A DNA stretch of 64,000 nt, from assembly GCF_000633415.1 (NCBI RefSeq), contig NZ_AYMV01000035.1, positions 1-64,000 on the forward strand, written 5' to 3'. Below are positions 1-64,000 of this stretch, in pieces. Position 1 is the first letter of the stretch. Each line of letters opens with the position of its first letter. The DNA comes from Leucobacter sp. PH1c (GTDB lineage: Bacteria > Actinomycetota > Actinomycetes > Actinomycetales > Microbacteriaceae). Below the pieces are notes generated by a model that was not told where the DNA came from, ran no database searches, and was given only the letters and a program-made list of their open reading frames with translations. The translations under genes were made by a program, and so were the position numbers.

Positions 1-28
1 GGATCCGGGGCCTCCGCCGTGTTCCGGG

Positions 29-916
29 CTAGGACTCGTCGGCAGGGGTCTCCGGCTGCTTCGGCTTCCGGCCGGCGATCAGCATGCCGCCCGTGACGCC
101 GATCACGAGCAGCGCGACCCCCGCGATCGCGATCGGCACCCAGGGCACCTGCGGCGCGGCCTCGGGCTCGACGGGAGCGGGCTGACCGGGCTCCGCGGTC
201 GCGGTCGGCTCGGGGCGCGGCTCGGCGACGCTCGCGCCCAGCTCGCAACCGCTGACCGTGGCGGTCAGGGTGATCGGATCGAGATCCTCCCCCGTGACGT
301 ACGAGCCGTAGTCGCCGTTCATCGCCGCGGCGCCCTCGACCGTGAAGCGCGGCACCGCACCCGAGATCTCGAGGGATCCGTCGCCCGCGGTGACCGCGCC
401 GCTCAGGTCGATCTTCGCCGCGCGCACGCGTTCGGCGACAGCCTCGCCGCCGCTCGCCGCGGTGTCCGTCGAACCGATCGAGAGCAGCAGGTACGCGCTG
501 TCGTCGTCGGCGAACTCGATCGCGGGGTCGGAGAGATCGAGCTGCATCATGCCGTCGTGGCCCGTGAAGTGGATGGCGCCGGTGAAGGCGATCGTTCCGG
601 CGTCGAGTCCGCTGCTGACGCTGCCGGAAGCCGCGTCCCAGATGAAGCTCGGGGTCTCGTAGCGCATGTCGTCCGAGACGGTCCACTCGCCGTTCGCGAT
701 GGAGCCGCTCACGTAGGAGCGGAAGCGCTCCTTCACGCCCCAGGTGAGCGTCGCGGTGTCGATCGTGCACGCCTCGGCCGCGGGAACCGTCGCGGGGAGC
801 GGTGCCGCCGTCGCCGCGGCGGGTGCCGAGAGGAGGCCGATCCCGACGAGGCCGGCGCCGAGCGCCGCGATCGCGCGGCGGGATCCGGAGCTGCTGGTCT
901 GCTGGGGCGTGTGCAC
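29..916 (-). CDS. HtaA-domain heme-binding membrane-anchored protein
   Basis: This is probably a surface heme-binding protein with one HtaA domain. I place the start at a GTG (916) because AAGGAG sits seven bases upstream; the reading frame is open further upstream but has no comparable site. The 295-residue product has a signal peptide ending near APAAATA, then an HtaA domain opening with TLTWGVKERFRSYV and carrying FTGHDG. The Tyr of RSYV and the His of TGH match positions that bind heme in corynebacterial HtaA proteins. A Pro/Glu-rich spacer leads to one C-terminal membrane helix (PIAIAGVALLVIGVTGG) and a short basic tail, which would leave the heme domain outside the membrane. It is third in a minus-strand set with the SLH protein and the two-domain HtaA protein. 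A heme ABC transporter may follow outside the window, which I infer from corynebacterial hta-hmu loci. Confidence 0.85.
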   Translation of the reverse strand: MHTPQQTSSSGSRRAIAALGAGLVGIGLLSAPAAATAAPLPATVPAAEACTIDTATLTWGVKERFRSYVSGSIANGEWTVSDDMRYETPSFIWDAASGSVSSGLDAGTIAFTGAIHFTGHDGMMQLDLSDPAIEFADDDSAYLLLSIGSTDTAASGGEAVAERVRAAKIDLSGAVTAGDGSLEISGAVPRFTVEGAAAMNGDYGSYVTGEDLDPITLTATVSGCELGASVAEPRPEPTATAEPGQPAPVEPEAAPQVPWVPIAIAGVALLVIGVTGGMLIAGRKPKQPETPADES

Positions 917-937
917 GTGCGTTCTCCTTGCGCTGCT

Positions 938-965
938 GAGTGGGTGCCCGCTCGGGCACCCACTC
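938..965 (-). promoter_or_regulatory. Hairpin in the leader of the single-domain htaA gene
   Basis: A perfect 13-bp inverted repeat (arms 938-950 and 953-965) lies between the stop of the two-domain HtaA gene and the GTG start of the next gene, whose ribosome site is just downstream. It has no T-run, so it may be an attenuator or mRNA-processing or stability hairpin that sets different expression levels within the operon. Confidence 0.6.
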
Positions 966-981
966 ATGATACGGACTGGGG

Positions 982-3378
982 CTACTCGTCGCCCGAGATG
1001 CCGACCGCTGCTGCGGCCTTCCGGCGCTGCGCGACGACGAGGCCGCCCATCGCGCCCGCGACCGCCAGCAGGGCGATCGCGCCGGCCCACCAGAGCCAGA
1101 TCGGGGTGTCTTCCCCGGGAGCGATCCCCGCTGCGACGGGGGTCTGAGCGTTCGCCTCGGCGACGATCTCCTCGACGCTCTGCTGCTCAGCAGACTTCGC
1201 CTTCGCCTTCTTCGCCGCCGAGACGGTGAAGACGGCGCCGGCGTTCGTGCTGCCCTGGAGCGTGATCGTGTGCTCGCCGGGGGTGAGATCCTTCGGGAGC
1301 GTCCCGATCCAGCGCACCACGCCGTTCGCATCGGCACCCGCCGCGTCGTCGAGGACGATCGGATCGGAGTAGAGCACCACGAGCACGTCGCGCTCGCCGG
1401 CCTCGAAGCCGCTGGCCTCGAACTCGATCTCGCCGCCGGGGACGAGCTTCTTCGAGTCGGTGAGGATCCGGATCCCGGTCGTCGCGGGCGGCGCGTCGGC
1501 CGCGGTGCGCTTCGTGTTCTGCGGGCCGACGGCGGTCGATCCGAAGCTCGCACCGCTGACCGCACCGACCGTGAAACTCACGGGGTCGGCGCCGAACGCG
1601 CCGCCGCCGCCCCCGCCACCGCCGGCGATCGCCCCGGAGAGGGGAACCCCGCTCCAGGTGACCTCGCCGTTCGCGCCGACCGACTTACTGCCCGCGCCGA
1701 GGTCGAGGCCGAAGCTCCGACCGCCTGCGGTGAGCGTGCCGCTCGCCGGGCCCGTGATGCTGATCACGGGGTTCGCGAAGGACTCGGACATGAGGCCCTT
1801 GTGCCCGGTGAAAGTCACGACGCCCGAGTACTGCACGGTACCCGTCTGCGACTGGGCGTCCCACGAGCTCGAAGCCTGCGGGAAGACGTAGCCGCCCGCG
1901 CCGCCGCCGACACCGCTCGACGTGATGTTGCCCTTCGCGATCCGGCCCGTCGTGTAGGCCGCGTAGCCGGAGGAGATGCCCCAGGTGAGCGAGCCGGCCT
2001 GCTGCGCGCCGTCGGTGGGGGCCACCGGCTGCACGGGATCGACGGGCTTCGGCTTCGTGGGCGTGACCGGCTTCGGCTTCGTCGGGGTGACGGGCTTCGC
2101 GTCGCTGGCCGCACCGACCGTGAACGTGATGGGAGCCAGCTCCTGCCCCGCCTCGTAGAAGTCCTGGAACACCGGGACCCCCGCAGTGGTCAGCGTTGCG
2201 GGAGCATTCGACCAGCGGATCGCTCCGCCGGATCGCTCGCTGCGCTGTGCCTTCGTGAGGTCGATGGTCGCGATCACATCGACGGTTTCACGCAGCTCCT
2301 GGGTCTGCATATCGACCGAGACCGTCCGGACTGAGAGCTCGGCACGGCGCGAGTCGATGACCCGAATCATGGGGTTGGACATGTTCAGATCCAGTTGTCC
2401 CGCATGCCCGAGGAAGCGCATGGAGCCGGCGAACTGTACCGTCCCCGTGTTCCGCCCGCTCTCCCATTTCCCGCCCGTGATCTGAGGGAAGTCGAACTCG
2501 GAGCCGTCGTACTTCGCCGGCTTCTGCGCCGAGATCTTGCCCTTCGCGATCGGGCCCTCGACGTAGGCGCGGAAGCGGTCGAGCACGCCCCAGTGCAAGC
2601 TCCCCACCTCGGCGGGCTCCGGCTGCACGGTCTCGCCGGAGAGCGCTGCCCACTGGGCCGAGGTGAGTTCCAGAGGCGCTCGCGCGAACGCGGTCTCCGC
2701 GGTGGGCGCATCCCCACCGTTCCAGACCACAAGTTCGTACTTCCCGTTCTTCACGAGCGCACCCGGCGCCGCGGTCAGCTCGACCGTCGCCGCGCCGTTC
2801 GTCACCGCGAGCGGCGCGGTCGTCCGGGGCAGTCCGGTCGCGGCACCCGTGCCGAGTGAGAGTTCGTCGCCCTGTCGGATGAGTGCCGCCGAAATCGCGG
2901 AGACCGCTGAGTCCAGCTTGTCCACGTTCCCGGTCATGCGAAGCTTGCGGTCCGGACTCACCACCGGAGTAACCGTCACCTTGGCCTGATCCATGGGGGG
3001 CGGCACCGGTGCATCAGCCGGAGACGCCGGGCTCGCCGGGGCCGATGGCTGAGATGCCTCGTCCGCCTGCTCAGCGTGCTCCGCCTGAGCGTCCTGGGCC
3101 GGGATGACCTCCGACGAGGCTTCGGGCTGCTCGGGCACGAGTACTGCAGCGTCCTGCTGGGACTGATCCGGTGCCGAGCCGTCTGCGTCAGCGGGCGGTG
3201 CATCTTCGGGCACCGTCGCGGTGCCAGGCTGCCCTGCGGCGATCGCAGTCTCGGCTGCACCCTCCGACGCGCTTCCGGCATCGCTCGCGAACGCGGGCGC
3301 GACGCCCACGCCGCTCATCGTGATCGCGATCGCGAGCGCGATCCCGGCAAAGCCCCGTCTGTGCTGACGCTGAGTCAT
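982..3378 (-). CDS. Two-domain HtaA heme-binding surface protein
   Basis: The 798-residue product is a likely heme receptor anchored in the membrane. It has a signal peptide (1-32), an acidic Ala/Pro-rich spacer (35-130), and a domain at about 130-250 that resembles one in the neighbouring SLH protein. Two HtaA domains follow, at about 258-425 (LHWGVLDRFRAYV, FLGHAG) and about 463-620 (LTWGISSGYAAYTTG, FTGHKG). Both keep the aromatic and His positions used for heme in corynebacterial HtaA. The domains are joined by a repeated KPVTPTKP linker. An Ig-like segment (about 630-730) and a C-terminal helix (about 762-782) with a basic tail end the protein. Duplicated HtaA domains are known from corynebacterial HtaA. 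A GGGGAG sequence lies about ten bases before the ATG. It is second in the operon behind the SLH gene. Confidence 0.87.
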   Translation of the reverse strand: MTQRQHRRGFAGIALAIAITMSGVGVAPAFASDAGSASEGAAETAIAAGQPGTATVPEDAPPADADGSAPDQSQQDAAVLVPEQPEASSEVIPAQDAQAEHAEQADEASQPSAPASPASPADAPVPPPMDQAKVTVTPVVSPDRKLRMTGNVDKLDSAVSAISAALIRQGDELSLGTGAATGLPRTTAPLAVTNGAATVELTAAPGALVKNGKYELVVWNGGDAPTAETAFARAPLELTSAQWAALSGETVQPEPAEVGSLHWGVLDRFRAYVEGPIAKGKISAQKPAKYDGSEFDFPQITGGKWESGRNTGTVQFAGSMRFLGHAGQLDLNMSNPMIRVIDSRRAELSVRTVSVDMQTQELRETVDVIATIDLTKAQRSERSGGAIRWSNAPATLTTAGVPVFQDFYEAGQELAPITFTVGAASDAKPVTPTKPKPVTPTKPKPVDPVQPVAPTDGAQQAGSLTWGISSGYAAYTTGRIAKGNITSSGVGGGAGGYVFPQASSSWDAQSQTGTVQYSGVVTFTGHKGLMSESFANPVISITGPASGTLTAGGRSFGLDLGAGSKSVGANGEVTWSGVPLSGAIAGGGGGGGGAFGADPVSFTVGAVSGASFGSTAVGPQNTKRTAADAPPATTGIRILTDSKKLVPGGEIEFEASGFEAGERDVLVVLYSDPIVLDDAAGADANGVVRWIGTLPKDLTPGEHTITLQGSTNAGAVFTVSAAKKAKAKSAEQQSVEEIVAEANAQTPVAAGIAPGEDTPIWLWWAGAIALLAVAGAMGGLVVAQRRKAAAAVGISGDE

Positions 3379-3407
3379 CTGTGAGTTACTCCCCTACACG
3401 GCCCGAA

Positions 3408-3443
3408 GGGCGCACGCGCATCCCGGAGGAAACGCGTGCGCCC
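3408..3443 (-). terminator. Intergenic hairpin between the SLH and HtaA genes
   Basis: An 11-bp perfect stem (3408-3418 with 3433-3443) with a 14-base loop lies after the SLH gene and before the two-domain HtaA gene. There is no clear T-run, so partial termination or mRNA processing is as likely as full termination. Confidence 0.5.
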
Positions 3444-3464
3444 GAGGCACCATCAGTCCAGACC

Positions 3465-4982
3465 CTAGCGGTCTGCTCGGTACATGAACGCAGCCATCGC
3501 CTCACGCGTCACGTTCGACTTCGGTGCGTACTTCGGCTTGCCGCTCGGCTGCGCGATGCCGGTGGAGAGACCGCTCGAGTGCATCCAAGCGATCTCCTTG
3601 TAGAACTTGTCGCCGGGCTTCACATCAGCGAAGGGGGACACCTTCGGTGCCGCCGGCTTCGCGTTCGTATCGATCCGGTACATGAACGCCGCCATCGCCT
3701 CGCGGGTGATGTTCGACTTGGGCAGGTACTTGACCGTGCCGTTCGGCTGCTTGACGCCGGTCGAGATCTTGGACTCCGCCATCCAGGCGATTTCCTTGTA
3801 GAACTTGTCGGTCGTCTTCACATCCGTGAAGGGCGACCGAGCCGGCGCCTTGTAGTTCGCAGGCGCATGCTGGCGGAAGAGGAACGCTGCCATCGCCTCG
3901 CGGGTCACATTCGACTTCGGGAGGTACTTCACCGATCCGTCCGACTGCTTCACACCGGTCGAGAGACCCGTAGTGTACATCCACGCAATCTCCTTGTAGA
4001 ACTTATCGCCCTGCGCGACATCGGTGAAGGGGACCTTCGGCTCCGGCTTCGGGAACACCGCGTCCCACTGCGCCGAGGAGACCGCGACATCAGCGCGAGC
4101 GTAGATCGTCTCGCTCGTGATCTCGGCGTGCTTCTTCCACAGGATGACCTCGTACTGCTTCGTGCGGTCGAGACCGGCAACGGGCGCGTTCAGCACGAAG
4201 CTGCTCGAGCCGTTGGTGACCTTCGGGAAGGGGAGAGCGAACGCGGGGAACGCGCTGTCCATGCCCGTCAGAGTGGACTCCGAGTCCTTCACGATCAGGG
4301 CTCCGTAGAGGTCCGAAATGTCCGCGGGAAGATCGCTTGCGGCGACGTTCACCGTGAGGCCGGTCTTCGTCGCGGCAGCGACCGTCCCGGTCACCTGCGC
4401 GGGAACGACCTCGGTGCCGTCACTGAACGTGACCGGCGTGAAGATCTCGTAGGGAGCGTACTTCGCGCCGCCGCCAGGGTAGGTGTAGATGCCGTAGTTG
4501 CCCTCTGCGAGCGCCGTGAGGTCCTGCTCGCTCACGGCGAGAGTGGTGGTGAAGCTGCCGTCGGCGCTCATCTCGATGGCACCGTTCGCGGCGCCGCCAA
4601 CCGTCGCCATGTCATCGGCGTGGACCGCCCACTTCACATCGAAGTTCTTCCGTGCGCCGCTCGCCACGCCCGTGCTCGGCTGCCACACATCGGGGTAGTA
4701 GCCGAATGCGACGTACACGCCGGTGAACTTCCCCAGGAGCGGCGGGCGGGTGCCCTTCGTCTCATCCGTGGGCACGAAGCCCGAACCGCTCACGGTGATG
4801 GTCTCGCCGTCCGGGTTCAGGCCAGTGTCTTTCGAGACAGTGACCACGGGCGCCGGAGCGTCGCCCTCGACAGCGTTCGCCGCTGCCGGCACCATCAACG
4901 CGCCGCTGGCCACGAGAAGCGCGGCGGTTCCGGTCGCCAGCACCGCGGAAACCCGCTTTCGCCAGCCGTTCTGTGCAGTCAT
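3465..4982 (-). CDS. Secreted protein with three SLH repeats
   Basis: This 505-residue exported protein has a signal peptide (cleavage near AAANA), a beta-rich N-terminal region with SGSGFVP, a middle domain ending SSAQWDAVF that resembles the pre-HtaA domain of the next gene, and three C-terminal S-layer homology repeats. Each repeat contains FYKEIAWM and TREAMAAF. SLH repeats usually bind secondary cell-wall polymers and hold proteins at the surface. I use the ATG at 4982 because it directly precedes the signal peptide and AGGAG lies about ten bases upstream; a longer frame upstream is not hydrophobic. It heads the hta operon, behind a DtxR-like dyad, so a role in iron or heme capture at the wall is plausible but inferred. 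The exact ligand is unknown. Confidence 0.85.
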   Translation of the reverse strand: MTAQNGWRKRVSAVLATGTAALLVASGALMVPAAANAVEGDAPAPVVTVSKDTGLNPDGETITVSGSGFVPTDETKGTRPPLLGKFTGVYVAFGYYPDVWQPSTGVASGARKNFDVKWAVHADDMATVGGAANGAIEMSADGSFTTTLAVSEQDLTALAEGNYGIYTYPGGGAKYAPYEIFTPVTFSDGTEVVPAQVTGTVAAATKTGLTVNVAASDLPADISDLYGALIVKDSESTLTGMDSAFPAFALPFPKVTNGSSSFVLNAPVAGLDRTKQYEVILWKKHAEITSETIYARADVAVSSAQWDAVFPKPEPKVPFTDVAQGDKFYKEIAWMYTTGLSTGVKQSDGSVKYLPKSNVTREAMAAFLFRQHAPANYKAPARSPFTDVKTTDKFYKEIAWMAESKISTGVKQPNGTVKYLPKSNITREAMAAFMYRIDTNAKPAAPKVSPFADVKPGDKFYKEIAWMHSSGLSTGIAQPSGKPKYAPKSNVTREAMAAFMYRADR

Positions 4983-5047
4983 TGCGAGCGCACTCCTGTT
5001 CTCTTCGGACGGCCAGCACGGTCCGTGGCGGCCACATCTGATCGAAC

Positions 5048-5066
5048 TGAGGCTCACCTCACCTCA
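5048..5066 (-). promoter_or_regulatory. Candidate DtxR/IdeR iron box before the SLH-hta operon
   Basis: The core at 5048-5061 is a perfect inverted repeat TGAGG-N4-CCTCA, followed by another CCTCA half. Over 19 bases, 13 match the degenerate DtxR box TWAGGTWAGSCTWACCTWA. It lies 66-84 bases before the SLH start. The same 5-4-5 layout appears before carD (TTAGG-N4-CCTAA). Iron control of hta genes is established in corynebacteria; its use here is inferred. Confidence 0.5.
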
Positions 5067-5090
5067 GCACCACCCATTAGTCTGACGAAT

Positions 5091-5175
5091 ATCATCCGAT
5101 GATGCAAGTCGGAGCGCAGCGCGCTCTCCCGCATCATCCGTTCGGATGAGATGCGCGCGCCCGCGCATCGGATGC
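5091..5175. promoter_or_regulatory. Cluster of three related dyads in a divergent promoter region
   Basis: Three small palindromes share a CATC/GATG core: ATCATCCGATGAT (5091-5103), CATCCGTTCGGATG (5135-5148) and GCATCGGATGC (5165-5175). They lie between the divergent SLH and msrB genes, where no terminator is expected, so repeated operator sites for an unknown regulator are a reasonable reading. Confidence 0.35.
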
Positions 5176-5244
5176 GGCCCTCGCTGAGCGCGGCATCGGG
5201 CGGCGGTCGTACACTGATCCCGAACCGAGGAACGGAGACCCCTC

Positions 5245-5700
5245 ATGAGCAGCAAGCCCATCGATTCCGCCGCGTACCCGATCCAGCTCTCCGACAGCGA
5301 GTGGCGCGAGCGGCTCGGCGCGGAGGAGTACGCGATTCTGCGCCGAGCGGCGACCGAGCGCGCCGGGACCGGGGAGCTCCTCGACGAGGAGCGCGACGGG
5401 CTCTACCGATGCCGCGGCTGCGGGAACGAGCTCTTCGTCGCGGGGACGAAGTTCGATTCCGGCTGCGGCTGGCCAAGCTTCTACGAGAGCGTCCGCCCCG
5501 GCGCGGTCGAGCTGCTCGAGGATCACAGCCTCGGCATGACCCGCACCGAGGTGCGGTGCGCGGAGTGCGGCTCGCATCTCGGCCACGTCTTCCCGGACGG
5601 GTTCGGCACGCCGACGGGCGACCGCTACTGCATGAACTCGCTCGCGCTCACCTTCGAGCCGGGCGGCGAGCCCACCGCCGAGCCCGCGCCCGAGGCATGA
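5245..5700 (+). CDS. msrB: Peptide-methionine (R)-S-oxide reductase MsrB
   Basis: MsrB reduces methionine-R-sulfoxide in oxidised proteins in the cytoplasm, using thioredoxin. The 151-residue protein has the family's full length. The structural zinc cysteines are two CxxC pairs (C56/C59 in CRGCG, C105/C108 in CAECG). The catalytic cysteine is C129 in RYCMNS, with the likely resolving C74 in SGCGWPSF. The ATG follows GGAACGGAGA, and a TACACT -10-like hexamer is at 5210-5215. Its stop overlaps the next start by four bases (ATGA), so the nitroreductase-like gene is co-translated. It is divergent from the SLH-hta operon. Confidence 0.96.
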   Translation: MSSKPIDSAAYPIQLSDSEWRERLGAEEYAILRRAATERAGTGELLDEERDGLYRCRGCGNELFVAGTKFDSGCGWPSFYESVRPGAVELLEDHSLGMTRTEVRCAECGSHLGHVFPDGFGTPTGDRYCMNSLALTFEPGGEPTAEPAPEA

Positions 5701-6299
5701 CCGAGCCCGCGCCCGTCCGGGCGGCGTTCGCGCAGCGGCGCTCGCACTCCCGCGTGACCGACGCAGCCCCCGATTCGGCGGAGCTGGCCGAGCTCCTCGG
5801 CGCGCTCGTGAGCGTCGCGGATCACTCGGGCCTCCGCCCGTGGCGCGTGATCGAACTTCGCGGCGACGCCCGGCTCCGGCTCGGCGACGCGCTGGGCGAC
5901 GCCGCGGGCGGCAAGCGCGAGAAGTACCGGGCGAAGGCGACGCGCGCTCCGCTCGTGATCGCGCTCGTCGTCTCCCCGCGCCGGAGCGGGAAGGTGCCGC
6001 TCTGGGAGCAGGAGGCGGTGGCGAGCGGCGTCGCCCACGGGCTCGGCCTCCTCCTCTGGGAAGCGGGCTGGGGCACGTTCTGGCGCAGCGGTGAGCACAC
6101 GCGCTCGGCGCCCGTCCACGAGGCGCACGGCCTCGCCGCCGAGGAGTACCTACTCGGCTGGCTGTACGTGGGCGGGGTGCCCGATCGCAGCCGTCCAGAC
6201 CGGCCAGCGAAACCGCAGAAGCCACGAAAGCCGCTCGAGCTCGCCCGGCACCTCAGCGGGCTCGAGCCCCCGAGCCCCGCCACGGAAGCGCCGCGATAA
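5697..6299 (+). CDS. Nitroreductase-family protein
   Basis: This 200-residue protein resembles short flavin-dependent nitroreductases. It has an N-terminal RRSHSR segment where FMN phosphate contacts usually lie, then SGLRPWRVIEL, a Lys/Arg segment KREKYRAKA, and a C-terminal region with WEAGWGTFWRSG and LLGWLYVGG, typical of the FMN-binding fold. The substrate cannot be told from the sequence. The ATG overlaps the msrB stop by four bases. A Pro/Lys-rich tail extends past the fold, and the last 47 bases overlap the 3' end of the convergent DMT transporter gene. Confidence 0.8.
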   Translation: MTEPAPVRAAFAQRRSHSRVTDAAPDSAELAELLGALVSVADHSGLRPWRVIELRGDARLRLGDALGDAAGGKREKYRAKATRAPLVIALVVSPRRSGKVPLWEQEAVASGVAHGLGLLLWEAGWGTFWRSGEHTRSAPVHEAHGLAAEEYLLGWLYVGGVPDRSRPDRPAKPQKPRKPLELARHLSGLEPPSPATEAPR

Positions 6300-7218
6300 C
6301 CACGGCGAGGAGCGCCACCGCGGTGCCGGCGATCATCCCCTGAGTGAGGCCGCCGGCGAGCGGCGCGCCGAGCTCGAAGGCGACGGCGGCGATGAGCTGG
6401 CCGGCCACGTTCGACATGCTCAGCAGCAGCACCCCCGCCGTGCGCACGAGCATCGCCGCGACCGCGATGAAGATCGTGCCGACGAAGCCGCCGATGTAGA
6501 AGTACGGCTCGCTCGGCCAATCGCTCGGCCAGCCCGACACGGCGACGGAGATCGCGGCGGCGGTGCCGAGCAGCACGGTGCCGACGACGAAGTTCACGAA
6601 CGTCGCGGTGACCGCGCTCTGCGCCGCGGCGCGCACGAGGCCGTTGAGCATCGACTGGGCAGCCATGCCCGCCCCGACGAAGACGGGGATGAGGATCAGC
6701 CACACCGGGCCGTGCTCCCCCGTGCCGCCGAGGCCCGCGGAGAGCACCACCGCGATGACCGCGAGGACGGTGCCCGCCACCCGCGGCGGCGTCGGGTCGA
6801 TGCGCCCGCCCGGCCCGAGTCCGAGCCGGTCCATCGCGAGACCGCCGAGCACCTGACCCGCGACGATGCCGACAGTGAAGAGCGTGAGCCCCATGAGCGG
6901 AGTGACGAGCCCCTGGCTCAGCACGAAGAGCGCGCCGCCCGTGCCGCCGAGCAGCACCCAGGAGGGGAGCCGCGCCGCGCGCACCTCTGCGCGGATGCGG
7001 CCGATGCCCGAGCGGCCGCGCCGGGAGACCGCGAGCACGACGCACATGATGAGCAGCCCGATCCCAAAGGAGACCGCGGCCGTGACGTAGCCGTTGCCCA
7101 GGCGGACGCTCAGGCCGCCGTTGATGCGCGATTGCAGGGCGACGAGCATGCCGGCGAGGCCGGATCCAACGAGAGCGGCCCAGACGGGGAACGAGCGAGT
7201 GCGAGTCACTCGCCCCAC
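6253..7218 (-). CDS. DMT-family transporter (YdcZ/DUF606 type)
   Basis: This 321-residue integral membrane protein has about ten hydrophobic segments in two homologous halves. Each half carries the QSxxNG/QSMLNG-type motif near its start (ALQSRINGGL and AAQSMLNGLV), which marks the duplicated YdcZ/DUF606 branch of the drug/metabolite transporters. The substrate is unknown. The start is a GTG with GGAG a few bases upstream; a second GTG nine bases inside is an alternative. The 3' end overlaps the convergent nitroreductase-like gene by 47 bases. Confidence 0.85.
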   Translation of the reverse strand: MGRVTRTRSFPVWAALVGSGLAGMLVALQSRINGGLSVRLGNGYVTAAVSFGIGLLIMCVVLAVSRRGRSGIGRIRAEVRAARLPSWVLLGGTGGALFVLSQGLVTPLMGLTLFTVGIVAGQVLGGLAMDRLGLGPGGRIDPTPPRVAGTVLAVIAVVLSAGLGGTGEHGPVWLILIPVFVGAGMAAQSMLNGLVRAAAQSAVTATFVNFVVGTVLLGTAAAISVAVSGWPSDWPSEPYFYIGGFVGTIFIAVAAMLVRTAGVLLLSMSNVAGQLIAAVAFELGAPLAGGLTQGMIAGTAVALLAVVIAALPWRGSGARAR

Positions 7219-7235
7219 CCTACTCCGCCCGTGGG

Positions 7236-7289
7236 GGCGCGGTTGGCGCGGTTGGCGCGGTTGGCGCGGTTGGCGCGGTTGGCACGGTA
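7236..7289. repeat. 9-bp tandem repeat (GGCGCGGTT)
   Basis: Five perfect copies of GGCGCGGTT run from 7236 to 7280, and a sixth diverged copy (GGCACGGTA) ends at 7289. They lie between the DMT transporter start and the tRNA gene. Copy number in such a minisatellite can vary between strains. Confidence 0.9.
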
Positions 7290-7300
7290 CACGCGTACAG

Positions 7301-7373
7301 AGCCGCCTATCGGACTCGAACCGATCACCTGCGCTTTACAAGGGCGCTGCTCTACCAGATGAGCTAAGGCGGC
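7301..7373 (-). tRNA. tRNA-Thr (anticodon UGU)
   Basis: The reverse strand folds as a cloverleaf. The acceptor arms GCCGCC(T) and (A)GGCGGC pair, the D arm contains TAGCTCATCTGGTAGAGC, the anticodon loop is CTTGTAA (anticodon TGT), and the T arm has GGTTCGAGTCC. No CCA is encoded. It follows the terminator of the DsbA-like gene. Confidence 0.97.
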
Positions 7374-7377
7374 AAGA

Positions 7378-7401
7378 GGGGCGGTCCAGCTGGACCGCCC
7401 C
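7378..7401 (-). terminator. Terminator-like palindrome after the DsbA-like gene
   Basis: A perfect 24-base palindrome (GGGGCGGTCC arms around AGCT) lies nine bases after the stop of the DsbA-like gene and just before the tRNA. No T-run follows. Confidence 0.7.
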
Positions 7402-7409
7402 GGTGCAGT

Positions 7410-8363
7410 CTACTCGGACTTCTTCGCGTCCGCGTCCTGCTTCTGCTCGAACTCGCCCTTGACCTTCAGGAGGTAGGACTCGAGGTCGCCGTCGCGCGCC
7501 TGGTTCCACTGCTGACCGTTCACGATCACGGTGGGGGTCGAGACGAGGCGCTGCGGGCCGTCGGCGGGCTGCGGGGTCACGCCGTCCGCGCTCAGCATCT
7601 GCGCGCCCTTCGCGAGGCCGAGGATCCCGGTCTCGCTCGCGGCCTTGTAGTTGCTCGAGATGAAGTTGCCGAAGCGCACGTCCTTCACGCACTGGCGCAG
7701 CTCGGTCGTGAGCTCGGCGCCGGCCGCCTCGGCCTGCTCGAGGAGCTGGTCGTCGGTGAGGCCGGTCGTCTGCTCCTTCGGCTGCACCTCGGCGCTCAGG
7801 AGGCGCGTGTGGAGCTGGAAGGCTACGTCGGGCTGCTCCTCGACGACGCAGCTGAACAGGTTCGCCGCGCGCGTCGAGTACTTCGACCCGTTCGACATGC
7901 TGTCGAGGAAGTTCAGCGGGTAGATGCCGAGCTCGATGTCGCCCGCACCGGCGTAGTTCTCGAGCATGGTGCCGTACTGCTGCTCGAACGCGCCGCACGC
8001 GGGGCACATGTAGTCGGCGTAAACGGTCACGTCGAGGGGCAGCTCGTCGCGGTTGACCTCGCGGGCCTCGCGCTCCGCGCCGGACTCGAGCGCCGGCGTC
8101 TTGAGTACCTTCAGGTCCTTCGTGAAGACCGCAGCGCCGGAGGCCATGTTCTCCGGGCCGGGGCCCGCGGGCTTCATGGTCTGCGTGAGCACGAGCGCGA
8201 CGATGCCGAGGATGGCGAGGACGCCGAGCACGATCCCGCCCTGCAGGAACAGGCGGTTGCGCTTCTCCCGCTTCTTCTCCTGCTCGCGCGCGAGGCGCGC
8301 CTGCTCGCGCGCCTGAGCGCGGCGCTCATTCTTCGTTGGCCGATTGTTGGTCTCGCTAGACAT
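7410..8363 (-). CDS. Membrane-anchored DsbA-family thiol-disulfide protein
   Basis: The 317-residue protein has a charged, Arg/Glu-rich cytoplasmic N-terminus (1-36), one membrane helix (about 38-60) and an extracytoplasmic thioredoxin-like domain with the catalytic motif C120-P-A-C123 (YADYMCPACGAF). The cis-proline region VSTPTVIVNG completes the active site. It should make or isomerise disulfides in exported proteins, as Mycobacterium DsbA/MDB-like proteins do. GGGAG precedes the ATG. It lies directly downstream of secA on the same strand, which fits a role in folding Sec-exported proteins. Confidence 0.92.
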   Translation of the reverse strand: MSSETNNRPTKNERRAQAREQARLAREQEKKREKRNRLFLQGGIVLGVLAILGIVALVLTQTMKPAGPGPENMASGAAVFTKDLKVLKTPALESGAEREAREVNRDELPLDVTVYADYMCPACGAFEQQYGTMLENYAGAGDIELGIYPLNFLDSMSNGSKYSTRAANLFSCVVEEQPDVAFQLHTRLLSAEVQPKEQTTGLTDDQLLEQAEAAGAELTTELRQCVKDVRFGNFISSNYKAASETGILGLAKGAQMLSADGVTPQPADGPQRLVSTPTVIVNGQQWNQARDGDLESYLLKVKGEFEQKQDADAKKSE

Positions 8364-8422
8364 CAGTATTTCTCCCGGTCGGTCCGCGGGCGCGGATCAC
8401 GGCTTGCTGGGGGCGGGACGCC

Positions 8423-11167
<2,745 letters not shown>

Positions 11168-11287
11168 GTTGTCTCTCCTGTAAGTTTGCACGGCTTGCCG
11201 ACCCGCCGTGCGGAGCCACCGTCGTTGCCAAATTGTGACAACGCCTCAGCTTAGCAACGCGGGGAGTCGAGGCGCTGGGAATGGGCT

Positions 11288-11318
11288 CTTTTGAATGACT
11301 CAAAAGAAGGTGTAGGCT
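11288..11318 (+). promoter_or_regulatory. Fur-family operator and leaderless promoter
   Basis: The inverted repeat CTTTTGA-N5-TCAAAAG (11288-11306) contains a -35-like TTGAAT (11291-11296). Sixteen bases later comes TAGGCT (11313-11318), which ends six bases before the ATG, so transcription should start at or next to the start codon. An operator over the -35 of a leaderless furA gene suggests autorepression, as known for mycobacterial furA. Confidence 0.65.
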
Positions 11319-11324
11319 GGGGTC

Positions 11325-11765
11325 ATGGCCGCCGTCTCCCCGCACCCCTCCGTCGCCGAGCGACTGAGCGCGGCGGGTCTGCGCTCCACCGCCTCGCGCC
11401 GCTCCGTGCTCGACATGCTGTCGGCTGGCGGCCACATGGAGGCGAGTGCCGTGTACGAGCAGCTGCGCGAGACCCTCCCCGGCACCTCGCTCCAGGCCGT
11501 CTACGGCGTCCTGAGCGCACTGACCGAGGCAGATCTCGTGCGCCGGATCACGCCCGACGGCGGCCCGGCCCGCTACGAGGCGCGCGTCGGCGACAACCAC
11601 CACCACCTCATCTGCAGCGAGTGCGGCGCGATCGAGGACGTCCCGTGCGTCGTCGGCTCCGCTCCCTGTCTCGCGCCGGTCGATGCGCTCGGTTTCACGG
11701 TCGAGGTTGCGGAGGTCGTGTTCCGCGGCCGGTGCGCCGCCTGCTCCGCCGCGCGCTCCGCCTGA
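11325..11765 (+). CDS. Fur/PerR-family repressor
   Basis: This 146-residue regulator has an N-terminal winged-helix domain (LRSTASRRSVLDML, SLQAVYGVLSALTEADLVRR) and a C-terminal dimer domain with metal ligands DNHHHLICSECG. The second CxxC (CAAC) pairs with CSEC for structural zinc. It stands 45 bases before the catalase gene on the same strand, the usual arrangement of peroxide-sensing FurA/PerR regulators, so peroxide control of katA is the best guess. Metal specificity cannot be decided from the sequence. It appears leaderless, with an upstream palindrome likely used for its own repression. Confidence 0.92.
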   Translation: MAAVSPHPSVAERLSAAGLRSTASRRSVLDMLSAGGHMEASAVYEQLRETLPGTSLQAVYGVLSALTEADLVRRITPDGGPARYEARVGDNHHHLICSECGAIEDVPCVVGSAPCLAPVDALGFTVEVAEVVFRGRCAACSAARSA

Positions 11766-11810
11766 GCCCCCAGCTTTCCACCCCACCATCCATCCGAAGA
11801 AAGAGGCGCT

Positions 11811-13271
11811 ATGTCTGACATCAAGCCCACTACCACCCAGACGGGCACGCCGGTCGCGAGCGACGAGTTCTCGCTGACCGTCGGGGCCGACGGCCCCACG
11901 GTGCTGCACGACCGCTACCTGGTCGAGAAGCTCGCCTCGTTCAACCGCGAGCGCGTGCCGGAGCGCAACCCGCACGCCAAGGGCGGCGGCGCCTTCGGCG
12001 AGTTCGTCGTCACGGAGGACGTCTCGAAGTACACCCGCGCGGCGGTCTTCCAGCCGGGCGCGAAGTCCGAGACCCTGATCCGCTTCTCCTCGGTCGCCGG
12101 CGAGCAGGGCTCCCCCGACACCTGGCGCGATGTGCGCGGCTTCTCGCTCCGCTTCTACACGACCGAGGGCAACCTCGACATCGTGGGCAACAACACCCCC
12201 ACCTTCTTCATCCGCGACGGGATCAAGTTCCCCGACTTCATCCACTCGCAGAAGCGCCTCGGCGACTCGGGCCTGCGCGACGCGGACATGCAGTGGGACT
12301 TCTGGACCCTCTCGCCCGAGTCGGCCCACCAGGTCACCTACCTCATGGGCGACCGCGGCCTCTCGAAGAGCTGGCGCCACCTCAACGGCTACGGCTCGCA
12401 CACCTACCAGTGGGTCAACGCTGAGGGCGAGCGCTTCTGGGTGAAGTACCACTTCATCTCCCAGCAGGGCGTCGAGCACATGTCCGCCGAGGAGGCCGAG
12501 CGCATCGCCGGCAGCGACGCGGACTACTACCGCCGCGACCTCTTCGACGCGATCGCGCGCGAGGAGTTCCCGTCGTGGGACGTGTACGTGCAGATCATGC
12601 CGTACGAGGAGGCGAAGACCTACCGCTTCAACCCGTTCGACCTCACCAAGACCTGGTCGAAGGCGGACTACCCGCGAATCAAGGTCGGTACGTTCACGCT
12701 GAACCGCAACCCGGAGAACTTCTTCGCGCAGATCGAGCAGGCCGCGTTCTCGCCCGGCAACCAGGTGCCCGGCACCGGGATCTCGCCCGACAAGATGCTC
12801 ATGGCGCGCGTCTTCTCCTACGCGGATGCGCACCGCTACCGGATCGGCACGAACTTCAACGAGCTCCCCGTGAACCAGCCCCACGCGGCCGAGGTGAACA
12901 ACTACATGCACGAGGGCAACATGCGCTACCACTTCAACAGCGCGCAGCACCGCACCTACACGCCGAACTCGTACGGCGCGGCCGGCGGCCCCCAGGCCGA
13001 TCCGCTCGCGGGCGTCGAGGGCAGCTGGGAGTCGGACGGCGAGCTCGTGCGCAGCGCGTACACGCTCCGCTCCGAGGACGACGACTTCGGCCAGGCAGGC
13101 ACGCTCTACCGCGACGTGTTCTCGGCCGAGTCGAAGGCGCGTTTCCAGGACGTGCTGACGGGCCAGGGCCAGGCCATCACCGTGCCCGCGATCCGCGAGC
13201 GCTTCTTCCAGTACTGGACGAACGTGGACGCCGAGCTCGGCCAGATCCTGCGGGATCGCGTCGCCGCGTAA
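11811..13271 (+). CDS. katA: Monofunctional heme catalase
   Basis: The enzyme converts hydrogen peroxide to water and oxygen. The 486-residue length fits the small-subunit clade. Active-site His55 lies in [11 protein letters not shown], the distal Asn in VGNNTPTFF (127-128), and the heme-ligand Tyr337 in [10 protein letters not shown] with Arg333 before it. The ATG follows AAGAAAGAGG. The gene follows the Fur-family regulator by 45 bases and ends before a strong hairpin, so the two probably form one peroxide-response unit. Confidence 0.97.
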
Positions 13272-13288
13272 CCGCAGCTCACTGATTC

Positions 13289-13320
13289 GTGGGAGGTCGC
13301 CCGTCTGGGCGGCCTCCCAC
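13289..13320 (+). terminator. Terminator hairpin after katA
   Basis: GTGGGAGG pairs with CCTCCCAC and an inner GCCC with GGGC around a short loop, 17 bases after the katA stop. The hairpin is followed by ggtcgtttct. Confidence 0.75.
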
Positions 13321-13345
13321 GGTCGTTTCTGCCAGGATGAGCAGC

Positions 13346-14128
13346 ATGACCTCTCCGGAACGCTCCCCCGCCGCCCGCGAGCTGCTCGTCATCCTCCCGA
13401 CCTACAACGAGCGCGCGACGCTCCCCGCGACGGTCGCCGGGATCCTCGCGCACCTGCCCACCGCGAACATCCTGATCATCGACGACGGGAGCCCCGACGG
13501 CACCGGCCGGCTCGCGGCCGAGCTCGCGGTCGACCCGCGGGTGACCGTGCGGCATCGCGACGGCAAGCAGGGTCTCGGCACGGCCTACGCGCTCGGGTTC
13601 CGGATCGCGCGCGAGCGGGGGTACCGCTTCGTCGCGGAGATGGACTCCGACGGCTCCCACCTCCCTGCCGAGCTGCTGAAGCTCCTCGCGGCGGCGCGCG
13701 GGGGCGCCGGGCTCGTGATCGGCACGCGCTGGATCCGCGGCGGGCGGATCGTGAACTGGCCGTGGGCGCGGCGCGCGATCTCCCGGACCGGCACGGCCGT
13801 CGCCCGCACCGCGCTGCGCTCCCGACTGCACGACCTCACGAGCGGGTTCCGCGTGCTCGACACCGCGTGGCTCGAGCGGCTCGACGTCGACCGGCTCGAC
13901 TCGCAGGGCTACGCGTTCCAGGTGGAGACCGCCTGGGCGCTCGAGCGGCTGGGCTGCCCCATCCGCGAGGTGCCGATCACCTTCGTGGAGCGCACCGCCG
14001 GCACCTCCAAGATGAGCCCCGCGATCGTCGGGGAGGCGCTCCGCAACGTGCTGCGCTGGGGCTGGCGACTGCGCGCCGAGGAGCGGCGGGCCCGGCGGGC
14101 ACGCCGCACGGAGACCCCGAACGCCTGA
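13346..14128 (+). CDS. Polyprenol monophosphomannose synthase (Ppm1/Dpm1-like GT2)
   Basis: This family-2 glycosyltransferase transfers mannose from GDP-mannose to polyprenyl phosphate on the inner face of the membrane, supplying the donor for extracytoplasmic mannosylation. Visible motifs are LVILPTYNERATL at the N-terminus, IIDDGSPDGTG, RDGKQGLGTAY and the metal-binding MDSDGSH. ITFVERTAGTSKMS near the C-terminus is typical of Dpm1-type enzymes. No membrane domain is present. I prefer the ATG at 13346, eight bases after AGGA; an ATG at 13337 is possible. The likely partner is the protein O-mannosyltransferase at 44561-46180. Confidence 0.85.
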   Translation: MTSPERSPAARELLVILPTYNERATLPATVAGILAHLPTANILIIDDGSPDGTGRLAAELAVDPRVTVRHRDGKQGLGTAYALGFRIARERGYRFVAEMDSDGSHLPAELLKLLAAARGGAGLVIGTRWIRGGRIVNWPWARRAISRTGTAVARTALRSRLHDLTSGFRVLDTAWLERLDVDRLDSQGYAFQVETAWALERLGCPIREVPITFVERTAGTSKMSPAIVGEALRNVLRWGWRLRAEERRARRARRTETPNA

Positions 14129-14206
14129 GCCCTGAGCCCTGAGCCGCAGGGCGGAAGCGCCGAAGCGCGGCAGCACGGTAGAGCGACGGCACGGCAGCAA
14201 CGCAAG

Positions 14207-14244
14207 GCGGCTGCGGCCGCCGGTTTCCCGGCGACCGCAGCCGC
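14207..14244. terminator. Terminator-like hairpin between convergent genes
   Basis: GCGGCTGCGG pairs with CCGCAGCCGC, and inside it CGCCGG pairs with CCGGCG around TTTC, with one mismatch. It lies between the convergent ppm1-like gene and the giant surface-protein gene and may serve both. Confidence 0.7.
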
Positions 14245-14260
14245 TCAGCCGTTCCCCGCG

Positions 14261-17200
14261 CTACGCCCGGGTCTGCCGGCGCCGGCGCACGAGGAGCAGC
14301 GCCGTGCCGAGCAGGAGGAGCACGGCCGCTCCACCGAGCAGCCCGCCGCTCGCACCCGTGGTCGTCAGCCCGCCCGTCTTCGCGTACTCGTTCGTGACCC
14401 GCACGGCGGTGGCCTGGGCGGCGCCCGCCGCATCCGGGCCGCGCAGCGCGACGAGCACCGCGTCGTCCGCGGGGTCCTCATCGGTGAGCCCCGCCGTGGT
14501 GAGCTCGACCGTCGTGCGCTCGGCGCCCGCGGTATCGGGCTCGGTCACGGCGCAGCGGCTCCCCTCGGGGAGGTTCGCGATCGAGGTCGGTTCGCCCGGC
14601 ACGACCCGTGCGAGCGCGTCGTGGTCGGTCACGGTGCGCGTCTCGCCCGCGATCGTCAGCTCGCGCGTGCAGCTGGCCCGGAGGTCGAAGGCCCCGGGAA
14701 CGCGGGATTCACCGGCACCCGCGCCCGTGACGCGCTTCTCGAGCTCCAGCGCGGCGGGCGAGAACGTGTTGCGCATCTCGACGATCACCTCGGCGTCCGG
14801 CAGCACCGTTACGGTGCGGTCGGGAGCGGCGATGTTCGCACCACCCGCCTCGTGCTCCGTCACGGTGCACTCCGCGCCCGCCGGGAGGCCCGTGAGGCTA
14901 CCCGAGGCTTCGCGCTGACCCGTGGCGAAGCTGAAGCCGAGGCTCGCCTGCTCGCCGAGCGCGATCTCGTGCCCGCCGAGGGTGCAGGAGATCCCGAAGC
15001 CGACGTCGCCAATCGCCGTGCTCGCGTCCGGCGCGTCCACGGTCTTCAGGATCGTGAGCGCACCGCCCGCCGCGAACTCGTTGAGGAAGTACGCCGTGTG
15101 GGCCCCCGCCTCGATCGTCGCGAGCCCGACCGAGCGCGCGGCCGATACCTCGGCGGGCGCGCCGTCGACGGTCGCGGTCACCGTGGCGGCGCCGCGGTGC
15201 TCGGTCTCCGTCGCCGTGCAGTTCGCACCCACCGGGAGGCCGCCCACGAGCTGACGCTCGCCGGGCGCCAGCGCGAAGCTGCCGAGGTCGCGAGTTTCGC
15301 CACCGAAGGAGCAGCTGAGCGCCACGTCGAAGCGCGCGTCCGCGGGCAGGTAGCTCGCGGCGGATCCGGTCACGTCGACACCGACTTCGACGGTGGCCTC
15401 CGTGAAGCTGTTCGTGATGGCGAGCACGTTCCCCGCGGGCTCGAGCGCCAGCTCGATCCCGTCGGCCGGCTCCGCGGCGTACGCGAAGCCCGTGGGGGCG
15501 GGGCTCGCCGCGGCCGAGCCGTACTGGCCGGCGGCGGTCGCGGGAACGGGGTCGTAGCGCACGTCGCTCACGGAGCAGATTCCGCCCACGGGCAGATCCT
15601 CCACGGTCACGGGAATCGTGCCGGGGACGGACGTGATTCCCGGGAACGTGACCTCGCGCACGAGCGGCGTTGCGGGATCCCGCCCCGGCACCGAGCAGCT
15701 CACGGTCGCGACGTACTCGCGCGCCGTGAAGTGCCAGTCCGTCACGGGCCCCTCGGCCAGGCTCAGGGACAGCGTCATCGCGGTGTCCTCCCAGCGGGCG
15801 CCCGAGCGGGGCGACTCGCTCGCGGGGAGCCAGTAGCTCACGGGCGTGGGCCGGGCGGTGGTCGCCACGGAGTTCCACCCCATGAGCGGGGTGCCGCTCG
15901 ACTCGGCGGGCCGCTCCTCAGGAGCCCGGGCCTGGAACTCGACGATCACGAAGTCGCCGCCGCGCAGCTTGTCCGCGGCGAACGCGATGTCACCGCCGAA
16001 CGCCCGGGTGCTCGCGGAGTCGCTCGCGCTCCACTGCACCCCCGGGTGCGCGCAGTCCAGGGTGTCGGCGCCGGAGTAGGCGTCGCGGACCAGGCGGCAG
16101 GGCGCGTTGTCCGCATCGCCGGCACTCGCGGCGTCCGCGGTGAAGCGGAAGCCCCCGCCGTTCAGCGAGCCGTCGCCCCGGGCGCCCAGCGCCTCGGCCT
16201 CGGTGCCCGTGAGCAGCCGCGCGGAGCCGGGGATGTAGCCTGCGTTCCAGGCGGAGCCGCGCGTGCTGTCGAGCACCGCGCCCCGGTCGTCGGCGGCCGG
16301 GAGCTTGTCGACGAAGCGCAGCTCGCTCAGGTCCATGTTGCCCGAGTTGATGAGCTTGAGCCGGTAGGTGAGCGTGCTCCCCACCGTCGTCTTCGCGATG
16401 CAGGGGTTGCGCACCCAGGTGCCGTCACTCCAGTCGGAGATGGAGCTGGCGTCGCAGCCCATCCGGTCGATCGTGTCCCAGCCTCCTGCGGTCGCGTCGA
16501 TGTACGACTCGGCGCGCACGGAGTCATTCCGGAGTGTCGTGGCGTAGGCCTCGGCCGAGCAGTCGCCCGCGGTCGACGCCTCGTCGGCGCAGATCGAGAC
16601 GGGCGTCGCACCGGGGATCCCGGAGCCCACGATCCGCGCGGTGTTCCGCGCGGTCGAGCCGGCCTCGACACCGTCGCCGAGCTGCAGCGGCACGCGGATC
16701 ACGATCCGCTCGCCCGGGCGCAGCTCCCAGTCCGCCGGCGCCGTCCACCGCATCACCTGCGTGGCGCCCGAGGTGTCGAGCGCGAACTGCAGCTCGCTCG
16801 TCGCATCCACGGGCTGCTCGCCGAGGCGGTAGACGAGAGCGCTCCACCGCGCGCCGTCGTTGACGGCGTTGTAGGCGAGCTCCGCGGGCAGCGTGTCGAC
16901 GGCCGAGATCCCGGAGAGGTTGCTCGTCGCGGTCGATCGGTTCTCGAGCACGACCGTGAAGTTGACCCAGCTGCCCGGGTTCGCGTTGGTGGCCGTGGTG
17001 CCGGTGTTCCGGTCCGCATCGTAGCTCGTGTACTTCTTGACCCGGGGCGCGGGCGCGCCGGGCAGGATCGTCGCCGCGCCGTTCGCGTCGTGCACCTGCG
17101 AGCGGGGTGCGTCGAAACCGCCGATGAAGGAGACGCCGGCGGCCGTGAGGCTCGACTCCCAGCGCTGCGCGGCCTGCGGCAGATCCGTCGCGGGCGCGAG

Positions 17201-20200
17201 CTCGCTCGGATCGCTCCGCAGGTGGGTGCGCAGCACGGAGTCGATGAGGAGCGACCCCTGGGCACCGCGGATGATCCGCTTGCGCTGGCCGTCGTCGCCC
17301 GTGAACTGGACTCGGAAGCCCGTCACCTCACCCCACTCGCGCGGCCCGGCGCCGCTCGTCGGCAGCTCGATCCGGTTCTGCGCGGTGACCATCGCCTGGC
17401 CCCAGCTGCCGTCCTCGGAACGGACCCAAACCTCGGCGCCCGTTGCCCCGCTCGGGAGCCGGAGGCTCGCGCCCGTCGCGTCGAACGCGTCGAACATGGA
17501 ACCGCGGGCGGGCGCGAAGTCGGCGGGATCGCCGTCCGGCCACTGCCCACCGAGGAGCGCGCTATCCGTCGCGAGCCGCAGCGCGCTCACGTCGAGGTTG
17601 CCCGTGTTCGTGATCGACACGGTCCAGCGCTTCAACGGTGTGGGCGACTGCGCGATGTCGCGGTAGATCGCCCCGGCGGGTGCGGCGACGCCGACCTCGA
17701 CGGAGCTCTTCTCCACGTCCACCATGATCTCGGCGAAGCGCCAGTCGGGGTTCGCGCCGAGTTCGTCGGCGGTCGCCATGCGCCCGACCATGCCGTCGAA
17801 GCTCCCGCTCACGACGGGGGCGGCCTGCGCCATCTGGTCGACCGTCTGCCCCTCGAGCTGCAGCGCGCCGTCGATCGGCACCTCGTTGCTCGGGGTCGCG
17901 CCGGAGAGGCACTGGGGGACGCCCGCGACGTACTGGTAGTTGAAGCCGGTGCGCAGCGCGTCGCGCAGCGTGAGGTCGAAGCTCACGCGGCCGGCCGTGC
18001 CGCCGCTCTTCCGGTGGACGCCGACGAACTTGCCGTTCTCGGCCCACTCCACGGAGACGCCGACGACGTCGCCCCAGCGGGCGGTGCTCGGGTTGAGGTC
18101 CGCGATGTCGGCGTCGACCGGGGCCTCCACGACCTCGTCCGCGCCGGAGGCGAAGGTGTAGGTGATGCGCGCGGCGATGCGCGGCGGATCCTCGCCCGGC
18201 TTCGTCTGCGCCGCGTTCTCGATGGGCCACGTCATGCCGTGGATCCCCGCAAAGTCGTTGATCGCGAAGGGGTTGCGATCGCGCTCGGCGACGCACTCGT
18301 CCAGGCCGGGCGCAGGGCTCGGGGCCGCACCGCCGATCCCGGTGCCGAGCTTCGCGAGCCCGACGCCGATCGTGCCCGGCTGCTCCCACTGCTTCCAGGC
18401 GTCCACGCCCTCCGCGCCGAGCGCCGTGCGGTTCTGCGCGTCGAGCGTGATGCGCGAGGGCGTCTGGTACTGCGCGACGAGGTAGCCGTCGGCGGGCGTG
18501 CCCGCCTGGTTCAGACCGCGCCAGGTGACGGCGGTGTCGATGAACAGCTCGCTCGCCTCGAAGACGCCGAACGGCACCGAGCTCGTGAGCACGTCGGAGC
18601 GGTCGCCCGCGAGGTTGACCGAGACGATCGAGGCGACGTTGCGGTACTTCGTTCCCGCGTTCGACCCCGTCACGCGCGTGCCGGGATCGTTCAGGAAGTT
18701 CGTGCGGAGCTTCATGTCGAGCACGGCGGAGAAGGCGCCGAAGCGCTGCAGCGCCTCGGTCCCGTCGGCTCGGACGACGCTGATCTCGACGCCGCCCACG
18801 CGGGCCATCTCGCCGTCGGTCCAGTCGCGATCCCAGTCGATCTCGCGCTCGATCCGCTGGAAGTCGAGGTAGCCCGTGCTCTGCGAGTCGGCGATCTCCT
18901 CGTCCGTGAGCTGGCGTGTCGAGCCGTTCTCGAGCTTCAGCTCGGTGCTCGCCTCGACCACGCCCTCGGGCCCGATGGGGGCGCCAGCGCCGTCGACGAA
19001 GCGGACCACGAGTTTCTGGTCCGGGCCGACCCGAGCGCCGCGGACGCCCGTGAGCTCGAACACGTCGAGCGACTCGTGCGCGCCGCCGCGGTCGGTCAGC
19101 ACGGAGCGCACCGAGTCGGAGGCCGCGGGCACGCCGGAGAGCACGAAGGAGGTGCGGGGTTCCTGCCCCGCGATGCCGGATCGCGCAGCGCCCGAGGTGT
19201 AGTGCTTGTACATCGCGGCGCGGAGCAGGTCAACGAGGAAGAGGGAATCGGCGCCATCCGCCGTGTCACCGTTCGGGCCGGTGCCCACGCGGGCCACGTT
19301 GCCGACCGAGAGCAGTCCCGGCGTCTCGGGAGCACCGATCGTCTCGGGCGACACCTTCGCACCGCCGACCATCTGCGTGTCGCGGAACTTCACAGTCGAG
19401 CCGGGCGCGCTCGCGCAGCGGACGTCGGTGGGGAAGAACTCCGCGTCGCGCGGCGCAATGAGGATCTCAATGCCAACGATCAGCGCGGGGTCGATCGACG
19501 CCTCGAACGGCACCTTCGTGATCGTCTGCGGCTCGTCCGCGCGGTCGACCACCCACACCCACTGCTCCGTCGTGCTCGGCACGGGTCGCTCGTCGGCGTC
19601 GGAGCCGGTCGTGCAGACCGCGGGATCCGCGGAGAGCGCCGTGACCCGGATCGTGTTGAACGGGCTGTTCTTCAGCGTGTTGAGCTTCGGAGCCTGCTGC
19701 GGGTCTGAGATCCGCAGCTCGCGCGCGCCCGTGCCCTCGCTCGCGCCCTCCTTCGCGACCGTCGAGGCGACGAAGCGGAGGGGATGGTCCGCGAAGTCCT
19801 GCGGATCCTTCTCAGGGTCGTAGTGGTCGCCGGCGTGCGCGATGCCCGTGAGCGGGTACACCGTCTGGTCGCTGCCGTCCTCGCGGCCGAAGCGCTTGCC
19901 GAGCTTCACCGTGATCTGCGGCTTCACGAGCCGGAGCGTGGCCTGCGCCGTCGTCTGCGTGAGCGTCGCGCCCGTTGCCGCCTTCGCGACGACCTGGGCG
20001 ATGGCGCCCACCGTCGTCTCGCCGCTGCCCGTCGCGGGCGGAATGATCTCGGCGCCCGTGCTGCGCAGCGCCGTGCGCAGCGTGCCGCGCAGTTCGACGC
20101 CGCCGGCGCAGTCCTCGGAGACAGCGCACTCGCCGGCGATGACCGAGCCGTCCGCCGCGGTGAAGACGACGACGATGCCGCTCACCTGGCCGAGCGCGGG

Positions 20201-21682
20201 GCTGTCCTCGTCAGGCACCGGTGCGCCCGCCTCGGGCCCGGGCGCGTTGACCCAGGCGCCCGCTGCGCCCGGCGTGACCTGCTGCACCGCGCCGGGGGTC
20301 TGCGCGTTGCCGTAGAGGTACTGGATCGTCGCGCCGGTCGCGCCGGCGGGCAGCCGCAGCCGCGGCGGCGCCGAGAGCTCCTGGTAGTCGAAGTACCGGC
20401 TGTTCAGGTGCGGCATCGTGAGCATGAGGTCGCGCAGACCCGGGATCCCCGAGTTCGATGCGCGCAGCGTCACGGTGGAGGCCTCGCCGGAACCGTACAC
20501 GCTCGTCGACTCGCCGGAATCGGTGAGCCAGGTGAGGTCGTGGCTGATCGTGGGGAGTACGGCGTCGACCCGGATGTCGGCGCGGGTGGCTTTCGATACG
20601 GCGGGATCGGTGCCGGGCGTCGGCCGGGCGACCTCGTTGCTCACGTCGGCCGTGATGCGCACCTGGCGGGAGTTCGTGCCGTCGAGCACGATGCGGTTGC
20701 CGTCGCGGTCGGTCGCGCGCAGGCGCGCGTCTGCGGTGACGACGACCGTGCGCTCCGCTGCGGAGGGGTTCTCGAGCCCGGGCAGGCCGAGCACGCGGAG
20801 CTCGTACCCGACCGCGTCGGCCGGGACCGCGATCTCGAGCGCGCCCGCGGCGATCGTCGCGCTGCTCGTGCCGCCGTCGGCGAGGGTGAACACGACCTCC
20901 GCGCCGCTCGGGTTGCGGTCGATCCGCAGCCCCGTGAGATCGAAGGCCTGCGCGGCCGCGAGCGTGCTGCCCGGGAGGGCCTGACCCCCCGGCACGCGGA
21001 AGACGAGCGTGCTCGGCGCGTTCGCCGCGGCCGTGCCGCGCACGGTGCTCGTCACCTCGGCGGTGGCGCCGGTGCTCCCCTCGGTGATGGTCGAGGCGCT
21101 CCACGCCTGCGCCTCCTGCTCGAGCCCGGGGTGCTCGTAGGCGTTCAGGGTCACGGTGACGGCGCCCTCTGAGACGGTCTCGTCACCGGGTGCGCCCGCG
21201 GTGAGCGTTCCGGTGGACGTCAGCTGGCTGCCGTCGAGGTGCGCGGGCACCATGGCGGCGATCCGCGCGGGGAGGAAGGCCACGGCCGTGCCGTCAAGCG
21301 CGTCCCAGCGGAGGGTCACGACCGTGCTGTCGTCGGCACCGGGCTCGACGCTCTCGACGCGCGCGCCCGTCGGCGGGTTGAAGGCGTCGGCGACGAACTC
21401 GACGGGCGACGGGAAGGTGAGGCTCAGGCTCGCCGGCCCGCACCCGTTCGGGTCCGGACAGCCGACGCTCGCGACGTAGGTGAAGTCCTTGCCGGATTCG
21501 ACGTGCGTCACGGGCGCACCCGTCGCGAGGTCGACGGTCGAGAGCGCGAAGGTGACGGGAGGGGCGGCGACCGCGGCCGGGACGCCGAGTGCGCCGAGGC
21601 CTGCGATGAGTGCGCCGACGAGCAGCGCCGAAAGCGCCCCTCTGCCGCGACGAGCACCCCGACGTGTGAATTCCTTGCGCAC
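14261..21682 (-). CDS. Giant cell-wall surface protein, DUF11/DUF5979-like repeats, sortase-type anchor
   Basis: The 2473-residue product starts at a GTG with GGGAGG six bases upstream and has a signal peptide (about 15-38). Its body is Thr/Ala/Asp-rich and predicted beta, with DUF11-like adhesin modules (near residues 1575 and 1775, e.g. STLTYRLKLINSG). Four C-terminal repeats at about 2030, 2150, 2267 and 2370 carry GLPxGAxCTVTE-type motifs, as in DUF5979 domains. The end is LTTTG, a hydrophobic helix and RRRRQTR, a sortase-type signal resembling LAXTG. I infer a wall-anchored adhesin-like or matrix protein; ligand unknown. No sortase is in the window. Its AT-richer upstream region (21725-21820) stands out. 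It lies within the block that separates secA from hpf. Confidence 0.8.
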   Translation of the reverse strand: MRKEFTRRGARRGRGALSALLVGALIAGLGALGVPAAVAAPPVTFALSTVDLATGAPVTHVESGKDFTYVASVGCPDPNGCGPASLSLTFPSPVEFVADAFNPPTGARVESVEPGADDSTVVTLRWDALDGTAVAFLPARIAAMVPAHLDGSQLTSTGTLTAGAPGDETVSEGAVTVTLNAYEHPGLEQEAQAWSASTITEGSTGATAEVTSTVRGTAAANAPSTLVFRVPGGQALPGSTLAAAQAFDLTGLRIDRNPSGAEVVFTLADGGTSSATIAAGALEIAVPADAVGYELRVLGLPGLENPSAAERTVVVTADARLRATDRDGNRIVLDGTNSRQVRITADVSNEVARPTPGTDPAVSKATRADIRVDAVLPTISHDLTWLTDSGESTSVYGSGEASTVTLRASNSGIPGLRDLMLTMPHLNSRYFDYQELSAPPRLRLPAGATGATIQYLYGNAQTPGAVQQVTPGAAGAWVNAPGPEAGAPVPDEDSPALGQVSGIVVVFTAADGSVIAGECAVSEDCAGGVELRGTLRTALRSTGAEIIPPATGSGETTVGAIAQVVAKAATGATLTQTTAQATLRLVKPQITVKLGKRFGREDGSDQTVYPLTGIAHAGDHYDPEKDPQDFADHPLRFVASTVAKEGASEGTGARELRISDPQQAPKLNTLKNSPFNTIRVTALSADPAVCTTGSDADERPVPSTTEQWVWVVDRADEPQTITKVPFEASIDPALIVGIEILIAPRDAEFFPTDVRCASAPGSTVKFRDTQMVGGAKVSPETIGAPETPGLLSVGNVARVGTGPNGDTADGADSLFLVDLLRAAMYKHYTSGAARSGIAGQEPRTSFVLSGVPAASDSVRSVLTDRGGAHESLDVFELTGVRGARVGPDQKLVVRFVDGAGAPIGPEGVVEASTELKLENGSTRQLTDEEIADSQSTGYLDFQRIEREIDWDRDWTDGEMARVGGVEISVVRADGTEALQRFGAFSAVLDMKLRTNFLNDPGTRVTGSNAGTKYRNVASIVSVNLAGDRSDVLTSSVPFGVFEASELFIDTAVTWRGLNQAGTPADGYLVAQYQTPSRITLDAQNRTALGAEGVDAWKQWEQPGTIGVGLAKLGTGIGGAAPSPAPGLDECVAERDRNPFAINDFAGIHGMTWPIENAAQTKPGEDPPRIAARITYTFASGADEVVEAPVDADIADLNPSTARWGDVVGVSVEWAENGKFVGVHRKSGGTAGRVSFDLTLRDALRTGFNYQYVAGVPQCLSGATPSNEVPIDGALQLEGQTVDQMAQAAPVVSGSFDGMVGRMATADELGANPDWRFAEIMVDVEKSSVEVGVAAPAGAIYRDIAQSPTPLKRWTVSITNTGNLDVSALRLATDSALLGGQWPDGDPADFAPARGSMFDAFDATGASLRLPSGATGAEVWVRSEDGSWGQAMVTAQNRIELPTSGAGPREWGEVTGFRVQFTGDDGQRKRIIRGAQGSLLIDSVLRTHLRSDPSELAPATDLPQAAQRWESSLTAAGVSFIGGFDAPRSQVHDANGAATILPGAPAPRVKKYTSYDADRNTGTTATNANPGSWVNFTVVLENRSTATSNLSGISAVDTLPAELAYNAVNDGARWSALVYRLGEQPVDATSELQFALDTSGATQVMRWTAPADWELRPGERIVIRVPLQLGDGVEAGSTARNTARIVGSGIPGATPVSICADEASTAGDCSAEAYATTLRNDSVRAESYIDATAGGWDTIDRMGCDASSISDWSDGTWVRNPCIAKTTVGSTLTYRLKLINSGNMDLSELRFVDKLPAADDRGAVLDSTRGSAWNAGYIPGSARLLTGTEAEALGARGDGSLNGGGFRFTADAASAGDADNAPCRLVRDAYSGADTLDCAHPGVQWSASDSASTRAFGGDIAFAADKLRGGDFVIVEFQARAPEERPAESSGTPLMGWNSVATTARPTPVSYWLPASESPRSGARWEDTAMTLSLSLAEGPVTDWHFTAREYVATVSCSVPGRDPATPLVREVTFPGITSVPGTIPVTVEDLPVGGICSVSDVRYDPVPATAAGQYGSAAASPAPTGFAYAAEPADGIELALEPAGNVLAITNSFTEATVEVGVDVTGSAASYLPADARFDVALSCSFGGETRDLGSFALAPGERQLVGGLPVGANCTATETEHRGAATVTATVDGAPAEVSAARSVGLATIEAGAHTAYFLNEFAAGGALTILKTVDAPDASTAIGDVGFGISCTLGGHEIALGEQASLGFSFATGQREASGSLTGLPAGAECTVTEHEAGGANIAAPDRTVTVLPDAEVIVEMRNTFSPAALELEKRVTGAGAGESRVPGAFDLRASCTRELTIAGETRTVTDHDALARVVPGEPTSIANLPEGSRCAVTEPDTAGAERTTVELTTAGLTDEDPADDAVLVALRGPDAAGAAQATAVRVTNEYAKTGGLTTTGASGGLLGGAAVLLLLGTALLLVRRRRQTRA

Positions 21683-21823
21683 TTCTGACCTCCCGGAATG
21701 GGGTCGGCCCGCTGCACCGCCCACGGAGACACGCCCCCACGCAGCAGGTTGAACTCACAGCAAAGTATCAAGAATTCACAGAAGTCACCAGTTTTATACA
21801 CAAGCAGAACAGTGGAAAACACC

Positions 21824-21858
21824 ACGGCCCCGGAAATGGAATACATTTCCGGGGCCGT
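21824..21858 (-). terminator. Rho-independent terminator of hpf
   Basis: A perfect 15-bp stem (21824-21838 with 21844-21858) with a five-base loop follows the hpf stop. On the minus strand it is followed by GGTGTTTTCC. Confidence 0.88.
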
Positions 21859-21888
21859 AGTTCCCGCCCGCGGGCGGCACTGTTCGCG

Positions 21889-22521
21889 CTACGAGGCCTC
21901 AGCCAAACTGATCACACCGTAGTTCCAGCCCTTGCGCCGGTACACGACGCTGGGGCGGCCCGAGCCGTGCTCGACGAACAGGAAGAAATCGTGTCCGACG
22001 AGCTCCATCTGATCGACGGCGTCCTCGACCGAGAGCCGCTCAGCCGGGAACTCCTTGCTGCGGATCACCACGGGCGAGTACTGCTCCTCGCCGGCCTCGG
22101 CCGTGGCGGGCGCCTCGCCCATCGCCACCGACTCGAGCACCTCGAGGGGCGCCGGGGTGACGTCGATCATGCCGAAGTCGTTCGCGGCGGCATCCCCCAG
22201 CGAGGTGCGGCCCTTTCCTCGGCGGTCGTGGCGCCGATCCTTCATCCGCCGAATGCGCTCGAGCACGCGCCCGTAGGCCATATCGAATGCCGTGTACTTG
22301 TCGGCGCCGGCCGACTCGGCACGGATCACCGGTCCCGGACCGATCAGCGTGATCTCGACCTGGTCACCGTGCTGGGGGCTCCGATCGCTCTGGCGGGCAA
22401 CCCGCACCTCGAACGACTGCGCCTTGGGCAGCAGCCCGGCCACCTTCTCAGCCTTCGACTCGACATACTGCTCGAATCGGTCGGTGATCCCAACATTCTT
22501 GCCGCGGATGTTCACGTCCAT
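21889..22521 (-). CDS. hpf: Long-form ribosome hibernation promoting factor
   Basis: HPF binds the 30S decoding centre and, in its long form, pairs 70S ribosomes into inactive 100S dimers in slow-growing cells. The 210-residue protein has the N-terminal S30AE domain (MDVNIRGKNVGITDRFEQYV through about 100), a charged linker (MKDRRHDRRGKG), and the C-terminal dimerisation domain (about 150-205, VEDAVDQMELVGHDFFLFV). GGGAGG lies just upstream of the ATG. It follows comF on the same strand, the usual actinobacterial order. Confidence 0.97.
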   Translation of the reverse strand: MDVNIRGKNVGITDRFEQYVESKAEKVAGLLPKAQSFEVRVARQSDRSPQHGDQVEITLIGPGPVIRAESAGADKYTAFDMAYGRVLERIRRMKDRRHDRRGKGRTSLGDAAANDFGMIDVTPAPLEVLESVAMGEAPATAEAGEEQYSPVVIRSKEFPAERLSVEDAVDQMELVGHDFFLFVEHGSGRPSVVYRRKGWNYGVISLAEAS

Positions 22522-22586
22522 GGTGACCTCCCAGGTGACTCAGGCGGGTGGGCCAGTGCGGCGCACCGCTACGCCTTTGTCGAACT

Positions 22587-23408
22587 CTACTCCACTCGCG
22601 ACGGCGGTTTCCACCCCTCCGCCGCCCGGCTTCCCAGCGCGGGTTCAGCCCGGGTTTCGACGAGGCAGAGCACGGCCGCCGCGACCACCCGGGCACCCGC
22701 CGACTCGACGGCGTCCCGCGCCGCGCGGAGCGTCGCCCCGGTCGTGAGGACGTCGTCGACGAGCACGACCTCGCGACCCCGCAAGCGATGCCGCGCCCCG
22801 GGCCGCACCCGGAGGAGCCGCGCGTTCGCCGCGCGTGCGCGGGGCGCGAGCCCGATCTGCCCGCGTCTCCCCCACGCAGCGCGGAGCGCACGGAGGGGCT
22901 CCCCGCACGGCTCGCCCCGGCGCGCGGCTCCGCGCTGCGCGTGCGCGACGAACAGCTCGACCGGTCGAAAGCCGCGCTGCCGCAGCTGCACAGCGCTCGA
23001 TGGCGCCGCGACGATGAGCGGGCGCGGCTCGCCCGCGGTGGCGAGCGCTGCGCGAAGCGGCGCCCGGAGCGCCCGGCCGAGCTCGCTCGCGGCGCTCGCG
23101 CGGCCGCCGTGCTTGCACGCGAGCAGGAGGGCGCGGAGCGCGCCGTCGTAGGGAGCGCGGGCGAACACAGGCACCCCGAGCTCCGCGCGGAGGAGCGGGG
23201 CGGGTGCCCGGATGCGCGCGAGGCAGTGGGCGCAGCAGTCGCGATCCGGCGCGCCGCAGTGCACGCAGGCCGTCGGCCAGAGTAGCGCGCGGAGATCGCG
23301 CAGGAGTTCGACGATCGGGCCGCGCAGCGAGCGGAGGAGCGCACGCCAGCACGTGAGGAGGAGCGCACGTCTGGGCACGCGGCCGGGCGCGGGCGCGCAC
23401 CGGGTCAT
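22587..23408 (-). CDS. ComF-family phosphoribosyltransferase-like protein
   Basis: This 273-residue protein carries an N-terminal zinc-type cysteine cluster (CVHCGAPDRDCCAHC) and a C-terminal phosphoribosyltransferase fold with the PRPP loop VVLVDDVLTTGATL. ComF proteins are needed for DNA uptake in some bacteria; the actinobacterial members have no settled role. I choose the ATG at 23408, about ten bases after AGGAG. An in-frame ATG at 23462 would add a repetitive RTRPRTRPRTR stretch. It lies between lpqB and hpf, as in mycobacteria. Confidence 0.85.
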   Translation of the reverse strand: MTRCAPAPGRVPRRALLLTCWRALLRSLRGPIVELLRDLRALLWPTACVHCGAPDRDCCAHCLARIRAPAPLLRAELGVPVFARAPYDGALRALLLACKHGGRASAASELGRALRAPLRAALATAGEPRPLIVAAPSSAVQLRQRGFRPVELFVAHAQRGAARRGEPCGEPLRALRAAWGRRGQIGLAPRARAANARLLRVRPGARHRLRGREVVLVDDVLTTGATLRAARDAVESAGARVVAAAVLCLVETRAEPALGSRAAEGWKPPSRVE

Positions 23409-23604
23409 GGGGGCGGGGCTCCTGGTGCGAGGGCGGGTACGAGGGCGGGTGCGAGGGCTCATTCCCGCAGTTTGCCCCGGCCCGGAGCCCGCTGGCCTGG
23501 CCGATCCCGTTTTGTGGAGCGATGCCCCGCCCGCCGGGGAATACGGCCCCGGTGAGCGGGGCTCGGCGCGACGGCCCCGTTTCAGCCCCGGTTGCAGCCC
23601 GGCC

Positions 23605-25308
23605 TCAGCCCCGTTTCGCGAGGATCGACACGTCCTCGTCGATCTCCTGCCAGCCACTCCCCTGCGGGGCGAACAGCTCACCGCCCGAGCTCAGCACGCG
23701 CAGGTAGTTCTTCCCACCGCCGCCGCTCAGACGAATCCCACCCTGCACCGACGTCTGCTCCGAGCCGAAGGAGCCGAGCCCGCCGAGCGTCACCTTGCCC
23801 GCTGTGCCGACCCGGGTCAGCGCGGCGAAGCGCAGCTGGCCCACCCAGTCGAGGTCGAGCGGCGTCCCCGAAACCCACAGTTTCGTGTCCGCCTCGGGCA
23901 CGGTGCGCAGCGGGGCTCCCGTCTCATCGCGCACGATCCCGGACATGAGCACGGCGCTCTCGTCCCCGTCGGACACGAGCGCGGCGACCCGGCTCCCGTC
24001 CGGGGAGACGCGCACCGCGGTCGGAGTGCGACCGGCGAGCCACGGCGCCGCGACGGCGATCGACTCCCCCGCGGGACCCGTCGCGATCAGCTGTTCCGGG
24101 TGCTCGGCCGAGGCGGTCCAGATGTAGCCGAGCGGATCGAAGCTCGGCTCCAGGAGCTTCGGCCGCGCGTCGATGAGGACGCTGCCGTTCTCGTCCACGC
24201 GACTCACGCCGCCCGGGTGCCGCACCGCCGCGGCGCGCTCGTCGAGCGCGAGCGACACGGCGTCGGGGTCGAGCTCATGGATGAGCGATCCGAACGGCGG
24301 CACCGCGCGGAGCTCGCCCGCGACGAGGGAACCGAACTCGTCGTCGATCATCACGGCCGGTGTGCTCGGCACGCTCACCATGCGCGGGGCGTTCGCCTCG
24401 TCGCCGACGTTTGCGCGGAGCGGCGTGCCGTCGACGAGCAGTTCGAAGCCCGTCACGCCCGGCACCGACTGGAGGCTCGACTTCAGCTGCTGGCGCAGCT
24501 CCGCGAGCGCGACGGGCTGCGCCTCGAGCAGGTGGCTCGTGAGGTCGATGCGCGCCGACCCCTCCACCACCGGAACGGAGCTCTTCGCGAGCGCCGTGCC
24601 CGAGGGGAAGCCGCTGCGCACCACCTCGCGCATGCCCTCGCTCGGCCCCTCGAGCAGCGCGCCGACGATCTCCGTCGCGAGTGAGCTGCGCGTGAGGAAC
24701 CAGCGCGTCTCGGGCACGAGCAGGTTCCCCGCCCCGATGAAGTAGAGCTGGTGCGGCGACCAGATGGTGGAGAACATCGTGGCGTCGAGGATGATGCCGT
24801 TCGGCGCGGACGAGATGCGCCACTCGGCGCCCACCCGCTCGAACTCGAAGCGCATCTCCATGCTCGGCCCCGGGGCGACGGGCAGCATCTCGCCCGCGGC
24901 GTCGACCTTCGCGGACACCGCGAGGGAGAGCACGCCCGTCGTATCACCATCGGCGCGGTACGGCCGGCTGCCCTCGTCGATCAGCACCCCCGAGTTGGGA
25001 TCCCACTGGTTCGCGTAGCCCGTCGTGAGGAACTCCCGCGCCGTCGCGTACTCGTCGGCCGAGGAAGTCGCCGCGAGCACGAAGCCGCGCACGAGGTCCT
25101 CCTGGCTCGCCCCGGCGATCGGCCCGGGCGGCTTGTACTGGTAGACCTGGTCCGCCTGCTTGAGGTCCGTGAGCCCCACCTGGACCGGGCCGGCGTTCGG
25201 GATCGACACGCAGCCCGCGAGGAGCGCCGCCGTCGCGGTCACGAGCACCGCGCGGAGCGTTCGCGAGCGCGCGGCACGGGCGCCGCGGCCGTTCGGTCTG
25301 ATACTCAT
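23605..25308 (-). CDS. lpqB: Lipoprotein LpqB (MtrAB accessory)
   Basis: LpqB is an extracytoplasmic lipoprotein that, in mycobacteria, interacts with the MtrB sensor and modulates MtrA output. The 567-residue protein has a lipobox with Cys33 (ALLAGCVS), a GerMN-like domain in the middle and a C-terminal propeller-like region. The ATG overlaps the mtrB stop by four bases (ATGA), and a longer open frame upstream lies wholly in mtrB. The order mtrA-mtrB-lpqB is that of all actinobacterial loci of this kind. Confidence 0.95.
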   Translation of the reverse strand: MSIRPNGRGARAARSRTLRAVLVTATAALLAGCVSIPNAGPVQVGLTDLKQADQVYQYKPPGPIAGASQEDLVRGFVLAATSSADEYATAREFLTTGYANQWDPNSGVLIDEGSRPYRADGDTTGVLSLAVSAKVDAAGEMLPVAPGPSMEMRFEFERVGAEWRISSAPNGIILDATMFSTIWSPHQLYFIGAGNLLVPETRWFLTRSSLATEIVGALLEGPSEGMREVVRSGFPSGTALAKSSVPVVEGSARIDLTSHLLEAQPVALAELRQQLKSSLQSVPGVTGFELLVDGTPLRANVGDEANAPRMVSVPSTPAVMIDDEFGSLVAGELRAVPPFGSLIHELDPDAVSLALDERAAAVRHPGGVSRVDENGSVLIDARPKLLEPSFDPLGYIWTASAEHPEQLIATGPAGESIAVAAPWLAGRTPTAVRVSPDGSRVAALVSDGDESAVLMSGIVRDETGAPLRTVPEADTKLWVSGTPLDLDWVGQLRFAALTRVGTAGKVTLGGLGSFGSEQTSVQGGIRLSGGGGKNYLRVLSSGGELFAPQGSGWQEIDEDVSILAKRG

Positions 25309-27002
25309 CGGCGCTTCTCCTTCCTGATCCTGCGGCCCGGCCGGCGCAGCCAGCCGCCCGTCGAGCGCACATCGCCGCCGTCGGTCGTGGCCCCCTCGGG
25401 CACGAGCGGCAGGGGTGAGACGAAGCTCGTCACGTGCTCGCCGCGCGGCAGCGTGAGCCGGAAGTTCGATCCCGCTCCCGGGCTCGACCACGCCTCCAGG
25501 ATCCCGCCGTGCACGGCGGCGTCCTCCTGCGCGATCGCCAGTCCGAGCCCGGTGCCGCCGAGCGTGCGCTTCCGCGACGGGTCCGCGCGCCAGAAGCGGT
25601 CGAAGACGTGCTCGGTGTCCGCGGCGGTCATGCCGATCCCCCAGTCGCGCACCGAGATCGCGATCGCCGAGGCGTTCGAATCGATCGTCACGAGGATCGC
25701 GTGCTCCTCGCCGTGCTCGATCGCGTTGCCGACGAGGTTCGAGACGATCCGGCGGATGCGCCGCGGGTCGACCTCGATCGGCGCGTAGCCGCCGAGCGCG
25801 CGCACCTCGATGTGCTGCGCCGCGAGCGTCTGCAGCCCGTCCACCACCTCGCCGACGAGCGCGACGAGGTTCGTCGGCTCGGTCTCGAGCGTCACGCGAC
25901 CGGCGTCGTAGCGCGAGATCTCGAGCAGGTCGCCCAGCAGCAGCTCGAAGCGCTCCACCTGGGTTCCGAGCACCTCGACGGCGCGCTGCTGCCCCGGTTC
26001 CAGCCCGTCGGAGCTTCCCTGGATCACCTGGCTCGCGAGTCGGATCGTGGTGAGCGGGGTGCGGAGCTCGTGCGAGACGTCGGAGACGAAGCGCTGCTGC
26101 ATCTCGGAGAGTTCGTCGAGCTCCTGGATGCGGGCCTGGAGCGTGTCCGCCATGTCGTTGAAGCCCTCGGAGAGCACGTCGAAGTGCTCATCGTTCTGGA
26201 GCGGCATGCGGGCGTCGCTCTCGCCCGCGGCGAGCCGGCGGCTCGTGTCCGCCGCGGCGCGGAGCGGCCGGAAGACGATGCGGGACATGATCCAGACCAG
26301 GATGCCGATGAATGCCATCATCGCGGCCGCCGTGATCAGGAGCGTGCGCTGCACGAAGCTCAGCGTGTTCTGCGTGTCCCCGAGGTTGTAGCCGATGAAG
26401 AGGTCGTAGGTGCCCGCCCCCGCGGGGAAGGACAGCCGCGAGGCGACGAGAATGCCCGGGGCGCTCGATCCGTCCTCCTCGGCGAACGTCACCGCCTGGA
26501 AGTACTGGGGTTCAGCGCCGGAGGCGACCGCCTCGGAGAGTTCGGGGCTCACGGCGTCGAGGAGCAGGTTCTTCGAGGTCGTCGCGGGCGGCGCGTCCGA
26601 GTTGGGGGCCTGCCCCGGCTCCCGGCGCAGGTAGACGAGCTGGCTCGACGACGCATCCTGGACCGTGCGCCGCACGGACGCGGCGAGCAGGGACAGGCCG
26701 CCGCGGTCGGATGCGTCGGAGGCGTCGATGAGGCGCTGCGCCGCGAGCGTCGCGCGCGCCGAGTCCTGCAGCGCTTGGTCCTTCCGCGAGGAGTACAGGT
26801 CCCCGCTGATACTCGTGAGGATGAAGACGCCGGCGATGAGCACCATGAACCCCGTCACCAGGCCCGTGATCGTCATGGTGCGCACCATGAGGGATCGCCG
26901 CCACCTCGCGCGGAAGCCGCCGAGCACGGGCTCCGTGGCGCGCACCCAGCGGAGGTGCAGGCGGCGGAGCGCGATCCCGAGCCGCGAGCGGCGGGAAGCC
27001 AC
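25305..27002 (-). CDS. mtrB: Sensor histidine kinase MtrB
   Basis: MtrB phosphorylates MtrA in response to envelope or osmotic state and links to cell division and wall metabolism. The 565-residue protein has membrane helices at about 45-66 and 220-240 flanking an extracytoplasmic sensor region, a HAMP linker (about 240-295), the phospho-acceptor His311 (SDVSHELRTP), and an HATPase domain with NLVGNAIEHG, DWGIGM and GGTGLGLAI. The GTG start is four bases after the mtrA stop, with GGAG in the end of mtrA. It is translationally coupled to lpqB. Confidence 0.97.
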   Translation of the reverse strand: MASRRSRLGIALRRLHLRWVRATEPVLGGFRARWRRSLMVRTMTITGLVTGFMVLIAGVFILTSISGDLYSSRKDQALQDSARATLAAQRLIDASDASDRGGLSLLAASVRRTVQDASSSQLVYLRREPGQAPNSDAPPATTSKNLLLDAVSPELSEAVASGAEPQYFQAVTFAEEDGSSAPGILVASRLSFPAGAGTYDLFIGYNLGDTQNTLSFVQRTLLITAAAMMAFIGILVWIMSRIVFRPLRAAADTSRRLAAGESDARMPLQNDEHFDVLSEGFNDMADTLQARIQELDELSEMQQRFVSDVSHELRTPLTTIRLASQVIQGSSDGLEPGQQRAVEVLGTQVERFELLLGDLLEISRYDAGRVTLETEPTNLVALVGEVVDGLQTLAAQHIEVRALGGYAPIEVDPRRIRRIVSNLVGNAIEHGEEHAILVTIDSNASAIAISVRDWGIGMTAADTEHVFDRFWRADPSRKRTLGGTGLGLAIAQEDAAVHGGILEAWSSPGAGSNFRLTLPRGEHVTSFVSPLPLVPEGATTDGGDVRSTGGWLRRPGRRIRKEKRR

Positions 27003-27006
27003 CTCG

Positions 27007-27690
27007 CTACTCCGCGGCGGAGCCGGCGCGGTAGCCCACGCCGCGCACCGTGGTGACGATCGTGGGGTGGTCCGGATCCTGCTCGATCTTCGCGCGGAGG
27101 CGCTGCACGTGGACGTTCACGAGTCGCGTGTCTGCCTTGTACTGGTAGCCCCACACCTTCTCGAGCAGCACCTCGCGCGTGAACACCTGCTGCGGCTTCC
27201 GCGCGAGGATCGCGAGGAGGTCGAACTCGAGGGGCGTGAGCGGGATCGCCTGAGAGCCGCGCCGCACCTCGTGCGCCGCCACGTCGATCGTGAGGTCGCC
27301 GATCTTCAGCGTCTCGGTCGCTTCCTGCTGCGGCTCGCGGAGCCGGGCGCGGATGCGGGCGATGAGCTCGACCGGGTTGAACGGCTTCACCACGTAATCG
27401 TCGGCGCCCGCTTCGAGGCCGCGCACGACGTCGCGGGTGTCGGTGCGCGCCGTCAGCATGATGATCGGGGTGCCCGATTCGGCACGGATCTTCTCGGCGA
27501 CCTCGATGCCGTCGAGGCCGGGGAGCATGACGTCGAGCAGCACGAGATCGGGGCGCATCTCGCGGAACTGCTCGACTGCCTCGGCTCCGTCGACCGAGAA
27601 CTCCGTCTCGAAGCCCTCGCCCTGCAGCACCATGCCCAGCATTTCGGCAAGCGCCCGGTCGTCGTCTACCACCAAGATGCGCGCACTCAT
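27007..27690 (-). CDS. mtrA: Response regulator MtrA
   Basis: MtrA is an OmpR-family regulator essential in mycobacteria, controlling cell-wall hydrolases and division genes. The 227-residue protein has a receiver domain with D10/D11 and the phospho-acceptor D53 (LLDVMLPG), switch residues T80 and K102 (VVKPFNP), and a C-terminal winged helix (LTPLEFDLLAIL through VRGVGYRAG). A CATAAT hexamer (27697-27702) ends six bases before the ATG, so the mRNA is probably leaderless. Confidence 0.98.
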   Translation of the reverse strand: MSARILVVDDDRALAEMLGMVLQGEGFETEFSVDGAEAVEQFREMRPDLVLLDVMLPGLDGIEVAEKIRAESGTPIIMLTARTDTRDVVRGLEAGADDYVVKPFNPVELIARIRARLREPQQEATETLKIGDLTIDVAAHEVRRGSQAIPLTPLEFDLLAILARKPQQVFTREVLLEKVWGYQYKADTRLVNVHVQRLRAKIEQDPDHPTIVTTVRGVGYRAGSAAE

Positions 27691-27789
27691 GGTCCCATTA
27701 TGACCGCACGCGCCGTGGAATGCGTCGTGAACCGGTCACGGAGCGCCGCAATCGGGCCGGAGTCGCGCAGCCGCGCGGCCCGGGCCAGC

Positions 27790-28221
27790 TCAGAAGTGGT
27801 CGAAGCGACCGGGCAGCACTTCCCACGGCTCGCGCCCCAGGTACTCGCACACGGCGAGGTGGACGCAGTGCTCCACGAAGTAGCGGCGGTGCTCGTCGTC
27901 GTTCACATGAAGCCCGCGAGCACGCTGGATGGGCATCCGGAAGAGCATGATCGTGCGCGCCGAGCGGTCGATCGCGTAGAGCAGCGGGTTCCGGCTCTCG
28001 CCCCGGCCCGTCGGCGCCGTCTGGAAGCCGATGCGCACGCCGTCGAGCTCCTCCGGGAAGTGCGCCTGGAGCAGCTGCACGGCCCCGCGGGCGTCGGCCT
28101 CGAAGCGGGGGATCCGTCCCGACGCATCGGGCAGGTTCGGCCCGACGAGCGCGGAGCGGATCGGCCGTCGCCCGTGCCTGCGGGAGACCCTGCTCCGCGG
28201 GGAACGCTGACGACCGGACAT
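27790..28221 (-). CDS. Metallopeptidase-family (zincin-like) protein lacking HExxH
   Basis: This 143-residue protein matches, by length and position, the actinobacterial metallopeptidase-family protein found near DUF5719 and whiB. It has a basic N-terminus (RSRVSRRHGRRPIRS), a central strand RTIMLFRMPIQ and a C-terminal helix EHCVHLAVCEYLGREPWEV, where active zincins would carry HExxH. The motif is absent, so peptidase activity is doubtful. TAGACT (28229-28234) ends seven bases before the ATG, which argues for a leaderless start. Confidence 0.7.
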   Translation of the reverse strand: MSGRQRSPRSRVSRRHGRRPIRSALVGPNLPDASGRIPRFEADARGAVQLLQAHFPEELDGVRIGFQTAPTGRGESRNPLLYAIDRSARTIMLFRMPIQRARGLHVNDDEHRRYFVEHCVHLAVCEYLGREPWEVLPGRFDHF

Positions 28222-28247
28222 GGCTCCCAGTCTAGGCCCCGCCGGGC

Positions 28248-29645
28248 TCAGCGGGTGTAGACCGTGAGCTCGCCCTCGCGCGGGTCCGGCGCGAGCACCG
28301 GGTACCCGGCGATGTCGCCGCCCTGCAGGTAGCGCACGCCGGCGTGGATCGGCGCCGAGGTCTCGAGCACCGCGTCGGCCGGCGCCGCGGAGACGACCGC
28401 GGCCCCCGCGGGGACCGTCGCCGTGCGTGCCTTGCTCGCGCCGCTCGCCGAGGTGATCTGCACCGTCGCCGGCTCCTCCCCCGTGTTGACGAGGACGAGC
28501 GATCCGCCCGACACGATCGGCGCCGCGATCGGCGTGTCCGCTGCGGCCTCGGGGGCCGGCTCGAACCACTCGTAGTCGTGCTCCTTGCCGCTCGTCGCCG
28601 AGCCGAGCACACCGGCGACGACCGGAGCGTCCGAGTTGAGCACGACCGCGTTCGCGCCCTGCGGCCACACGGGCACGCTGAGCTCGCCGACGGCATTCGG
28701 CTCAAGGGCGATCTCGCCGAGCTCGGTGCTGCCGCCCTTCGCGTCGATCGCCCGCACGCGCACCGTCGTCGCGACCCCGCCCGGAGCCAGAGCGCGCACG
28801 AGGACCGGGTAGTCGTCGCCCTCGCCGGAGTCGTTCGGGCCGCGCTCGTGGTCGCTCGCGTTGGCGACGCCGGGCACCACGAGGTGCGTCGCCGCCTCGA
28901 CCTGACGCCCCACGGACGACACCGCGAAGGCCTCGAGGCCGTAGCGGTGGGCCACGCCGAGGCTCGCCGTCACGGGGGCGCCGGTACTCGTGACGCGCAC
29001 CGCGAAGCGCTCGCGATCGGGCGCGTAGCCGTTCAGCGAGATGGTCTGCTCGGTGCCGGGGGCGACGAGCACACCGGCGGTCTGCACGGCGTCGACGACC
29101 CCGTTCTCGTCGTACACCGTGATCTCGGCAGTCGCGGGCACGCCGCCGGGGTTCCCCAGACTGAGCGTGGTCGAGACGCCGAGGTTGCTCGCGCCGCCGA
29201 CGAGCCACTGCTCGTTCAGGGGTTCCGCGCACGCGCTCGCCGTGGCGCCGCGCAGCTGCTCGCCAGTGACCGCCTGGATCTGCGCCGCGGCGAGCGGCGT
29301 CTCCACCGGTGCCGCGATGACGCCGGGGAGGCCCTCGCCGCCCTCGCTACGCTGCAGGTTCGTGGTCCCGGTCGCCGCACCCGACACCGTCACCGCGGCG
29401 ACGCCGGTGGGAATGGCCGCGCCGGGCCGGGCCTGATCCGCACCGAGCACCGAGAAGGAGCCGGCACAGACGAGCGAGCGGGTAGTGTTCTGCGTGGTAT
29501 CGACCACGATGGGCTGGGGCGCGCGCGACACCTCGGGAAGGGCGGTGCCGCCGAGGAGCACGACGGCCGAGGCTGCGGCGGCCACCACGAGGAGGCCGGT
29601 CACCGCACGGGCCCCGCCGCGCAGCATGCGTGAGCGATCGTTCAT
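28248..29645 (-). CDS. DUF5719-family extracytoplasmic protein
   Basis: The 465-residue protein has one N-terminal membrane helix or signal anchor (about 13-34) and a long beta-rich outer part with repeated segments such as PAPVVAGVLGS and VTASLGVAHR. It belongs to the DUF5719 family found between the large GT2 glycosyltransferase and the metallopeptidase-family gene in many actinobacteria. No catalytic motif is visible. Its ATG overlaps the stop of the glycosyltransferase by four bases, so the two are co-translated and may act together at the membrane. Confidence 0.85.
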   Translation of the reverse strand: MNDRSRMLRGGARAVTGLLVVAAAASAVVLLGGTALPEVSRAPQPIVVDTTQNTTRSLVCAGSFSVLGADQARPGAAIPTGVAAVTVSGAATGTTNLQRSEGGEGLPGVIAAPVETPLAAAQIQAVTGEQLRGATASACAEPLNEQWLVGGASNLGVSTTLSLGNPGGVPATAEITVYDENGVVDAVQTAGVLVAPGTEQTISLNGYAPDRERFAVRVTSTGAPVTASLGVAHRYGLEAFAVSSVGRQVEAATHLVVPGVANASDHERGPNDSGEGDDYPVLVRALAPGGVATTVRVRAIDAKGGSTELGEIALEPNAVGELSVPVWPQGANAVVLNSDAPVVAGVLGSATSGKEHDYEWFEPAPEAAADTPIAAPIVSGGSLVLVNTGEEPATVQITSASGASKARTATVPAGAAVVSAAPADAVLETSAPIHAGVRYLQGGDIAGYPVLAPDPREGELTVYTR

Positions 29646-32600
29646 CGTGCGGTTCCGTCCTGCTGTTCGGTATCGGGGTCGGCCTCGGGCTCGGGGCTGC
29701 CCTCCGCTTCGGGCTCGGGCTCGGGCTCGGCCGCAGATTCGAGCTCAGGCTCCGGGTCGAGCTCCGGCTCCAGCTCCAGCTCAGGCTCCGGCGCGGGCTC
29801 CGGCGCGGGCTCGGGTGCAGCCTCAGCCGCGGGCTCAGCCGCAGCCACATCCGCGGGCTCAGCCGCAGCCGCATCCGCGGGTGCATCCGCGGTGCGAGTG
29901 TCCGGGGCCGCGGGAGCGGACTCCGCCGCCTCCACCTCGGCCGTCGCCGTCGCCGCGGGTGCGGCCGGAACCACCTGCGCCGCGCCGCGCTTGCTCCGCT
30001 TCGGGCGCTTCCGCCGCTCGGGCCGGTACGTCACCTCGCCCGTGGGCAGGGCGAGGAGCAGCACGCCGAGGAGGACGACGAGCTGCACGGCCCAGATCGT
30101 CCGCCCGGTGAGCGAGGTGCCGCCCAGGTGCTGGGCGGCGTCGCCCGGGGCCTCGGCCTCGGTCGCCTCGGGCTCCGCGACGCGCCAGAGCAGGCCCTGC
30201 GCCGTCTGCCCGGCGCTCACGAGCGCCGGGTGCTGGTCGAAGAGGCGCTGCAGTTCGGCGCGCTCGACGTCGCTTCCGGAGCCGGGCAGCAGCACGAAGC
30301 CGACGCCCGCGTCCCGCAGCGGCTCGGTGAGGTCCTGGCCGCCCACGCTCGCGAGCCCGCCGACGAGCTCGGCCGTCTCACGGTCGGCATCGGTGAGCTC
30401 CGGGGTCTGATCCGCGCTGCGCACCCGGTCAAGGCGGACACCGGCCCCGGTGACCATCTGCGCGCGCACGGCGTGCGAGGCCTCCGCGGTGACCACGAGG
30501 GTGCGCACCCCGGGCTGGCTCTCGCCCGCGGCCTGCACGAGTGCGGGCATCTGCGTCACGGCGGGGCCGAAGGGCACTCGGCCGAGGAACAGCTGGGCGC
30601 TCACCGGCACGACCGCGACGATGGCCGCGACGAGCGCGACGGCCACCACGGGCACGGCGCCCTTGCGGAGAGTCGAGGCGCCGACCGCTGCGAGGCTCAG
30701 CACCGCGAGCCAGTAGACCGCGAGCCCGGATCCAGTCCAGATCGCCACGCTCGTGTCGCCCACGACCGAGAGCTCGAGCTGCGCCGCGGCGATCGCGGTG
30801 AGCATGCCGAGCCCGCCGAGCAGCGAGCTGAACAGCGTGACCGCGACGCGTCCCGTAAACAGTCCGAGCAGCGCGAGGAGCGCGATCGGGAGCATGAGCA
30901 CGCCGACGAGCAGCGTGGCGGGCGGGCCGCCGAGGCCGATCGTCTCGAGGATCCCGCCCCAGCCCGCCAGGCCGAACTCGGGGAATCCGAGGAGCAGGTG
31001 CCACGTCGAGCCGGGCGTGAACGGGGACACGATGCCGGGGTCGAGCAGGAGGTCGAGCGGCCGACCGTCGGCGATGCTCGTGACGATCTTCGGCGCGAAC
31101 AGCACGAGCGGCACGAGCGCCGTCGTGAGCACCCGGGCTGCGCCGCGGAGCGTGGTGAACAGGCCGACCACGAGCAGCACGAGCGCGGCGGGGATGAGCA
31201 CGGGGGCCGCGGCGAGCGCGACGCCCGCGAGGAGCGATGCCGTGCCCGCCCAGCTCCACGACTCGCGGCAGCGCGTCGCCGCGAGCAGCAGCCAGGGCAG
31301 TGTGACCGTGAGGACGAGGGTGGGGAGCCGGCCGGAGTCGAGCGAGCCGAGCAGCACCGGGCTGAGCGCGAAGCCGAGCGCCGTGAGCGCGCGGCCCGCC
31401 TTCGACTCGGTGAGCTGCGCCGCCCAGATCCAGGCGCCGAGCGCCGTGAGCGGGATCGCGGCGATGATGAGCAGCACGATCGCGTGCGAGGGGTTCCAGA
31501 ACGTGAGCGTGCCGAGCAGCGCGAGCACCCACGCGAAGGGGTCCGCGGGGACGCCGTCGAGCGCGCGTGTGTTCCACCACAGCTGATCGAGGGAGCTCAG
31601 CGGGGCGAGCCCGCCCCCGGCGAGACTCGTGTGCGGGAAGGCCCACCAGGTGAGCGCGACGGTCGCGACGATCGCCGCCGCGAGCACGGCGAGGCCGCCC
31701 GAGGAGATGAAGTGCAGTTCCCGGCGCTGCAGCCCCGAGCTCGCGAGGATCGCCTCGCGGTCGATCATGCGGGCGGTGCGCACGCTCTTCGGGTCGATGC
31801 GCAGCGGCCGGATCGCCGCCCAGCCCGCAGTGTTGTGCGCGCGGATCCTGCGGCGCGATGCGATGATCGCGTGAGGCCGGAAGAACACGCTGAGCGCGGA
31901 GACGAACTCCCCGAGCATGTTGCCCGGTTGCTCGCGGATGAGCGACCAGAGCACCCGGAGCACGGCGAGGATCGGCAGGCCGAGCCAGGCGAAGAACGCG
32001 AACGGCGCACGCGCATAGGCGATCCTGCGGTGCAGGTGCGCCGTGCGGGCCTGGCGGTGCGCCTGGCGGAGCACGGAGCGGCGGCGGTCGATCCGCGGGC
32101 CGGCGACGCCGCTCTGTGCGAAGCGGACGCGCGATTCCGGGGCGACCTCGACGCGGTGGCCCGCGAGCCGGGCGCGCACGCAGAAGTCGAGGCCGTCATC
32201 GTAGACGGGCAGTGCGGGATCGAAGCCGCCGAGCTGCTCCCAGACGTCGCGGCGCACGAGCATGCCGACGGGGCCGACGCCGAGCACGTCCTGCAGGTGG
32301 TCGTACTGCTGCTGGTCGAGCTCCTGGCGGCGCAGGGTCCAGCGGGCGCCGAAGCGGGTGAGGCTCTGCCCGAGCTCGATGATGCGCTCGGGGCGGTCCC
32401 AGTCGACGAGCTTCGGCCCGGCGACCGCGACCGAGGGCGCGCGCTGCACGGCGCTGAGGATGTGGTCGAGCGCCTCGGGCTCGGGGCACGAGTCCTCGCT
32501 GAGCAGCCAGAACCACTCGCTCACCTCGTCGTCGTCGACCGCCTCGGCGGCCTGCGCGCCGTGCGCGACGGCTTGGCCGAACGCCACGCGGGAGCCGAGC

Positions 32601-32779
32601 CCGATCACGCGCTCGGCGCCGCTCGCCATGAGCTGTGCGCCCACCGCGTCGGAGCCGCCGTTGTTCACGGCGATGATGGCCGCGGGCGCGACCGATTGAG
32701 CCGCGATGCCGGCAATGGTCTGGTCGAGCCACTCGCCGCCCTGCTGGGCGACGAGGATGGCCGTTACTCTGGTGCGCAT
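29642..32779 (-). CDS. Large membrane glycosyltransferase (GT2)
   Basis: The 1045-residue protein has an N-terminal family-2 glycosyltransferase domain (1-250: TAILVAQQGGEWLDQTI, WLLSEDSCPEPEALD, GGFDPALPVYDDGLDFCVRA) joined to about a dozen membrane helices and an outer domain. It should transfer sugar to a cell-envelope acceptor, which is unknown. The last 100 residues are a repetitive acidic tail of Glu-Pro units (PEPAPEPAPEPELELEPELD), unusual for an enzyme and perhaps a flexible wall-spanning or interaction segment. It lies directly downstream of whiB2 and is coupled to the DUF5719 gene. A TAGACT hexamer ends nine bases before the ATG. Confidence 0.88.
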   Translation of the reverse strand: MRTRVTAILVAQQGGEWLDQTIAGIAAQSVAPAAIIAVNNGGSDAVGAQLMASGAERVIGLGSRVAFGQAVAHGAQAAEAVDDDEVSEWFWLLSEDSCPEPEALDHILSAVQRAPSVAVAGPKLVDWDRPERIIELGQSLTRFGARWTLRRQELDQQQYDHLQDVLGVGPVGMLVRRDVWEQLGGFDPALPVYDDGLDFCVRARLAGHRVEVAPESRVRFAQSGVAGPRIDRRRSVLRQAHRQARTAHLHRRIAYARAPFAFFAWLGLPILAVLRVLWSLIREQPGNMLGEFVSALSVFFRPHAIIASRRRIRAHNTAGWAAIRPLRIDPKSVRTARMIDREAILASSGLQRRELHFISSGGLAVLAAAIVATVALTWWAFPHTSLAGGGLAPLSSLDQLWWNTRALDGVPADPFAWVLALLGTLTFWNPSHAIVLLIIAAIPLTALGAWIWAAQLTESKAGRALTALGFALSPVLLGSLDSGRLPTLVLTVTLPWLLLAATRCRESWSWAGTASLLAGVALAAAPVLIPAALVLLVVGLFTTLRGAARVLTTALVPLVLFAPKIVTSIADGRPLDLLLDPGIVSPFTPGSTWHLLLGFPEFGLAGWGGILETIGLGGPPATLLVGVLMLPIALLALLGLFTGRVAVTLFSSLLGGLGMLTAIAAAQLELSVVGDTSVAIWTGSGLAVYWLAVLSLAAVGASTLRKGAVPVVAVALVAAIVAVVPVSAQLFLGRVPFGPAVTQMPALVQAAGESQPGVRTLVVTAEASHAVRAQMVTGAGVRLDRVRSADQTPELTDADRETAELVGGLASVGGQDLTEPLRDAGVGFVLLPGSGSDVERAELQRLFDQHPALVSAGQTAQGLLWRVAEPEATEAEAPGDAAQHLGGTSLTGRTIWAVQLVVLLGVLLLALPTGEVTYRPERRKRPKRSKRGAAQVVPAAPAATATAEVEAAESAPAAPDTRTADAPADAAAAEPADVAAAEPAAEAAPEPAPEPAPEPELELEPELDPEPELESAAEPEPEPEAEGSPEPEADPDTEQQDGTAR

Positions 32780-32849
32780 ATCGCGCCCAGTCTAGGCCGC
32801 ACGCCTGATCGATGAGGGGAACCTCACCGCGTGCCCCGGCATCCGGCTG

Positions 32850-33158
32850 CTAGATCGCCTCGCGCCGAAGCCGACGGCGCTCGCGCTCGGAGAGCCCGCC
32901 CCAGATGCCGAAGCGCTCATCGTTCTGCAGCGCGTAGTCGAGGCACTCGGAGCGCACCTCGCAGCTCTCGCAGATGCGCTTCGCCTCGCGGGTGGATCCG
33001 CCCTTTTCCGGGAAGAAGGCCTCGGGATCGGTTTGCGCGCAGAGCGCGTCGCTCTGCCAGGCGAGGGCCTCGTCCTCCTCGCGCACCCCGGGCACGCCGA
33101 GGAAGACGGGATCGACGAACCAATTGCCCGGAACCGGAGTCTGCGGTGTCTCGTTCAC
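32850..33158 (-). CDS. whiB2: WhiB-family iron-sulfur regulator (WhiB2/WhmD-like)
   Basis: WhiB proteins bind a [4Fe-4S] cluster and act with the main sigma factor. The 102-residue protein has the four cluster cysteines C40, C63, C66 and C72 (CxxC in RICESCEVRSEC), the GIWGG turn (84-88) and a basic C-terminal tail (ERRRLRREAI) for DNA. Position next to the GT2/DUF5719 genes is that of WhiB2/WhmD, which controls septation in mycobacteria and streptomycetes. A sigma-A-like promoter and a 24-base palindrome precede it. Confidence 0.94.
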   Translation of the reverse strand: MNETPQTPVPGNWFVDPVFLGVPGVREEDEALAWQSDALCAQTDPEAFFPEKGGSTREAKRICESCEVRSECLDYALQNDERFGIWGGLSERERRRLRREAI

Positions 33159-33186
33159 CTATCGCTCCTTTCCTGCCTGTGCCGCG

Positions 33187-33247
33187 TGTCGCGACGGGAA
33201 CGTCGCGACAATGCATTAATTACACCGTTGTGATTCGCCCAAGTCAA
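33187..33247 (-). promoter_or_regulatory. whiB2 promoter with palindromic operator
   Basis: On the minus strand a -35 TTGACT (33242-33247), a 17-base spacer and a -10 TGTAAT (33219-33224) form a good sigma-A promoter. Just downstream, a perfect 9-bp inverted repeat TGTCGCGAC-N6-GTCGCGACA (33187-33210) covers the likely start of transcription. It could be an operator or a leader hairpin. A second small dyad TCAAG-N5-CTTGA lies upstream at 33266-33280. Confidence 0.6.
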
Positions 33248-33334
33248 GCCGAAAAGTGTAAACCCTCAAGCCCAGCTTGAAGTTCACCAACACGCGGCCG
33301 TGTCACACTTGCGACCGATCCGGGCGTGTTCCCG

Positions 33335-33365
33335 GCGCCTCCCGCGCTCCGGGTGCGGGAGGCGC
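33335..33365 (-). terminator. Hairpin at the end of the small membrane gene
   Basis: An 11-bp perfect stem (33335-33345 with 33355-33365) begins at the stop codon of the 118-residue gene and lies before the whiB2 promoter. Confidence 0.65.
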
Positions 33366-33721
33366 TAGCCCCAGATGACCAGCATGCGGTACGTCATCAC
33401 CGCGGCCGAGAGGTGCACCACCGCGAGCACGAGATTGGCCCAGCGCGTGCGATCGACGAGCGCCCAGAAGCCCGCGCCGAGCGGCAGCAGGAACGCCACG
33501 ATCAGGTACATCCAGAACTCGAGCGGATCGCCCGCCGCCGTGTTCCCCGAGAACGGGGCCGCGATCGAGATGATGATCTGCACGAGGAGCAGCAGGGCGA
33601 CGACGAGGGTCGCCCCCATGGTGAAGTCGTTGGGTCCGCGTTTCCGCAGCGCTTCGACAAGGCAGAGGACTGCTCCGGCGAGCGCGACGGCGATGACCGC
33701 GATCGCGTATCCGAGGATCAT
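33365..33721 (-). CDS. Small four-helix membrane protein of unknown function
   Basis: I do not recognise this 118-residue protein. It is mostly hydrophobic with about four membrane helices (about 3-22, 37-55, 70-88, 95-112) and a conserved-looking LRKRGPNDFTMG loop. Its start overlaps the truB stop by four bases, so it is co-translated with TruB. A hairpin at the stop ends the unit. Nothing in the sequence links it functionally to pseudouridylation. Confidence 0.75.
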   Translation of the reverse strand: MILGYAIAVIAVALAGAVLCLVEALRKRGPNDFTMGATLVVALLLLVQIIISIAAPFSGNTAAGDPLEFWMYLIVAFLLPLGAGFWALVDRTRWANLVLAVVHLSAAVMTYRMLVIWG

Positions 33722-34683
33722 GCCGCACCCCCCGCCGCGTCGGCGTCCGGCGTGGGGAAGTTCGTGACGACGCGGGTGACCCCGCGCTTCACCGAGACGA
33801 GCCCGATGAGCCGCCCGTCCGGCGCGATGGCTGCCGCGAGCGGGGCATCGTGCGCCTCGCCGACATCGACGCGCTTGCCGTGGCCGAGATCGAGCGTCTG
33901 CTGCGCGTCGAGCGGCAGTTCGGGGAAGAGCCGCGTGGCGACGTCGGCGGGCGCGAGGAGCTCTGCACGCTCCCCCGAGACGAGCTGCTCGATCGTGCCG
34001 GCATCCGCCACCTCGAACGGCCCCACCGAGGTGCGCCGCAGCGCCGTGAGGTGCCCGCCGATGCCGAGCGCAGCCCCCAGGTCGCGCGCGAGCGCGCGGA
34101 TGTAGGTGCCCGTGGAGCAGCGCACCGTCGCGTCGAGGTCGATCACGGCGGCGCCGTCATCGCTCTGCGCAGCGCGCGGCGCTCCCGCCTCGAACGCGTG
34201 GATCGTCACGGGGCGCTGCTTCAGCTCGACCGCCTCGCCCGCGCGCACCCGGTCGTAGGCGCGCTGCCCGTCGACCTTGATCGCGCTCACCGCGCTCGGC
34301 GACTGCATGATGTCGCCCGTCAGCTCGCGCACGGCTGCCGCAATCCGCTCGGGATCGCGCAGCACCTCGGCGACGGCCGCCGCATCCGCGACCGCCGTCG
34401 TCTCGCCCTCGCGGTCATCGGTGACGGTCGCGATCCCGAGCCGGATGGTCGTGGTGTACGTCTTGTCGAGGCCGACGAGGTGGGTGAGCAGCCGCGTCGC
34501 CGGGCCGGCGCCGAGCACGAGCAGGCCCGTCGCCATCGGGTCGAGCGTGCCCGCGTGCCCCACCTTCCGCGTGCCGAACGCGCGCCGCGACTTCGCGACC
34601 GCGTCGTGGCTCGTCCACCCCTCGGACTTGTCGAGCAGGAGAATCCCGCCGTGCGCGGGCAACGAAACGGAAGGAGCACTCAC
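33718..34683 (-). CDS. truB: tRNA pseudouridine-55 synthase TruB
   Basis: TruB makes pseudouridine at position 55 of the tRNA T loop. The 321-residue protein has the N-terminal LLLDKSEGWTSHD motif, the catalytic Asp48 in GHAGTLDPMATG, YTTTIRLG, and a C-terminal PUA-like part. The start is a GTG: TAGGCT (34690-34695) ends six bases before it, so a leaderless mRNA is likely. In most bacteria truB follows rbfA; here mutY and a DUF2871 gene on the opposite strand separate them. Confidence 0.96.
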   Translation of the reverse strand: MSAPSVSLPAHGGILLLDKSEGWTSHDAVAKSRRAFGTRKVGHAGTLDPMATGLLVLGAGPATRLLTHLVGLDKTYTTTIRLGIATVTDDREGETTAVADAAAVAEVLRDPERIAAAVRELTGDIMQSPSAVSAIKVDGQRAYDRVRAGEAVELKQRPVTIHAFEAGAPRAAQSDDGAAVIDLDATVRCSTGTYIRALARDLGAALGIGGHLTALRRTSVGPFEVADAGTIEQLVSGERAELLAPADVATRLFPELPLDAQQTLDLGHGKRVDVGEAHDAPLAAAIAPDGRLIGLVSVKRGVTRVVTNFPTPDADAAGGAA

Positions 34684-34758
34684 CCCTCCAGCCTACTGCC
34701 AGGCGAAGTCATCATTTCGGCTGATGCCCGCGCGACGCGCAGGGGCGAGGCTGGAAAC

Positions 34759-35214
34759 ATGAAGAAACCGCTCCAGCACCTCCTCGTCTCCGCGTTCGTC
34801 TACGCCGGGCTCGGCGTCGCCTCCGGGCTCTTCTTCCGCGAGTTCACGAAACTCAACGAGTTCCCCGAGGGCGCCTTCACCCAGCTCGGCCTCGCGCACA
34901 CCCACCTGCTCTCCCTGGGATTCTTCCCGTTCCTCATCCTGCTCGGCCTCGAGCGCGTGTTCACGTTCTCAGCCTCGAAGCGCGCGTACGGCTGGTTCCT
35001 CGGTCTCTACCACTCGGGGGTCATCCTCACCTCGGCCATGCTGATCGTGCACGGCTCGATGACGGTGCTCGGGATCGAGTCCTCCGCGATGATCTCCGGG
35101 ATCGCGGGGCTCGGCCACATCGCGATCACGGGCGGGATCATCGCGCTCTTCATCGCGCTGCGCGCCGCGGTGCGCGGAGCGGAGGCGCGCCGCGTCGAGG
35201 CTCCCGCGGCCTGA
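34759..35214 (+). CDS. DUF2871-family membrane protein
   Basis: The 151-residue protein has four membrane helices with a His-containing segment LGLAHTHLLSLGFFPF and a YHSGVILTS segment. It matches the DUF2871 family of small actinobacterial and firmicute membrane proteins of unknown role. The conserved histidines in the membrane could bind metal or heme, which is a guess. It is divergent from truB. Confidence 0.8.
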   Translation: MKKPLQHLLVSAFVYAGLGVASGLFFREFTKLNEFPEGAFTQLGLAHTHLLSLGFFPFLILLGLERVFTFSASKRAYGWFLGLYHSGVILTSAMLIVHGSMTVLGIESSAMISGIAGLGHIAITGGIIALFIALRAAVRGAEARRVEAPAA

Positions 35215-35266
35215 GTGCTCCCCCGCACGGTCTCCCCGGTGCGCATCCGACCGTAGACTGGTCCGG

Positions 35267-36145
35267 ATGAGCACCGGGGAGATCGCGCAGGCCGTGAACG
35301 CCTGGTACGCGCAGGCCGCGCGGGAGCTGCCGTGGCGCGAGCCCGGCGTCTCGCCCTGGGCGATCCTCGTCTCCGAGTTCATGCTGCAGCAGACCCAGGT
35401 GGATCGGGTGCTGCCGCGCTGGACCGCTTGGCTCGAACGCTGGCCCACGCCATCCGCGCTCGCGGCCGCGGAGCCGGGCGAGGCGGTGCGCGCGTGGGAT
35501 CGGCTGGGCTACCCGCGGCGCGCCCTGTGGCTGCACCGCGCCGCCGTCGAGATCGCCGAACTGCACGGGGACGCGGTCCCCGCCGACGTCGATGCCCTCC
35601 TCGCGCTGACCGGGATCGGCCCGTACACGGCGCGCGCGGTGTCGGTCTTCGCGTTCGGCGAGCGCCACCCCGTCGTCGATACGAACACGCGGCGGGTGAT
35701 CGCCCGCGCGGTGCACGGACGGGCCGCTGCAGGGATGCCGGCCGCGCGCGACCTCGACGACATGGCCGCTCTCCTCCCCGAGGATCAGGCCGCTGCCGCG
35801 ACGTTCAACGCCGCCGCCATGGAGCTCGGCGCCATCGTCTGCACCGCCCGCGCTCCCCGCTGCGACGCCTGCCCCATCGCCGCGCTGTGCGAGTGGCGCG
35901 GCGCCGGCTACCCCGACAACGCCCCGGAGAAGCGGCCCAAGCAGGCGCGCTTCGAGGGCAGCGACCGCCAGGCGCGCGGCCGGGTGCTCGCGCTGCTGCG
36001 CGCGACGAGCGCCCCGGTTCCGCGCGCGGATGCGTTGGACACCGCGAGCGCCGACCCCGAGCAGGCCGAGCGGGCCGTGCGCACGCTCCTCGCCGATGGC
36101 CTCGTGCAGGAGCACGCGCCGGGCGGCGAGCTGCGGCTCCCCTAG
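35267..36145 (+). CDS. mutY: A/G-specific adenine glycosylase MutY
   Basis: MutY removes adenine paired with 8-oxoguanine. The 292-residue protein has the catalytic Glu37 (VSEFMLQQTQ), the helix-hairpin-helix LTGIGPYTARAV with Asp138 (VVDTNTRR), and a [4Fe-4S] cluster loop C192-x6-C199-x2-C202-x5-C208. The C-terminal part is short and winged-helix-like, without the full NUDIX-like 8-oxoguanine reader of E. coli MutY. TAGACT (35254-35259) ends seven bases before the ATG. Confidence 0.94.
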   Translation: MSTGEIAQAVNAWYAQAARELPWREPGVSPWAILVSEFMLQQTQVDRVLPRWTAWLERWPTPSALAAAEPGEAVRAWDRLGYPRRALWLHRAAVEIAELHGDAVPADVDALLALTGIGPYTARAVSVFAFGERHPVVDTNTRRVIARAVHGRAAAGMPAARDLDDMAALLPEDQAAAATFNAAAMELGAIVCTARAPRCDACPIAALCEWRGAGYPDNAPEKRPKQARFEGSDRQARGRVLALLRATSAPVPRADALDTASADPEQAERAVRTLLADGLVQEHAPGGELRLP

Positions 36146-36161
36146 CGCGCTGCGGGCTCGA

Positions 36162-36599
36162 CTACTGCTCGTCGTCCTCGGCGTCGCGGGGCTTCGAGTA
36201 GGGATCGGCCTCGCCGGCGAAGCTCGCGTTCGCCGCGAGTGCGGCGGACTCGTCGTCGCGGCGCTTCGCCTCGGCGAGCAGATCGCTCAGGTGCTGCGCG
36301 CTCTCGGGCAGCTCGTCGTGGATGAACTCGAGCGTCGGCGTGAGGCGCGTGCCGAGCTGCTTGCCCACCTCGCTGCGCAGCATGCCCGTGGCCGCCTTCA
36401 GCGCGGCGGCCGTGTCGGCCTGCTCCTGCTCGTCGCCGTAGACCGTGTAGAACACGCTCGCCTGCTGCAGATCGCCCGTCACGCGGACGTCCGTGATGGT
36501 CACAAAACCGAGCCGCGGATCGCGCAGCCCCTTCTCCAGGCGACGAGCGATGATCTGCTGGATCCGCTCCGCTACCTTCCCCGCACGTGGATTACTCAT
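36162..36599 (-). CDS. rbfA: 30S ribosome-binding factor RbfA
   Basis: RbfA helps 16S rRNA maturation and 30S assembly. The 145-residue protein has the KH-like fold with [34 protein letters not shown] and [15 protein letters not shown] charged C-terminal tail follows. TAGTAT (36606-36611) ends six bases before the ATG, so it is probably leaderless and has its own promoter. It lies 1.8 kb from infB, its usual neighbour. Confidence 0.95.
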
Positions 36600-36695
36600 A
36601 CCCCAATACTAGCTGTGGGTGCCGCGGGAGGCCCTGAGGCTCGCGCCCGCGCGGTAGCGTGGAGGCCACCGCCCCTCCCCAACGGAAGTTGCACT

Positions 36696-37370
36696 GTGAA
36701 CGACACCGCCCCAGACCCCCACCCGGCTGAGGAGCAGCCAGCGGCACCGCAGGTCGCGGCACCCCAGTACGCGGCACCCCAGTACGCGGCACCGCAGGTC
36801 GCAGCACCGCAGTACGCAGCACCGCAGGTCGCAGCACCCCAGTACGCAGCACCCCAGGTCGCAGCGAACTGGGCGCCCGCGCCGGGCCCCGGCGAGCCCT
36901 TCGACGGCGCAACTGATCCGCACGACCTGAGCCGCCCGCTCTACGGCGCGACGCTCGGGCAGGCGATCGCCCGGTTCTTCCGCGGCTACGTCCGTTTCGA
37001 CGGGCGCGCGTCGCTCAGCGAGTACTGGTTCGCTCGGCTCTTCCTCGCGATGCTGATGCTCGGGTGGGTACTCGGCACCGCGATCGTGCTGAGTCTCCCC
37101 GAATCCGCGGGGCGGCCGGCTGCCGGCGCATGGATCGCGCTCGGGATCCTCGCGACGCTGGGCCTCGCCCTCCCCTCCATTGCGAGCATGTGGCGGCGCC
37201 TCCACGACGCGAACTTCCCGGGTCCGCTCTGGTTCCTGACGTTCGCCCCCGCGGGTGACCTGGTGCTGCTCGTCCTGATGCTCATGCGCTCGCGCCCCGA
37301 GGGGCGGCGCTTTGACGCGGCTTCGCAGGGATCCTTCGCCAGCCCGACCGGCCCCGCCTCGGGCCGCTGA
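36696..37370 (+). CDS. DUF805-family membrane protein with pentapeptide repeats
   Basis: The 224-residue protein has a disordered N-terminus built from tandem five-residue units (APQVA/APQYA, residues about 19-58), then a DUF805 membrane domain with YVRFDGRASLSEYWFA and WRRLHDANFPG, which are the family's hallmarks. There are about four membrane helices. The function is unknown. The start is a GTG. The matching 15-base DNA repeats (about 36750-36862) make this region prone to length change. Confidence 0.85.
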   Translation: MNDTAPDPHPAEEQPAAPQVAAPQYAAPQYAAPQVAAPQYAAPQVAAPQYAAPQVAANWAPAPGPGEPFDGATDPHDLSRPLYGATLGQAIARFFRGYVRFDGRASLSEYWFARLFLAMLMLGWVLGTAIVLSLPESAGRPAAGAWIALGILATLGLALPSIASMWRRLHDANFPGPLWFLTFAPAGDLVLLVLMLMRSRPEGRRFDAASQGSFASPTGPASGR

Positions 37371-37381
37371 CCAACGCGCGC

Positions 37382-37825
37382 ATGCCCACCCACTCTGCGG
37401 CGGACGAGCGGCACCTGCGGGCGCTGCGCCTCCTGAGGCAGGTGCGCGATCGCATCGATCGCGACTACGCGGAGCCCCTCAACGTCGCTGAGCTGGGCCG
37501 CGGAGTGGGGATGTCGGCGGGCCACCTCAGCCGCGAGTTCACGGCGGCGTACGGCGAGTCGCCGTACAGCTATCTCATGACGCGCCGGATCGAGCGGGCG
37601 ATGACGCTGCTGCGGCGCGGGGACCTCAGCGCCACCGAGGTGTGCTTCGCCGTCGGCTACGGCTCGCTCGGCACCTTCACCACCCGCTTCACGGAGCTCG
37701 TCGGGGTCTCCCCAGGGCGGTATCGGCGCGAGGGCGGCCCGCTCACGGGTCTGCCCGGAATCGTCACGCTGCGCGCCACGAAACCGGTCAGGAATCGAGA
37801 AGTCCCCGGCGCCACCGCGGAGTAA
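37382..37825 (+). CDS. AraC-family transcriptional regulator, DNA-binding domain only
   Basis: The 147-residue protein consists of an AraC-type double helix-turn-helix (first helix LNVAELGRGVGMSAGHLSREF, second ATEVCFAVGYGSLGTFTTRF with GVSPGRYRR) and a short tail without the usual ligand-binding domain. It directly precedes the VOC gene (11 bases), so it may regulate that gene or be a stand-alone regulator of a stress response. The inducer cannot be told. Confidence 0.88.
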   Translation: MPTHSAADERHLRALRLLRQVRDRIDRDYAEPLNVAELGRGVGMSAGHLSREFTAAYGESPYSYLMTRRIERAMTLLRRGDLSATEVCFAVGYGSLGTFTTRFTELVGVSPGRYRREGGPLTGLPGIVTLRATKPVRNREVPGATAE

Positions 37826-37835
37826 CGTGACCGGC

Positions 37836-38243
37836 ATGAACATCACCATTCACGTCACGTTCCTGCCCCACACCGACGCCGAGGCGTCGCTCACCTTCTA
37901 CCGGGATGTGCTCGGCTTCGAGCTGCGCAACGATGTCGGCTACGGCGACATGCGCTGGCTCACGGTCGGGCCGGCCGGCCAGCCCGACACCTCGATCGTG
38001 CTCGGCCCGCCCGCCGTCGATCCGGGCCTCACCGACGAGGAGCGCCGGGTCATCGCCGAGCTGATCGCGAAGGGCTCGTACGCCTCGATCGTCTTCGCAA
38101 CGGACGAGTTGGAGGCACTCTTCGCCCGGGTGGAGGCCGCGGGCACCGAGATCCTCCAGGAGCCCATGGACCAGGACTGGGGCACCCGCGACTTCGCGTT
38201 CCGCGATCCCGCGGGCAACACCGTCCGCGTGCAGCAGCGCTGA
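37836..38243 (+). CDS. VOC-family (glyoxalase/bleomycin-resistance fold) protein
   Basis: The 135-residue protein has the vicinal-oxygen-chelate fold with a beta-alpha-beta-beta-beta repeat: TFLPHTDAEASLTFYRDVLGF at the start and DFAFRDPAGNTVRVQQ at the end, where metal-binding Glu/His often lie. Function is unknown; members are glyoxalases, dioxygenases or drug-binding proteins. I use the ATG at 37836 because TAACGT (37823-37828) ends seven bases upstream. Confidence 0.88.
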   Translation: MNITIHVTFLPHTDAEASLTFYRDVLGFELRNDVGYGDMRWLTVGPAGQPDTSIVLGPPAVDPGLTDEERRVIAELIAKGSYASIVFATDELEALFARVEAAGTEILQEPMDQDWGTRDFAFRDPAGNTVRVQQR

Positions 38244-38305
38244 GCCGCTCCGTCGCACCAGCCGCAGTCGGGCGGTTCGCCGCGCGTCCCCGCGGCGGCG
38301 AAACG

Positions 38306-38345
38306 GGGAAGGGCCCGGGCAGCGTGCGCTGCCCGGGCCCTTCCC
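38306..38345. terminator. Strong terminator between VOC gene and infB
   Basis: A perfect 19-bp stem (38306-38324 with 38327-38345) with a two-base loop lies between the convergent VOC gene and infB and can serve both strands. Confidence 0.88.
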
Positions 38346-38360
38346 GGTGAGGTCCTGCGA

Positions 38361-41105
38361 CTAGTCGCGGGGCTTCTCGACCATCTCGGTGGTCTCGATC
38401 TCGTCGCCGATCTGGATGTCGTTGTACTTGCCGAGGCCGATACCGGCCTCGAAGTCCACCTTCACCTCGGTGACGTCGTCCTTGAAGCGGCGCAGCGATT
38501 CGATGGCCAGGCCATCGGCGATGACGACGCCCTCGCGGATGACACGAGCCTTCGCGTTTCGCGTGATCGTGCCGGAGCGCACGATGACACCGGCGATGTT
38601 GCCGAACTTGGAGGAACGGAACACCTCGCGGATCTCCGCGACACCCGACTGCTTCTCCTCGTACTCGGGCTTGAGCATGCCCTTGAGCGATGCCTCAATG
38701 TCGTCGAGTGCGTTGTAGATGACGTTGTAGAAGCGGATGTCGATGCCCTCGCGCGCAGCGCGCTCGCGAGCCTTGACATCGGGGCGCACGTTGAAGCCGA
38801 TGACGATCGCGTTGTCGATCGTGGCGAGATCCACGTCCGACTCGGTGATCGCGCCGACGCCGCGGTGCAGGATCCGGAGCTGGACCGAATCGTCCACCTC
38901 GATCTTCATGAGCGATTCCTCGAGCGCCTCAACGGCACCCGACACGTCGCCCTTGATGATGAGGTTGAGCGACTCGACCTTGCCATCCTCCAGCGCCTTC
39001 GTGAACTCCTCGAGGCTGATGCGCTTGCGGGCCTTGGCCAGCTGCGCGTTGCGCTCGGCGGCCTCACGCTTCTCAGCGATCTGGCGGGCCGTGCGGTCCT
39101 CGGGCGTGACGATGAAGTTGTCACCGGCGCGCGGGACGCTCGAGAGACCCTGCACCTGCACGGGACGCGAGGGCAGTGCCTCGGCGACCGGTTCGCCGTT
39201 CTCGTCGCTCATGGCGCGCACGCGGCCATAGGCCGTGCCCGCGACGATCGCATCGCCGACGCGGAGCGTACCCGACTGGATGAGCACGGTGGCAACCGAG
39301 CCGCGACCCTTGTCGAGCTTCGCCTCGATGGCCACACCGCGCGCGTCCTTGTCCGGGTTCGCGCGCAGGTCGAGACCGGCGTCGGCGGTGAGGAGCACCG
39401 CGTCGAGCAGCTCGGTGATACCGATGTTGTTCTTCGCGGAGACGTCGACGAACATGACGTCGCCGCCCCACTCCTCGGAGACGAGGCCGAACTCGGTGAG
39501 CTGCTGGCGCACCTTCTCCGGGTTCGCGTCTTCCTTATCGATCTTGTTCACCGCGACCACGATCGGCACGTTCGCCGACTGGGCGTGGTTGAGCGCCTCG
39601 ATCGTCTGGGGCATGATGCCGTCGTCCGCCGCGACCACGAGGATCGCGATGTCGGTGACCTGCGCACCACGGGCACGCATGGCGGTGAACGCCTCGTGAC
39701 CCGGGGTATCGATGAAGGTGAGCGCGCGCTCGATGCCGTCGTGCTCGGTGTGCACCTGGTACGCACCAATGTGCTGCGTGATGCCACCGGCCTCGCCGCC
39801 ACCGACGTTCGCCTTGCGGATCGCGTCGAGCAGTCGGGTCTTGCCGTGGTCGACGTGACCCATGACCGTGACCACCGGGGGACGCGGCTGCAGGACGTCG
39901 TCGCCCTCTTCCTCGAGCTCCGACTCGATGTCGATGTCGAAGCCCTCGAGGAGCTCGCGGTCCTCGTCCTCGGGCGAGACGACCTGGATCTTGTAGCCCA
40001 GCTCCTCGCCGAGGATCTGGAACGTCGCCTCGTCGAGCGACTCCGTCGCCGTCGCCATCTCACCGAGGTGGAACAGCACGGTCACGAGGTTCGACGCGCT
40101 CGTGTTGATCTTGTCAGCGAAGTCCGAGAGCGACGCGCCGCGGCGCAGACGGATCGGAGTCGACCCGTCGCCCCGAGGAACGCTCACGCCGCCGAGCGAC
40201 GGCGCCTCGCGCATCTCGAATTCTGCCCGCTTCGCCCGCTTCGACTTGCGTGCCTTGCTCTTGGAGCCGCCACGACCGAACGCGCCAGCGGTGCCGGCAC
40301 CACGACCGCCACGACCGCGGCCGGCGAAGCCGCCGCCGGGACGGGGGCCGCCGAAGCCGGTGCCGGGAGCACCCGCGCCGCCGCCGCCACCGGGGCGGGT
40401 GAAGCCGCCGGGACGACCGCCGCCGCCCGGACGGCCGGCGCCGCCGGGACGACCGGCGCCGGCACCCGCGCCCTGGGGGCGCGGAGCGGGCCGGGGGATG
40501 TTGCCGGGGTTCGGCCGACCGGCGCCGCCGCCGGGACGGCTCATGCCCTGGTTCGGCGCGAAGGGGTTGTTGCCGGGGCGCGGCGGGCGCGGAATGCCCA
40601 TGCCCTGGCTCGACGCGAAGGGGTTGTTGCCGGGACGCGGGCCACCGGGCTTCGGAGCGCCGGGCTTGCTGCCGGGCTTCGCGGCGGGGGCACCGGGCTT
40701 CGCAGCGCCGGGCTTGGCCGCGCCGGGCTTCGCCGCAGCGGGCTTCGGTGCGCCGGGCTTCTCAGCGGTCGCGGGCTTCTCGGCGGCCGGAGCTGCGGGA
40801 GCCGCGGGCGCCGCCGGAGCGGGCTCGGGCTCGGCAGCCTGGGGTGCAGCCGGCTTCGGGCCGGGCCTCGGGCCGGGCTTCTGCGCGGCCGGACGCTTGG
40901 GGGCCGCAGGGGTCGCGGGCGCCTCGGCGGGCGTGCCGCCGACACCGTCGGCCGCGAGCGCTGCCTTGACCTTGCGCGCCACGGGGGGCGCGACGCTGGA
41001 CGAGGACGCCTTGACGAACTCGCCCATCTCCTTCAGCTTGGCCAGAACGACCTTGCTATCGACACCGATCTCCGCAGCGATCTCGTGTACGCGTGGGTTT
41101 GCCAC
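38361..41105 (-). CDS. infB: Translation initiation factor IF-2
   Basis: IF-2 is the GTPase that places fMet-tRNA on the 30S subunit. The 914-residue protein has an N-terminal IF-2 domain ([10 protein letters not shown]-type start), a long Pro/Ala/Gly-rich linker with repeated PGNNPFA units (about 60-300), then the G domain with [16 protein letters not shown] and NKID. The start is a GTG at 41105 with AGGAG four bases upstream, which matches the usual IF-2 N-terminus. A perfect 9-bp hairpin in the leader includes part of this ribosome site. Confidence 0.97.
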
Positions 41106-41111
41106 TTTTCT

Positions 41112-41136
41112 CCTGTCTGGGTTCACGCCAGACAGG
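41112..41136 (-). promoter_or_regulatory. Hairpin over the infB ribosome-binding site
   Basis: On the minus strand CCTGTCTGG (41128-41136) pairs with CCAGACAGG (41112-41120); the second arm ends in the AGG of the AGGAG ribosome site. The hairpin could limit translation of infB. Confidence 0.5.
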
Positions 41137-41179
41137 CGAGAACCAAAATTACTGGACGGGTCTCATCGTGAGCCGCTCA

Positions 41180-41437
41180 TTAGATGTCCATGAGTGTTTT
41201 CAGCCTGTTCTCTAAGGGGCCGGTATCGGGCTTGCCCGATACTCGCAGCGCGCGGGGAAAGGCCCCGCGCTTCACAGCTTGATCCAGACACTGGACCGTG
41301 GGATGCACCCACGCTCCTCGCCCCGGGAGCACCGCACGATCATCGACACACAGTCGACCGTCGCGCACTACGACCCGCAGCAGTTCCTCGCGTGGAGCGC
41401 GTTTCCGACACGCCACACAGGTCCGAACCGCATCCAT
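41180..41437 (-). CDS. YlxR-family RNA-binding protein
   Basis: The 85-residue protein has the YlxR (DUF448) signature TCVACRKRAPREELLRV and GRGAWVH. It lies between nusA and infB, its usual place, and may bind RNA or modulate RNase P, as proposed for B. subtilis YlxR. I choose the ATG at 41437 with AGGAAG eight bases upstream; the longer frame upstream lacks a site and is not conserved in character. Confidence 0.92.
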   Translation of the reverse strand: MDAVRTCVACRKRAPREELLRVVVRDGRLCVDDRAVLPGRGAWVHPTVQCLDQAVKRGAFPRALRVSGKPDTGPLENRLKTLMDI

Positions 41438-41558
41438 CTTACCAGCTTCCTGTCTGTTCCTCTCGCCGACGGCGTGCCGTCCGCCGTGGGCGGAGCCGGC
41501 AGGCCGACGGCGCCGGAGCGGCCGGCCACGGAGCACCGGGCCGGCCGGACCGACCGAG

Positions 41559-42554
41559 CTAGTCGTTCATGATCGAGTCGGGCTGGATGTCGATCTTCGC
41601 GCCCGTCAGCTTCGCGGCGAGGCGGGCGTTCTGGCCCTCCTTGCCGATCGCGAGCGAGAGCTGGAAATCGGGCACCAGGGCGCGCACCTGCTTGAGCGAC
41701 TCGTTCAGCATGAACACATCGGTCACCTTTGCCGGCGAGAGCGCGTTGGCCACGAACTTCGGGAGCTCGGGCGAGTAGTCGACGATGTCGATCTTCTCCT
41801 CGCCGAGCTCGCTCATGACGGCGCGCACACGGCCGCCCATCTCGCCGATGCACGTGCCCTTGGCGTTGATGCCCGCCTGCTTGGCGCGCACGGCGACCTT
41901 CGAGCGGTGGCCGGCCTCGCGGGCGAGCGAGACGATCTCGACGAGCCCCTCGGCGAGCTCAGGCACCTCCCGCTCGAAGAGCTTGCGCACGAGACCGGGG
42001 TGGGTACGCGACACGACGACCTGAGGGCCCTTCGTGCCCTTGGAGACGCTCGTGACGTATACGCGGATGCGCATACCGTGCGGGTACTTCTCACCCGGCA
42101 CCTGCTCCTCGGGAGGCAGGATCGCCTCGAGCTCGCCGAGGTCGACGTGGACCATGCGCGGATTGGGCCCCTGCTGCACGACGCCCGAGACGACCTGGCC
42201 TTCGCGGTCCTTGAACGTGCCGAGCACGGCATCATCGCTCAGGTCACGCAGCCGCTGGTTGATGACCTGCTTGGCGGCACTCGATGCGACCCGACCGAAC
42301 TCGTCGGTCGTGATGTAGGCCTCGCCGATCTTCTCGCCGGCGTCGTCGAGCTCGGGGACGAGCACCGAGATCTGGCCGGTCTTGCGATCCAGCGTCACGC
42401 GCACATCGGACTCGCGCGGCACCGGGATGTTCTGGTTCTCCGCGTGACGCAGGTACGCGGACTGGATGGCCTGCTCGATGATCTCGACGAGCTCGTCGAA
42501 CGGAATCTCCTTCTCACGTTCGATCTGTCGCAGCGTTACCAGCTCGATCTTCAC
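41559..42554 (-). CDS. nusA: Transcription elongation/termination factor NusA
   Basis: NusA binds RNA polymerase and nascent RNA and affects pausing, termination and antitermination. The 331-residue protein has the N-terminal domain (FDELVEIIEQAIQSAYLRH), an S1 domain and two KH domains, without the acidic repeats of E. coli. GTG start with AAGGAGG upstream. It heads the ylxR-infB operon. No rimP gene lies before it, although most actinobacteria have one there. Confidence 0.97.
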   Translation of the reverse strand: MKIELVTLRQIEREKEIPFDELVEIIEQAIQSAYLRHAENQNIPVPRESDVRVTLDRKTGQISVLVPELDDAGEKIGEAYITTDEFGRVASSAAKQVINQRLRDLSDDAVLGTFKDREGQVVSGVVQQGPNPRMVHVDLGELEAILPPEEQVPGEKYPHGMRIRVYVTSVSKGTKGPQVVVSRTHPGLVRKLFEREVPELAEGLVEIVSLAREAGHRSKVAVRAKQAGINAKGTCIGEMGGRVRAVMSELGEEKIDIVDYSPELPKFVANALSPAKVTDVFMLNESLKQVRALVPDFQLSLAIGKEGQNARLAAKLTGAKIDIQPDSIMND

Positions 42555-42618
42555 TGTGGCCTCCTTGTATTGAACTGTCTATTCAGCTGTCGCCGCCGGG
42601 CGAACCCGGAGGCGGAAG

Positions 42619-42646
42619 AGACTAGATTACTCCAGCGGCATGACAA
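42619..42646 (-). promoter_or_regulatory. Candidate nusA operon promoter
   Basis: On the minus strand TTGTCA (-35, 42641-42646) and TAGTCT (-10, 42619-42624) are 16 bases apart and lie 65-92 bases before the nusA start, just after the proS terminator. Confidence 0.5.
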
Positions 42647-42690
42647 GTGCCACCTGTTCCCGGCGCGGGAGCGTCGGGAACAGGTGGCAC
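42647..42690 (-). terminator. Terminator-like hairpin between proS and nusA
   Basis: A perfect 15-bp stem (42647-42661 with 42676-42690) and a 14-base loop follow proS and separate it from the nusA operon. Confidence 0.8.
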
Positions 42691-42744
42691 GTGACTGCGG
42701 CCGCAACGGCTCGCGGGGCCCCGGCAGGAGCCGCGCTCGCGGGT

Positions 42745-44511
42745 CTAGGCGGCGAAGAGGGCGGGGATGTCGACGATCGCGACCTTCTCCTTCGTGCCGT
42801 CGGCGCGGTTCCACACCTCGGCGAAGCCCTCGGCGGCGTCGCGGCCCACCACGACGACGCGGGGCACGCCGAGCAGCTCGGCGTCGCCGAACTTCACTCC
42901 GGGCGAGACCTTGGGGCGGTCGTCGAAGAGCACGTCGGCGCCGGCGGTCTCGAGCGAGGCGGCGAGCGTCTCCGCGATCTCGAAGACCGCGGCGTCGCGC
43001 CCGGTGGCCACGAGGTGCACGTCGAACGGCGCGATCGCCTCGGGCCAGATGAGGCCGCGATCGTCGTGGTGCAGCTCGGCGAGGATCGCCATGATGCGGG
43101 TCACTCCGATGCCGTAGGAGCCCATGGTCACGGTGACGAGCTTGCCGTTCTCGTCGAGCACCTTCAGCCCGAGTGCCTCGGCGTACTTGCGGCCGAGCTG
43201 GAACACGTGGCCGATCTCCATGCCGCGCGCCGTCTCGATCGGCCCGGAGCCGTCGGGTGCGGGATCCCCGTCGCGCACGGAAGCGATGTCCGCGACGCCG
43301 TCGGCGCCGAAGTCGCGCCCCATGACGAGGTGGGCGACGTGCTGCTCGGCGACGTTCGCCCCCGTGATCCACTCCGTGCCGGAGACGACGCGGGGGTCGA
43401 GGAGGTAGCGCACGCCGGTCGTGCCCTCGGTGCCGAGCACGGCCTGGCCGTCGAGCACGGGTCCGATGTAGCCGCGCACGAGGCCCGGGTGCTTCTCGAA
43501 GTCGGCCGCCGTCGCGGGCTCGACGTCGGCGCCACCGAAGACGACCTCGGCGCGCTTCATGTCGGCGTCGCGATCGCCGGGCATGCCGACCACCACGAGC
43601 TCGCGCTCGCCCCCGACGGGGGTGATGGCCAGGACGACGTTCTTGAGCGTGTCCGCGGCCGTCCAGGGTCGGCCGTCCGCGCGCGGGATCACCGCGTTCG
43701 CGTGCGCCACGAGCGTCTCGATCGTGGGGGTGTCCGGGGAGTCAAACACGGCGGCCGCGGGCGCGTCCGTGAAGTCGATCGCCTCGGGGATCGGCGTCTC
43801 GTACGCCTCGACGTTGGCCGCGTAACCGCCGGCCGAGCGCACGAAGGTGTCCTCACCGATCGGCGTGGGGAGCAGGAACTCCTCACTGCGCGAGCCGCCC
43901 ATGGCCCCCGCGTCGGCCGACACGATGACGTACTCGAGCCCGAGCCGCGAGAAGATGCGCTCGTAGGCGTCGCGCTGCTTCTGGTAGCTCTCGGCGAGGC
44001 CCTCGTCCGTCACGTCGAAGGAGTACGCGTCCTTCATCGTGAACTCGCGGCCGCGGAGCAGGCCGGCGCGGGGCCGCGCCTCGTCGCGGTACTTGTCCTG
44101 GATCTGGAAGAGCTGCAGGGGCAGGTCCTTGTAGGACGACACGATGTCCTTCACCATGAGCGTGAAGGCCTCCTCGTGCGTGGGAGCGAGCAGGTGGTCG
44201 GCGCCGTGCCGATCCTGCAGGCGGAACATCGTCTCGCCGTACTCGTCCCAGCGGCCCGTGGCCTCGTAGGGTTCGCGGGGCAGCAGCGCGGGGAAGTGCA
44301 CCTCGTGCGCGCCAGCCGCGGCCATCTCCTCGCGGATGATCTGCTCGAGCTTGCCCTTCACGCGGAGGCCGAGTGGCAGCCACCCGAAGACGCCCGGCGA
44401 CTGGCGCCGGATGTAGCCCGCCCGCACCAGCAGCTTGTGGCTGGCGACCTCGGCGTCCGCGGGGTCCTCGCGGAGAGTCTTCAGGAAGTAGTTGCTGAGC
44501 CGTGTGATCAC
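42745..44511 (-). CDS. proS: Prolyl-tRNA synthetase (bacterial type)
   Basis: ProRS attaches proline to tRNA-Pro. The 588-residue class II enzyme has motif 1 ([20 protein letters not shown]), motif 2 ([19 protein letters not shown] with YRDEARPR), an insertion editing domain that removes Ala-tRNA-Pro (about 220-390), and motif 3 with [12 protein letters not shown]. The start is a GTG; TACGAT (44518-44523) ends six bases upstream, so the mRNA is probably leaderless. Confidence 0.97.
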
Positions 44512-44560
44512 CCCACCATCGTAGCCCTCTCCCGCGGTGATGACCGCCTAGGCTGGGGCC

Positions 44561-46180
44561 ATGCGTGCGTGGACGAGGTGGGCGGCTCCGCTCGCCGTGC
44601 TCGCCGTGCTCGCCGTGCTCGCCCTCGCGGCGCTCCTGCGCTTCTGGGCGCTCGGCCGACCGGGCACGCTCGTCTTCGACGAGATCTACTACGTGCGCGA
44701 CGCGATCAGCCAGCTCGCCCACGGCTTCCCCACGGTCTGGCCGGACGACGACCCCTCCATGGCGGGCGCACGCGCGACCGCCTTCGGCGCCGAGGCGTCG
44801 AACGCGGTGCACCCGCCGCTCGGGAAGTGGCTCATCGGTCTCGGGATCCTGGTGTTCGGCCCCGAGAGCGGCTGGGGCTGGCGCAGCGCCGCCGCGCTCT
44901 CGGGCGTCGCGACGGTGGGGATCGTCATGCGACTCGGGTGGCTCATGTCGCGCAGCATGGTCGTGGCGTGCACCGCGGGGCTGCTCCTCGCGGTCGACGG
45001 GGTGCACGTCGTGCTCAGTCGCGTCGGCCTGCTCGACGGGTTCCTCGCCACCGCGATCGCGCTCGGCGCCCTGTTCGTCTGGCGGGATCAGCTCGCGCTC
45101 GCCGCGCGCGCGGAGCGCTGCGCACCGGATCGGCCGCTTCCCGTGTGGTGGGGGCGCCCCTGGCTCCTTGCCGCCGCGGCGGCGTTCGGCGCTGCCGCGG
45201 CCATCAAGTGGTCCGGGCTCTACCCCCTCGCGTGCTTCCTCATCCTCGTCACGGTGCGGGATCTGCTCGCGCGGCTCCGGCGGCGGGACCCCCGCGCCGT
45301 GCTGCGCGCGGTCGGGCAGGCTGCGGCGAGCGCGGCCCTCGCGCTCCCCACGGCGGCGCTCGTCTATCTGGCGAGCTGGGCGGGCTGGATCATCGCGCCG
45401 GGCGGGTGGGCCCGGGAGGCCGGCGTGCCGTGGCCGGTCTCGCTCCTCGCCTACCACCGCGAGATGCTCGGGTGGCACAGCACACTGAGCGCACCGCACC
45501 CGTACCAGTCGCACCCGCTCAGCTGGCCGCTCGCGCTGCGCCCCACCGCGATGTACGAGCAGCGCTCGGGCATCGAGTGCGCTGCCGCGGATTGCGTCGC
45601 GGCCGTCTCCCCGCTCCCGAACCCGCTTGTGACCTGGGGCGGGGTGATCGCTCTCGGCGTGCTCGTCTGGCTGATCGTGCGCGCGCTGCGCGGCGCGAGC
45701 GGCCCGGCCGCGCGGCACGCGGTCCCGGGAGGCGGGTCCGGAGCCGGCGCGGCCCCGGGTTTCGGGGGCGGGATCGCTACCGCGCTCCCCCTGCCGTTCG
45801 CCACGGCCGCCGCGTTCGTCGTCACGGGGTATCTCTCGGGCTGGCTCCCCTGGGTGGCCACCGTCAGCCGCTCCGCGGTGTTCCAGTTCTACGCCGTCGT
45901 CCTCACGCCGTTCTCCGCGCTCGCCCTCGCGCTCGTGCTCGGGGTGCTGTGCCGCGTCGGGGCGCTCGGGCGCGCGGCCGAGCTGCCGGGCGGCCCTGGC
46001 GCGCAGGGACTCGGTCTCCGGCCCCTCGATGCGGCCGAGCTCCTGGGCCGCCGCGGCGCCGCCGCGGTCTTCCTCGCGCTTGCCGTGGCGCTCGGGGTGT
46101 TCTTCTTCCCCCTGTGGTCCGGGATGCCCGTGCCGGAGGGGTTCTGGCGAGCGCACCTCTGGCTCCCCGGCTGGGACTGA
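44561..46180 (+). CDS. Protein O-mannosyltransferase (PMT family)
   Basis: Actinobacterial PMT transfers mannose from polyprenyl phosphate to Ser/Thr of Sec-exported proteins outside the membrane. The 539-residue protein has about eleven membrane helices, the D40-E41 motif (VFDEIYYV) in the first outer loop that is essential in the family, HPPLGKW, and LSRVGLLDGF. TAGGCT (44549-44554) ends six bases before the ATG, a leaderless signature. Together with the Ppm1-like enzyme and SecA in this window it can glycosylate surface proteins such as the giant wall protein, which is an inference. Confidence 0.9.
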   Translation: MRAWTRWAAPLAVLAVLAVLALAALLRFWALGRPGTLVFDEIYYVRDAISQLAHGFPTVWPDDDPSMAGARATAFGAEASNAVHPPLGKWLIGLGILVFGPESGWGWRSAAALSGVATVGIVMRLGWLMSRSMVVACTAGLLLAVDGVHVVLSRVGLLDGFLATAIALGALFVWRDQLALAARAERCAPDRPLPVWWGRPWLLAAAAAFGAAAAIKWSGLYPLACFLILVTVRDLLARLRRRDPRAVLRAVGQAAASAALALPTAALVYLASWAGWIIAPGGWAREAGVPWPVSLLAYHREMLGWHSTLSAPHPYQSHPLSWPLALRPTAMYEQRSGIECAAADCVAAVSPLPNPLVTWGGVIALGVLVWLIVRALRGASGPAARHAVPGGGSGAGAAPGFGGGIATALPLPFATAAAFVVTGYLSGWLPWVATVSRSAVFQFYAVVLTPFSALALALVLGVLCRVGALGRAAELPGGPGAQGLGLRPLDAAELLGRRGAAAVFLALAVALGVFFFPLWSGMPVPEGFWRAHLWLPGWD

Positions 46181-46199
46181 GCGGCCGGAGCTGGCCGCC

Positions 46200-46874
46200 T
46201 CAGAGCAGTCGGCGCGCGAGCGCCCAGGCGGTGAGCTCGTGCCGATTCGAGAGCTGGAGCTTCCGCAGCACCTTCGAGACGTGCGTCTCGACCGTCTTCA
46301 CCGAGAGGAACAGCTCCGCGGCGACCTCCTTGTAGGCGTAGCCGCGCGCGATCATCCGCATGACCTCCTGCTCGCGGGCGGTGAGCCGGTCGAGCTCGTC
46401 ATCGGCCGCCGCGGTCTCTCCCCCGCCCGCGCCGAACGCGTCGAGCACGAAGCCCGCGAGTCGCGGCGAGAACACCGCGTCGCCGCCGTTCACCCGCGCG
46501 ACCGCCGAGGTCACCTCTGCGCCAGAGGCGGTCTTCGTGAGGTAGCCCCGCGCGCCCGCACGGATCACGCTCACCACGTCGTCGGCCGCATCGGACACGC
46601 TGAGCGCGAGCACGCGCGTCTCCGCGCTCCCCGGGAGCTCCGCGATCCGGCGCAGCACCTCAGCGCCGCCGCCTCCGTCGCCGCCGGGGAGGTGCACGTC
46701 GAGGAGCACGACCTCGGGCAACGTCTCGGCGATCACGGCGACCGCCTCGTCGACGGTGGCCGCCTCTCCGACCACGTGCAGCTCCGGCCCGAGCTCCGCG
46801 CGGAGACCGGTGCGGAAGATCTGGTGGTCGTCGACGATCACGACGCGGATCGCTTCGGGCGTCGCAGCACTCAT
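46200..46874 (-). CDS. LuxR/NarL-type response regulator
   Basis: The 224-residue regulator has a receiver domain with D15/D16 and the phospho-acceptor D59 (LLDVHLPG, followed by a Gly-rich loop) and a C-terminal LuxR helix-turn-helix (LTAREQEVMRMIARG, KTVETHVSKVLRKL). Its ATG overlaps the stop of the PspC-domain kinase by four bases. It is likely to control the divergent PspC operon. Confidence 0.93.
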   Translation of the reverse strand: MSAATPEAIRVVIVDDHQIFRTGLRAELGPELHVVGEAATVDEAVAVIAETLPEVVLLDVHLPGGDGGGGAEVLRRIAELPGSAETRVLALSVSDAADDVVSVIRAGARGYLTKTASGAEVTSAVARVNGGDAVFSPRLAGFVLDAFGAGGGETAAADDELDRLTAREQEVMRMIARGYAYKEVAAELFLSVKTVETHVSKVLRKLQLSNRHELTAWALARRLL

Positions 46875-48391
46875 CGTTCGTCCTCCTGGGTCACGGGTCC
46901 ATTCTCCTCCGGCGCGGCGCGGAGCATCGACAAGCGCACCGAGGTCCCGCCGCCCGGGCCGGGCACGATCCGCGCCGTGCCGCCGGCGCGCTCCATCCGG
47001 CCGAGGATCGACTCGCGCACGCCCATGCGGTCGGCGGGGAGCGCACTCGGGTCGAGGCCCGGGCCGCGATCGGTGACGTCGATCGAGACCCGCTCGCCGT
47101 TCGACTCGAGGTAGACGGTCACGTCGCCGCCCGCGTGCCGCGCGGCGTTCAGCATCGCCTCGCGCGCGGCGGCGACGATCGCTTCGGGGGCGATCCCGGC
47201 GGCGCCCACCTCGACCACCTCGAAGCGGACCGGGTGGTGCGCCTCCAGTGCGGCCGCGTGCGTGCGCAGCTCCTCGGCCGCGGCCTCGCGCTCGCGCGGC
47301 GGAGCCCCGTCGGCGGTGCGGAACAGCCATTCCCGCAGCTCGCGCTCCTGCCCGCGGGCGATCCGGGCCACCTCGCTGCCGGGGGCCGAGCGCTGCTGGA
47401 TCAGCGCGAGCGTCTGGAGCACGGAGTCGTGGAGGTGCGCCGCGATATCGGAGCGCTCAGCCTCTCGGGCGCGCGCCGCGCGCTCGGCCATGAGTTCGCG
47501 GTTGAGGCGCAGCAGCCAGGGCGAGATGGCGAGCGCGACCCCCGCGAGCACCGCGAACGCCGCCGTGATGACCGTCCACGCGTTGGGTTCGCGGGCGGTG
47601 ATGAAGAACATGAGCACGCCGGCCGCGACGAGCGCGAGGGCGCCAAGCACGCGGGGCACCTGGTTGCGGTCCGGTCGGTTGCGGTCGGCGATCTGCCACC
47701 AGGTGAGGCCGACGCCGACGAGGACCGCCATGGCGGGGAGCAGCAACTCGAGGTTGATGCGTACGCCGAGCCGCACGAGTACGAAGCCGATGCCGGTCAC
47801 GAGGAGGCAGGCGCCGAGGAGCAGCTCGGCGATCGGCCAGCGCGCACCCCGATCCCGCGCGGTCCCCTCGCTCGGGCCCGGGGCCGCGGGATGCACGATT
47901 GCCGAACTCGAGTCCGCGGACTTCGAATCCGCGGACTTCGAACGGGGCGGAGACGCTCCGGGCGCCGCGGGTGCCGTCGGTACCGCGGGTGTCACAGGGG
48001 CCACGGGGGCCACGGGCGCCACGGGCGCCACGGCTGCCACAGCGGGAGCGGGGACCACGGGGAGAGCGGCGCGTGCCTCGGGAGCAGCGGTCGGGGCTGC
48101 GGGCGCCACCGCGGTCCGCACCGGGTCAGCCGCTCCCGCTTCCCCGGCCGGTCGCGTGAGCGCGCTGCGCAGCGGCAGCACCCCCGTCGTCTCGCCCGCG
48201 CGGGGCACCGTCGCCCAGAGCCACCCGTAGAAGAGCACGCCCGCGCCGCCCATGAGCGCAAGGCCCACCATCACGGCGCGCACCACCGCCGTGGGCACGC
48301 CGAGGTGCGCCGCGAGTCCGCCGCACACGCCGGCGAGCAGGCGATCGTCGGTCGCGCGCACGAGCGGGGTCCTGGTCATGCTCCCATCCAA
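46871..48391 (-). CDS. PspC-domain sensor histidine kinase
   Basis: The 506-residue kinase begins with a PspC domain (LAGVCGGLAAHLGVPTAVVRAV) and one helix, followed by a Pro/Ala-rich spacer with repeated APV units, about four membrane helices (190-300), then a NarL-type kinase core: HisKA_3 with the acceptor His in DIAAHLHDSVLQTL, and an HATPase domain with EAMLNAARHAGG and DRGPGLD. The ATG at 48379 is an equally plausible start. It probably senses envelope stress and signals to the response regulator encoded downstream. Confidence 0.9.
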   Translation of the reverse strand: MDGSMTRTPLVRATDDRLLAGVCGGLAAHLGVPTAVVRAVMVGLALMGGAGVLFYGWLWATVPRAGETTGVLPLRSALTRPAGEAGAADPVRTAVAPAAPTAAPEARAALPVVPAPAVAAVAPVAPVAPVAPVTPAVPTAPAAPGASPPRSKSADSKSADSSSAIVHPAAPGPSEGTARDRGARWPIAELLLGACLLVTGIGFVLVRLGVRINLELLLPAMAVLVGVGLTWWQIADRNRPDRNQVPRVLGALALVAAGVLMFFITAREPNAWTVITAAFAVLAGVALAISPWLLRLNRELMAERAARAREAERSDIAAHLHDSVLQTLALIQQRSAPGSEVARIARGQERELREWLFRTADGAPPREREAAAEELRTHAAALEAHHPVRFEVVEVGAAGIAPEAIVAAAREAMLNAARHAGGDVTVYLESNGERVSIDVTDRGPGLDPSALPADRMGVRESILGRMERAGGTARIVPGPGGGTSVRLSMLRAAPEENGPVTQEDER

Positions 48392-48493
48392 GCAGCACGA
48401 GCCGGGATCGGGGACTTCCGGCCCCGCATTTCAGGGTCGGGTCAGGGGGAACCCCCATAGCCCCGGGGTCCCGCGGTCGCCCAGACTGGAGCC

Positions 48494-50317
48494 ATGAATG
48501 ATATCCCCTCCTCCGATCAGCCCGGTGGCCAGCCCTCGGGCCAGCCCGCAGGGACGCCCGGCGGCGCCCCCTTCGGGAGCGGCTTCTTCGCCTGGATCCG
48601 CGGCCTCGGCATCGTCCGCGGCAACGACCGCTGGTTCGCGGGCGTCGCCGGTGGCATCGCCGCGCGGGCCGGGATCGACCCGCTCATCGTGCGCGGCATC
48701 TTCATCGTCCTCGCCGTGCTCGGCGGGCCCGGGATCCTGCTCTACCTGCTCGGCTGGCTCCTCCTCCCTGACTTCACCGGCCGCATCCACGTGGAAGACA
48801 TCTTCCGGGGGCGAGCGCACGCCGGGGTCGTGACGGCGGCGATCGTCTTCGCCACGCTCGTCCTGATCCCGGCGTTCTTCTCGATCTTCTCCCCCGGGGC
48901 GTCGCCCTTCAGCGTGTGGGGCTGGGGCGTGTGGGGCGCGATCGGCATTCCCGAGTGGCTGCGCGGCACCCTCGCGTGGCTGTGCTGGATCGCGATCATT
49001 GTCGGTGGCGCCTTCTGGCTGCGCGCCGTGCTGCTTCGGCGCGGGCGATCCGCCGCTGAGCGCGAGGCCGCTGCGGGTGCCGCGGCAGGTTCCGCAGCGG
49101 GTGCGGCGGCCGCCGAGGCAGCCGGAGCCGCGCAGGCTGCGGCGGATGCCGCGGCGGGGGCAGCCTCCGCTGCTGGCGATGCGGCGCGCGGGGCGGCGAA
49201 CTCCGCGGGTGCCGCAGGCAGTGCGGCGGCCGCCGACTTCACGGCGCAGGCACGAGCCTTCGCCGATCGCACCGAGCAGGCCGCGCAGCGCGCCTCCGAG
49301 AGCGCGTCCGAGTGGGGCCAGCGCGCATCCGCGCAGGCCACCCGCTGGAGCGAAGAGGTGGGCCGCCAGGCCGACGAGTGGAGCGCACGGTACGCCGAGC
49401 ACCACGACGCGCACCGCATGGGCGTCGCGCAGTCGGTGATCACGCTCGCGCTCGCGCTCCTCGCCGGCGGCGTGAGCGCCGCCTGGGCCCTCACCGTGCT
49501 GTCGGTGTCGCCCACCACAGCCATGATCGGCGGGCTCACGGTCGCGGTCGCCGTGCTCGCGGTGTCGATCATCATCGCCGGGATCCGCGGACGGCACACG
49601 GGCTGGATCGGTTTCCTCGCGACGTGCGGCGTCGCCGCCCTCCTCATCACGGTCGTGCTTCCGTGGGGCACGCGCTTCCAGCCGTTCGGCACGATGCACG
49701 TGGCCGGAACCGAGGCGCCGGGCACCGTGCTCATCGCGGGCACGAGCCAGATCGATCTCACGTCGCTCGACGACCGCGAGCCCCGCGCGGAGACGCTCGA
49801 GGTGTGGCAGCTCGCGGGCAACGCCGAGATCGAGCTCCCCGATCACGCTCCCGTCGTCGTGCAGGTGCGCCTGCTCGCGGGCGCGGTCACCGAGCTCGGC
49901 GACGAGCCCCGCAGCTCGGGCGGACCGTTCCTGCTCCGGAACATCTCGGCCAACCTCCCGCCGCGCGGGAGCGACGCCTACGACGCGGCGGCCGCCGAAG
50001 CCACGGTCGTCACGGTCACAATGCTTGCGGGCCGGGTCGAGGTCGACGGCGTCCGGGAGGCCAGCGCCGAGCGCGCGCCCCGTGCGAACGAGCAGTCGGG
50101 TTCGGCCGGGTCGGAGCGCGACCAGGCGAACGCCGATGAGCGGTCGCGACTGGAGGCCGAGGACCGGGAGCGCACCCGCATCGAATCGGAGATCGATCGC
50201 ATCGATTGGAAGCTGAGCGAGCCGGGTCTGAGCGATCGCGCGGCACGTGAACTGGAATCCTCCCGCGAGGCGCTGATCGACGCGCTGGACGGTCTGACCA
50301 CGGAGGTGGCACGATGA
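48494..50317 (+). CDS. PspC-domain membrane protein with Ala-rich amphipathic insert
   Basis: The 607-residue protein starts with a Gly/Pro-rich tail and a PspC domain (FAGVAGGIAARAGIDPLIVRG) with a membrane helix. Two more helices follow, then a long Ala-rich amphipathic coil (about 190-310), further helices and a C-terminal beta region (MHVAGTEAPGTVLIAG, about 405-510) of a kind often seen in membrane-stress proteins. A charged tail with an ESEIDRIDWKLSE coiled coil ends it. It is divergent from the PspC kinase, so it may be both target and feedback partner. CAGACT ends six bases before the ATG. Confidence 0.82.
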   Translation: MNDIPSSDQPGGQPSGQPAGTPGGAPFGSGFFAWIRGLGIVRGNDRWFAGVAGGIAARAGIDPLIVRGIFIVLAVLGGPGILLYLLGWLLLPDFTGRIHVEDIFRGRAHAGVVTAAIVFATLVLIPAFFSIFSPGASPFSVWGWGVWGAIGIPEWLRGTLAWLCWIAIIVGGAFWLRAVLLRRGRSAAEREAAAGAAAGSAAGAAAAEAAGAAQAAADAAAGAASAAGDAARGAANSAGAAGSAAAADFTAQARAFADRTEQAAQRASESASEWGQRASAQATRWSEEVGRQADEWSARYAEHHDAHRMGVAQSVITLALALLAGGVSAAWALTVLSVSPTTAMIGGLTVAVAVLAVSIIIAGIRGRHTGWIGFLATCGVAALLITVVLPWGTRFQPFGTMHVAGTEAPGTVLIAGTSQIDLTSLDDREPRAETLEVWQLAGNAEIELPDHAPVVVQVRLLAGAVTELGDEPRSSGGPFLLRNISANLPPRGSDAYDAAAAEATVVTVTMLAGRVEVDGVREASAERAPRANEQSGSAGSERDQANADERSRLEAEDRERTRIESEIDRIDWKLSEPGLSDRAARELESSREALIDALDGLTTEVAR

Positions 50318-50778
50318 ACGCCCACGAGAACGCCGCCGGAGCGGCTCCCCTGCCGGGCGAGGGCGCGGCGCAGGATCCCGCGCAGCCGGGCGCCACGCAG
50401 CCGGGCGCCGCGCAGCCGGGCGCCGCGCAGCCGGATCCCGCGCAGCAGGATCCCGCGCCGGAGTTCCCGCAGCCGGAGCAGCCGGAGCAGCCGGAGCAGC
50501 CGGCCCAGCAGGCCCAGCAGGCCCAGCAGGCCCAGCAGGCCCACCCTGCCGCGGCAGCTCCGGCACCAGCTCCCGCACCGCGCCGCAAGCCGGCGCCGCG
50601 CACCGGCCCGATCGTGTGGGGCGCGCTCGTGCTCGCCTTCTGCGGCTACATCGCGCAGCGCATGCTCGGCACGGACGGCTTCGATGCGGCGACCTGGATC
50701 GCAGCGACCACGATCGGGCTCGGCGTGCTACTGCTCGGTGTCGGCGCGGCCGTGCTGATCAGGAACCGGCGCCGCTAG
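50314..50778 (+). CDS. Small membrane protein with Gln/Pro-rich repeats
   Basis: The 154-residue product has a low-complexity N-terminal half made of repeated QPGAA, PEQ and QQAQQA units, and two C-terminal membrane helices (GPIVWGALVLAFCGYIA and TTIGLGVLLLGVGAAVLI). Its start overlaps the stop of the PspC protein by four bases, so the two are co-translated. No function can be named. The DNA from 50376 to 50540 is built from repeated 9- and 15-base units. Confidence 0.8.
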   Translation: MNAHENAAGAAPLPGEGAAQDPAQPGATQPGAAQPGAAQPDPAQQDPAPEFPQPEQPEQPEQPAQQAQQAQQAQQAHPAAAAPAPAPAPRRKPAPRTGPIVWGALVLAFCGYIAQRMLGTDGFDAATWIAATTIGLGVLLLGVGAAVLIRNRRR

Positions 50779-50815
50779 CGGCACCCGCCCCCGCACGGGC
50801 ACCCGACAGCCCACC

Positions 50816-50878
50816 CAAATCGCTTCGACTTTGCTCCGGTATTCGCCCCCGATACCGGAGCAAAGTCGAAGCGATTTG
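50816..50878. repeat. Long intergenic hairpin, copy 1
   Basis: A perfect 27-bp stem (50816-50842 with 50852-50878) with a nine-base loop lies between convergent genes. It has no T-run on either side. The arm near the loop is CCGGTAT. It has the same stem and loop lengths as the element at 63011-63073, and the arms match at 21 of 27 positions with the differences compensated. Confidence 0.92.
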
Positions 50879-50911
50879 CTGCGGCGCGGGGCGCAGCGCG
50901 GGGCGGGCCAG

Positions 50912-52423
50912 CTAGGACCGGATGCGCGGGATCTCGCGGGTCTGCGTCGAGATCCAGTGGAGCGGAACCTCGATCGAGACCTTCGTGCCGCCCCCCTCAT
51001 CGGGTGCCCAGACGATGCTGCCGCCGAGCTCGCCCTCGACGAGGGTGCGCACGATCTGCGTGCCGAGCCCGTCGCCGACGGTGCCGCCGGGAAGCCCCGT
51101 GCCCGTGTCGACGACCTCGACGGCGAGGCGCTCCTCCGTGCGGTCGGCGCGCACGAACACCGATCCCTCGCGGCCCGCGAGCCCGTGCTCCACCGCGTTC
51201 GTGACGATCTCCGTGAGCGCGAGCGCGAGCGGCGTCGCGTACTCCGAGGGGAGCTCGCCGAAGGCGCCCTCCTTGTGCGGGTGCACCGTCGTGCCGTGCA
51301 GGCTTGCCACCTCGGCGGCGAGCCCCACGACCCGATCGAACACCTCGTCGAAGTCGACGATCTGCGAGAGCCCCGTCGAGAGCGTGTCGTGCACGACCGC
51401 GATCGCCGCGACGCGGCGCATGGCCTGGCCGAGCACCTGCTTCGCCTCCTCGCTGCGCGCGCGGCGGGCCTGCACGCGCAGCAGCGAGGCCACGGTCTGC
51501 AAGTTGTTCTTCACGCGGTGGTGGATCTCGCGGATCGTCGCGTCCTTCGTGATGAGCTCCTGCGCCTGCTGGCGGAGCTCCGTGACGTCGCGCGTGAGCA
51601 CGACACCGCCGACGCGCTTCCCGTCGCGGATCACGGGGATCGAGCGGAGCGTCACCGTGCGGCCGCGCGCATCGATCTCGACGCGCTTCGCGATCTTTCC
51701 CTGCGCGATGAGCGGCAGGGACTCGTTCGTGTCGAACTGCCCCTTCACGACCTCGGCGATCACCTCGGCGAAGTTCTCGCCCTCGATCTCATCGCGGTAG
51801 CCGAGCGTGGTGAAGGTGGTCTGCGTGTTCGGGCTCGCGAACGTGGCCTCGCCGTCGAGGTTGATCCGCACGAGGCCGTCGGAGGCGCGGGGGGATCCCT
51901 GCTCCCCGCCGCGGGTGTTGCCTGGCGCCGGGAAGAGCCCCTCCTGGATCATGTCGAGCAGGTCGCCCGCGACCTCGCGGAACGCTGCGCCGATGCGGGA
52001 GGCGGGCTGCGTATCCGCGACGCTCGTGTGCACCGTGATCACGGCGAAGGGCCCGTGCACGGCGCCCTGGGCGTCGCGGCGGCTCACCGAGTACGCCGTG
52101 AGGCGCATCGGGTTCTCCTCGTACCAGGCCGGCGAGGTCGAGGCCGCGCGCTCCCCCGTCTCGATCGCCTGGTCGACGATCCCGCGCCAGTCGGGGCGGA
52201 GGAAGTCGCCGATCACGTCGCGGTAGAACAGCGTCACCGAGCCGGCTGGGCGGCTGTGCGCCGCCGCGAGGTAGTCGCCGTTCTCCGTCGGCACCCAGAG
52301 CACCACGTCGCTCAGCGCGAGATCGGCGAGCAGTTGCAGGTCGAGGGTGAGCAGCTCAAGCCACTCGATCTCCTCTTCGCTGATGGAGGAGTACTTCGTT
52401 GCAAGGTTCCGGAGAGTGGCCAC
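50912..52423 (-). CDS. PdtaS-like sensor histidine kinase
   Basis: This 503-residue cytosolic kinase has an N-terminal GAF-like domain (LLADLALSDVVLWV), a PAS domain (about 180-285) and a HisKA_2/HWE-type core with the acceptor His301 or His302 in IREIHHRVKNNLQTVASLL. The HATPase domain has EIVTNAVEHG and GLGTQIV. In mycobacteria PdtaS signals to the RNA-binding regulator PdtaR, which is not in this window. The GTG start aligns with PdtaS N-termini; TACGCT (52430-52435) ends six bases before it, so it is probably leaderless. Confidence 0.9.
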   Translation of the reverse strand: MATLRNLATKYSSISEEEIEWLELLTLDLQLLADLALSDVVLWVPTENGDYLAAAHSRPAGSVTLFYRDVIGDFLRPDWRGIVDQAIETGERAASTSPAWYEENPMRLTAYSVSRRDAQGAVHGPFAVITVHTSVADTQPASRIGAAFREVAGDLLDMIQEGLFPAPGNTRGGEQGSPRASDGLVRINLDGEATFASPNTQTTFTTLGYRDEIEGENFAEVIAEVVKGQFDTNESLPLIAQGKIAKRVEIDARGRTVTLRSIPVIRDGKRVGGVVLTRDVTELRQQAQELITKDATIREIHHRVKNNLQTVASLLRVQARRARSEEAKQVLGQAMRRVAAIAVVHDTLSTGLSQIVDFDEVFDRVVGLAAEVASLHGTTVHPHKEGAFGELPSEYATPLALALTEIVTNAVEHGLAGREGSVFVRADRTEERLAVEVVDTGTGLPGGTVGDGLGTQIVRTLVEGELGGSIVWAPDEGGGTKVSIEVPLHWISTQTREIPRIRS

Positions 52424-52639
52424 GTCACCAGCGTAGAGCACGGGCACCGCGGGGAGGCGACGACGCGGATGGGCGCCCCGAACGCACAGTGCGCAAACGC
52501 CGTTGACGCCCGGTAGGACCCGCTTCCTAAGGTGGGCTGCGCGGGCATCGAGGCCCGCGCACCGCTCTCCCGGCCGCACGGGCGACACCGGGGGAAATCG
52601 CGCAGCGCAGCAGATCCGGGACCCTCGAAAGGACCCCGC

Positions 52640-53170
52640 ATGACGCCATCCCTCGGTGCTGCCCGCGCACCGCTCCCGCCCCGCCTCCGGCTGGTTCCCC
52701 CGCCGCAGCCAGCTGGGCCGCGAATGGGGCCGCGAACGGAGCCGCCGCAGCCGACGGCGCAGCGGCCGGAGTCGCAACCGCGACCGGAGCCCCTGGCGCC
52801 ACCGCGCCCGCTCCGCGACGCGGTCCGCGAGGACCCGCCGCTCCCCGCGGCCGCGATCCAGCGCCTCGCACTGTGCGCGGCCGAGGTGCTCGACGGCAGC
52901 CGCGCGATCGGCCAGCTCGCCGGGGCGATCACGGAAGAGGTTGCGCAGGAGCTCGCCGCGCGGCGCGCACTGCGCACGGAGCGGCGCACGCTCTACCGGG
53001 ACGAGCGACGCGTGGTGCCCGTGCCCGGGCCGCCGCACGCGAGCGCGCCGCGCCCCGGAGTGGTGGAGGCCGCGGTGGTGCTCCACGCCCCCGGGCGCAC
53101 GCACGCCGTCGCACTCCGCTTCGAAGTGCGCCGGGGCGCTTGGCGGGTGACGCACCTCACCGTGCTGTGA
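52640..53170 (+). CDS. Rv3235-family (DUF6459-like) protein
   Basis: The 176-residue protein has a Pro/Arg/Ala-rich disordered first half and a compact C-terminal domain with CAAEVLDGSRAIGQL, RRTLYRDERR and VVEAAVVLHAPGRTHAVALRFE. That pattern matches the Rv3235 family found near secA and related loci in actinobacteria; function is unknown. AAGGA lies seven bases before the ATG, and TTGACG (52503-52508) is a possible -35 upstream. Divergent from the PdtaS-like gene. Confidence 0.8.
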   Translation: MTPSLGAARAPLPPRLRLVPPPQPAGPRMGPRTEPPQPTAQRPESQPRPEPLAPPRPLRDAVREDPPLPAAAIQRLALCAAEVLDGSRAIGQLAGAITEEVAQELAARRALRTERRTLYRDERRVVPVPGPPHASAPRPGVVEAAVVLHAPGRTHAVALRFEVRRGAWRVTHLTVL

Positions 53171-53184
53171 GCCGCGTCACCCGT

Positions 53185-53206
53185 GCCCCCGGCGTGCGCC
53201 GGGGGC
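53185..53206. terminator. Short terminator hairpin
   Basis: GCCCCCGGC (53185-53193) pairs with GCCGGGGGC (53198-53206) around a four-base loop between the convergent Rv3235-family gene and rlmB. Confidence 0.7.
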
Positions 53207-53225
53207 CGTGCCGAACGGACCGGGA

Positions 53226-54235
53226 TCAGGCCTCGGGCGTCGCGCTGCCGCGCAGGCGGGAGACCTCGTACAGCGCCACGCTCGCCGCGATTCCGGCGTT
53301 CAGCGACTCGGTGACCGCGTGGATCGGGATCGAGACGATCGCGTCGCACGTCTCGGTGACGAGGCGCGAGAGCCCCTTGCCCTCGGAGCCGATGACGATC
53401 ACCATCGGGCGATCCGCGAGCTCGAGCCCAGGCAGCATGACGTCCCCGTCGCCGTCGAGACCGACGACGAAGATGCCCTGCTTCTTGTACTCCTTGAGCG
53501 TCTGCGTGAGGTTCGAGGCCATCGCGACGGGGATCCGCGCCGCGGCGCCCGCCGAGGTCTTCCACGCGGCCGAGTTCAGCCCGGCCGAACGGCGCTGGGG
53601 CACGATGACGCCCTGGCCGCCGAACGCGCCGACGGAGCGGATGATCGCGCCGAGGTTGCGGGGATCGGTCACACCGTCGAGCGCGACGATCAGCGGCGTC
53701 TCGTCGCGGTCGATGATCTCGTCGAGCATCTCCATGGGGTGCGCGTACGCCATGGGCGGCACCTTGAGCACGACGCCCTGGTGCACGGTATCGCGCTCGG
53801 TCATGCGGTCCATCTCGGGGCGCATGACCTCGAGCACGGGGACGTTGCGGTTCGTCGCGAGGCGGAGGATCTCGCGCATGCGGTCGTCCATCTCGACGCG
53901 CGCCGCGATGTACAGCGTCGACGCGGGGATCTTCGCGCGCAGCGCCTCGAGCACCGCGTTGCGGCCGGTGACGAGCTCGGACTCGTCCTTCTTGCGGGGT
54001 CCGCCCGCGCTGCGGCCGCGATCGAGCGTCTGCCCGGTGCGCGCGGCGTGGCGCTCCTTCGCAGCGGCGTAGCGCTCGCGCGACTTCTTCGCCTTGAAAG
54101 CGGCGTGGTACTCGCGGTCCTCCGCCTTGGGGGTGGGGCCGCGCCCCTCGAGGGCCTGGCGACCCTGCCCACCGGAACCGACGGCCTTGCCGAGGCCCTT
54201 CTTGCGGACGGCGCCGGTGCGGCTCTTCTTGTTAC

Positions 54236-54239
<4 letters not shown>
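53226..54239 (-). CDS. rlmB: 23S rRNA 2'-O-methyltransferase, RlmB/TrmH (SpoU) family
   Basis: This SPOUT-class enzyme probably methylates a 23S rRNA ribose. The 337-residue protein has a basic N-terminal extension (1-85), a substrate-binding domain ([12 protein letters not shown]) and the trefoil-knot catalytic domain with [26 protein letters not shown] and [11 protein letters not shown]. The start overlaps the cysS stop by four bases, the usual cysS-rlmB pair. Confidence 0.93.
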
Positions 54240-55690
<1,451 letters not shown>

Positions 55691-55703
55691 CCCTCAATCC
55701 TAA

Positions 55704-55746
55704 CGTCCGCTGCCCGCGCCCCCTTCGGGGACGCGGGCAGCGGACG
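55704..55746 (-). terminator. Terminator after phoU
   Basis: A perfect 15-bp stem (55704-55718 with 55732-55746) follows phoU and separates it from cysS. Confidence 0.85.
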
Positions 55747-55754
55747 GAACGGGC

Positions 55755-56396
55755 TCAGTCGAGCGAGCCGCTCAGGAAGAACTGCATCTGCTTCGCGACG
55801 CTCACCGCGTGGTCGCCGAAGCGCTCGTGGTAGCGGCTCGCGAGGGTCGCATCGACCACACCGGTCGGGTTGTTCGCGAGCTTGTCGCTCAGCACCTTCT
55901 CGAAGACCTTGGCGTGCAACTCGTCGAGATCGTCATCGAGGTCGCGGACCTCGTCGATCACGCTCGGATCCTGCGTGCGCAGCAGCTCGACGATCTTCGA
56001 CGCCATCTCCACGTCGAGCGCGGCCATGCGCACGAACGTCTTCGTGAGCCCCTTCGGAACGGCACTCTCCGGGTAGCGGTAGCGTGCGAGCTGGGCGATG
56101 TGCTGGGCGAGATCCGCCATCCGCTCGAGCGAGGCGCTCATGCGGAGCGCGCCGACGACGAGCCGGAGATCGGAGGCCACCGGCTGCTGGCGCGCGAGGA
56201 TGTCGATCGCGAGCTGATCCAGCTCTGCGGCGAGCGCCTCGATCTCGTCCACGCCGTCGATGACCTGCTCGGCGACCGCGACGTCGGAGTTCCCGAACGC
56301 GCTCGTCGCGTTCTCGATCGCGTCCTCGACCAGCTCGGCGATCTTGACTAGTCGGTCCTGCACCTCGCGCAGCTCTTGCTGAAACACCTCACGCAT
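55755..56396 (-). CDS. phoU: Phosphate signalling protein PhoU
   Basis: PhoU couples phosphate uptake to the phosphate-sensing kinase and keeps the Pho response off when phosphate is plentiful. The 213-residue all-helical protein has the duplicated three-helix repeat with EIEALAAELDQLAIDIL and DDDLDELHAKVFEKVL. GAGG lies eight bases before the ATG. It is divergent from senX3-regX3 and shares a region with Pho-box-like repeats. Confidence 0.96.
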   Translation of the reverse strand: MREVFQQELREVQDRLVKIAELVEDAIENATSAFGNSDVAVAEQVIDGVDEIEALAAELDQLAIDILARQQPVASDLRLVVGALRMSASLERMADLAQHIAQLARYRYPESAVPKGLTKTFVRMAALDVEMASKIVELLRTQDPSVIDEVRDLDDDLDELHAKVFEKVLSDKLANNPTGVVDATLASRYHERFGDHAVSVAKQMQFFLSGSLD

Positions 56397-56453
56397 GCGG
56401 TTTCCTCTCTTGGTTTCGCGCCTCCGGGCACCCTTCCCAGTGTGAAAGGCTCC

Positions 56454-56511
56454 GGTGAACCGGGCCGCACGGGGAGGTGAACAACAGTTGAACTCTGCCG
56501 GTTCGGTGAAC
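56454..56511. promoter_or_regulatory. Pho-box-like GGTGAAC repeat array
   Basis: GGTGAAC occurs at 56454, 56476 and 56505 and GTTGAAC at 56487. The first three are 22 and 11 bases apart, the 11-base phasing of streptomycete Pho boxes (direct GTTCACC repeats on the other strand). The array lies between phoU and senX3 and is the likely RegX3 target. Confidence 0.75.
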
Positions 56512-56533
56512 CCCCACCCCTACGATGAGAGAC

Positions 56534-57778
56534 ATGGACCCGGCTTTGCTCGTGCTCGCCTCGACCGCACTCGGTGTGCTGGTCGGCGCTGGTACCACGG
56601 TAGCAATCGTGGGGGCGCGCCGAGCGGGGGTGCGACGAGCCGCGGAAATGCGGCCCGAACTCCCCGAGGTGGCGACCTCCATTCTCGACGAGATCGACAC
56701 GTTTGCGGTGATTCTCGACTCATCACTCGCCCCCGTGTACGCGAATCCGACGGCGCGCGAGGAGCGGCACATCGGCGACGCGGAGCTCGCCGATCCGGAC
56801 TTCCTCGGGCGCGTGCGACAGGTCATGTCGACAGGGATCCCGGACACCCACGAGCCGGATCCCAGCAACCCCGCGGACACCGTGCGGATCCACATCGTTC
56901 GCTTCCAGCGCCGCTTCGTGCTGATCCTCGCGGAGGACCAGGGCGAGGAACAGCGGGTGAACGCCATGCGCCGCGACTTCATCGCGAACGTGAGCCACGA
57001 GCTGAAGACCCCGATCGCCGCGATCGGGCTCCTCGCGGAGGCGACGCAGCAGGCCGCGGACTCCCCCGAGCTCGTGCGCGACTTCTCGAAGAGCCTCGTA
57101 AAGGAGTCCCGGCGTCTCGGGGAGCTCTCGCGCGACATCATCCAGCTGTCGGAGGCGCAGTCGGCGCTGCGGCCCGAGGACCGCGAGCCGGTGTCGCTCC
57201 GCGACCTCGTGCGGGGCGAGGTCGACTCCCACCGCGACTTCGCCGGCCAGCACGGCGTCGAGCTCGTCGTCACCGACGAGTCCTCGGCCGACGACGCGAC
57301 GATCATGGGGCGCCCCACCTCGCTCGCCTCGGCCGTCGCGAACCTGCTGTCGAACGCGATCCGGCACTCGCCCGATGGCGGCCGCGTGGGGATCGGCATG
57401 CGCTCCGACAAGAGCGGATTCACCGTGACGGTCACCGACCAGGGCGAGGGGATCGCCCCCGAGCACCTCCCCCGCATCTTCGAGCGCTTCTACCGGGTCG
57501 ACGGCGCGCGCACCCGCGGCGACGGCGGCACCGGCCTCGGCCTGAGCATCGCCAGGCACTCGATGCGCGCGCACGGCGGCGACGTCGACGTATGGTCGCA
57601 GCCGGGCGTGGGATCGAGTTTCACGCTCACGTTCCCCGTGCACGACTCCGCCAATCCTGAGAAGGGCGCGAAGCGCATGAAGAAGGCGAAGCGCGCGGCA
57701 CGCGCGGCCGCTCGCAGCGCGCAGCCCGGTCCCCCCGAAGCCCCCCAGAAGTCCGCTCCCCAGAAGGGAACCCGCTAG
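56534..57778 (+). CDS. senX3: Phosphate-sensing histidine kinase SenX3
   Basis: SenX3 senses phosphate status and phosphorylates RegX3. The 414-residue protein has one N-terminal membrane helix (about 5-25), a PAS-like domain (about 45-135), the acceptor His155 (ANVSHELKTP), and HATPase motifs NLLSNAIRHS, DQGEGI and GGTGLGLSI. The C-terminus is a long basic tail. I use the ATG at 56534 because TACGAT (56521-56526) ends seven bases before it; an ATG at 56525 is possible. It overlaps regX3 by one base. Confidence 0.95.
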   Translation: MDPALLVLASTALGVLVGAGTTVAIVGARRAGVRRAAEMRPELPEVATSILDEIDTFAVILDSSLAPVYANPTAREERHIGDAELADPDFLGRVRQVMSTGIPDTHEPDPSNPADTVRIHIVRFQRRFVLILAEDQGEEQRVNAMRRDFIANVSHELKTPIAAIGLLAEATQQAADSPELVRDFSKSLVKESRRLGELSRDIIQLSEAQSALRPEDREPVSLRDLVRGEVDSHRDFAGQHGVELVVTDESSADDATIMGRPTSLASAVANLLSNAIRHSPDGGRVGIGMRSDKSGFTVTVTDQGEGIAPEHLPRIFERFYRVDGARTRGDGGTGLGLSIARHSMRAHGGDVDVWSQPGVGSSFTLTFPVHDSANPEKGAKRMKKAKRAARAAARSAQPGPPEAPQKSAPQKGTR

Positions 57779-58470
57779 TGGCCCAGCACATCCTGCTCGT
57801 CGAGGACGAGGAATCGATCTCCCGCCCGCTCGCATTCCTGCTGGAGCGCGAGGGCTACCGGGTGACGGTCGTGGACGACGGATCGGCGGCGCTCACCGAG
57901 TTCGGCTCGGCGAACCCCGACCTCGTGCTCCTCGACCTCATGCTCCCGAGCCTCCCCGGCACCGAGGTGTGCCGCGCGATCCGGCTCACCTCGCAGGTGC
58001 CGATCATCATGCTCACCGCGAAGGACAGCGAGATCGACATTGTCGTGGGCCTCGAGCTCGGCGCCGATGACTACATCACGAAGCCGTACTCGACGCGCGA
58101 GCTGCTCGCCCGCGTGCGCGCGGCGCTCCGCCGTTCGGGCTCTGTCGAGGAGGAGCGCGAGAGCTTCGACGCCTTCGTCCTCGACGAGCACGGGATCCGC
58201 CTCGACTCCGAGCGGCACTCCGTGACCGTGCGCGGCGAGGAGATCGCCATGCCGCTCCGCGAGTTCGAACTGCTCGAGATGCTCATGCGGCACTCGGGCC
58301 GCGTGCTCACCCGCGGTCAGCTCATCGACCGCGTGTGGGGCAGCAACTACTACGGCGACACGAAGACGCTCGACGTGCACGTGAAGCGGATCCGCGCGCG
58401 CATCGAGGAGGAGGCTTCCAAGCCGAAGCTCATCTCGACCGTGCGCGGCGTGGGCTACCGCTTCGGCTGA
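57778..58470 (+). CDS. regX3: Response regulator RegX3
   Basis: RegX3 is the OmpR-type regulator of phosphate-starvation genes. The 230-residue protein has a receiver with E9/D10/E11 and D53 (LLDLMLPS), K-containing TKPYSTRE, and a winged helix (LREFELLEMLM to VRGVGYRFG). The GTG start overlaps the senX3 stop by one base (TAGTG). It probably binds the GGTGAAC array upstream of senX3 and phoU. Confidence 0.96.
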   Translation: MAQHILLVEDEESISRPLAFLLEREGYRVTVVDDGSAALTEFGSANPDLVLLDLMLPSLPGTEVCRAIRLTSQVPIIMLTAKDSEIDIVVGLELGADDYITKPYSTRELLARVRAALRRSGSVEEERESFDAFVLDEHGIRLDSERHSVTVRGEEIAMPLREFELLEMLMRHSGRVLTRGQLIDRVWGSNYYGDTKTLDVHVKRIRARIEEEASKPKLISTVRGVGYRFG

Positions 58471-58577
58471 TCCCGCCGCCACCGTTTCACGGGAAACGTC
58501 GGCGAGCCCGGCGTCCGGGTCCGTTTCGGAATCCGGTGCCGCGGTCCGGTGTCGGGGGTGCGCGCTACGCTGAGCCC

Positions 58578-60383
58578 GTGCCCGAGGACCCCGCAGCGAA
58601 CACCCCCGTGCCGTGGTGGATCCTCGGTGACGACGAGCGCGAGCCCGGCATCGTGCTCGCGACCCCGCTGCTCCGCGGCGCGAGCGGTCTCGGGGCCGGA
58701 TCGGCCGTCAACCCCGCGGCCGACGCCGCAGCGCCCCTGCGCATCGCGCTCGCCGAGCTGCCGGCGTTCGTCGCCGAGCGCGAGCGCGCCGGGCAGACGC
58801 GCTGGGTGTGGAGCGACACCGCGCACTGGTACCCCCGGTTGCTCGACGCGGGGGTGCGCGTGGCCCGCTGCCACGACCTCCGGCTCTGCCACGCGATCCT
58901 CGCCCGCTCCGAGCGCGTCGCCGACCCGGCAGAGCTCCGCGCCGCGGCCGAGTGGGACGCCGTCGCCGCGCCGCCGCCGCCACGCCCGCTCGAGTCCGAG
59001 CCGCCCGCGCTGTTCGAACTCGGCGCGGAGGCGCGCACCCCGGCGGGAACGGACGCCGTCCCCCACGACGCCACGGCCGCCCGGGCGGAGTTCCTCCGGC
59101 AGCGCGCCGCGAGTGCCGCAGCTCCCCGGCTCCGCACGCTCCTCGCCGCGGAGTCGGCAGGAGCGCTCATCGCGGTCGAGATGAGCGCGGCGGGACTGCC
59201 CTGGGACACGGCGGAGCACGAGCGCATCCTCGAGTCGCAGCTCGGCCCGCGCCCGGCCCTCGGCGCGAAGCCCGAGCGCATGCTCGCGCTCGCGGAGGAG
59301 GTGCGCGCGGCGCTCGGCGATCCCTCCGCGCACCTCGACTCGCCCCCGAAGCTCGTCCCCGCGCTGCGCCGCGCGGGGATCGACGTCGCGTCGACCTCGC
59401 AGTGGGAGCTCGCGGAGCACGAGCACCCCGCGATCCCCCCGCTCCTCGCCTACAAGAAGCTCGGCCGCCTCCTCACAGCGAACGGCTGGAGCTGGATCGA
59501 GGAGTGGGTGCGCGATGGGCGATACCGCCCCGTCTACGTGCCCGGCGGCGTGCCCACGGGACGCTGGGCGTCGAGCGGGGGCGGCGCTTTGCAGATCCCG
59601 CGCCAGCTGCGGCCGGTGCTGCGCGCCGACCCCGGCTGGCGCCTCGTCACGGCCGACGTGTCCCAGCTCGAACCGCGCGTCCTCGCGGCCACGGCGGGCG
59701 ACCGCGCGCTCGCGGCGGCGGCGCGCGGCACCGACCTGTACGCCGGGATCGTGCGCTCGGGCGCCGTGAGCACCCGCGACGAGGCGAAGTTCGCGGTGCT
59801 GGGCGCGATGTACGGCGCGACCACGGGCGAGTCCGGCCGGCTCGCCCCGCGGCTGCGCAAGAGCTACCCCCGAGCGATGGCGCTCGTCGACCGCGCCGCG
59901 TCGACGGGCGAGCAGGGCGGCCAGGTGAGCACGTTGCTCGGGCGCACCTCGCCCCGGCCCGACGCGGCCTGGGCCGACACGCAGGCACGCGCGAGCCTGC
60001 CCGGCGCCACCGCCACAGACGAGGCCCGAGCGCGGAGCAGTGCGCGCGAGTTCGGGCGGTTCACGAGGAACTTCGTGGTGCAGGGCACCGCCGCCGAGTG
60101 GGCGCTCGCGTGGCTCGCGAGCCTCCGCTCCCGGCTGGCCGCGCTCCCCGCAGCGACGACGGCGCCGCCGGCCAGCGCATCGGGGCCGCTCTTCGCCTCC
60201 CGCGCCCACCTCGTGTTCTTCCTCCACGACGAGGTGATCGTGCACACCCCGGCTGAGCACGCCGAGCTCGTCGCCGACGCCGTGCGGGCGGCCGCGGCCG
60301 ACGCCGCGCAGCTCCTCTTCCCCGGGGCGCCCGTCGACTTCCCGCTCGACCTCGCGATCGTGGAGCGCGCGTCGGCGAAGTAG
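58578..60383 (+). CDS. PolA-like DNA polymerase (actinobacterial family-A paralogue)
   Basis: This 601-residue protein matches the short actinobacterial paralogue of DNA polymerase I. The polymerase domain has motif A VTADVSQLEPRVLAAT, motif B with DEAKFAVLGAMYGATTGE and motif C HDEVIV. The N-terminal third sits where a 3'-5' exonuclease would be, but I cannot find its DEDD acidic residues. There is no 5' nuclease. Its role in repair or tolerance is unproved. TACGCT (58566-58571) ends six bases before the GTG. Confidence 0.85.
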   Translation: MPEDPAANTPVPWWILGDDEREPGIVLATPLLRGASGLGAGSAVNPAADAAAPLRIALAELPAFVAERERAGQTRWVWSDTAHWYPRLLDAGVRVARCHDLRLCHAILARSERVADPAELRAAAEWDAVAAPPPPRPLESEPPALFELGAEARTPAGTDAVPHDATAARAEFLRQRAASAAAPRLRTLLAAESAGALIAVEMSAAGLPWDTAEHERILESQLGPRPALGAKPERMLALAEEVRAALGDPSAHLDSPPKLVPALRRAGIDVASTSQWELAEHEHPAIPPLLAYKKLGRLLTANGWSWIEEWVRDGRYRPVYVPGGVPTGRWASSGGGALQIPRQLRPVLRADPGWRLVTADVSQLEPRVLAATAGDRALAAAARGTDLYAGIVRSGAVSTRDEAKFAVLGAMYGATTGESGRLAPRLRKSYPRAMALVDRAASTGEQGGQVSTLLGRTSPRPDAAWADTQARASLPGATATDEARARSSAREFGRFTRNFVVQGTAAEWALAWLASLRSRLAALPAATTAPPASASGPLFASRAHLVFFLHDEVIVHTPAEHAELVADAVRAAAADAAQLLFPGAPVDFPLDLAIVERASAK

Positions 60384-60402
60384 TCCGCCCGGAACGCGAA
60401 AA

Positions 60403-60428
60403 CGCCCCGGGGAATTCTCCCCGGGGCG
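60403..60428. terminator. Bidirectional terminator
   Basis: CGCCCCGGGGA (60403-60413) pairs with TCCCCGGGGCG (60418-60428) around ATTC, between the convergent PolA-like and LpqE-like genes. Read on the minus strand it is followed by TTTT. Confidence 0.85.
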
Positions 60429-60452
60429 CTCTCCGTCGCGCGTCTGCGCGGA

Positions 60453-61031
60453 CTACTTGTCGGTCTTCGCCTCGTCAGCGGTCTCGGCCGCCGCATCCTT
60501 CGTGGCGGTGGCGGAGTCCTTCGCGTCAGCGGTGGCCTCCTCCACGAAGTTCGCGGGGAGCACGTAGGCGCGGTACTCGGCGAGCGTGCCGTCGAGCACG
60601 GGCACCTTGTGCTCGACCTCGGCAGCGCCCGGCTGCTGGAAGTACGCGTCGATCGTCGCGCCGGGCTGCAGGCCCGGGATCGTGACGACGACCGGAGCCT
60701 CGTCGCCCTCGGGGTTGCCGAAGAGCGTGTTGCCCGTGGGGACGGTGAACTCGGCGCGCGCCTGCTGCGTGCCCTCGTTCATGAAGGTCACGGCGAGCTC
60801 CTGCTCGGCGCCCGTGAGGTTGACCGCGCCGAAGACGACGTTGAAGTTCTCACCGGTCTCATCCGCGATGAGCATGATGTTGCGTACGTCCACGCCCTCG
60901 ACGTTGACGTCGACGCCATCGCTCGGAGCGTACGGCTTCAGCGTTCCCTGGGGGGCGATCAGGCTGCATCCGGTCGCGCCGAGGGCGAGGGCCGCCGCGA
61001 TCGCGATGGACGAGGCAATCCGAATCTTCAA
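60453..61031 (-). CDS. LpqE-like lipoprotein
   Basis: The 192-residue protein has a lipobox with Cys22 (GATGCSLI) and a beta-rich domain (ADETGENFNVVFGAVNLTG), then a Lys/Glu/Ala-rich tail. Its divergent position beside carD is that of LpqE in mycobacteria. The function of LpqE is not settled. It shares a 170-base intergenic region with carD that holds a DtxR-like dyad. Confidence 0.82.
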   Translation of the reverse strand: MKIRIASSIAIAAALALGATGCSLIAPQGTLKPYAPSDGVDVNVEGVDVRNIMLIADETGENFNVVFGAVNLTGAEQELAVTFMNEGTQQARAEFTVPTGNTLFGNPEGDEAPVVVTIPGLQPGATIDAYFQQPGAAEVEHKVPVLDGTLAEYRAYVLPANFVEEATADAKDSATATKDAAAETADEAKTDK

Positions 61032-61132
61032 GGTGGTCCTCCGAGCCGTGGGTGAATCTGTGAGTGCAGCACCGCTTCATCGGCGCGCACAGTCAACTCT
61101 CATCATACTCACCCCCGCGATGGGCATGCAGC

Positions 61133-61173
61133 TTAGGTAAGCCTAACTCCGAGCGAAAGGGGTGTGGTATCCT
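61133..61173 (+). promoter_or_regulatory. Candidate DtxR/IdeR iron box and carD promoter
   Basis: TTAGG-TAAG-CCTAA (61133-61146) is a perfect inverted repeat with the core of DtxR/IdeR boxes (14 of 19 match the degenerate consensus). A TGG-TATCCT extended -10 is at 61165-61173, so the dyad covers the -35 zone of carD. Confidence 0.6.
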
Positions 61174-61201
61174 AGTGGTTGGACTGTAAAGGAGCCACTC
61201 G

Positions 61202-61687
61202 ATGCAATTTGAGGTCGGAGAGACCGTCGTCTACCCCCACCACGGCGCAGCCAAGATCATCGAGGTGAAGAAGCGCAAGCTGGGCGGCGAGGAAAAGCTT
61301 TTCCTGAAGCTGCAGGTGAACCAGGGCGATCTCACCATTGAGGTTCCCGCCGAGAACTGCGATCTCGTCGGCGTACGCGACGTGATCGACAAGGAGGGCC
61401 TCGAGCGCGTGTTCGAGGTGCTGCGCGCCCCGTTCACGGAGGAGCCCACCAACTGGTCCCGCCGGTACAAGGCCAACCTGGAGAAGCTCGCCTCGGGCGA
61501 TGTGATCAAGGTGTCCGAGGTCGTCCGCGACCTGTGGCGCCGCGACCAGGAGGTCCGCTCGCTCTCGGCCGGCGAGAAGCGCATGCTCGCGAAGGCGCGG
61601 CAGATCCTCGTCTCCGAGCTCGCGCTCGCCGAGAAGACCGACGAGGAGAAGGCCGGCGCCGTCCTCGATGAGGTGCTCGCCTCCTAG
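61202..61687 (+). CDS. carD: RNA polymerase-binding regulator CarD
   Basis: CarD binds the beta subunit and stabilises open promoter complexes, notably at rRNA promoters. The 161-residue protein has the N-terminal RNAP-interaction domain ([32 protein letters not shown]) and a helical C-terminal DNA-binding domain with [23 protein letters not shown] lies seven bases before the ATG. It ends at its own strong terminator. Confidence 0.97.
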
Positions 61688-61708
61688 GCAAGCCACCGAC
61701 GCTGTTTC

Positions 61709-61741
61709 CGAAACGCCCCGCACCCGCTGCGGGGCGTTTCG
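61709..61741 (+). terminator. Terminator after carD
   Basis: A perfect 14-bp stem (61709-61722 with 61728-61741) with a five-base loop is followed by TTTG; ispD therefore has its own promoter. Confidence 0.88.
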
Positions 61742-61766
61742 TTTGCCCCGCGAGTACGCTGGCCCT

Positions 61767-62531
61767 ATGAGCGCGCACCACTCCGAATCTGCGACACACC
61801 CGCTTCCCGCCCTCGGCGTGATCCTCGTCGGGGCCGGGGCGGGGCGCCGCCTCGGCGCCGACATCCCGAAGGCCTTCGTGGAGCTGCGCGGACGCAGCCT
61901 GATCGAGTTCGGGATCGGCGTGGTCACGGCGCTCCCCCACCCGGGCCACCTCGTGGTCGTCGTGCCGGAATCGCGCGCGGCGCAGACCCTGCAGCTCGTC
62001 GAGGCGATCCTGCCCCGCGACTCCGACTGGGGCGTCTCCGTGGTCGCCGGCGGGCGCGAGCGCCACGAGTCGGTGCGCTTCGGGCTCGACGCCCTGCCCC
62101 CGAGCGTCGACACCGTCCTCGTCCACGACGCCGCCCGGCCGTTCGCCAGCCTGGAGCTGTTCGAGCGCGTCGCCGCGGAGGTGCGGCGCACGGGCGACTC
62201 CGTGATCCCCGCACTGCCCGTGACCGACACGCTGAAGCGGGTCGACGCGGACGGGATCGTGCACGAGACCGTCGACCGCGCCCCGCTCGTCGCCGTTCAG
62301 ACGCCGCAGGGCTTCCCACGGGAGCTGCTCGCGGCCGCGCACGCCGCCCGCGAGGAGGCTGTGGCAGAGGCGATCCCCACCGATGACGCCGAGGTGGTGC
62401 AGCGCTCGGGCGGGCGCGTGCGCACCGTGCCAGGCGAGCTGCGGGCCCACAAGCTGACCACCCCGGACGATCTGCCGATCCTCGAGCACTTCCTCGCGGC
62501 GAACGCGCTCGGACTGGAGGACGAGGCATGA
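61767..62531 (+). CDS. ispD: 2-C-methyl-D-erythritol 4-phosphate cytidylyltransferase IspD
   Basis: IspD makes CDP-methylerythritol in the MEP isoprenoid pathway. The 254-residue protein has the nucleotidyltransferase loop GVILVGAGAGRRLGADIPKA, VVAGGRERHESV, HDAARPF and QTPQGFPRELL. TACGCT (61755-61760) ends six bases before the ATG. The stop overlaps the ispF start by four bases. It lies after carD, as in many actinobacteria. Confidence 0.96.
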   Translation: MSAHHSESATHPLPALGVILVGAGAGRRLGADIPKAFVELRGRSLIEFGIGVVTALPHPGHLVVVVPESRAAQTLQLVEAILPRDSDWGVSVVAGGRERHESVRFGLDALPPSVDTVLVHDAARPFASLELFERVAAEVRRTGDSVIPALPVTDTLKRVDADGIVHETVDRAPLVAVQTPQGFPRELLAAAHAAREEAVAEAIPTDDAEVVQRSGGRVRTVPGELRAHKLTTPDDLPILEHFLAANALGLEDEA

Positions 62532-62995
62532 TCCGCGTGGGCACCGGCTTCGACGTGCACGCCTACGACGAGGCGGCACCGCTCCGCCTCGCGGGCCTCG
62601 ACTGGCCGGGCGAGCCGGGGCTGAGCGGCCACAGCGACGGCGACGCGGTCTGCCACGCCGTCGTGGACGCACTGCTCTCGGCGGCGGGGCTCGGCGATAT
62701 CGGCGGGCTCGTCGGCGTCGACGACCCGGAGACCGAGGGCGCCGCGAGTACGGGCTTCGTGCGGCTCGCGCTCGAGCGGCTCGCCGCGGCGGGCTTCGCT
62801 CCGGTCAACGTGAGCGTGCAGATCGTGGGCAATCGGCCCCGCTTCGCCGCGCGTCGGGACGAGGCGCAGCGCGCGATGAGCGAGCTCGTCGGCGCCCCCG
62901 TCTCGCTCGCCGCGACGACGACGGATCACCTGGGCTTCACGGGACGTGGCGAGGGCCTCGCCGTGATCGCGACGGCACTCATCGAGCAGCGCTAG
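62528..62995 (+). CDS. ispF: 2-C-methyl-D-erythritol 2,4-cyclodiphosphate synthase IspF
   Basis: IspF closes the cyclodiphosphate ring in the MEP pathway, with zinc. The 155-residue trimer-forming protein has GTGFDVHAY, LSGHSDGDAVCHAVVDALL (metal ligands D and H), GLGDIGG and the C-terminal GFTGRGEGLAV. It is translationally coupled to ispD. Confidence 0.97.
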   Translation: MIRVGTGFDVHAYDEAAPLRLAGLDWPGEPGLSGHSDGDAVCHAVVDALLSAAGLGDIGGLVGVDDPETEGAASTGFVRLALERLAAAGFAPVNVSVQIVGNRPRFAARRDEAQRAMSELVGAPVSLAATTTDHLGFTGRGEGLAVIATALIEQR

Positions 62996-63010
62996 CGCCC
63001 CGCCCTGAAG

Positions 63011-63073
63011 CACATCGGGTCGAGTGTGATCCGGTATCGAGTGCGAATACCGGATCACACTCGGCCCGATGTG
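63011..63073. repeat. Long intergenic hairpin, copy 2
   Basis: A 27-bp stem (63011-63037 with 63047-63073) with one G-T pair and a nine-base loop lies between convergent ispF and purM. Stem and loop lengths equal those of the element at 50816-50878, and the loop-proximal seven bases (CCGGTAT) are identical. Confidence 0.92.
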
Positions 63074-63162
63074 GGGTGCGCGGGCGGGCGCAGGCGCGGG
63101 GATGCGCGGGCCCGCGCGGGCGCAGACGTGCGGGCGCACGCACGCGCCCAGGCGCGTCCGGG

Positions 63163-64000
63163 CTAGGCCGCGTAGCCGCCCACGAGGCGCACGGCGCCGC
63201 CGTCGACGCCCTTGGCGCCCTGCTCGAAGCCCGTGAAGTCGCGCGCCGCGGTCGAGACCGTGCCAGCCACCCACGTGTCGAGCCCCTCGGCCGTGAGCGC
63301 GGCGGCGACCTGCGGCGCCTGCGCGGCCGAGACCACCGCGAACATCCCGACGCCGAGGTTCCATGCGCCCTCGAGCGACTCGAGCGAGTGGCCGCCCAGC
63401 TCGGCGAGGTGGCGGAAGACGGGCAGCGGCGACCAGCTCGCGCGGTCCACCTCGACCCAGGCGCCCTGCGGCAGCACGCGCGCGAGGTTCGCCGCGATCC
63501 CGCCGCCGGTCACGTGGCTCAGCATGTGGATGGCGCCGTCAAGCGCCGGGTCCTCGAGCACGCGCAGCAGCGGCGCCGTGTAGAGCGCGGTGGGAGTGAG
63601 CAGGGCCTCGCCGTAGCTCGCGCCGAGATCCGCGCTGTGGTCGTGGTAGCCGATCCCGCGCTCCGCGAGGATGTGGCGCACGAGCGAGAAGCCGTTGGAG
63701 TGGAGCCCGGAGGCGGCCATCGCGAGCACGACGTCGCCGTCCTGCACGCGAGTGGGCTGGAGCATCTTGTCGGCCTCGACGACGCCCGTCGCGGCCCCCG
63801 CGACGTCGTAGTCGTCCGGGCCGAGCAGGCCGGGGTGCTCGGCGGTCTCGCCGCCGACGAGCGCGGTGCCCGTGGCCGAGCAGGCCTCGGCGATCCCGCG
63901 CACGATGTCGGCGATGCGCTCCGGGACGAGCTTGCCGCACGCGATGTAGTCGGTCATGAAGAGCGGCTTCGCGCCCACCACGACGATGTCGTCGACGACC
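63163..64000 (-). CDS. purM: Phosphoribosylformylglycinamidine cyclo-ligase PurM (partial)
   Basis: PurM forms the imidazole ring of AIR in purine synthesis. The window holds the C-terminal part: PLFMTDYIACGKL, LVGGETAEHPGLL, DGDVVLAMAASGLHSNGFSLVR, HVTGGGIAANLARVLP and GVGMFAVV. The N-terminus lies beyond the window edge. The region 63074-63162 before it is a very GC-rich spacer with no gene. Confidence 0.95.
   Translation of the reverse strand, partial: VVDDIVVVGAKPLFMTDYIACGKLVPERIADIVRGIAEACSATGTALVGGETAEHPGLLGPDDYDVAGAATGVVEADKMLQPTRVQDGDVVLAMAASGLHSNGFSLVRHILAERGIGYHDHSADLGASYGEALLTPTALYTAPLLRVLEDPALDGAIHMLSHVTGGGIAANLARVLPQGAWVEVDRASWSPLPVFRHLAELGGHSLESLEGAWNLGVGMFAVVSAAQAPQVAAALTAEGLDTWVAGTVSTAARDFTGFEQGAKGVDGGAVRLVGGYAA

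Follow-up and report, generated by a model that had tools for sequence, protein, structure and literature searches.

Dispersed intergenic palindromes in Leucobacter sp. PH1c that may occupy two-way transcript ends

The 64,000 nt stretch of DNA analysed here (the window) carries two long hairpins of similar layout, each in a gap between genes, and the question is whether they are palindromic elements, bidirectional terminators or both. Their parts and neighbouring genes are collected in Table 1. In either copy arms of 27 nt are separated by 9 nt, and the two rank at the top of the 40 inverted repeats in the window with arms at most 60 nt apart. The initial annotation described copy 1 as a perfect 27 bp hairpin, which is correct (100% complementary), and copy 2 as a related one of the same size; copy 2 is not perfect (96%). 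It is right that 21 of 27 left-arm positions are the same in both copies and that all six mismatches are mirrored in the right arm; a seventh difference, in the right arm alone, is the source of the G-T pair in copy 2. RNA folding gave z-scores of -11 to -14 for the two copies (each strand against 200 shuffles), and the pattern TCCGGTAT-N5..15-ATACCGGA matched twice in the window and never in 100 shuffles. An Rfam search of the window returned tRNA only above the gathering score; a tRNA gene lies at 7301-7373 on the minus strand.

Table 1. Parts of the two hairpins and genes around them (positions in the window)
Feature	Position	Strand	Remark
Copy 1, left arm	50816..50842	+	27 nt
Copy 1, spacer	50843..50851	.	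9 nt, TCGCCCCCG
Copy 1, right arm	50852..50878	+	fully complementary to left arm
Copy 2, left arm	63011..63037	+	
Copy 2, spacer	63038..63046	.	9 nt
Copy 2, right arm	63047..63073	+	one G-T pair
PspC-domain gene	48494-50317		precedes the 50314..50778 gene
Gene converging on copy 1 from the left	50314..50778	+	no Pfam match
PdtaS-type histidine kinase	50912..52447	-	converges on copy 1 from the right
YgbB/IspF family gene	62528..62995	+	converges on copy 2
AIR synthase (purM-like)	63163..63999	-	converges on copy 2 from the right; truncated by the window end

Gene calls and a scan of both strands bear out that the copies lie between convergent genes and lack a T-run. No hairpin followed by a T-run was detected around either copy on either strand (consensus scan restricted to loops of 3-8, with the same outcome when the bases were read), and by this test neither copy qualifies as a Rho-independent terminator. 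All six convergent gaps above 50 bp in the window contain a hairpin without a T-run, two belonging to the family described below and four unrelated to it (two of these four judged by eye). Positions 38303-38348 and 14207-14244 are examples of strong, unrelated hairpins from such gaps.

The genome from which the window comes (G000; 3.12 Mb in 73 contigs) was searched for further copies. The pattern TCCGGTAT-N3..20-ATACCGGA occurs at 12 places, with 9 bases between the arms in 12/12, and a covariance model gave 38 places at E<=1, with 34 reaching E<=0.001. As 150 of 2704 first-look candidates were scored, the number of places is at least 38 and some weak copies may have escaped; searching the fetched stretches added two more weak ones. 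The core CGAsTnTGATCCGGTAT is present in each arm of about 40 copies. The proposal of a repeat family, which was to be checked by just such a genome-wide model, thus holds. Five contigs break inside a copy (the starts of C9, C34, C57 and C59 and the end of C53), which suggests that strong hairpins may disrupt short-read assembly and that there may be more copies than counted.

A gap-free alignment of ten full copies has 89.3% of its cells paired. Among the 27 stem pairs 14 are invariant, 11 show changes in both partners in one copy or more, and two depart only by unpaired cells; the eight inner pairs were unable to vary because the ten copies were found by exact match to them. In the 52 arms of 26 strong copies G12, T15, G18, T20, C21 and C22 are among the invariant positions, and positions such as 14 and 16 show two or three bases. 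Selection on pairing had been suggested from the two window copies alone. The pairing is indeed conserved, but selection does not follow from this by itself, because a template switch during replication can also make one arm match the other (excerpts of PMC8794818). According to the same excerpts, paired stem changes without two independent mutations have been demonstrated on rRNA genes, and two-step compensation is described for Bacillus terminators in excerpts of PMC5381666; both routes fit the matched arm changes seen here.

The spacer keeps its length, 9 or 8 nt, while its sequence drifts. Half-sites in G000 are paired 26 apart (9-nt spacer) in 35/37 cases and 25 apart (8-nt spacer) in 2/37; for Leucobacter chromiireducens LYC-2 (G001) the corresponding numbers are 18/29 and 11/29. 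Among 27 spacers of clear register, taken from about 40 copies, four identical pairs were found when reverse complements are included, against 0.08 expected. Copy 1 has its spacer in common with L048 and L059, where it stands as the reverse complement, and another identical spacer is found in L050 and L056. The arms of copies with the same spacer differ, in matched pairs.

Eight of 60 genomes, the genome of origin included, matched in a wider search, G000 and G001 many times, and in G001 the family is found at 26 places. A further three Leucobacter, together with three genera from other families, gave 1-4 strand matches in this search, and 35 other Leucobacter had 0-2 matches each. Where another genome had a single R1 match, it resembles an ordinary hairpin and, G076 excepted, was not counted as family. 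A GTDB-wide pattern search, which may exclude the genome of the window, returned 24 stretches. Six belong to L. chromiireducens LYC-2 and carry 7 copies; the other 18, found singly in different organisms, were set aside as chance or ordinary hairpins. For the relative G012 no match better than E 0.1 was found; it groups with G001 (support 91) in a maximum-likelihood tree of two genes from 11 genomes, unlike the raw distances, by which G000 and G001 are closest. The pattern is absent from viral contigs, phages gave no blastn match and plasmids gave one 29-base match at E 0.4; with no relative found in these three sets, a phage, plasmid or viral origin was set aside. Searches of the open-access literature for Leucobacter palindromic repeats, for actinobacterial REP-like or RAYT elements and for Microbacteriaceae intergenic palindromes gave no description of the family. 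It is genuine and, on the basis of this open-access search, apparently undescribed.

Palindromes of similar geometry were also seen elsewhere. Another Leucobacter, G076, has four copies of GAATCCGCCCGACTTTGTCCGACTTC or close variants with a 9-nt spacer (spacer lengths by eye; loci L222, L223, L239 and L235), alike in geometry and different in the tip. In a sample of 398 genomes that left out G001 and G076, CGASTNTG-N27-CANASTCG matched in eight; six of these, with one match each, were dropped as no long perfect hairpin is present. G462, from another genus, has seven matches, six of them with longer arms GAGTTTGTGCGG, and G466, of the same genus, has one. The palindromes in G462 (L258, L260-L264) and G466 (L259) appear as a third family with near-identical arms and differing spacers of constant length, 17 bases between the arms in 7/7 where 6-24 were allowed. 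CGAsTTTG blocks thus stand 27 apart in most copies of three lineages, with genome-specific tips and copy-specific spacers, a likeness that may come from shared ancestry or from a shape that recurs.

We classified the gene context with a simple gene finder, leaving out the G001 loci L202-L207. Over both genomes 29 of 41 classified sites are convergent and one is divergent. Both neighbours are present at 22 of the 27 sites in G000 (15 convergent, 6 tandem and 1 divergent, the weak hit L044) and the remaining five lie at contig starts, while the 19 sites of G001 are 14 convergent and 5 tandem. The convergent excess over other gene pairs of the same loci has p 2.9e-8 in G000 and 5.9e-7 in G001, against a background that is local as the loci were selected for holding copies. 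The copies are extragenic and mostly downstream of genes, as in REP-type placement; at L052 in G000 the copy overlaps the called end of a gene by 19 bases. For the look-alikes, one of four in G076 is convergent and three are tandem, and in G462 and G466 together two of seven are convergent, three tandem, one divergent and one within a called open frame (L262).

At only five of the 27 G000 sites, both window sites among them, does G001 also carry a copy between the corresponding genes (L055/L077 less clean), which shows turnover between the two species; the G001 kinase site holds several copies. To read the two window sites in relatives, we used the best 30 loci each from the 53 genomes with the kinase and the 50 with the IspF-type gene. 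With G000 and G001 excluded, an unrelated hairpin near the stop codon reaches a score >=15, a cut-off chosen after inspection and without shuffle control, in 7/28 relatives at the kinase site and in 4/28 at the IspF site, where the set includes sister species with near-identical hairpins (L133, L136). The remaining relatives have weaker hairpins or none, often owing to a short gap. In G012 the hairpin at site 1 is present as a single copy genome-wide. It had been asked beforehand whether copies would be confined to the window, and whether relatives would have unrelated and unpaired sequence at both sites; further copies exist, and these 7 and 4 relatives carry another strong hairpin in that position, with none found in the rest.

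The 40 bases outside the arms are rich in C and poor in G towards the hairpin, on both sides. The mean C-over-G skews are 0.32 and 0.29 for 14 isolated G000 copies and 0.25 and 0.24 for 13 G001 copies; over the 28 flanks in G000 the mean is 0.31 and 24 values are positive. A control of 18 convergent gene ends without a copy gave a mean of 0.04 (p 6.8e-5 against the family); a control of 28 convergent ends (mean 0.00) included gaps with arrays, which the smaller one omits. Measured from the stop codon the family sites have a mean of 0.19. For unrelated hairpins the mean is 0.04 (10 in relatives), and neither of two from the window exceeds 0. Since the C-rich lead is missing there, it is a mark of the family and not of hairpins generally. 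Loading of Rho on this lead is a guess.

Several sites hold arrays of two to four copies. A first list of 24 spacings (94-240 bp), made up of full copies and some hand-picked half-copies, is periodic at 10.45 bp (R 0.76), and 0 of 20000 jittered sets came as high at any period of 8-13, the periodicity having been noticed before it was tested. The p-values were 0.011 for G000 alone, 0.001 for G001 alone and 0.003 for unique values; the spacings 111, 195, 123 and 159 are off phase. The test was repeated under fixed rules. Midpoints of model hits (n=20) then gave R 0.66 and p 0.0012; taken genome by genome, p is 0.11 in G000 (0.026 with the period fixed at 10.5) and 0.032 in G001. Same-strand half-sites with scores above 9, 13, 17 or 20 gave R 0.76-0.87, a best period of 10.2-10.4 and p from 0/5000 to 0.009, and contribute spacings of 51-52, 73 and 82-83, likewise near whole turns. 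The spacers are mostly unrelated: among 27 pairs matched in length, two scored above every one of 200 shuffles and a further three reached 0.01-0.025. Those within L054 and within L073 resemble duplicates, and without these and L206 the spacing set (n=18) has R 0.85. An array unit of 26 or 52 bp was rejected, as it fits 52, 104 and 156 and fails 73, 82, 94, 125 and 134. Beside main palindromes at L042, L049, L054 and L080 we observed inside-out half-sites 26 bp from their neighbour, with linkers such as AACTTAGTT. The spacing of neighbouring copies by whole turns of about 10.4 bp suggests that they are recognised as DNA. Should the register hold in new strains, neighbouring copies would lie on the same helix face, which is unneeded for a role as RNA.

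Excerpts of PMC3733652 and PMC2817692 describe REP/BIME as short dispersed extragenic palindromes downstream of genes, often convergent ones, single or clustered, with palindromy kept in variants and with links to gyrase binding and Rho-dependent termination. In comparison with these excerpts the present family is likewise dispersed, extragenic, downstream of genes or between convergent ones, single or clustered, and maintains its palindromy. It is unlike REP/BIME in its 27-bp arms, its length-kept spacer and copy numbers far below the more than 100 that these excerpts give as usual, and in the tag and transposase. GTAG or CGTC, the tags by which excerpts of PMC3733652 recognise REPs, occur in 0/54 flanks of 27 isolated copies, and a Y1 transposase (PF01797) was found in 0/54 Leucobacter genomes, 5/14 control genomes being positive. 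On the missing tag and missing transposase a RAYT-type REP was rejected; the family resembles REP/BIME in placement yet is not a REP by the tests run. As to the BIME arrangement, copies cluster in groups of 2-4 and some half-sites stand inside-out at a distance of 26 bp, and the orientation of copies is undefined because each full copy is symmetric. According to excerpts of PMC8269248, 353 of 535 structured 3' ends in Streptomyces clavuligerus are without U-runs. The present hairpins, strong, placed after stop codons and without a U-run, are like these U-lacking ends or I-shaped terminators of GC-rich actinobacteria, which by the same excerpts form no sequence family, whereas here some 40 copies share arm sequence. 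Template-switched hairpins as in the excerpts of PMC8794818 could explain the matched arms, but not the copy number or placement.

Our best reading, which we give a probability of roughly 0.55, is that of lineage-specific dispersed intergenic palindromes with REP/BIME-like placement, occupying two-way transcript-end slots. Palindromic element and bidirectional terminator, posed as alternatives in the initial annotation, are mutually compatible, and the balance of evidence is on the side of a dispersed repeat occupying such slots. Most likely, as judged from sequence features, the hairpins serve as two-way transcript ends and possibly as DNA sites too. Each converging transcript would run through a C-rich, G-poor stretch where Rho could load and then into a very stable hairpin, which would stall the polymerase and shield the 3' end from exonucleases; a single element would set both ends. 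Whole elements would be copied around the genome and the arms kept matched by template switching, selection or both. We infer termination, protein binding and mobility of the family from sequence. The 38 places, the convergent placement, the unrelated hairpins at the same gene pairs, the C skew, the identical spacers and the few shared sites argue for this reading. Against it stand the lack of a T-run, the many relatives (most of them) without a strong hairpin at these sites, the lower share of convergent sites among look-alikes (1/4 in G076, 2/7 in G462/G466), the C-rich flank being absent at unrelated hairpins, and a Y1 search of 54 genomes that found no spreading enzyme; conserved arm sequence, fixed spacer length and helical phasing are all unneeded for a transcript end.

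These last features are those expected if the palindrome is mainly a DNA site, with two inverted half-sites at a fixed distance bound by a putative protein (nucleoid protein, gyrase, recombinase or a reader of extruded hairpins, where converging transcription accumulates supercoils) and the RNA hairpin secondary. Arm bases conserved beyond pairing, the spacer kept in length but not in sequence (12/12 cores at 9 nt; 35/37 and 18/29 pairs in G000 and G001) and the spacing of neighbours in whole turns favour this possibility, which we still hold to be doubtful: its protein is only hypothetical, paired changes where the base varies freely, as at arm position 14, are unexpected for a plain double-strand site, and the periodicity, seen before testing, reaches only p 0.11 for G000 alone in one rule-based set. 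A MITE, a non-autonomous element mobilised by a transposase that the genome encodes, would account for the dispersed copies, some identical spacers and the few sites shared with the sister species. No target-site duplication of 5, 6 or 8 bp was found in 27 copies, and 4-bp matches occur in 4/27 against 0.5 expected, at four different offsets, so that no consistent duplication is evident. Nor do the arms seem to be ends of a larger insertion sequence, as nearly all of the 37 exact half-sites (100 of 119 matches listed) are inside palindromes and no longer element with the arms as distant ends was noticed among them; outside, among the matches listed, are the one at the end of contig C53, which stops within a copy, and two in the C19 array. 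At weaker scores 20 half-sites in G000 and 16 in G001 are unpaired, several of them solitary. With the Y1 family search of 54 genomes also negative, we consider the MITE improbable. Ordinary bidirectional terminators, alike by chance or shared function and forming no repeat family, would agree with what some relatives have at these gene pairs, namely hairpins of similar size and unrelated sequence, but the 38 places in G000 contradict this, as do the common arm sequence and spacer length, and the G012 hairpin at site 1 is a single occurrence; we regard this explanation as very improbable indeed.

Further, we speculate, as a rather unlikely extension, that the palindromes represent a new Microbacteriaceae class of DNA sites, defined by arms with CGAsTTTG blocks about 27 bp apart in three lineages, a drifting spacer, genome-specific tips and helically registered arrays. 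They would be recognised, perhaps in the form of extruded hairpins, by a putative protein that handles supercoils or transcript ends where genes converge and that also spreads the palindromes without a RAYT.

In excerpts of the literature REP-like repeats are tied to RAYT transposases, and the present family, alike in placement but with no RAYT found, a spacer kept in length and helically phased arrays, poses the question of what spreads and reads such palindromes. Its roughly 40 similar two-way gene ends are a test set for how transcripts end between converging genes in GC-rich actinobacteria, one that includes, for some sister species, unrelated hairpins between the same genes. The family also lets selection and template switching be compared as the origin of matched arms.
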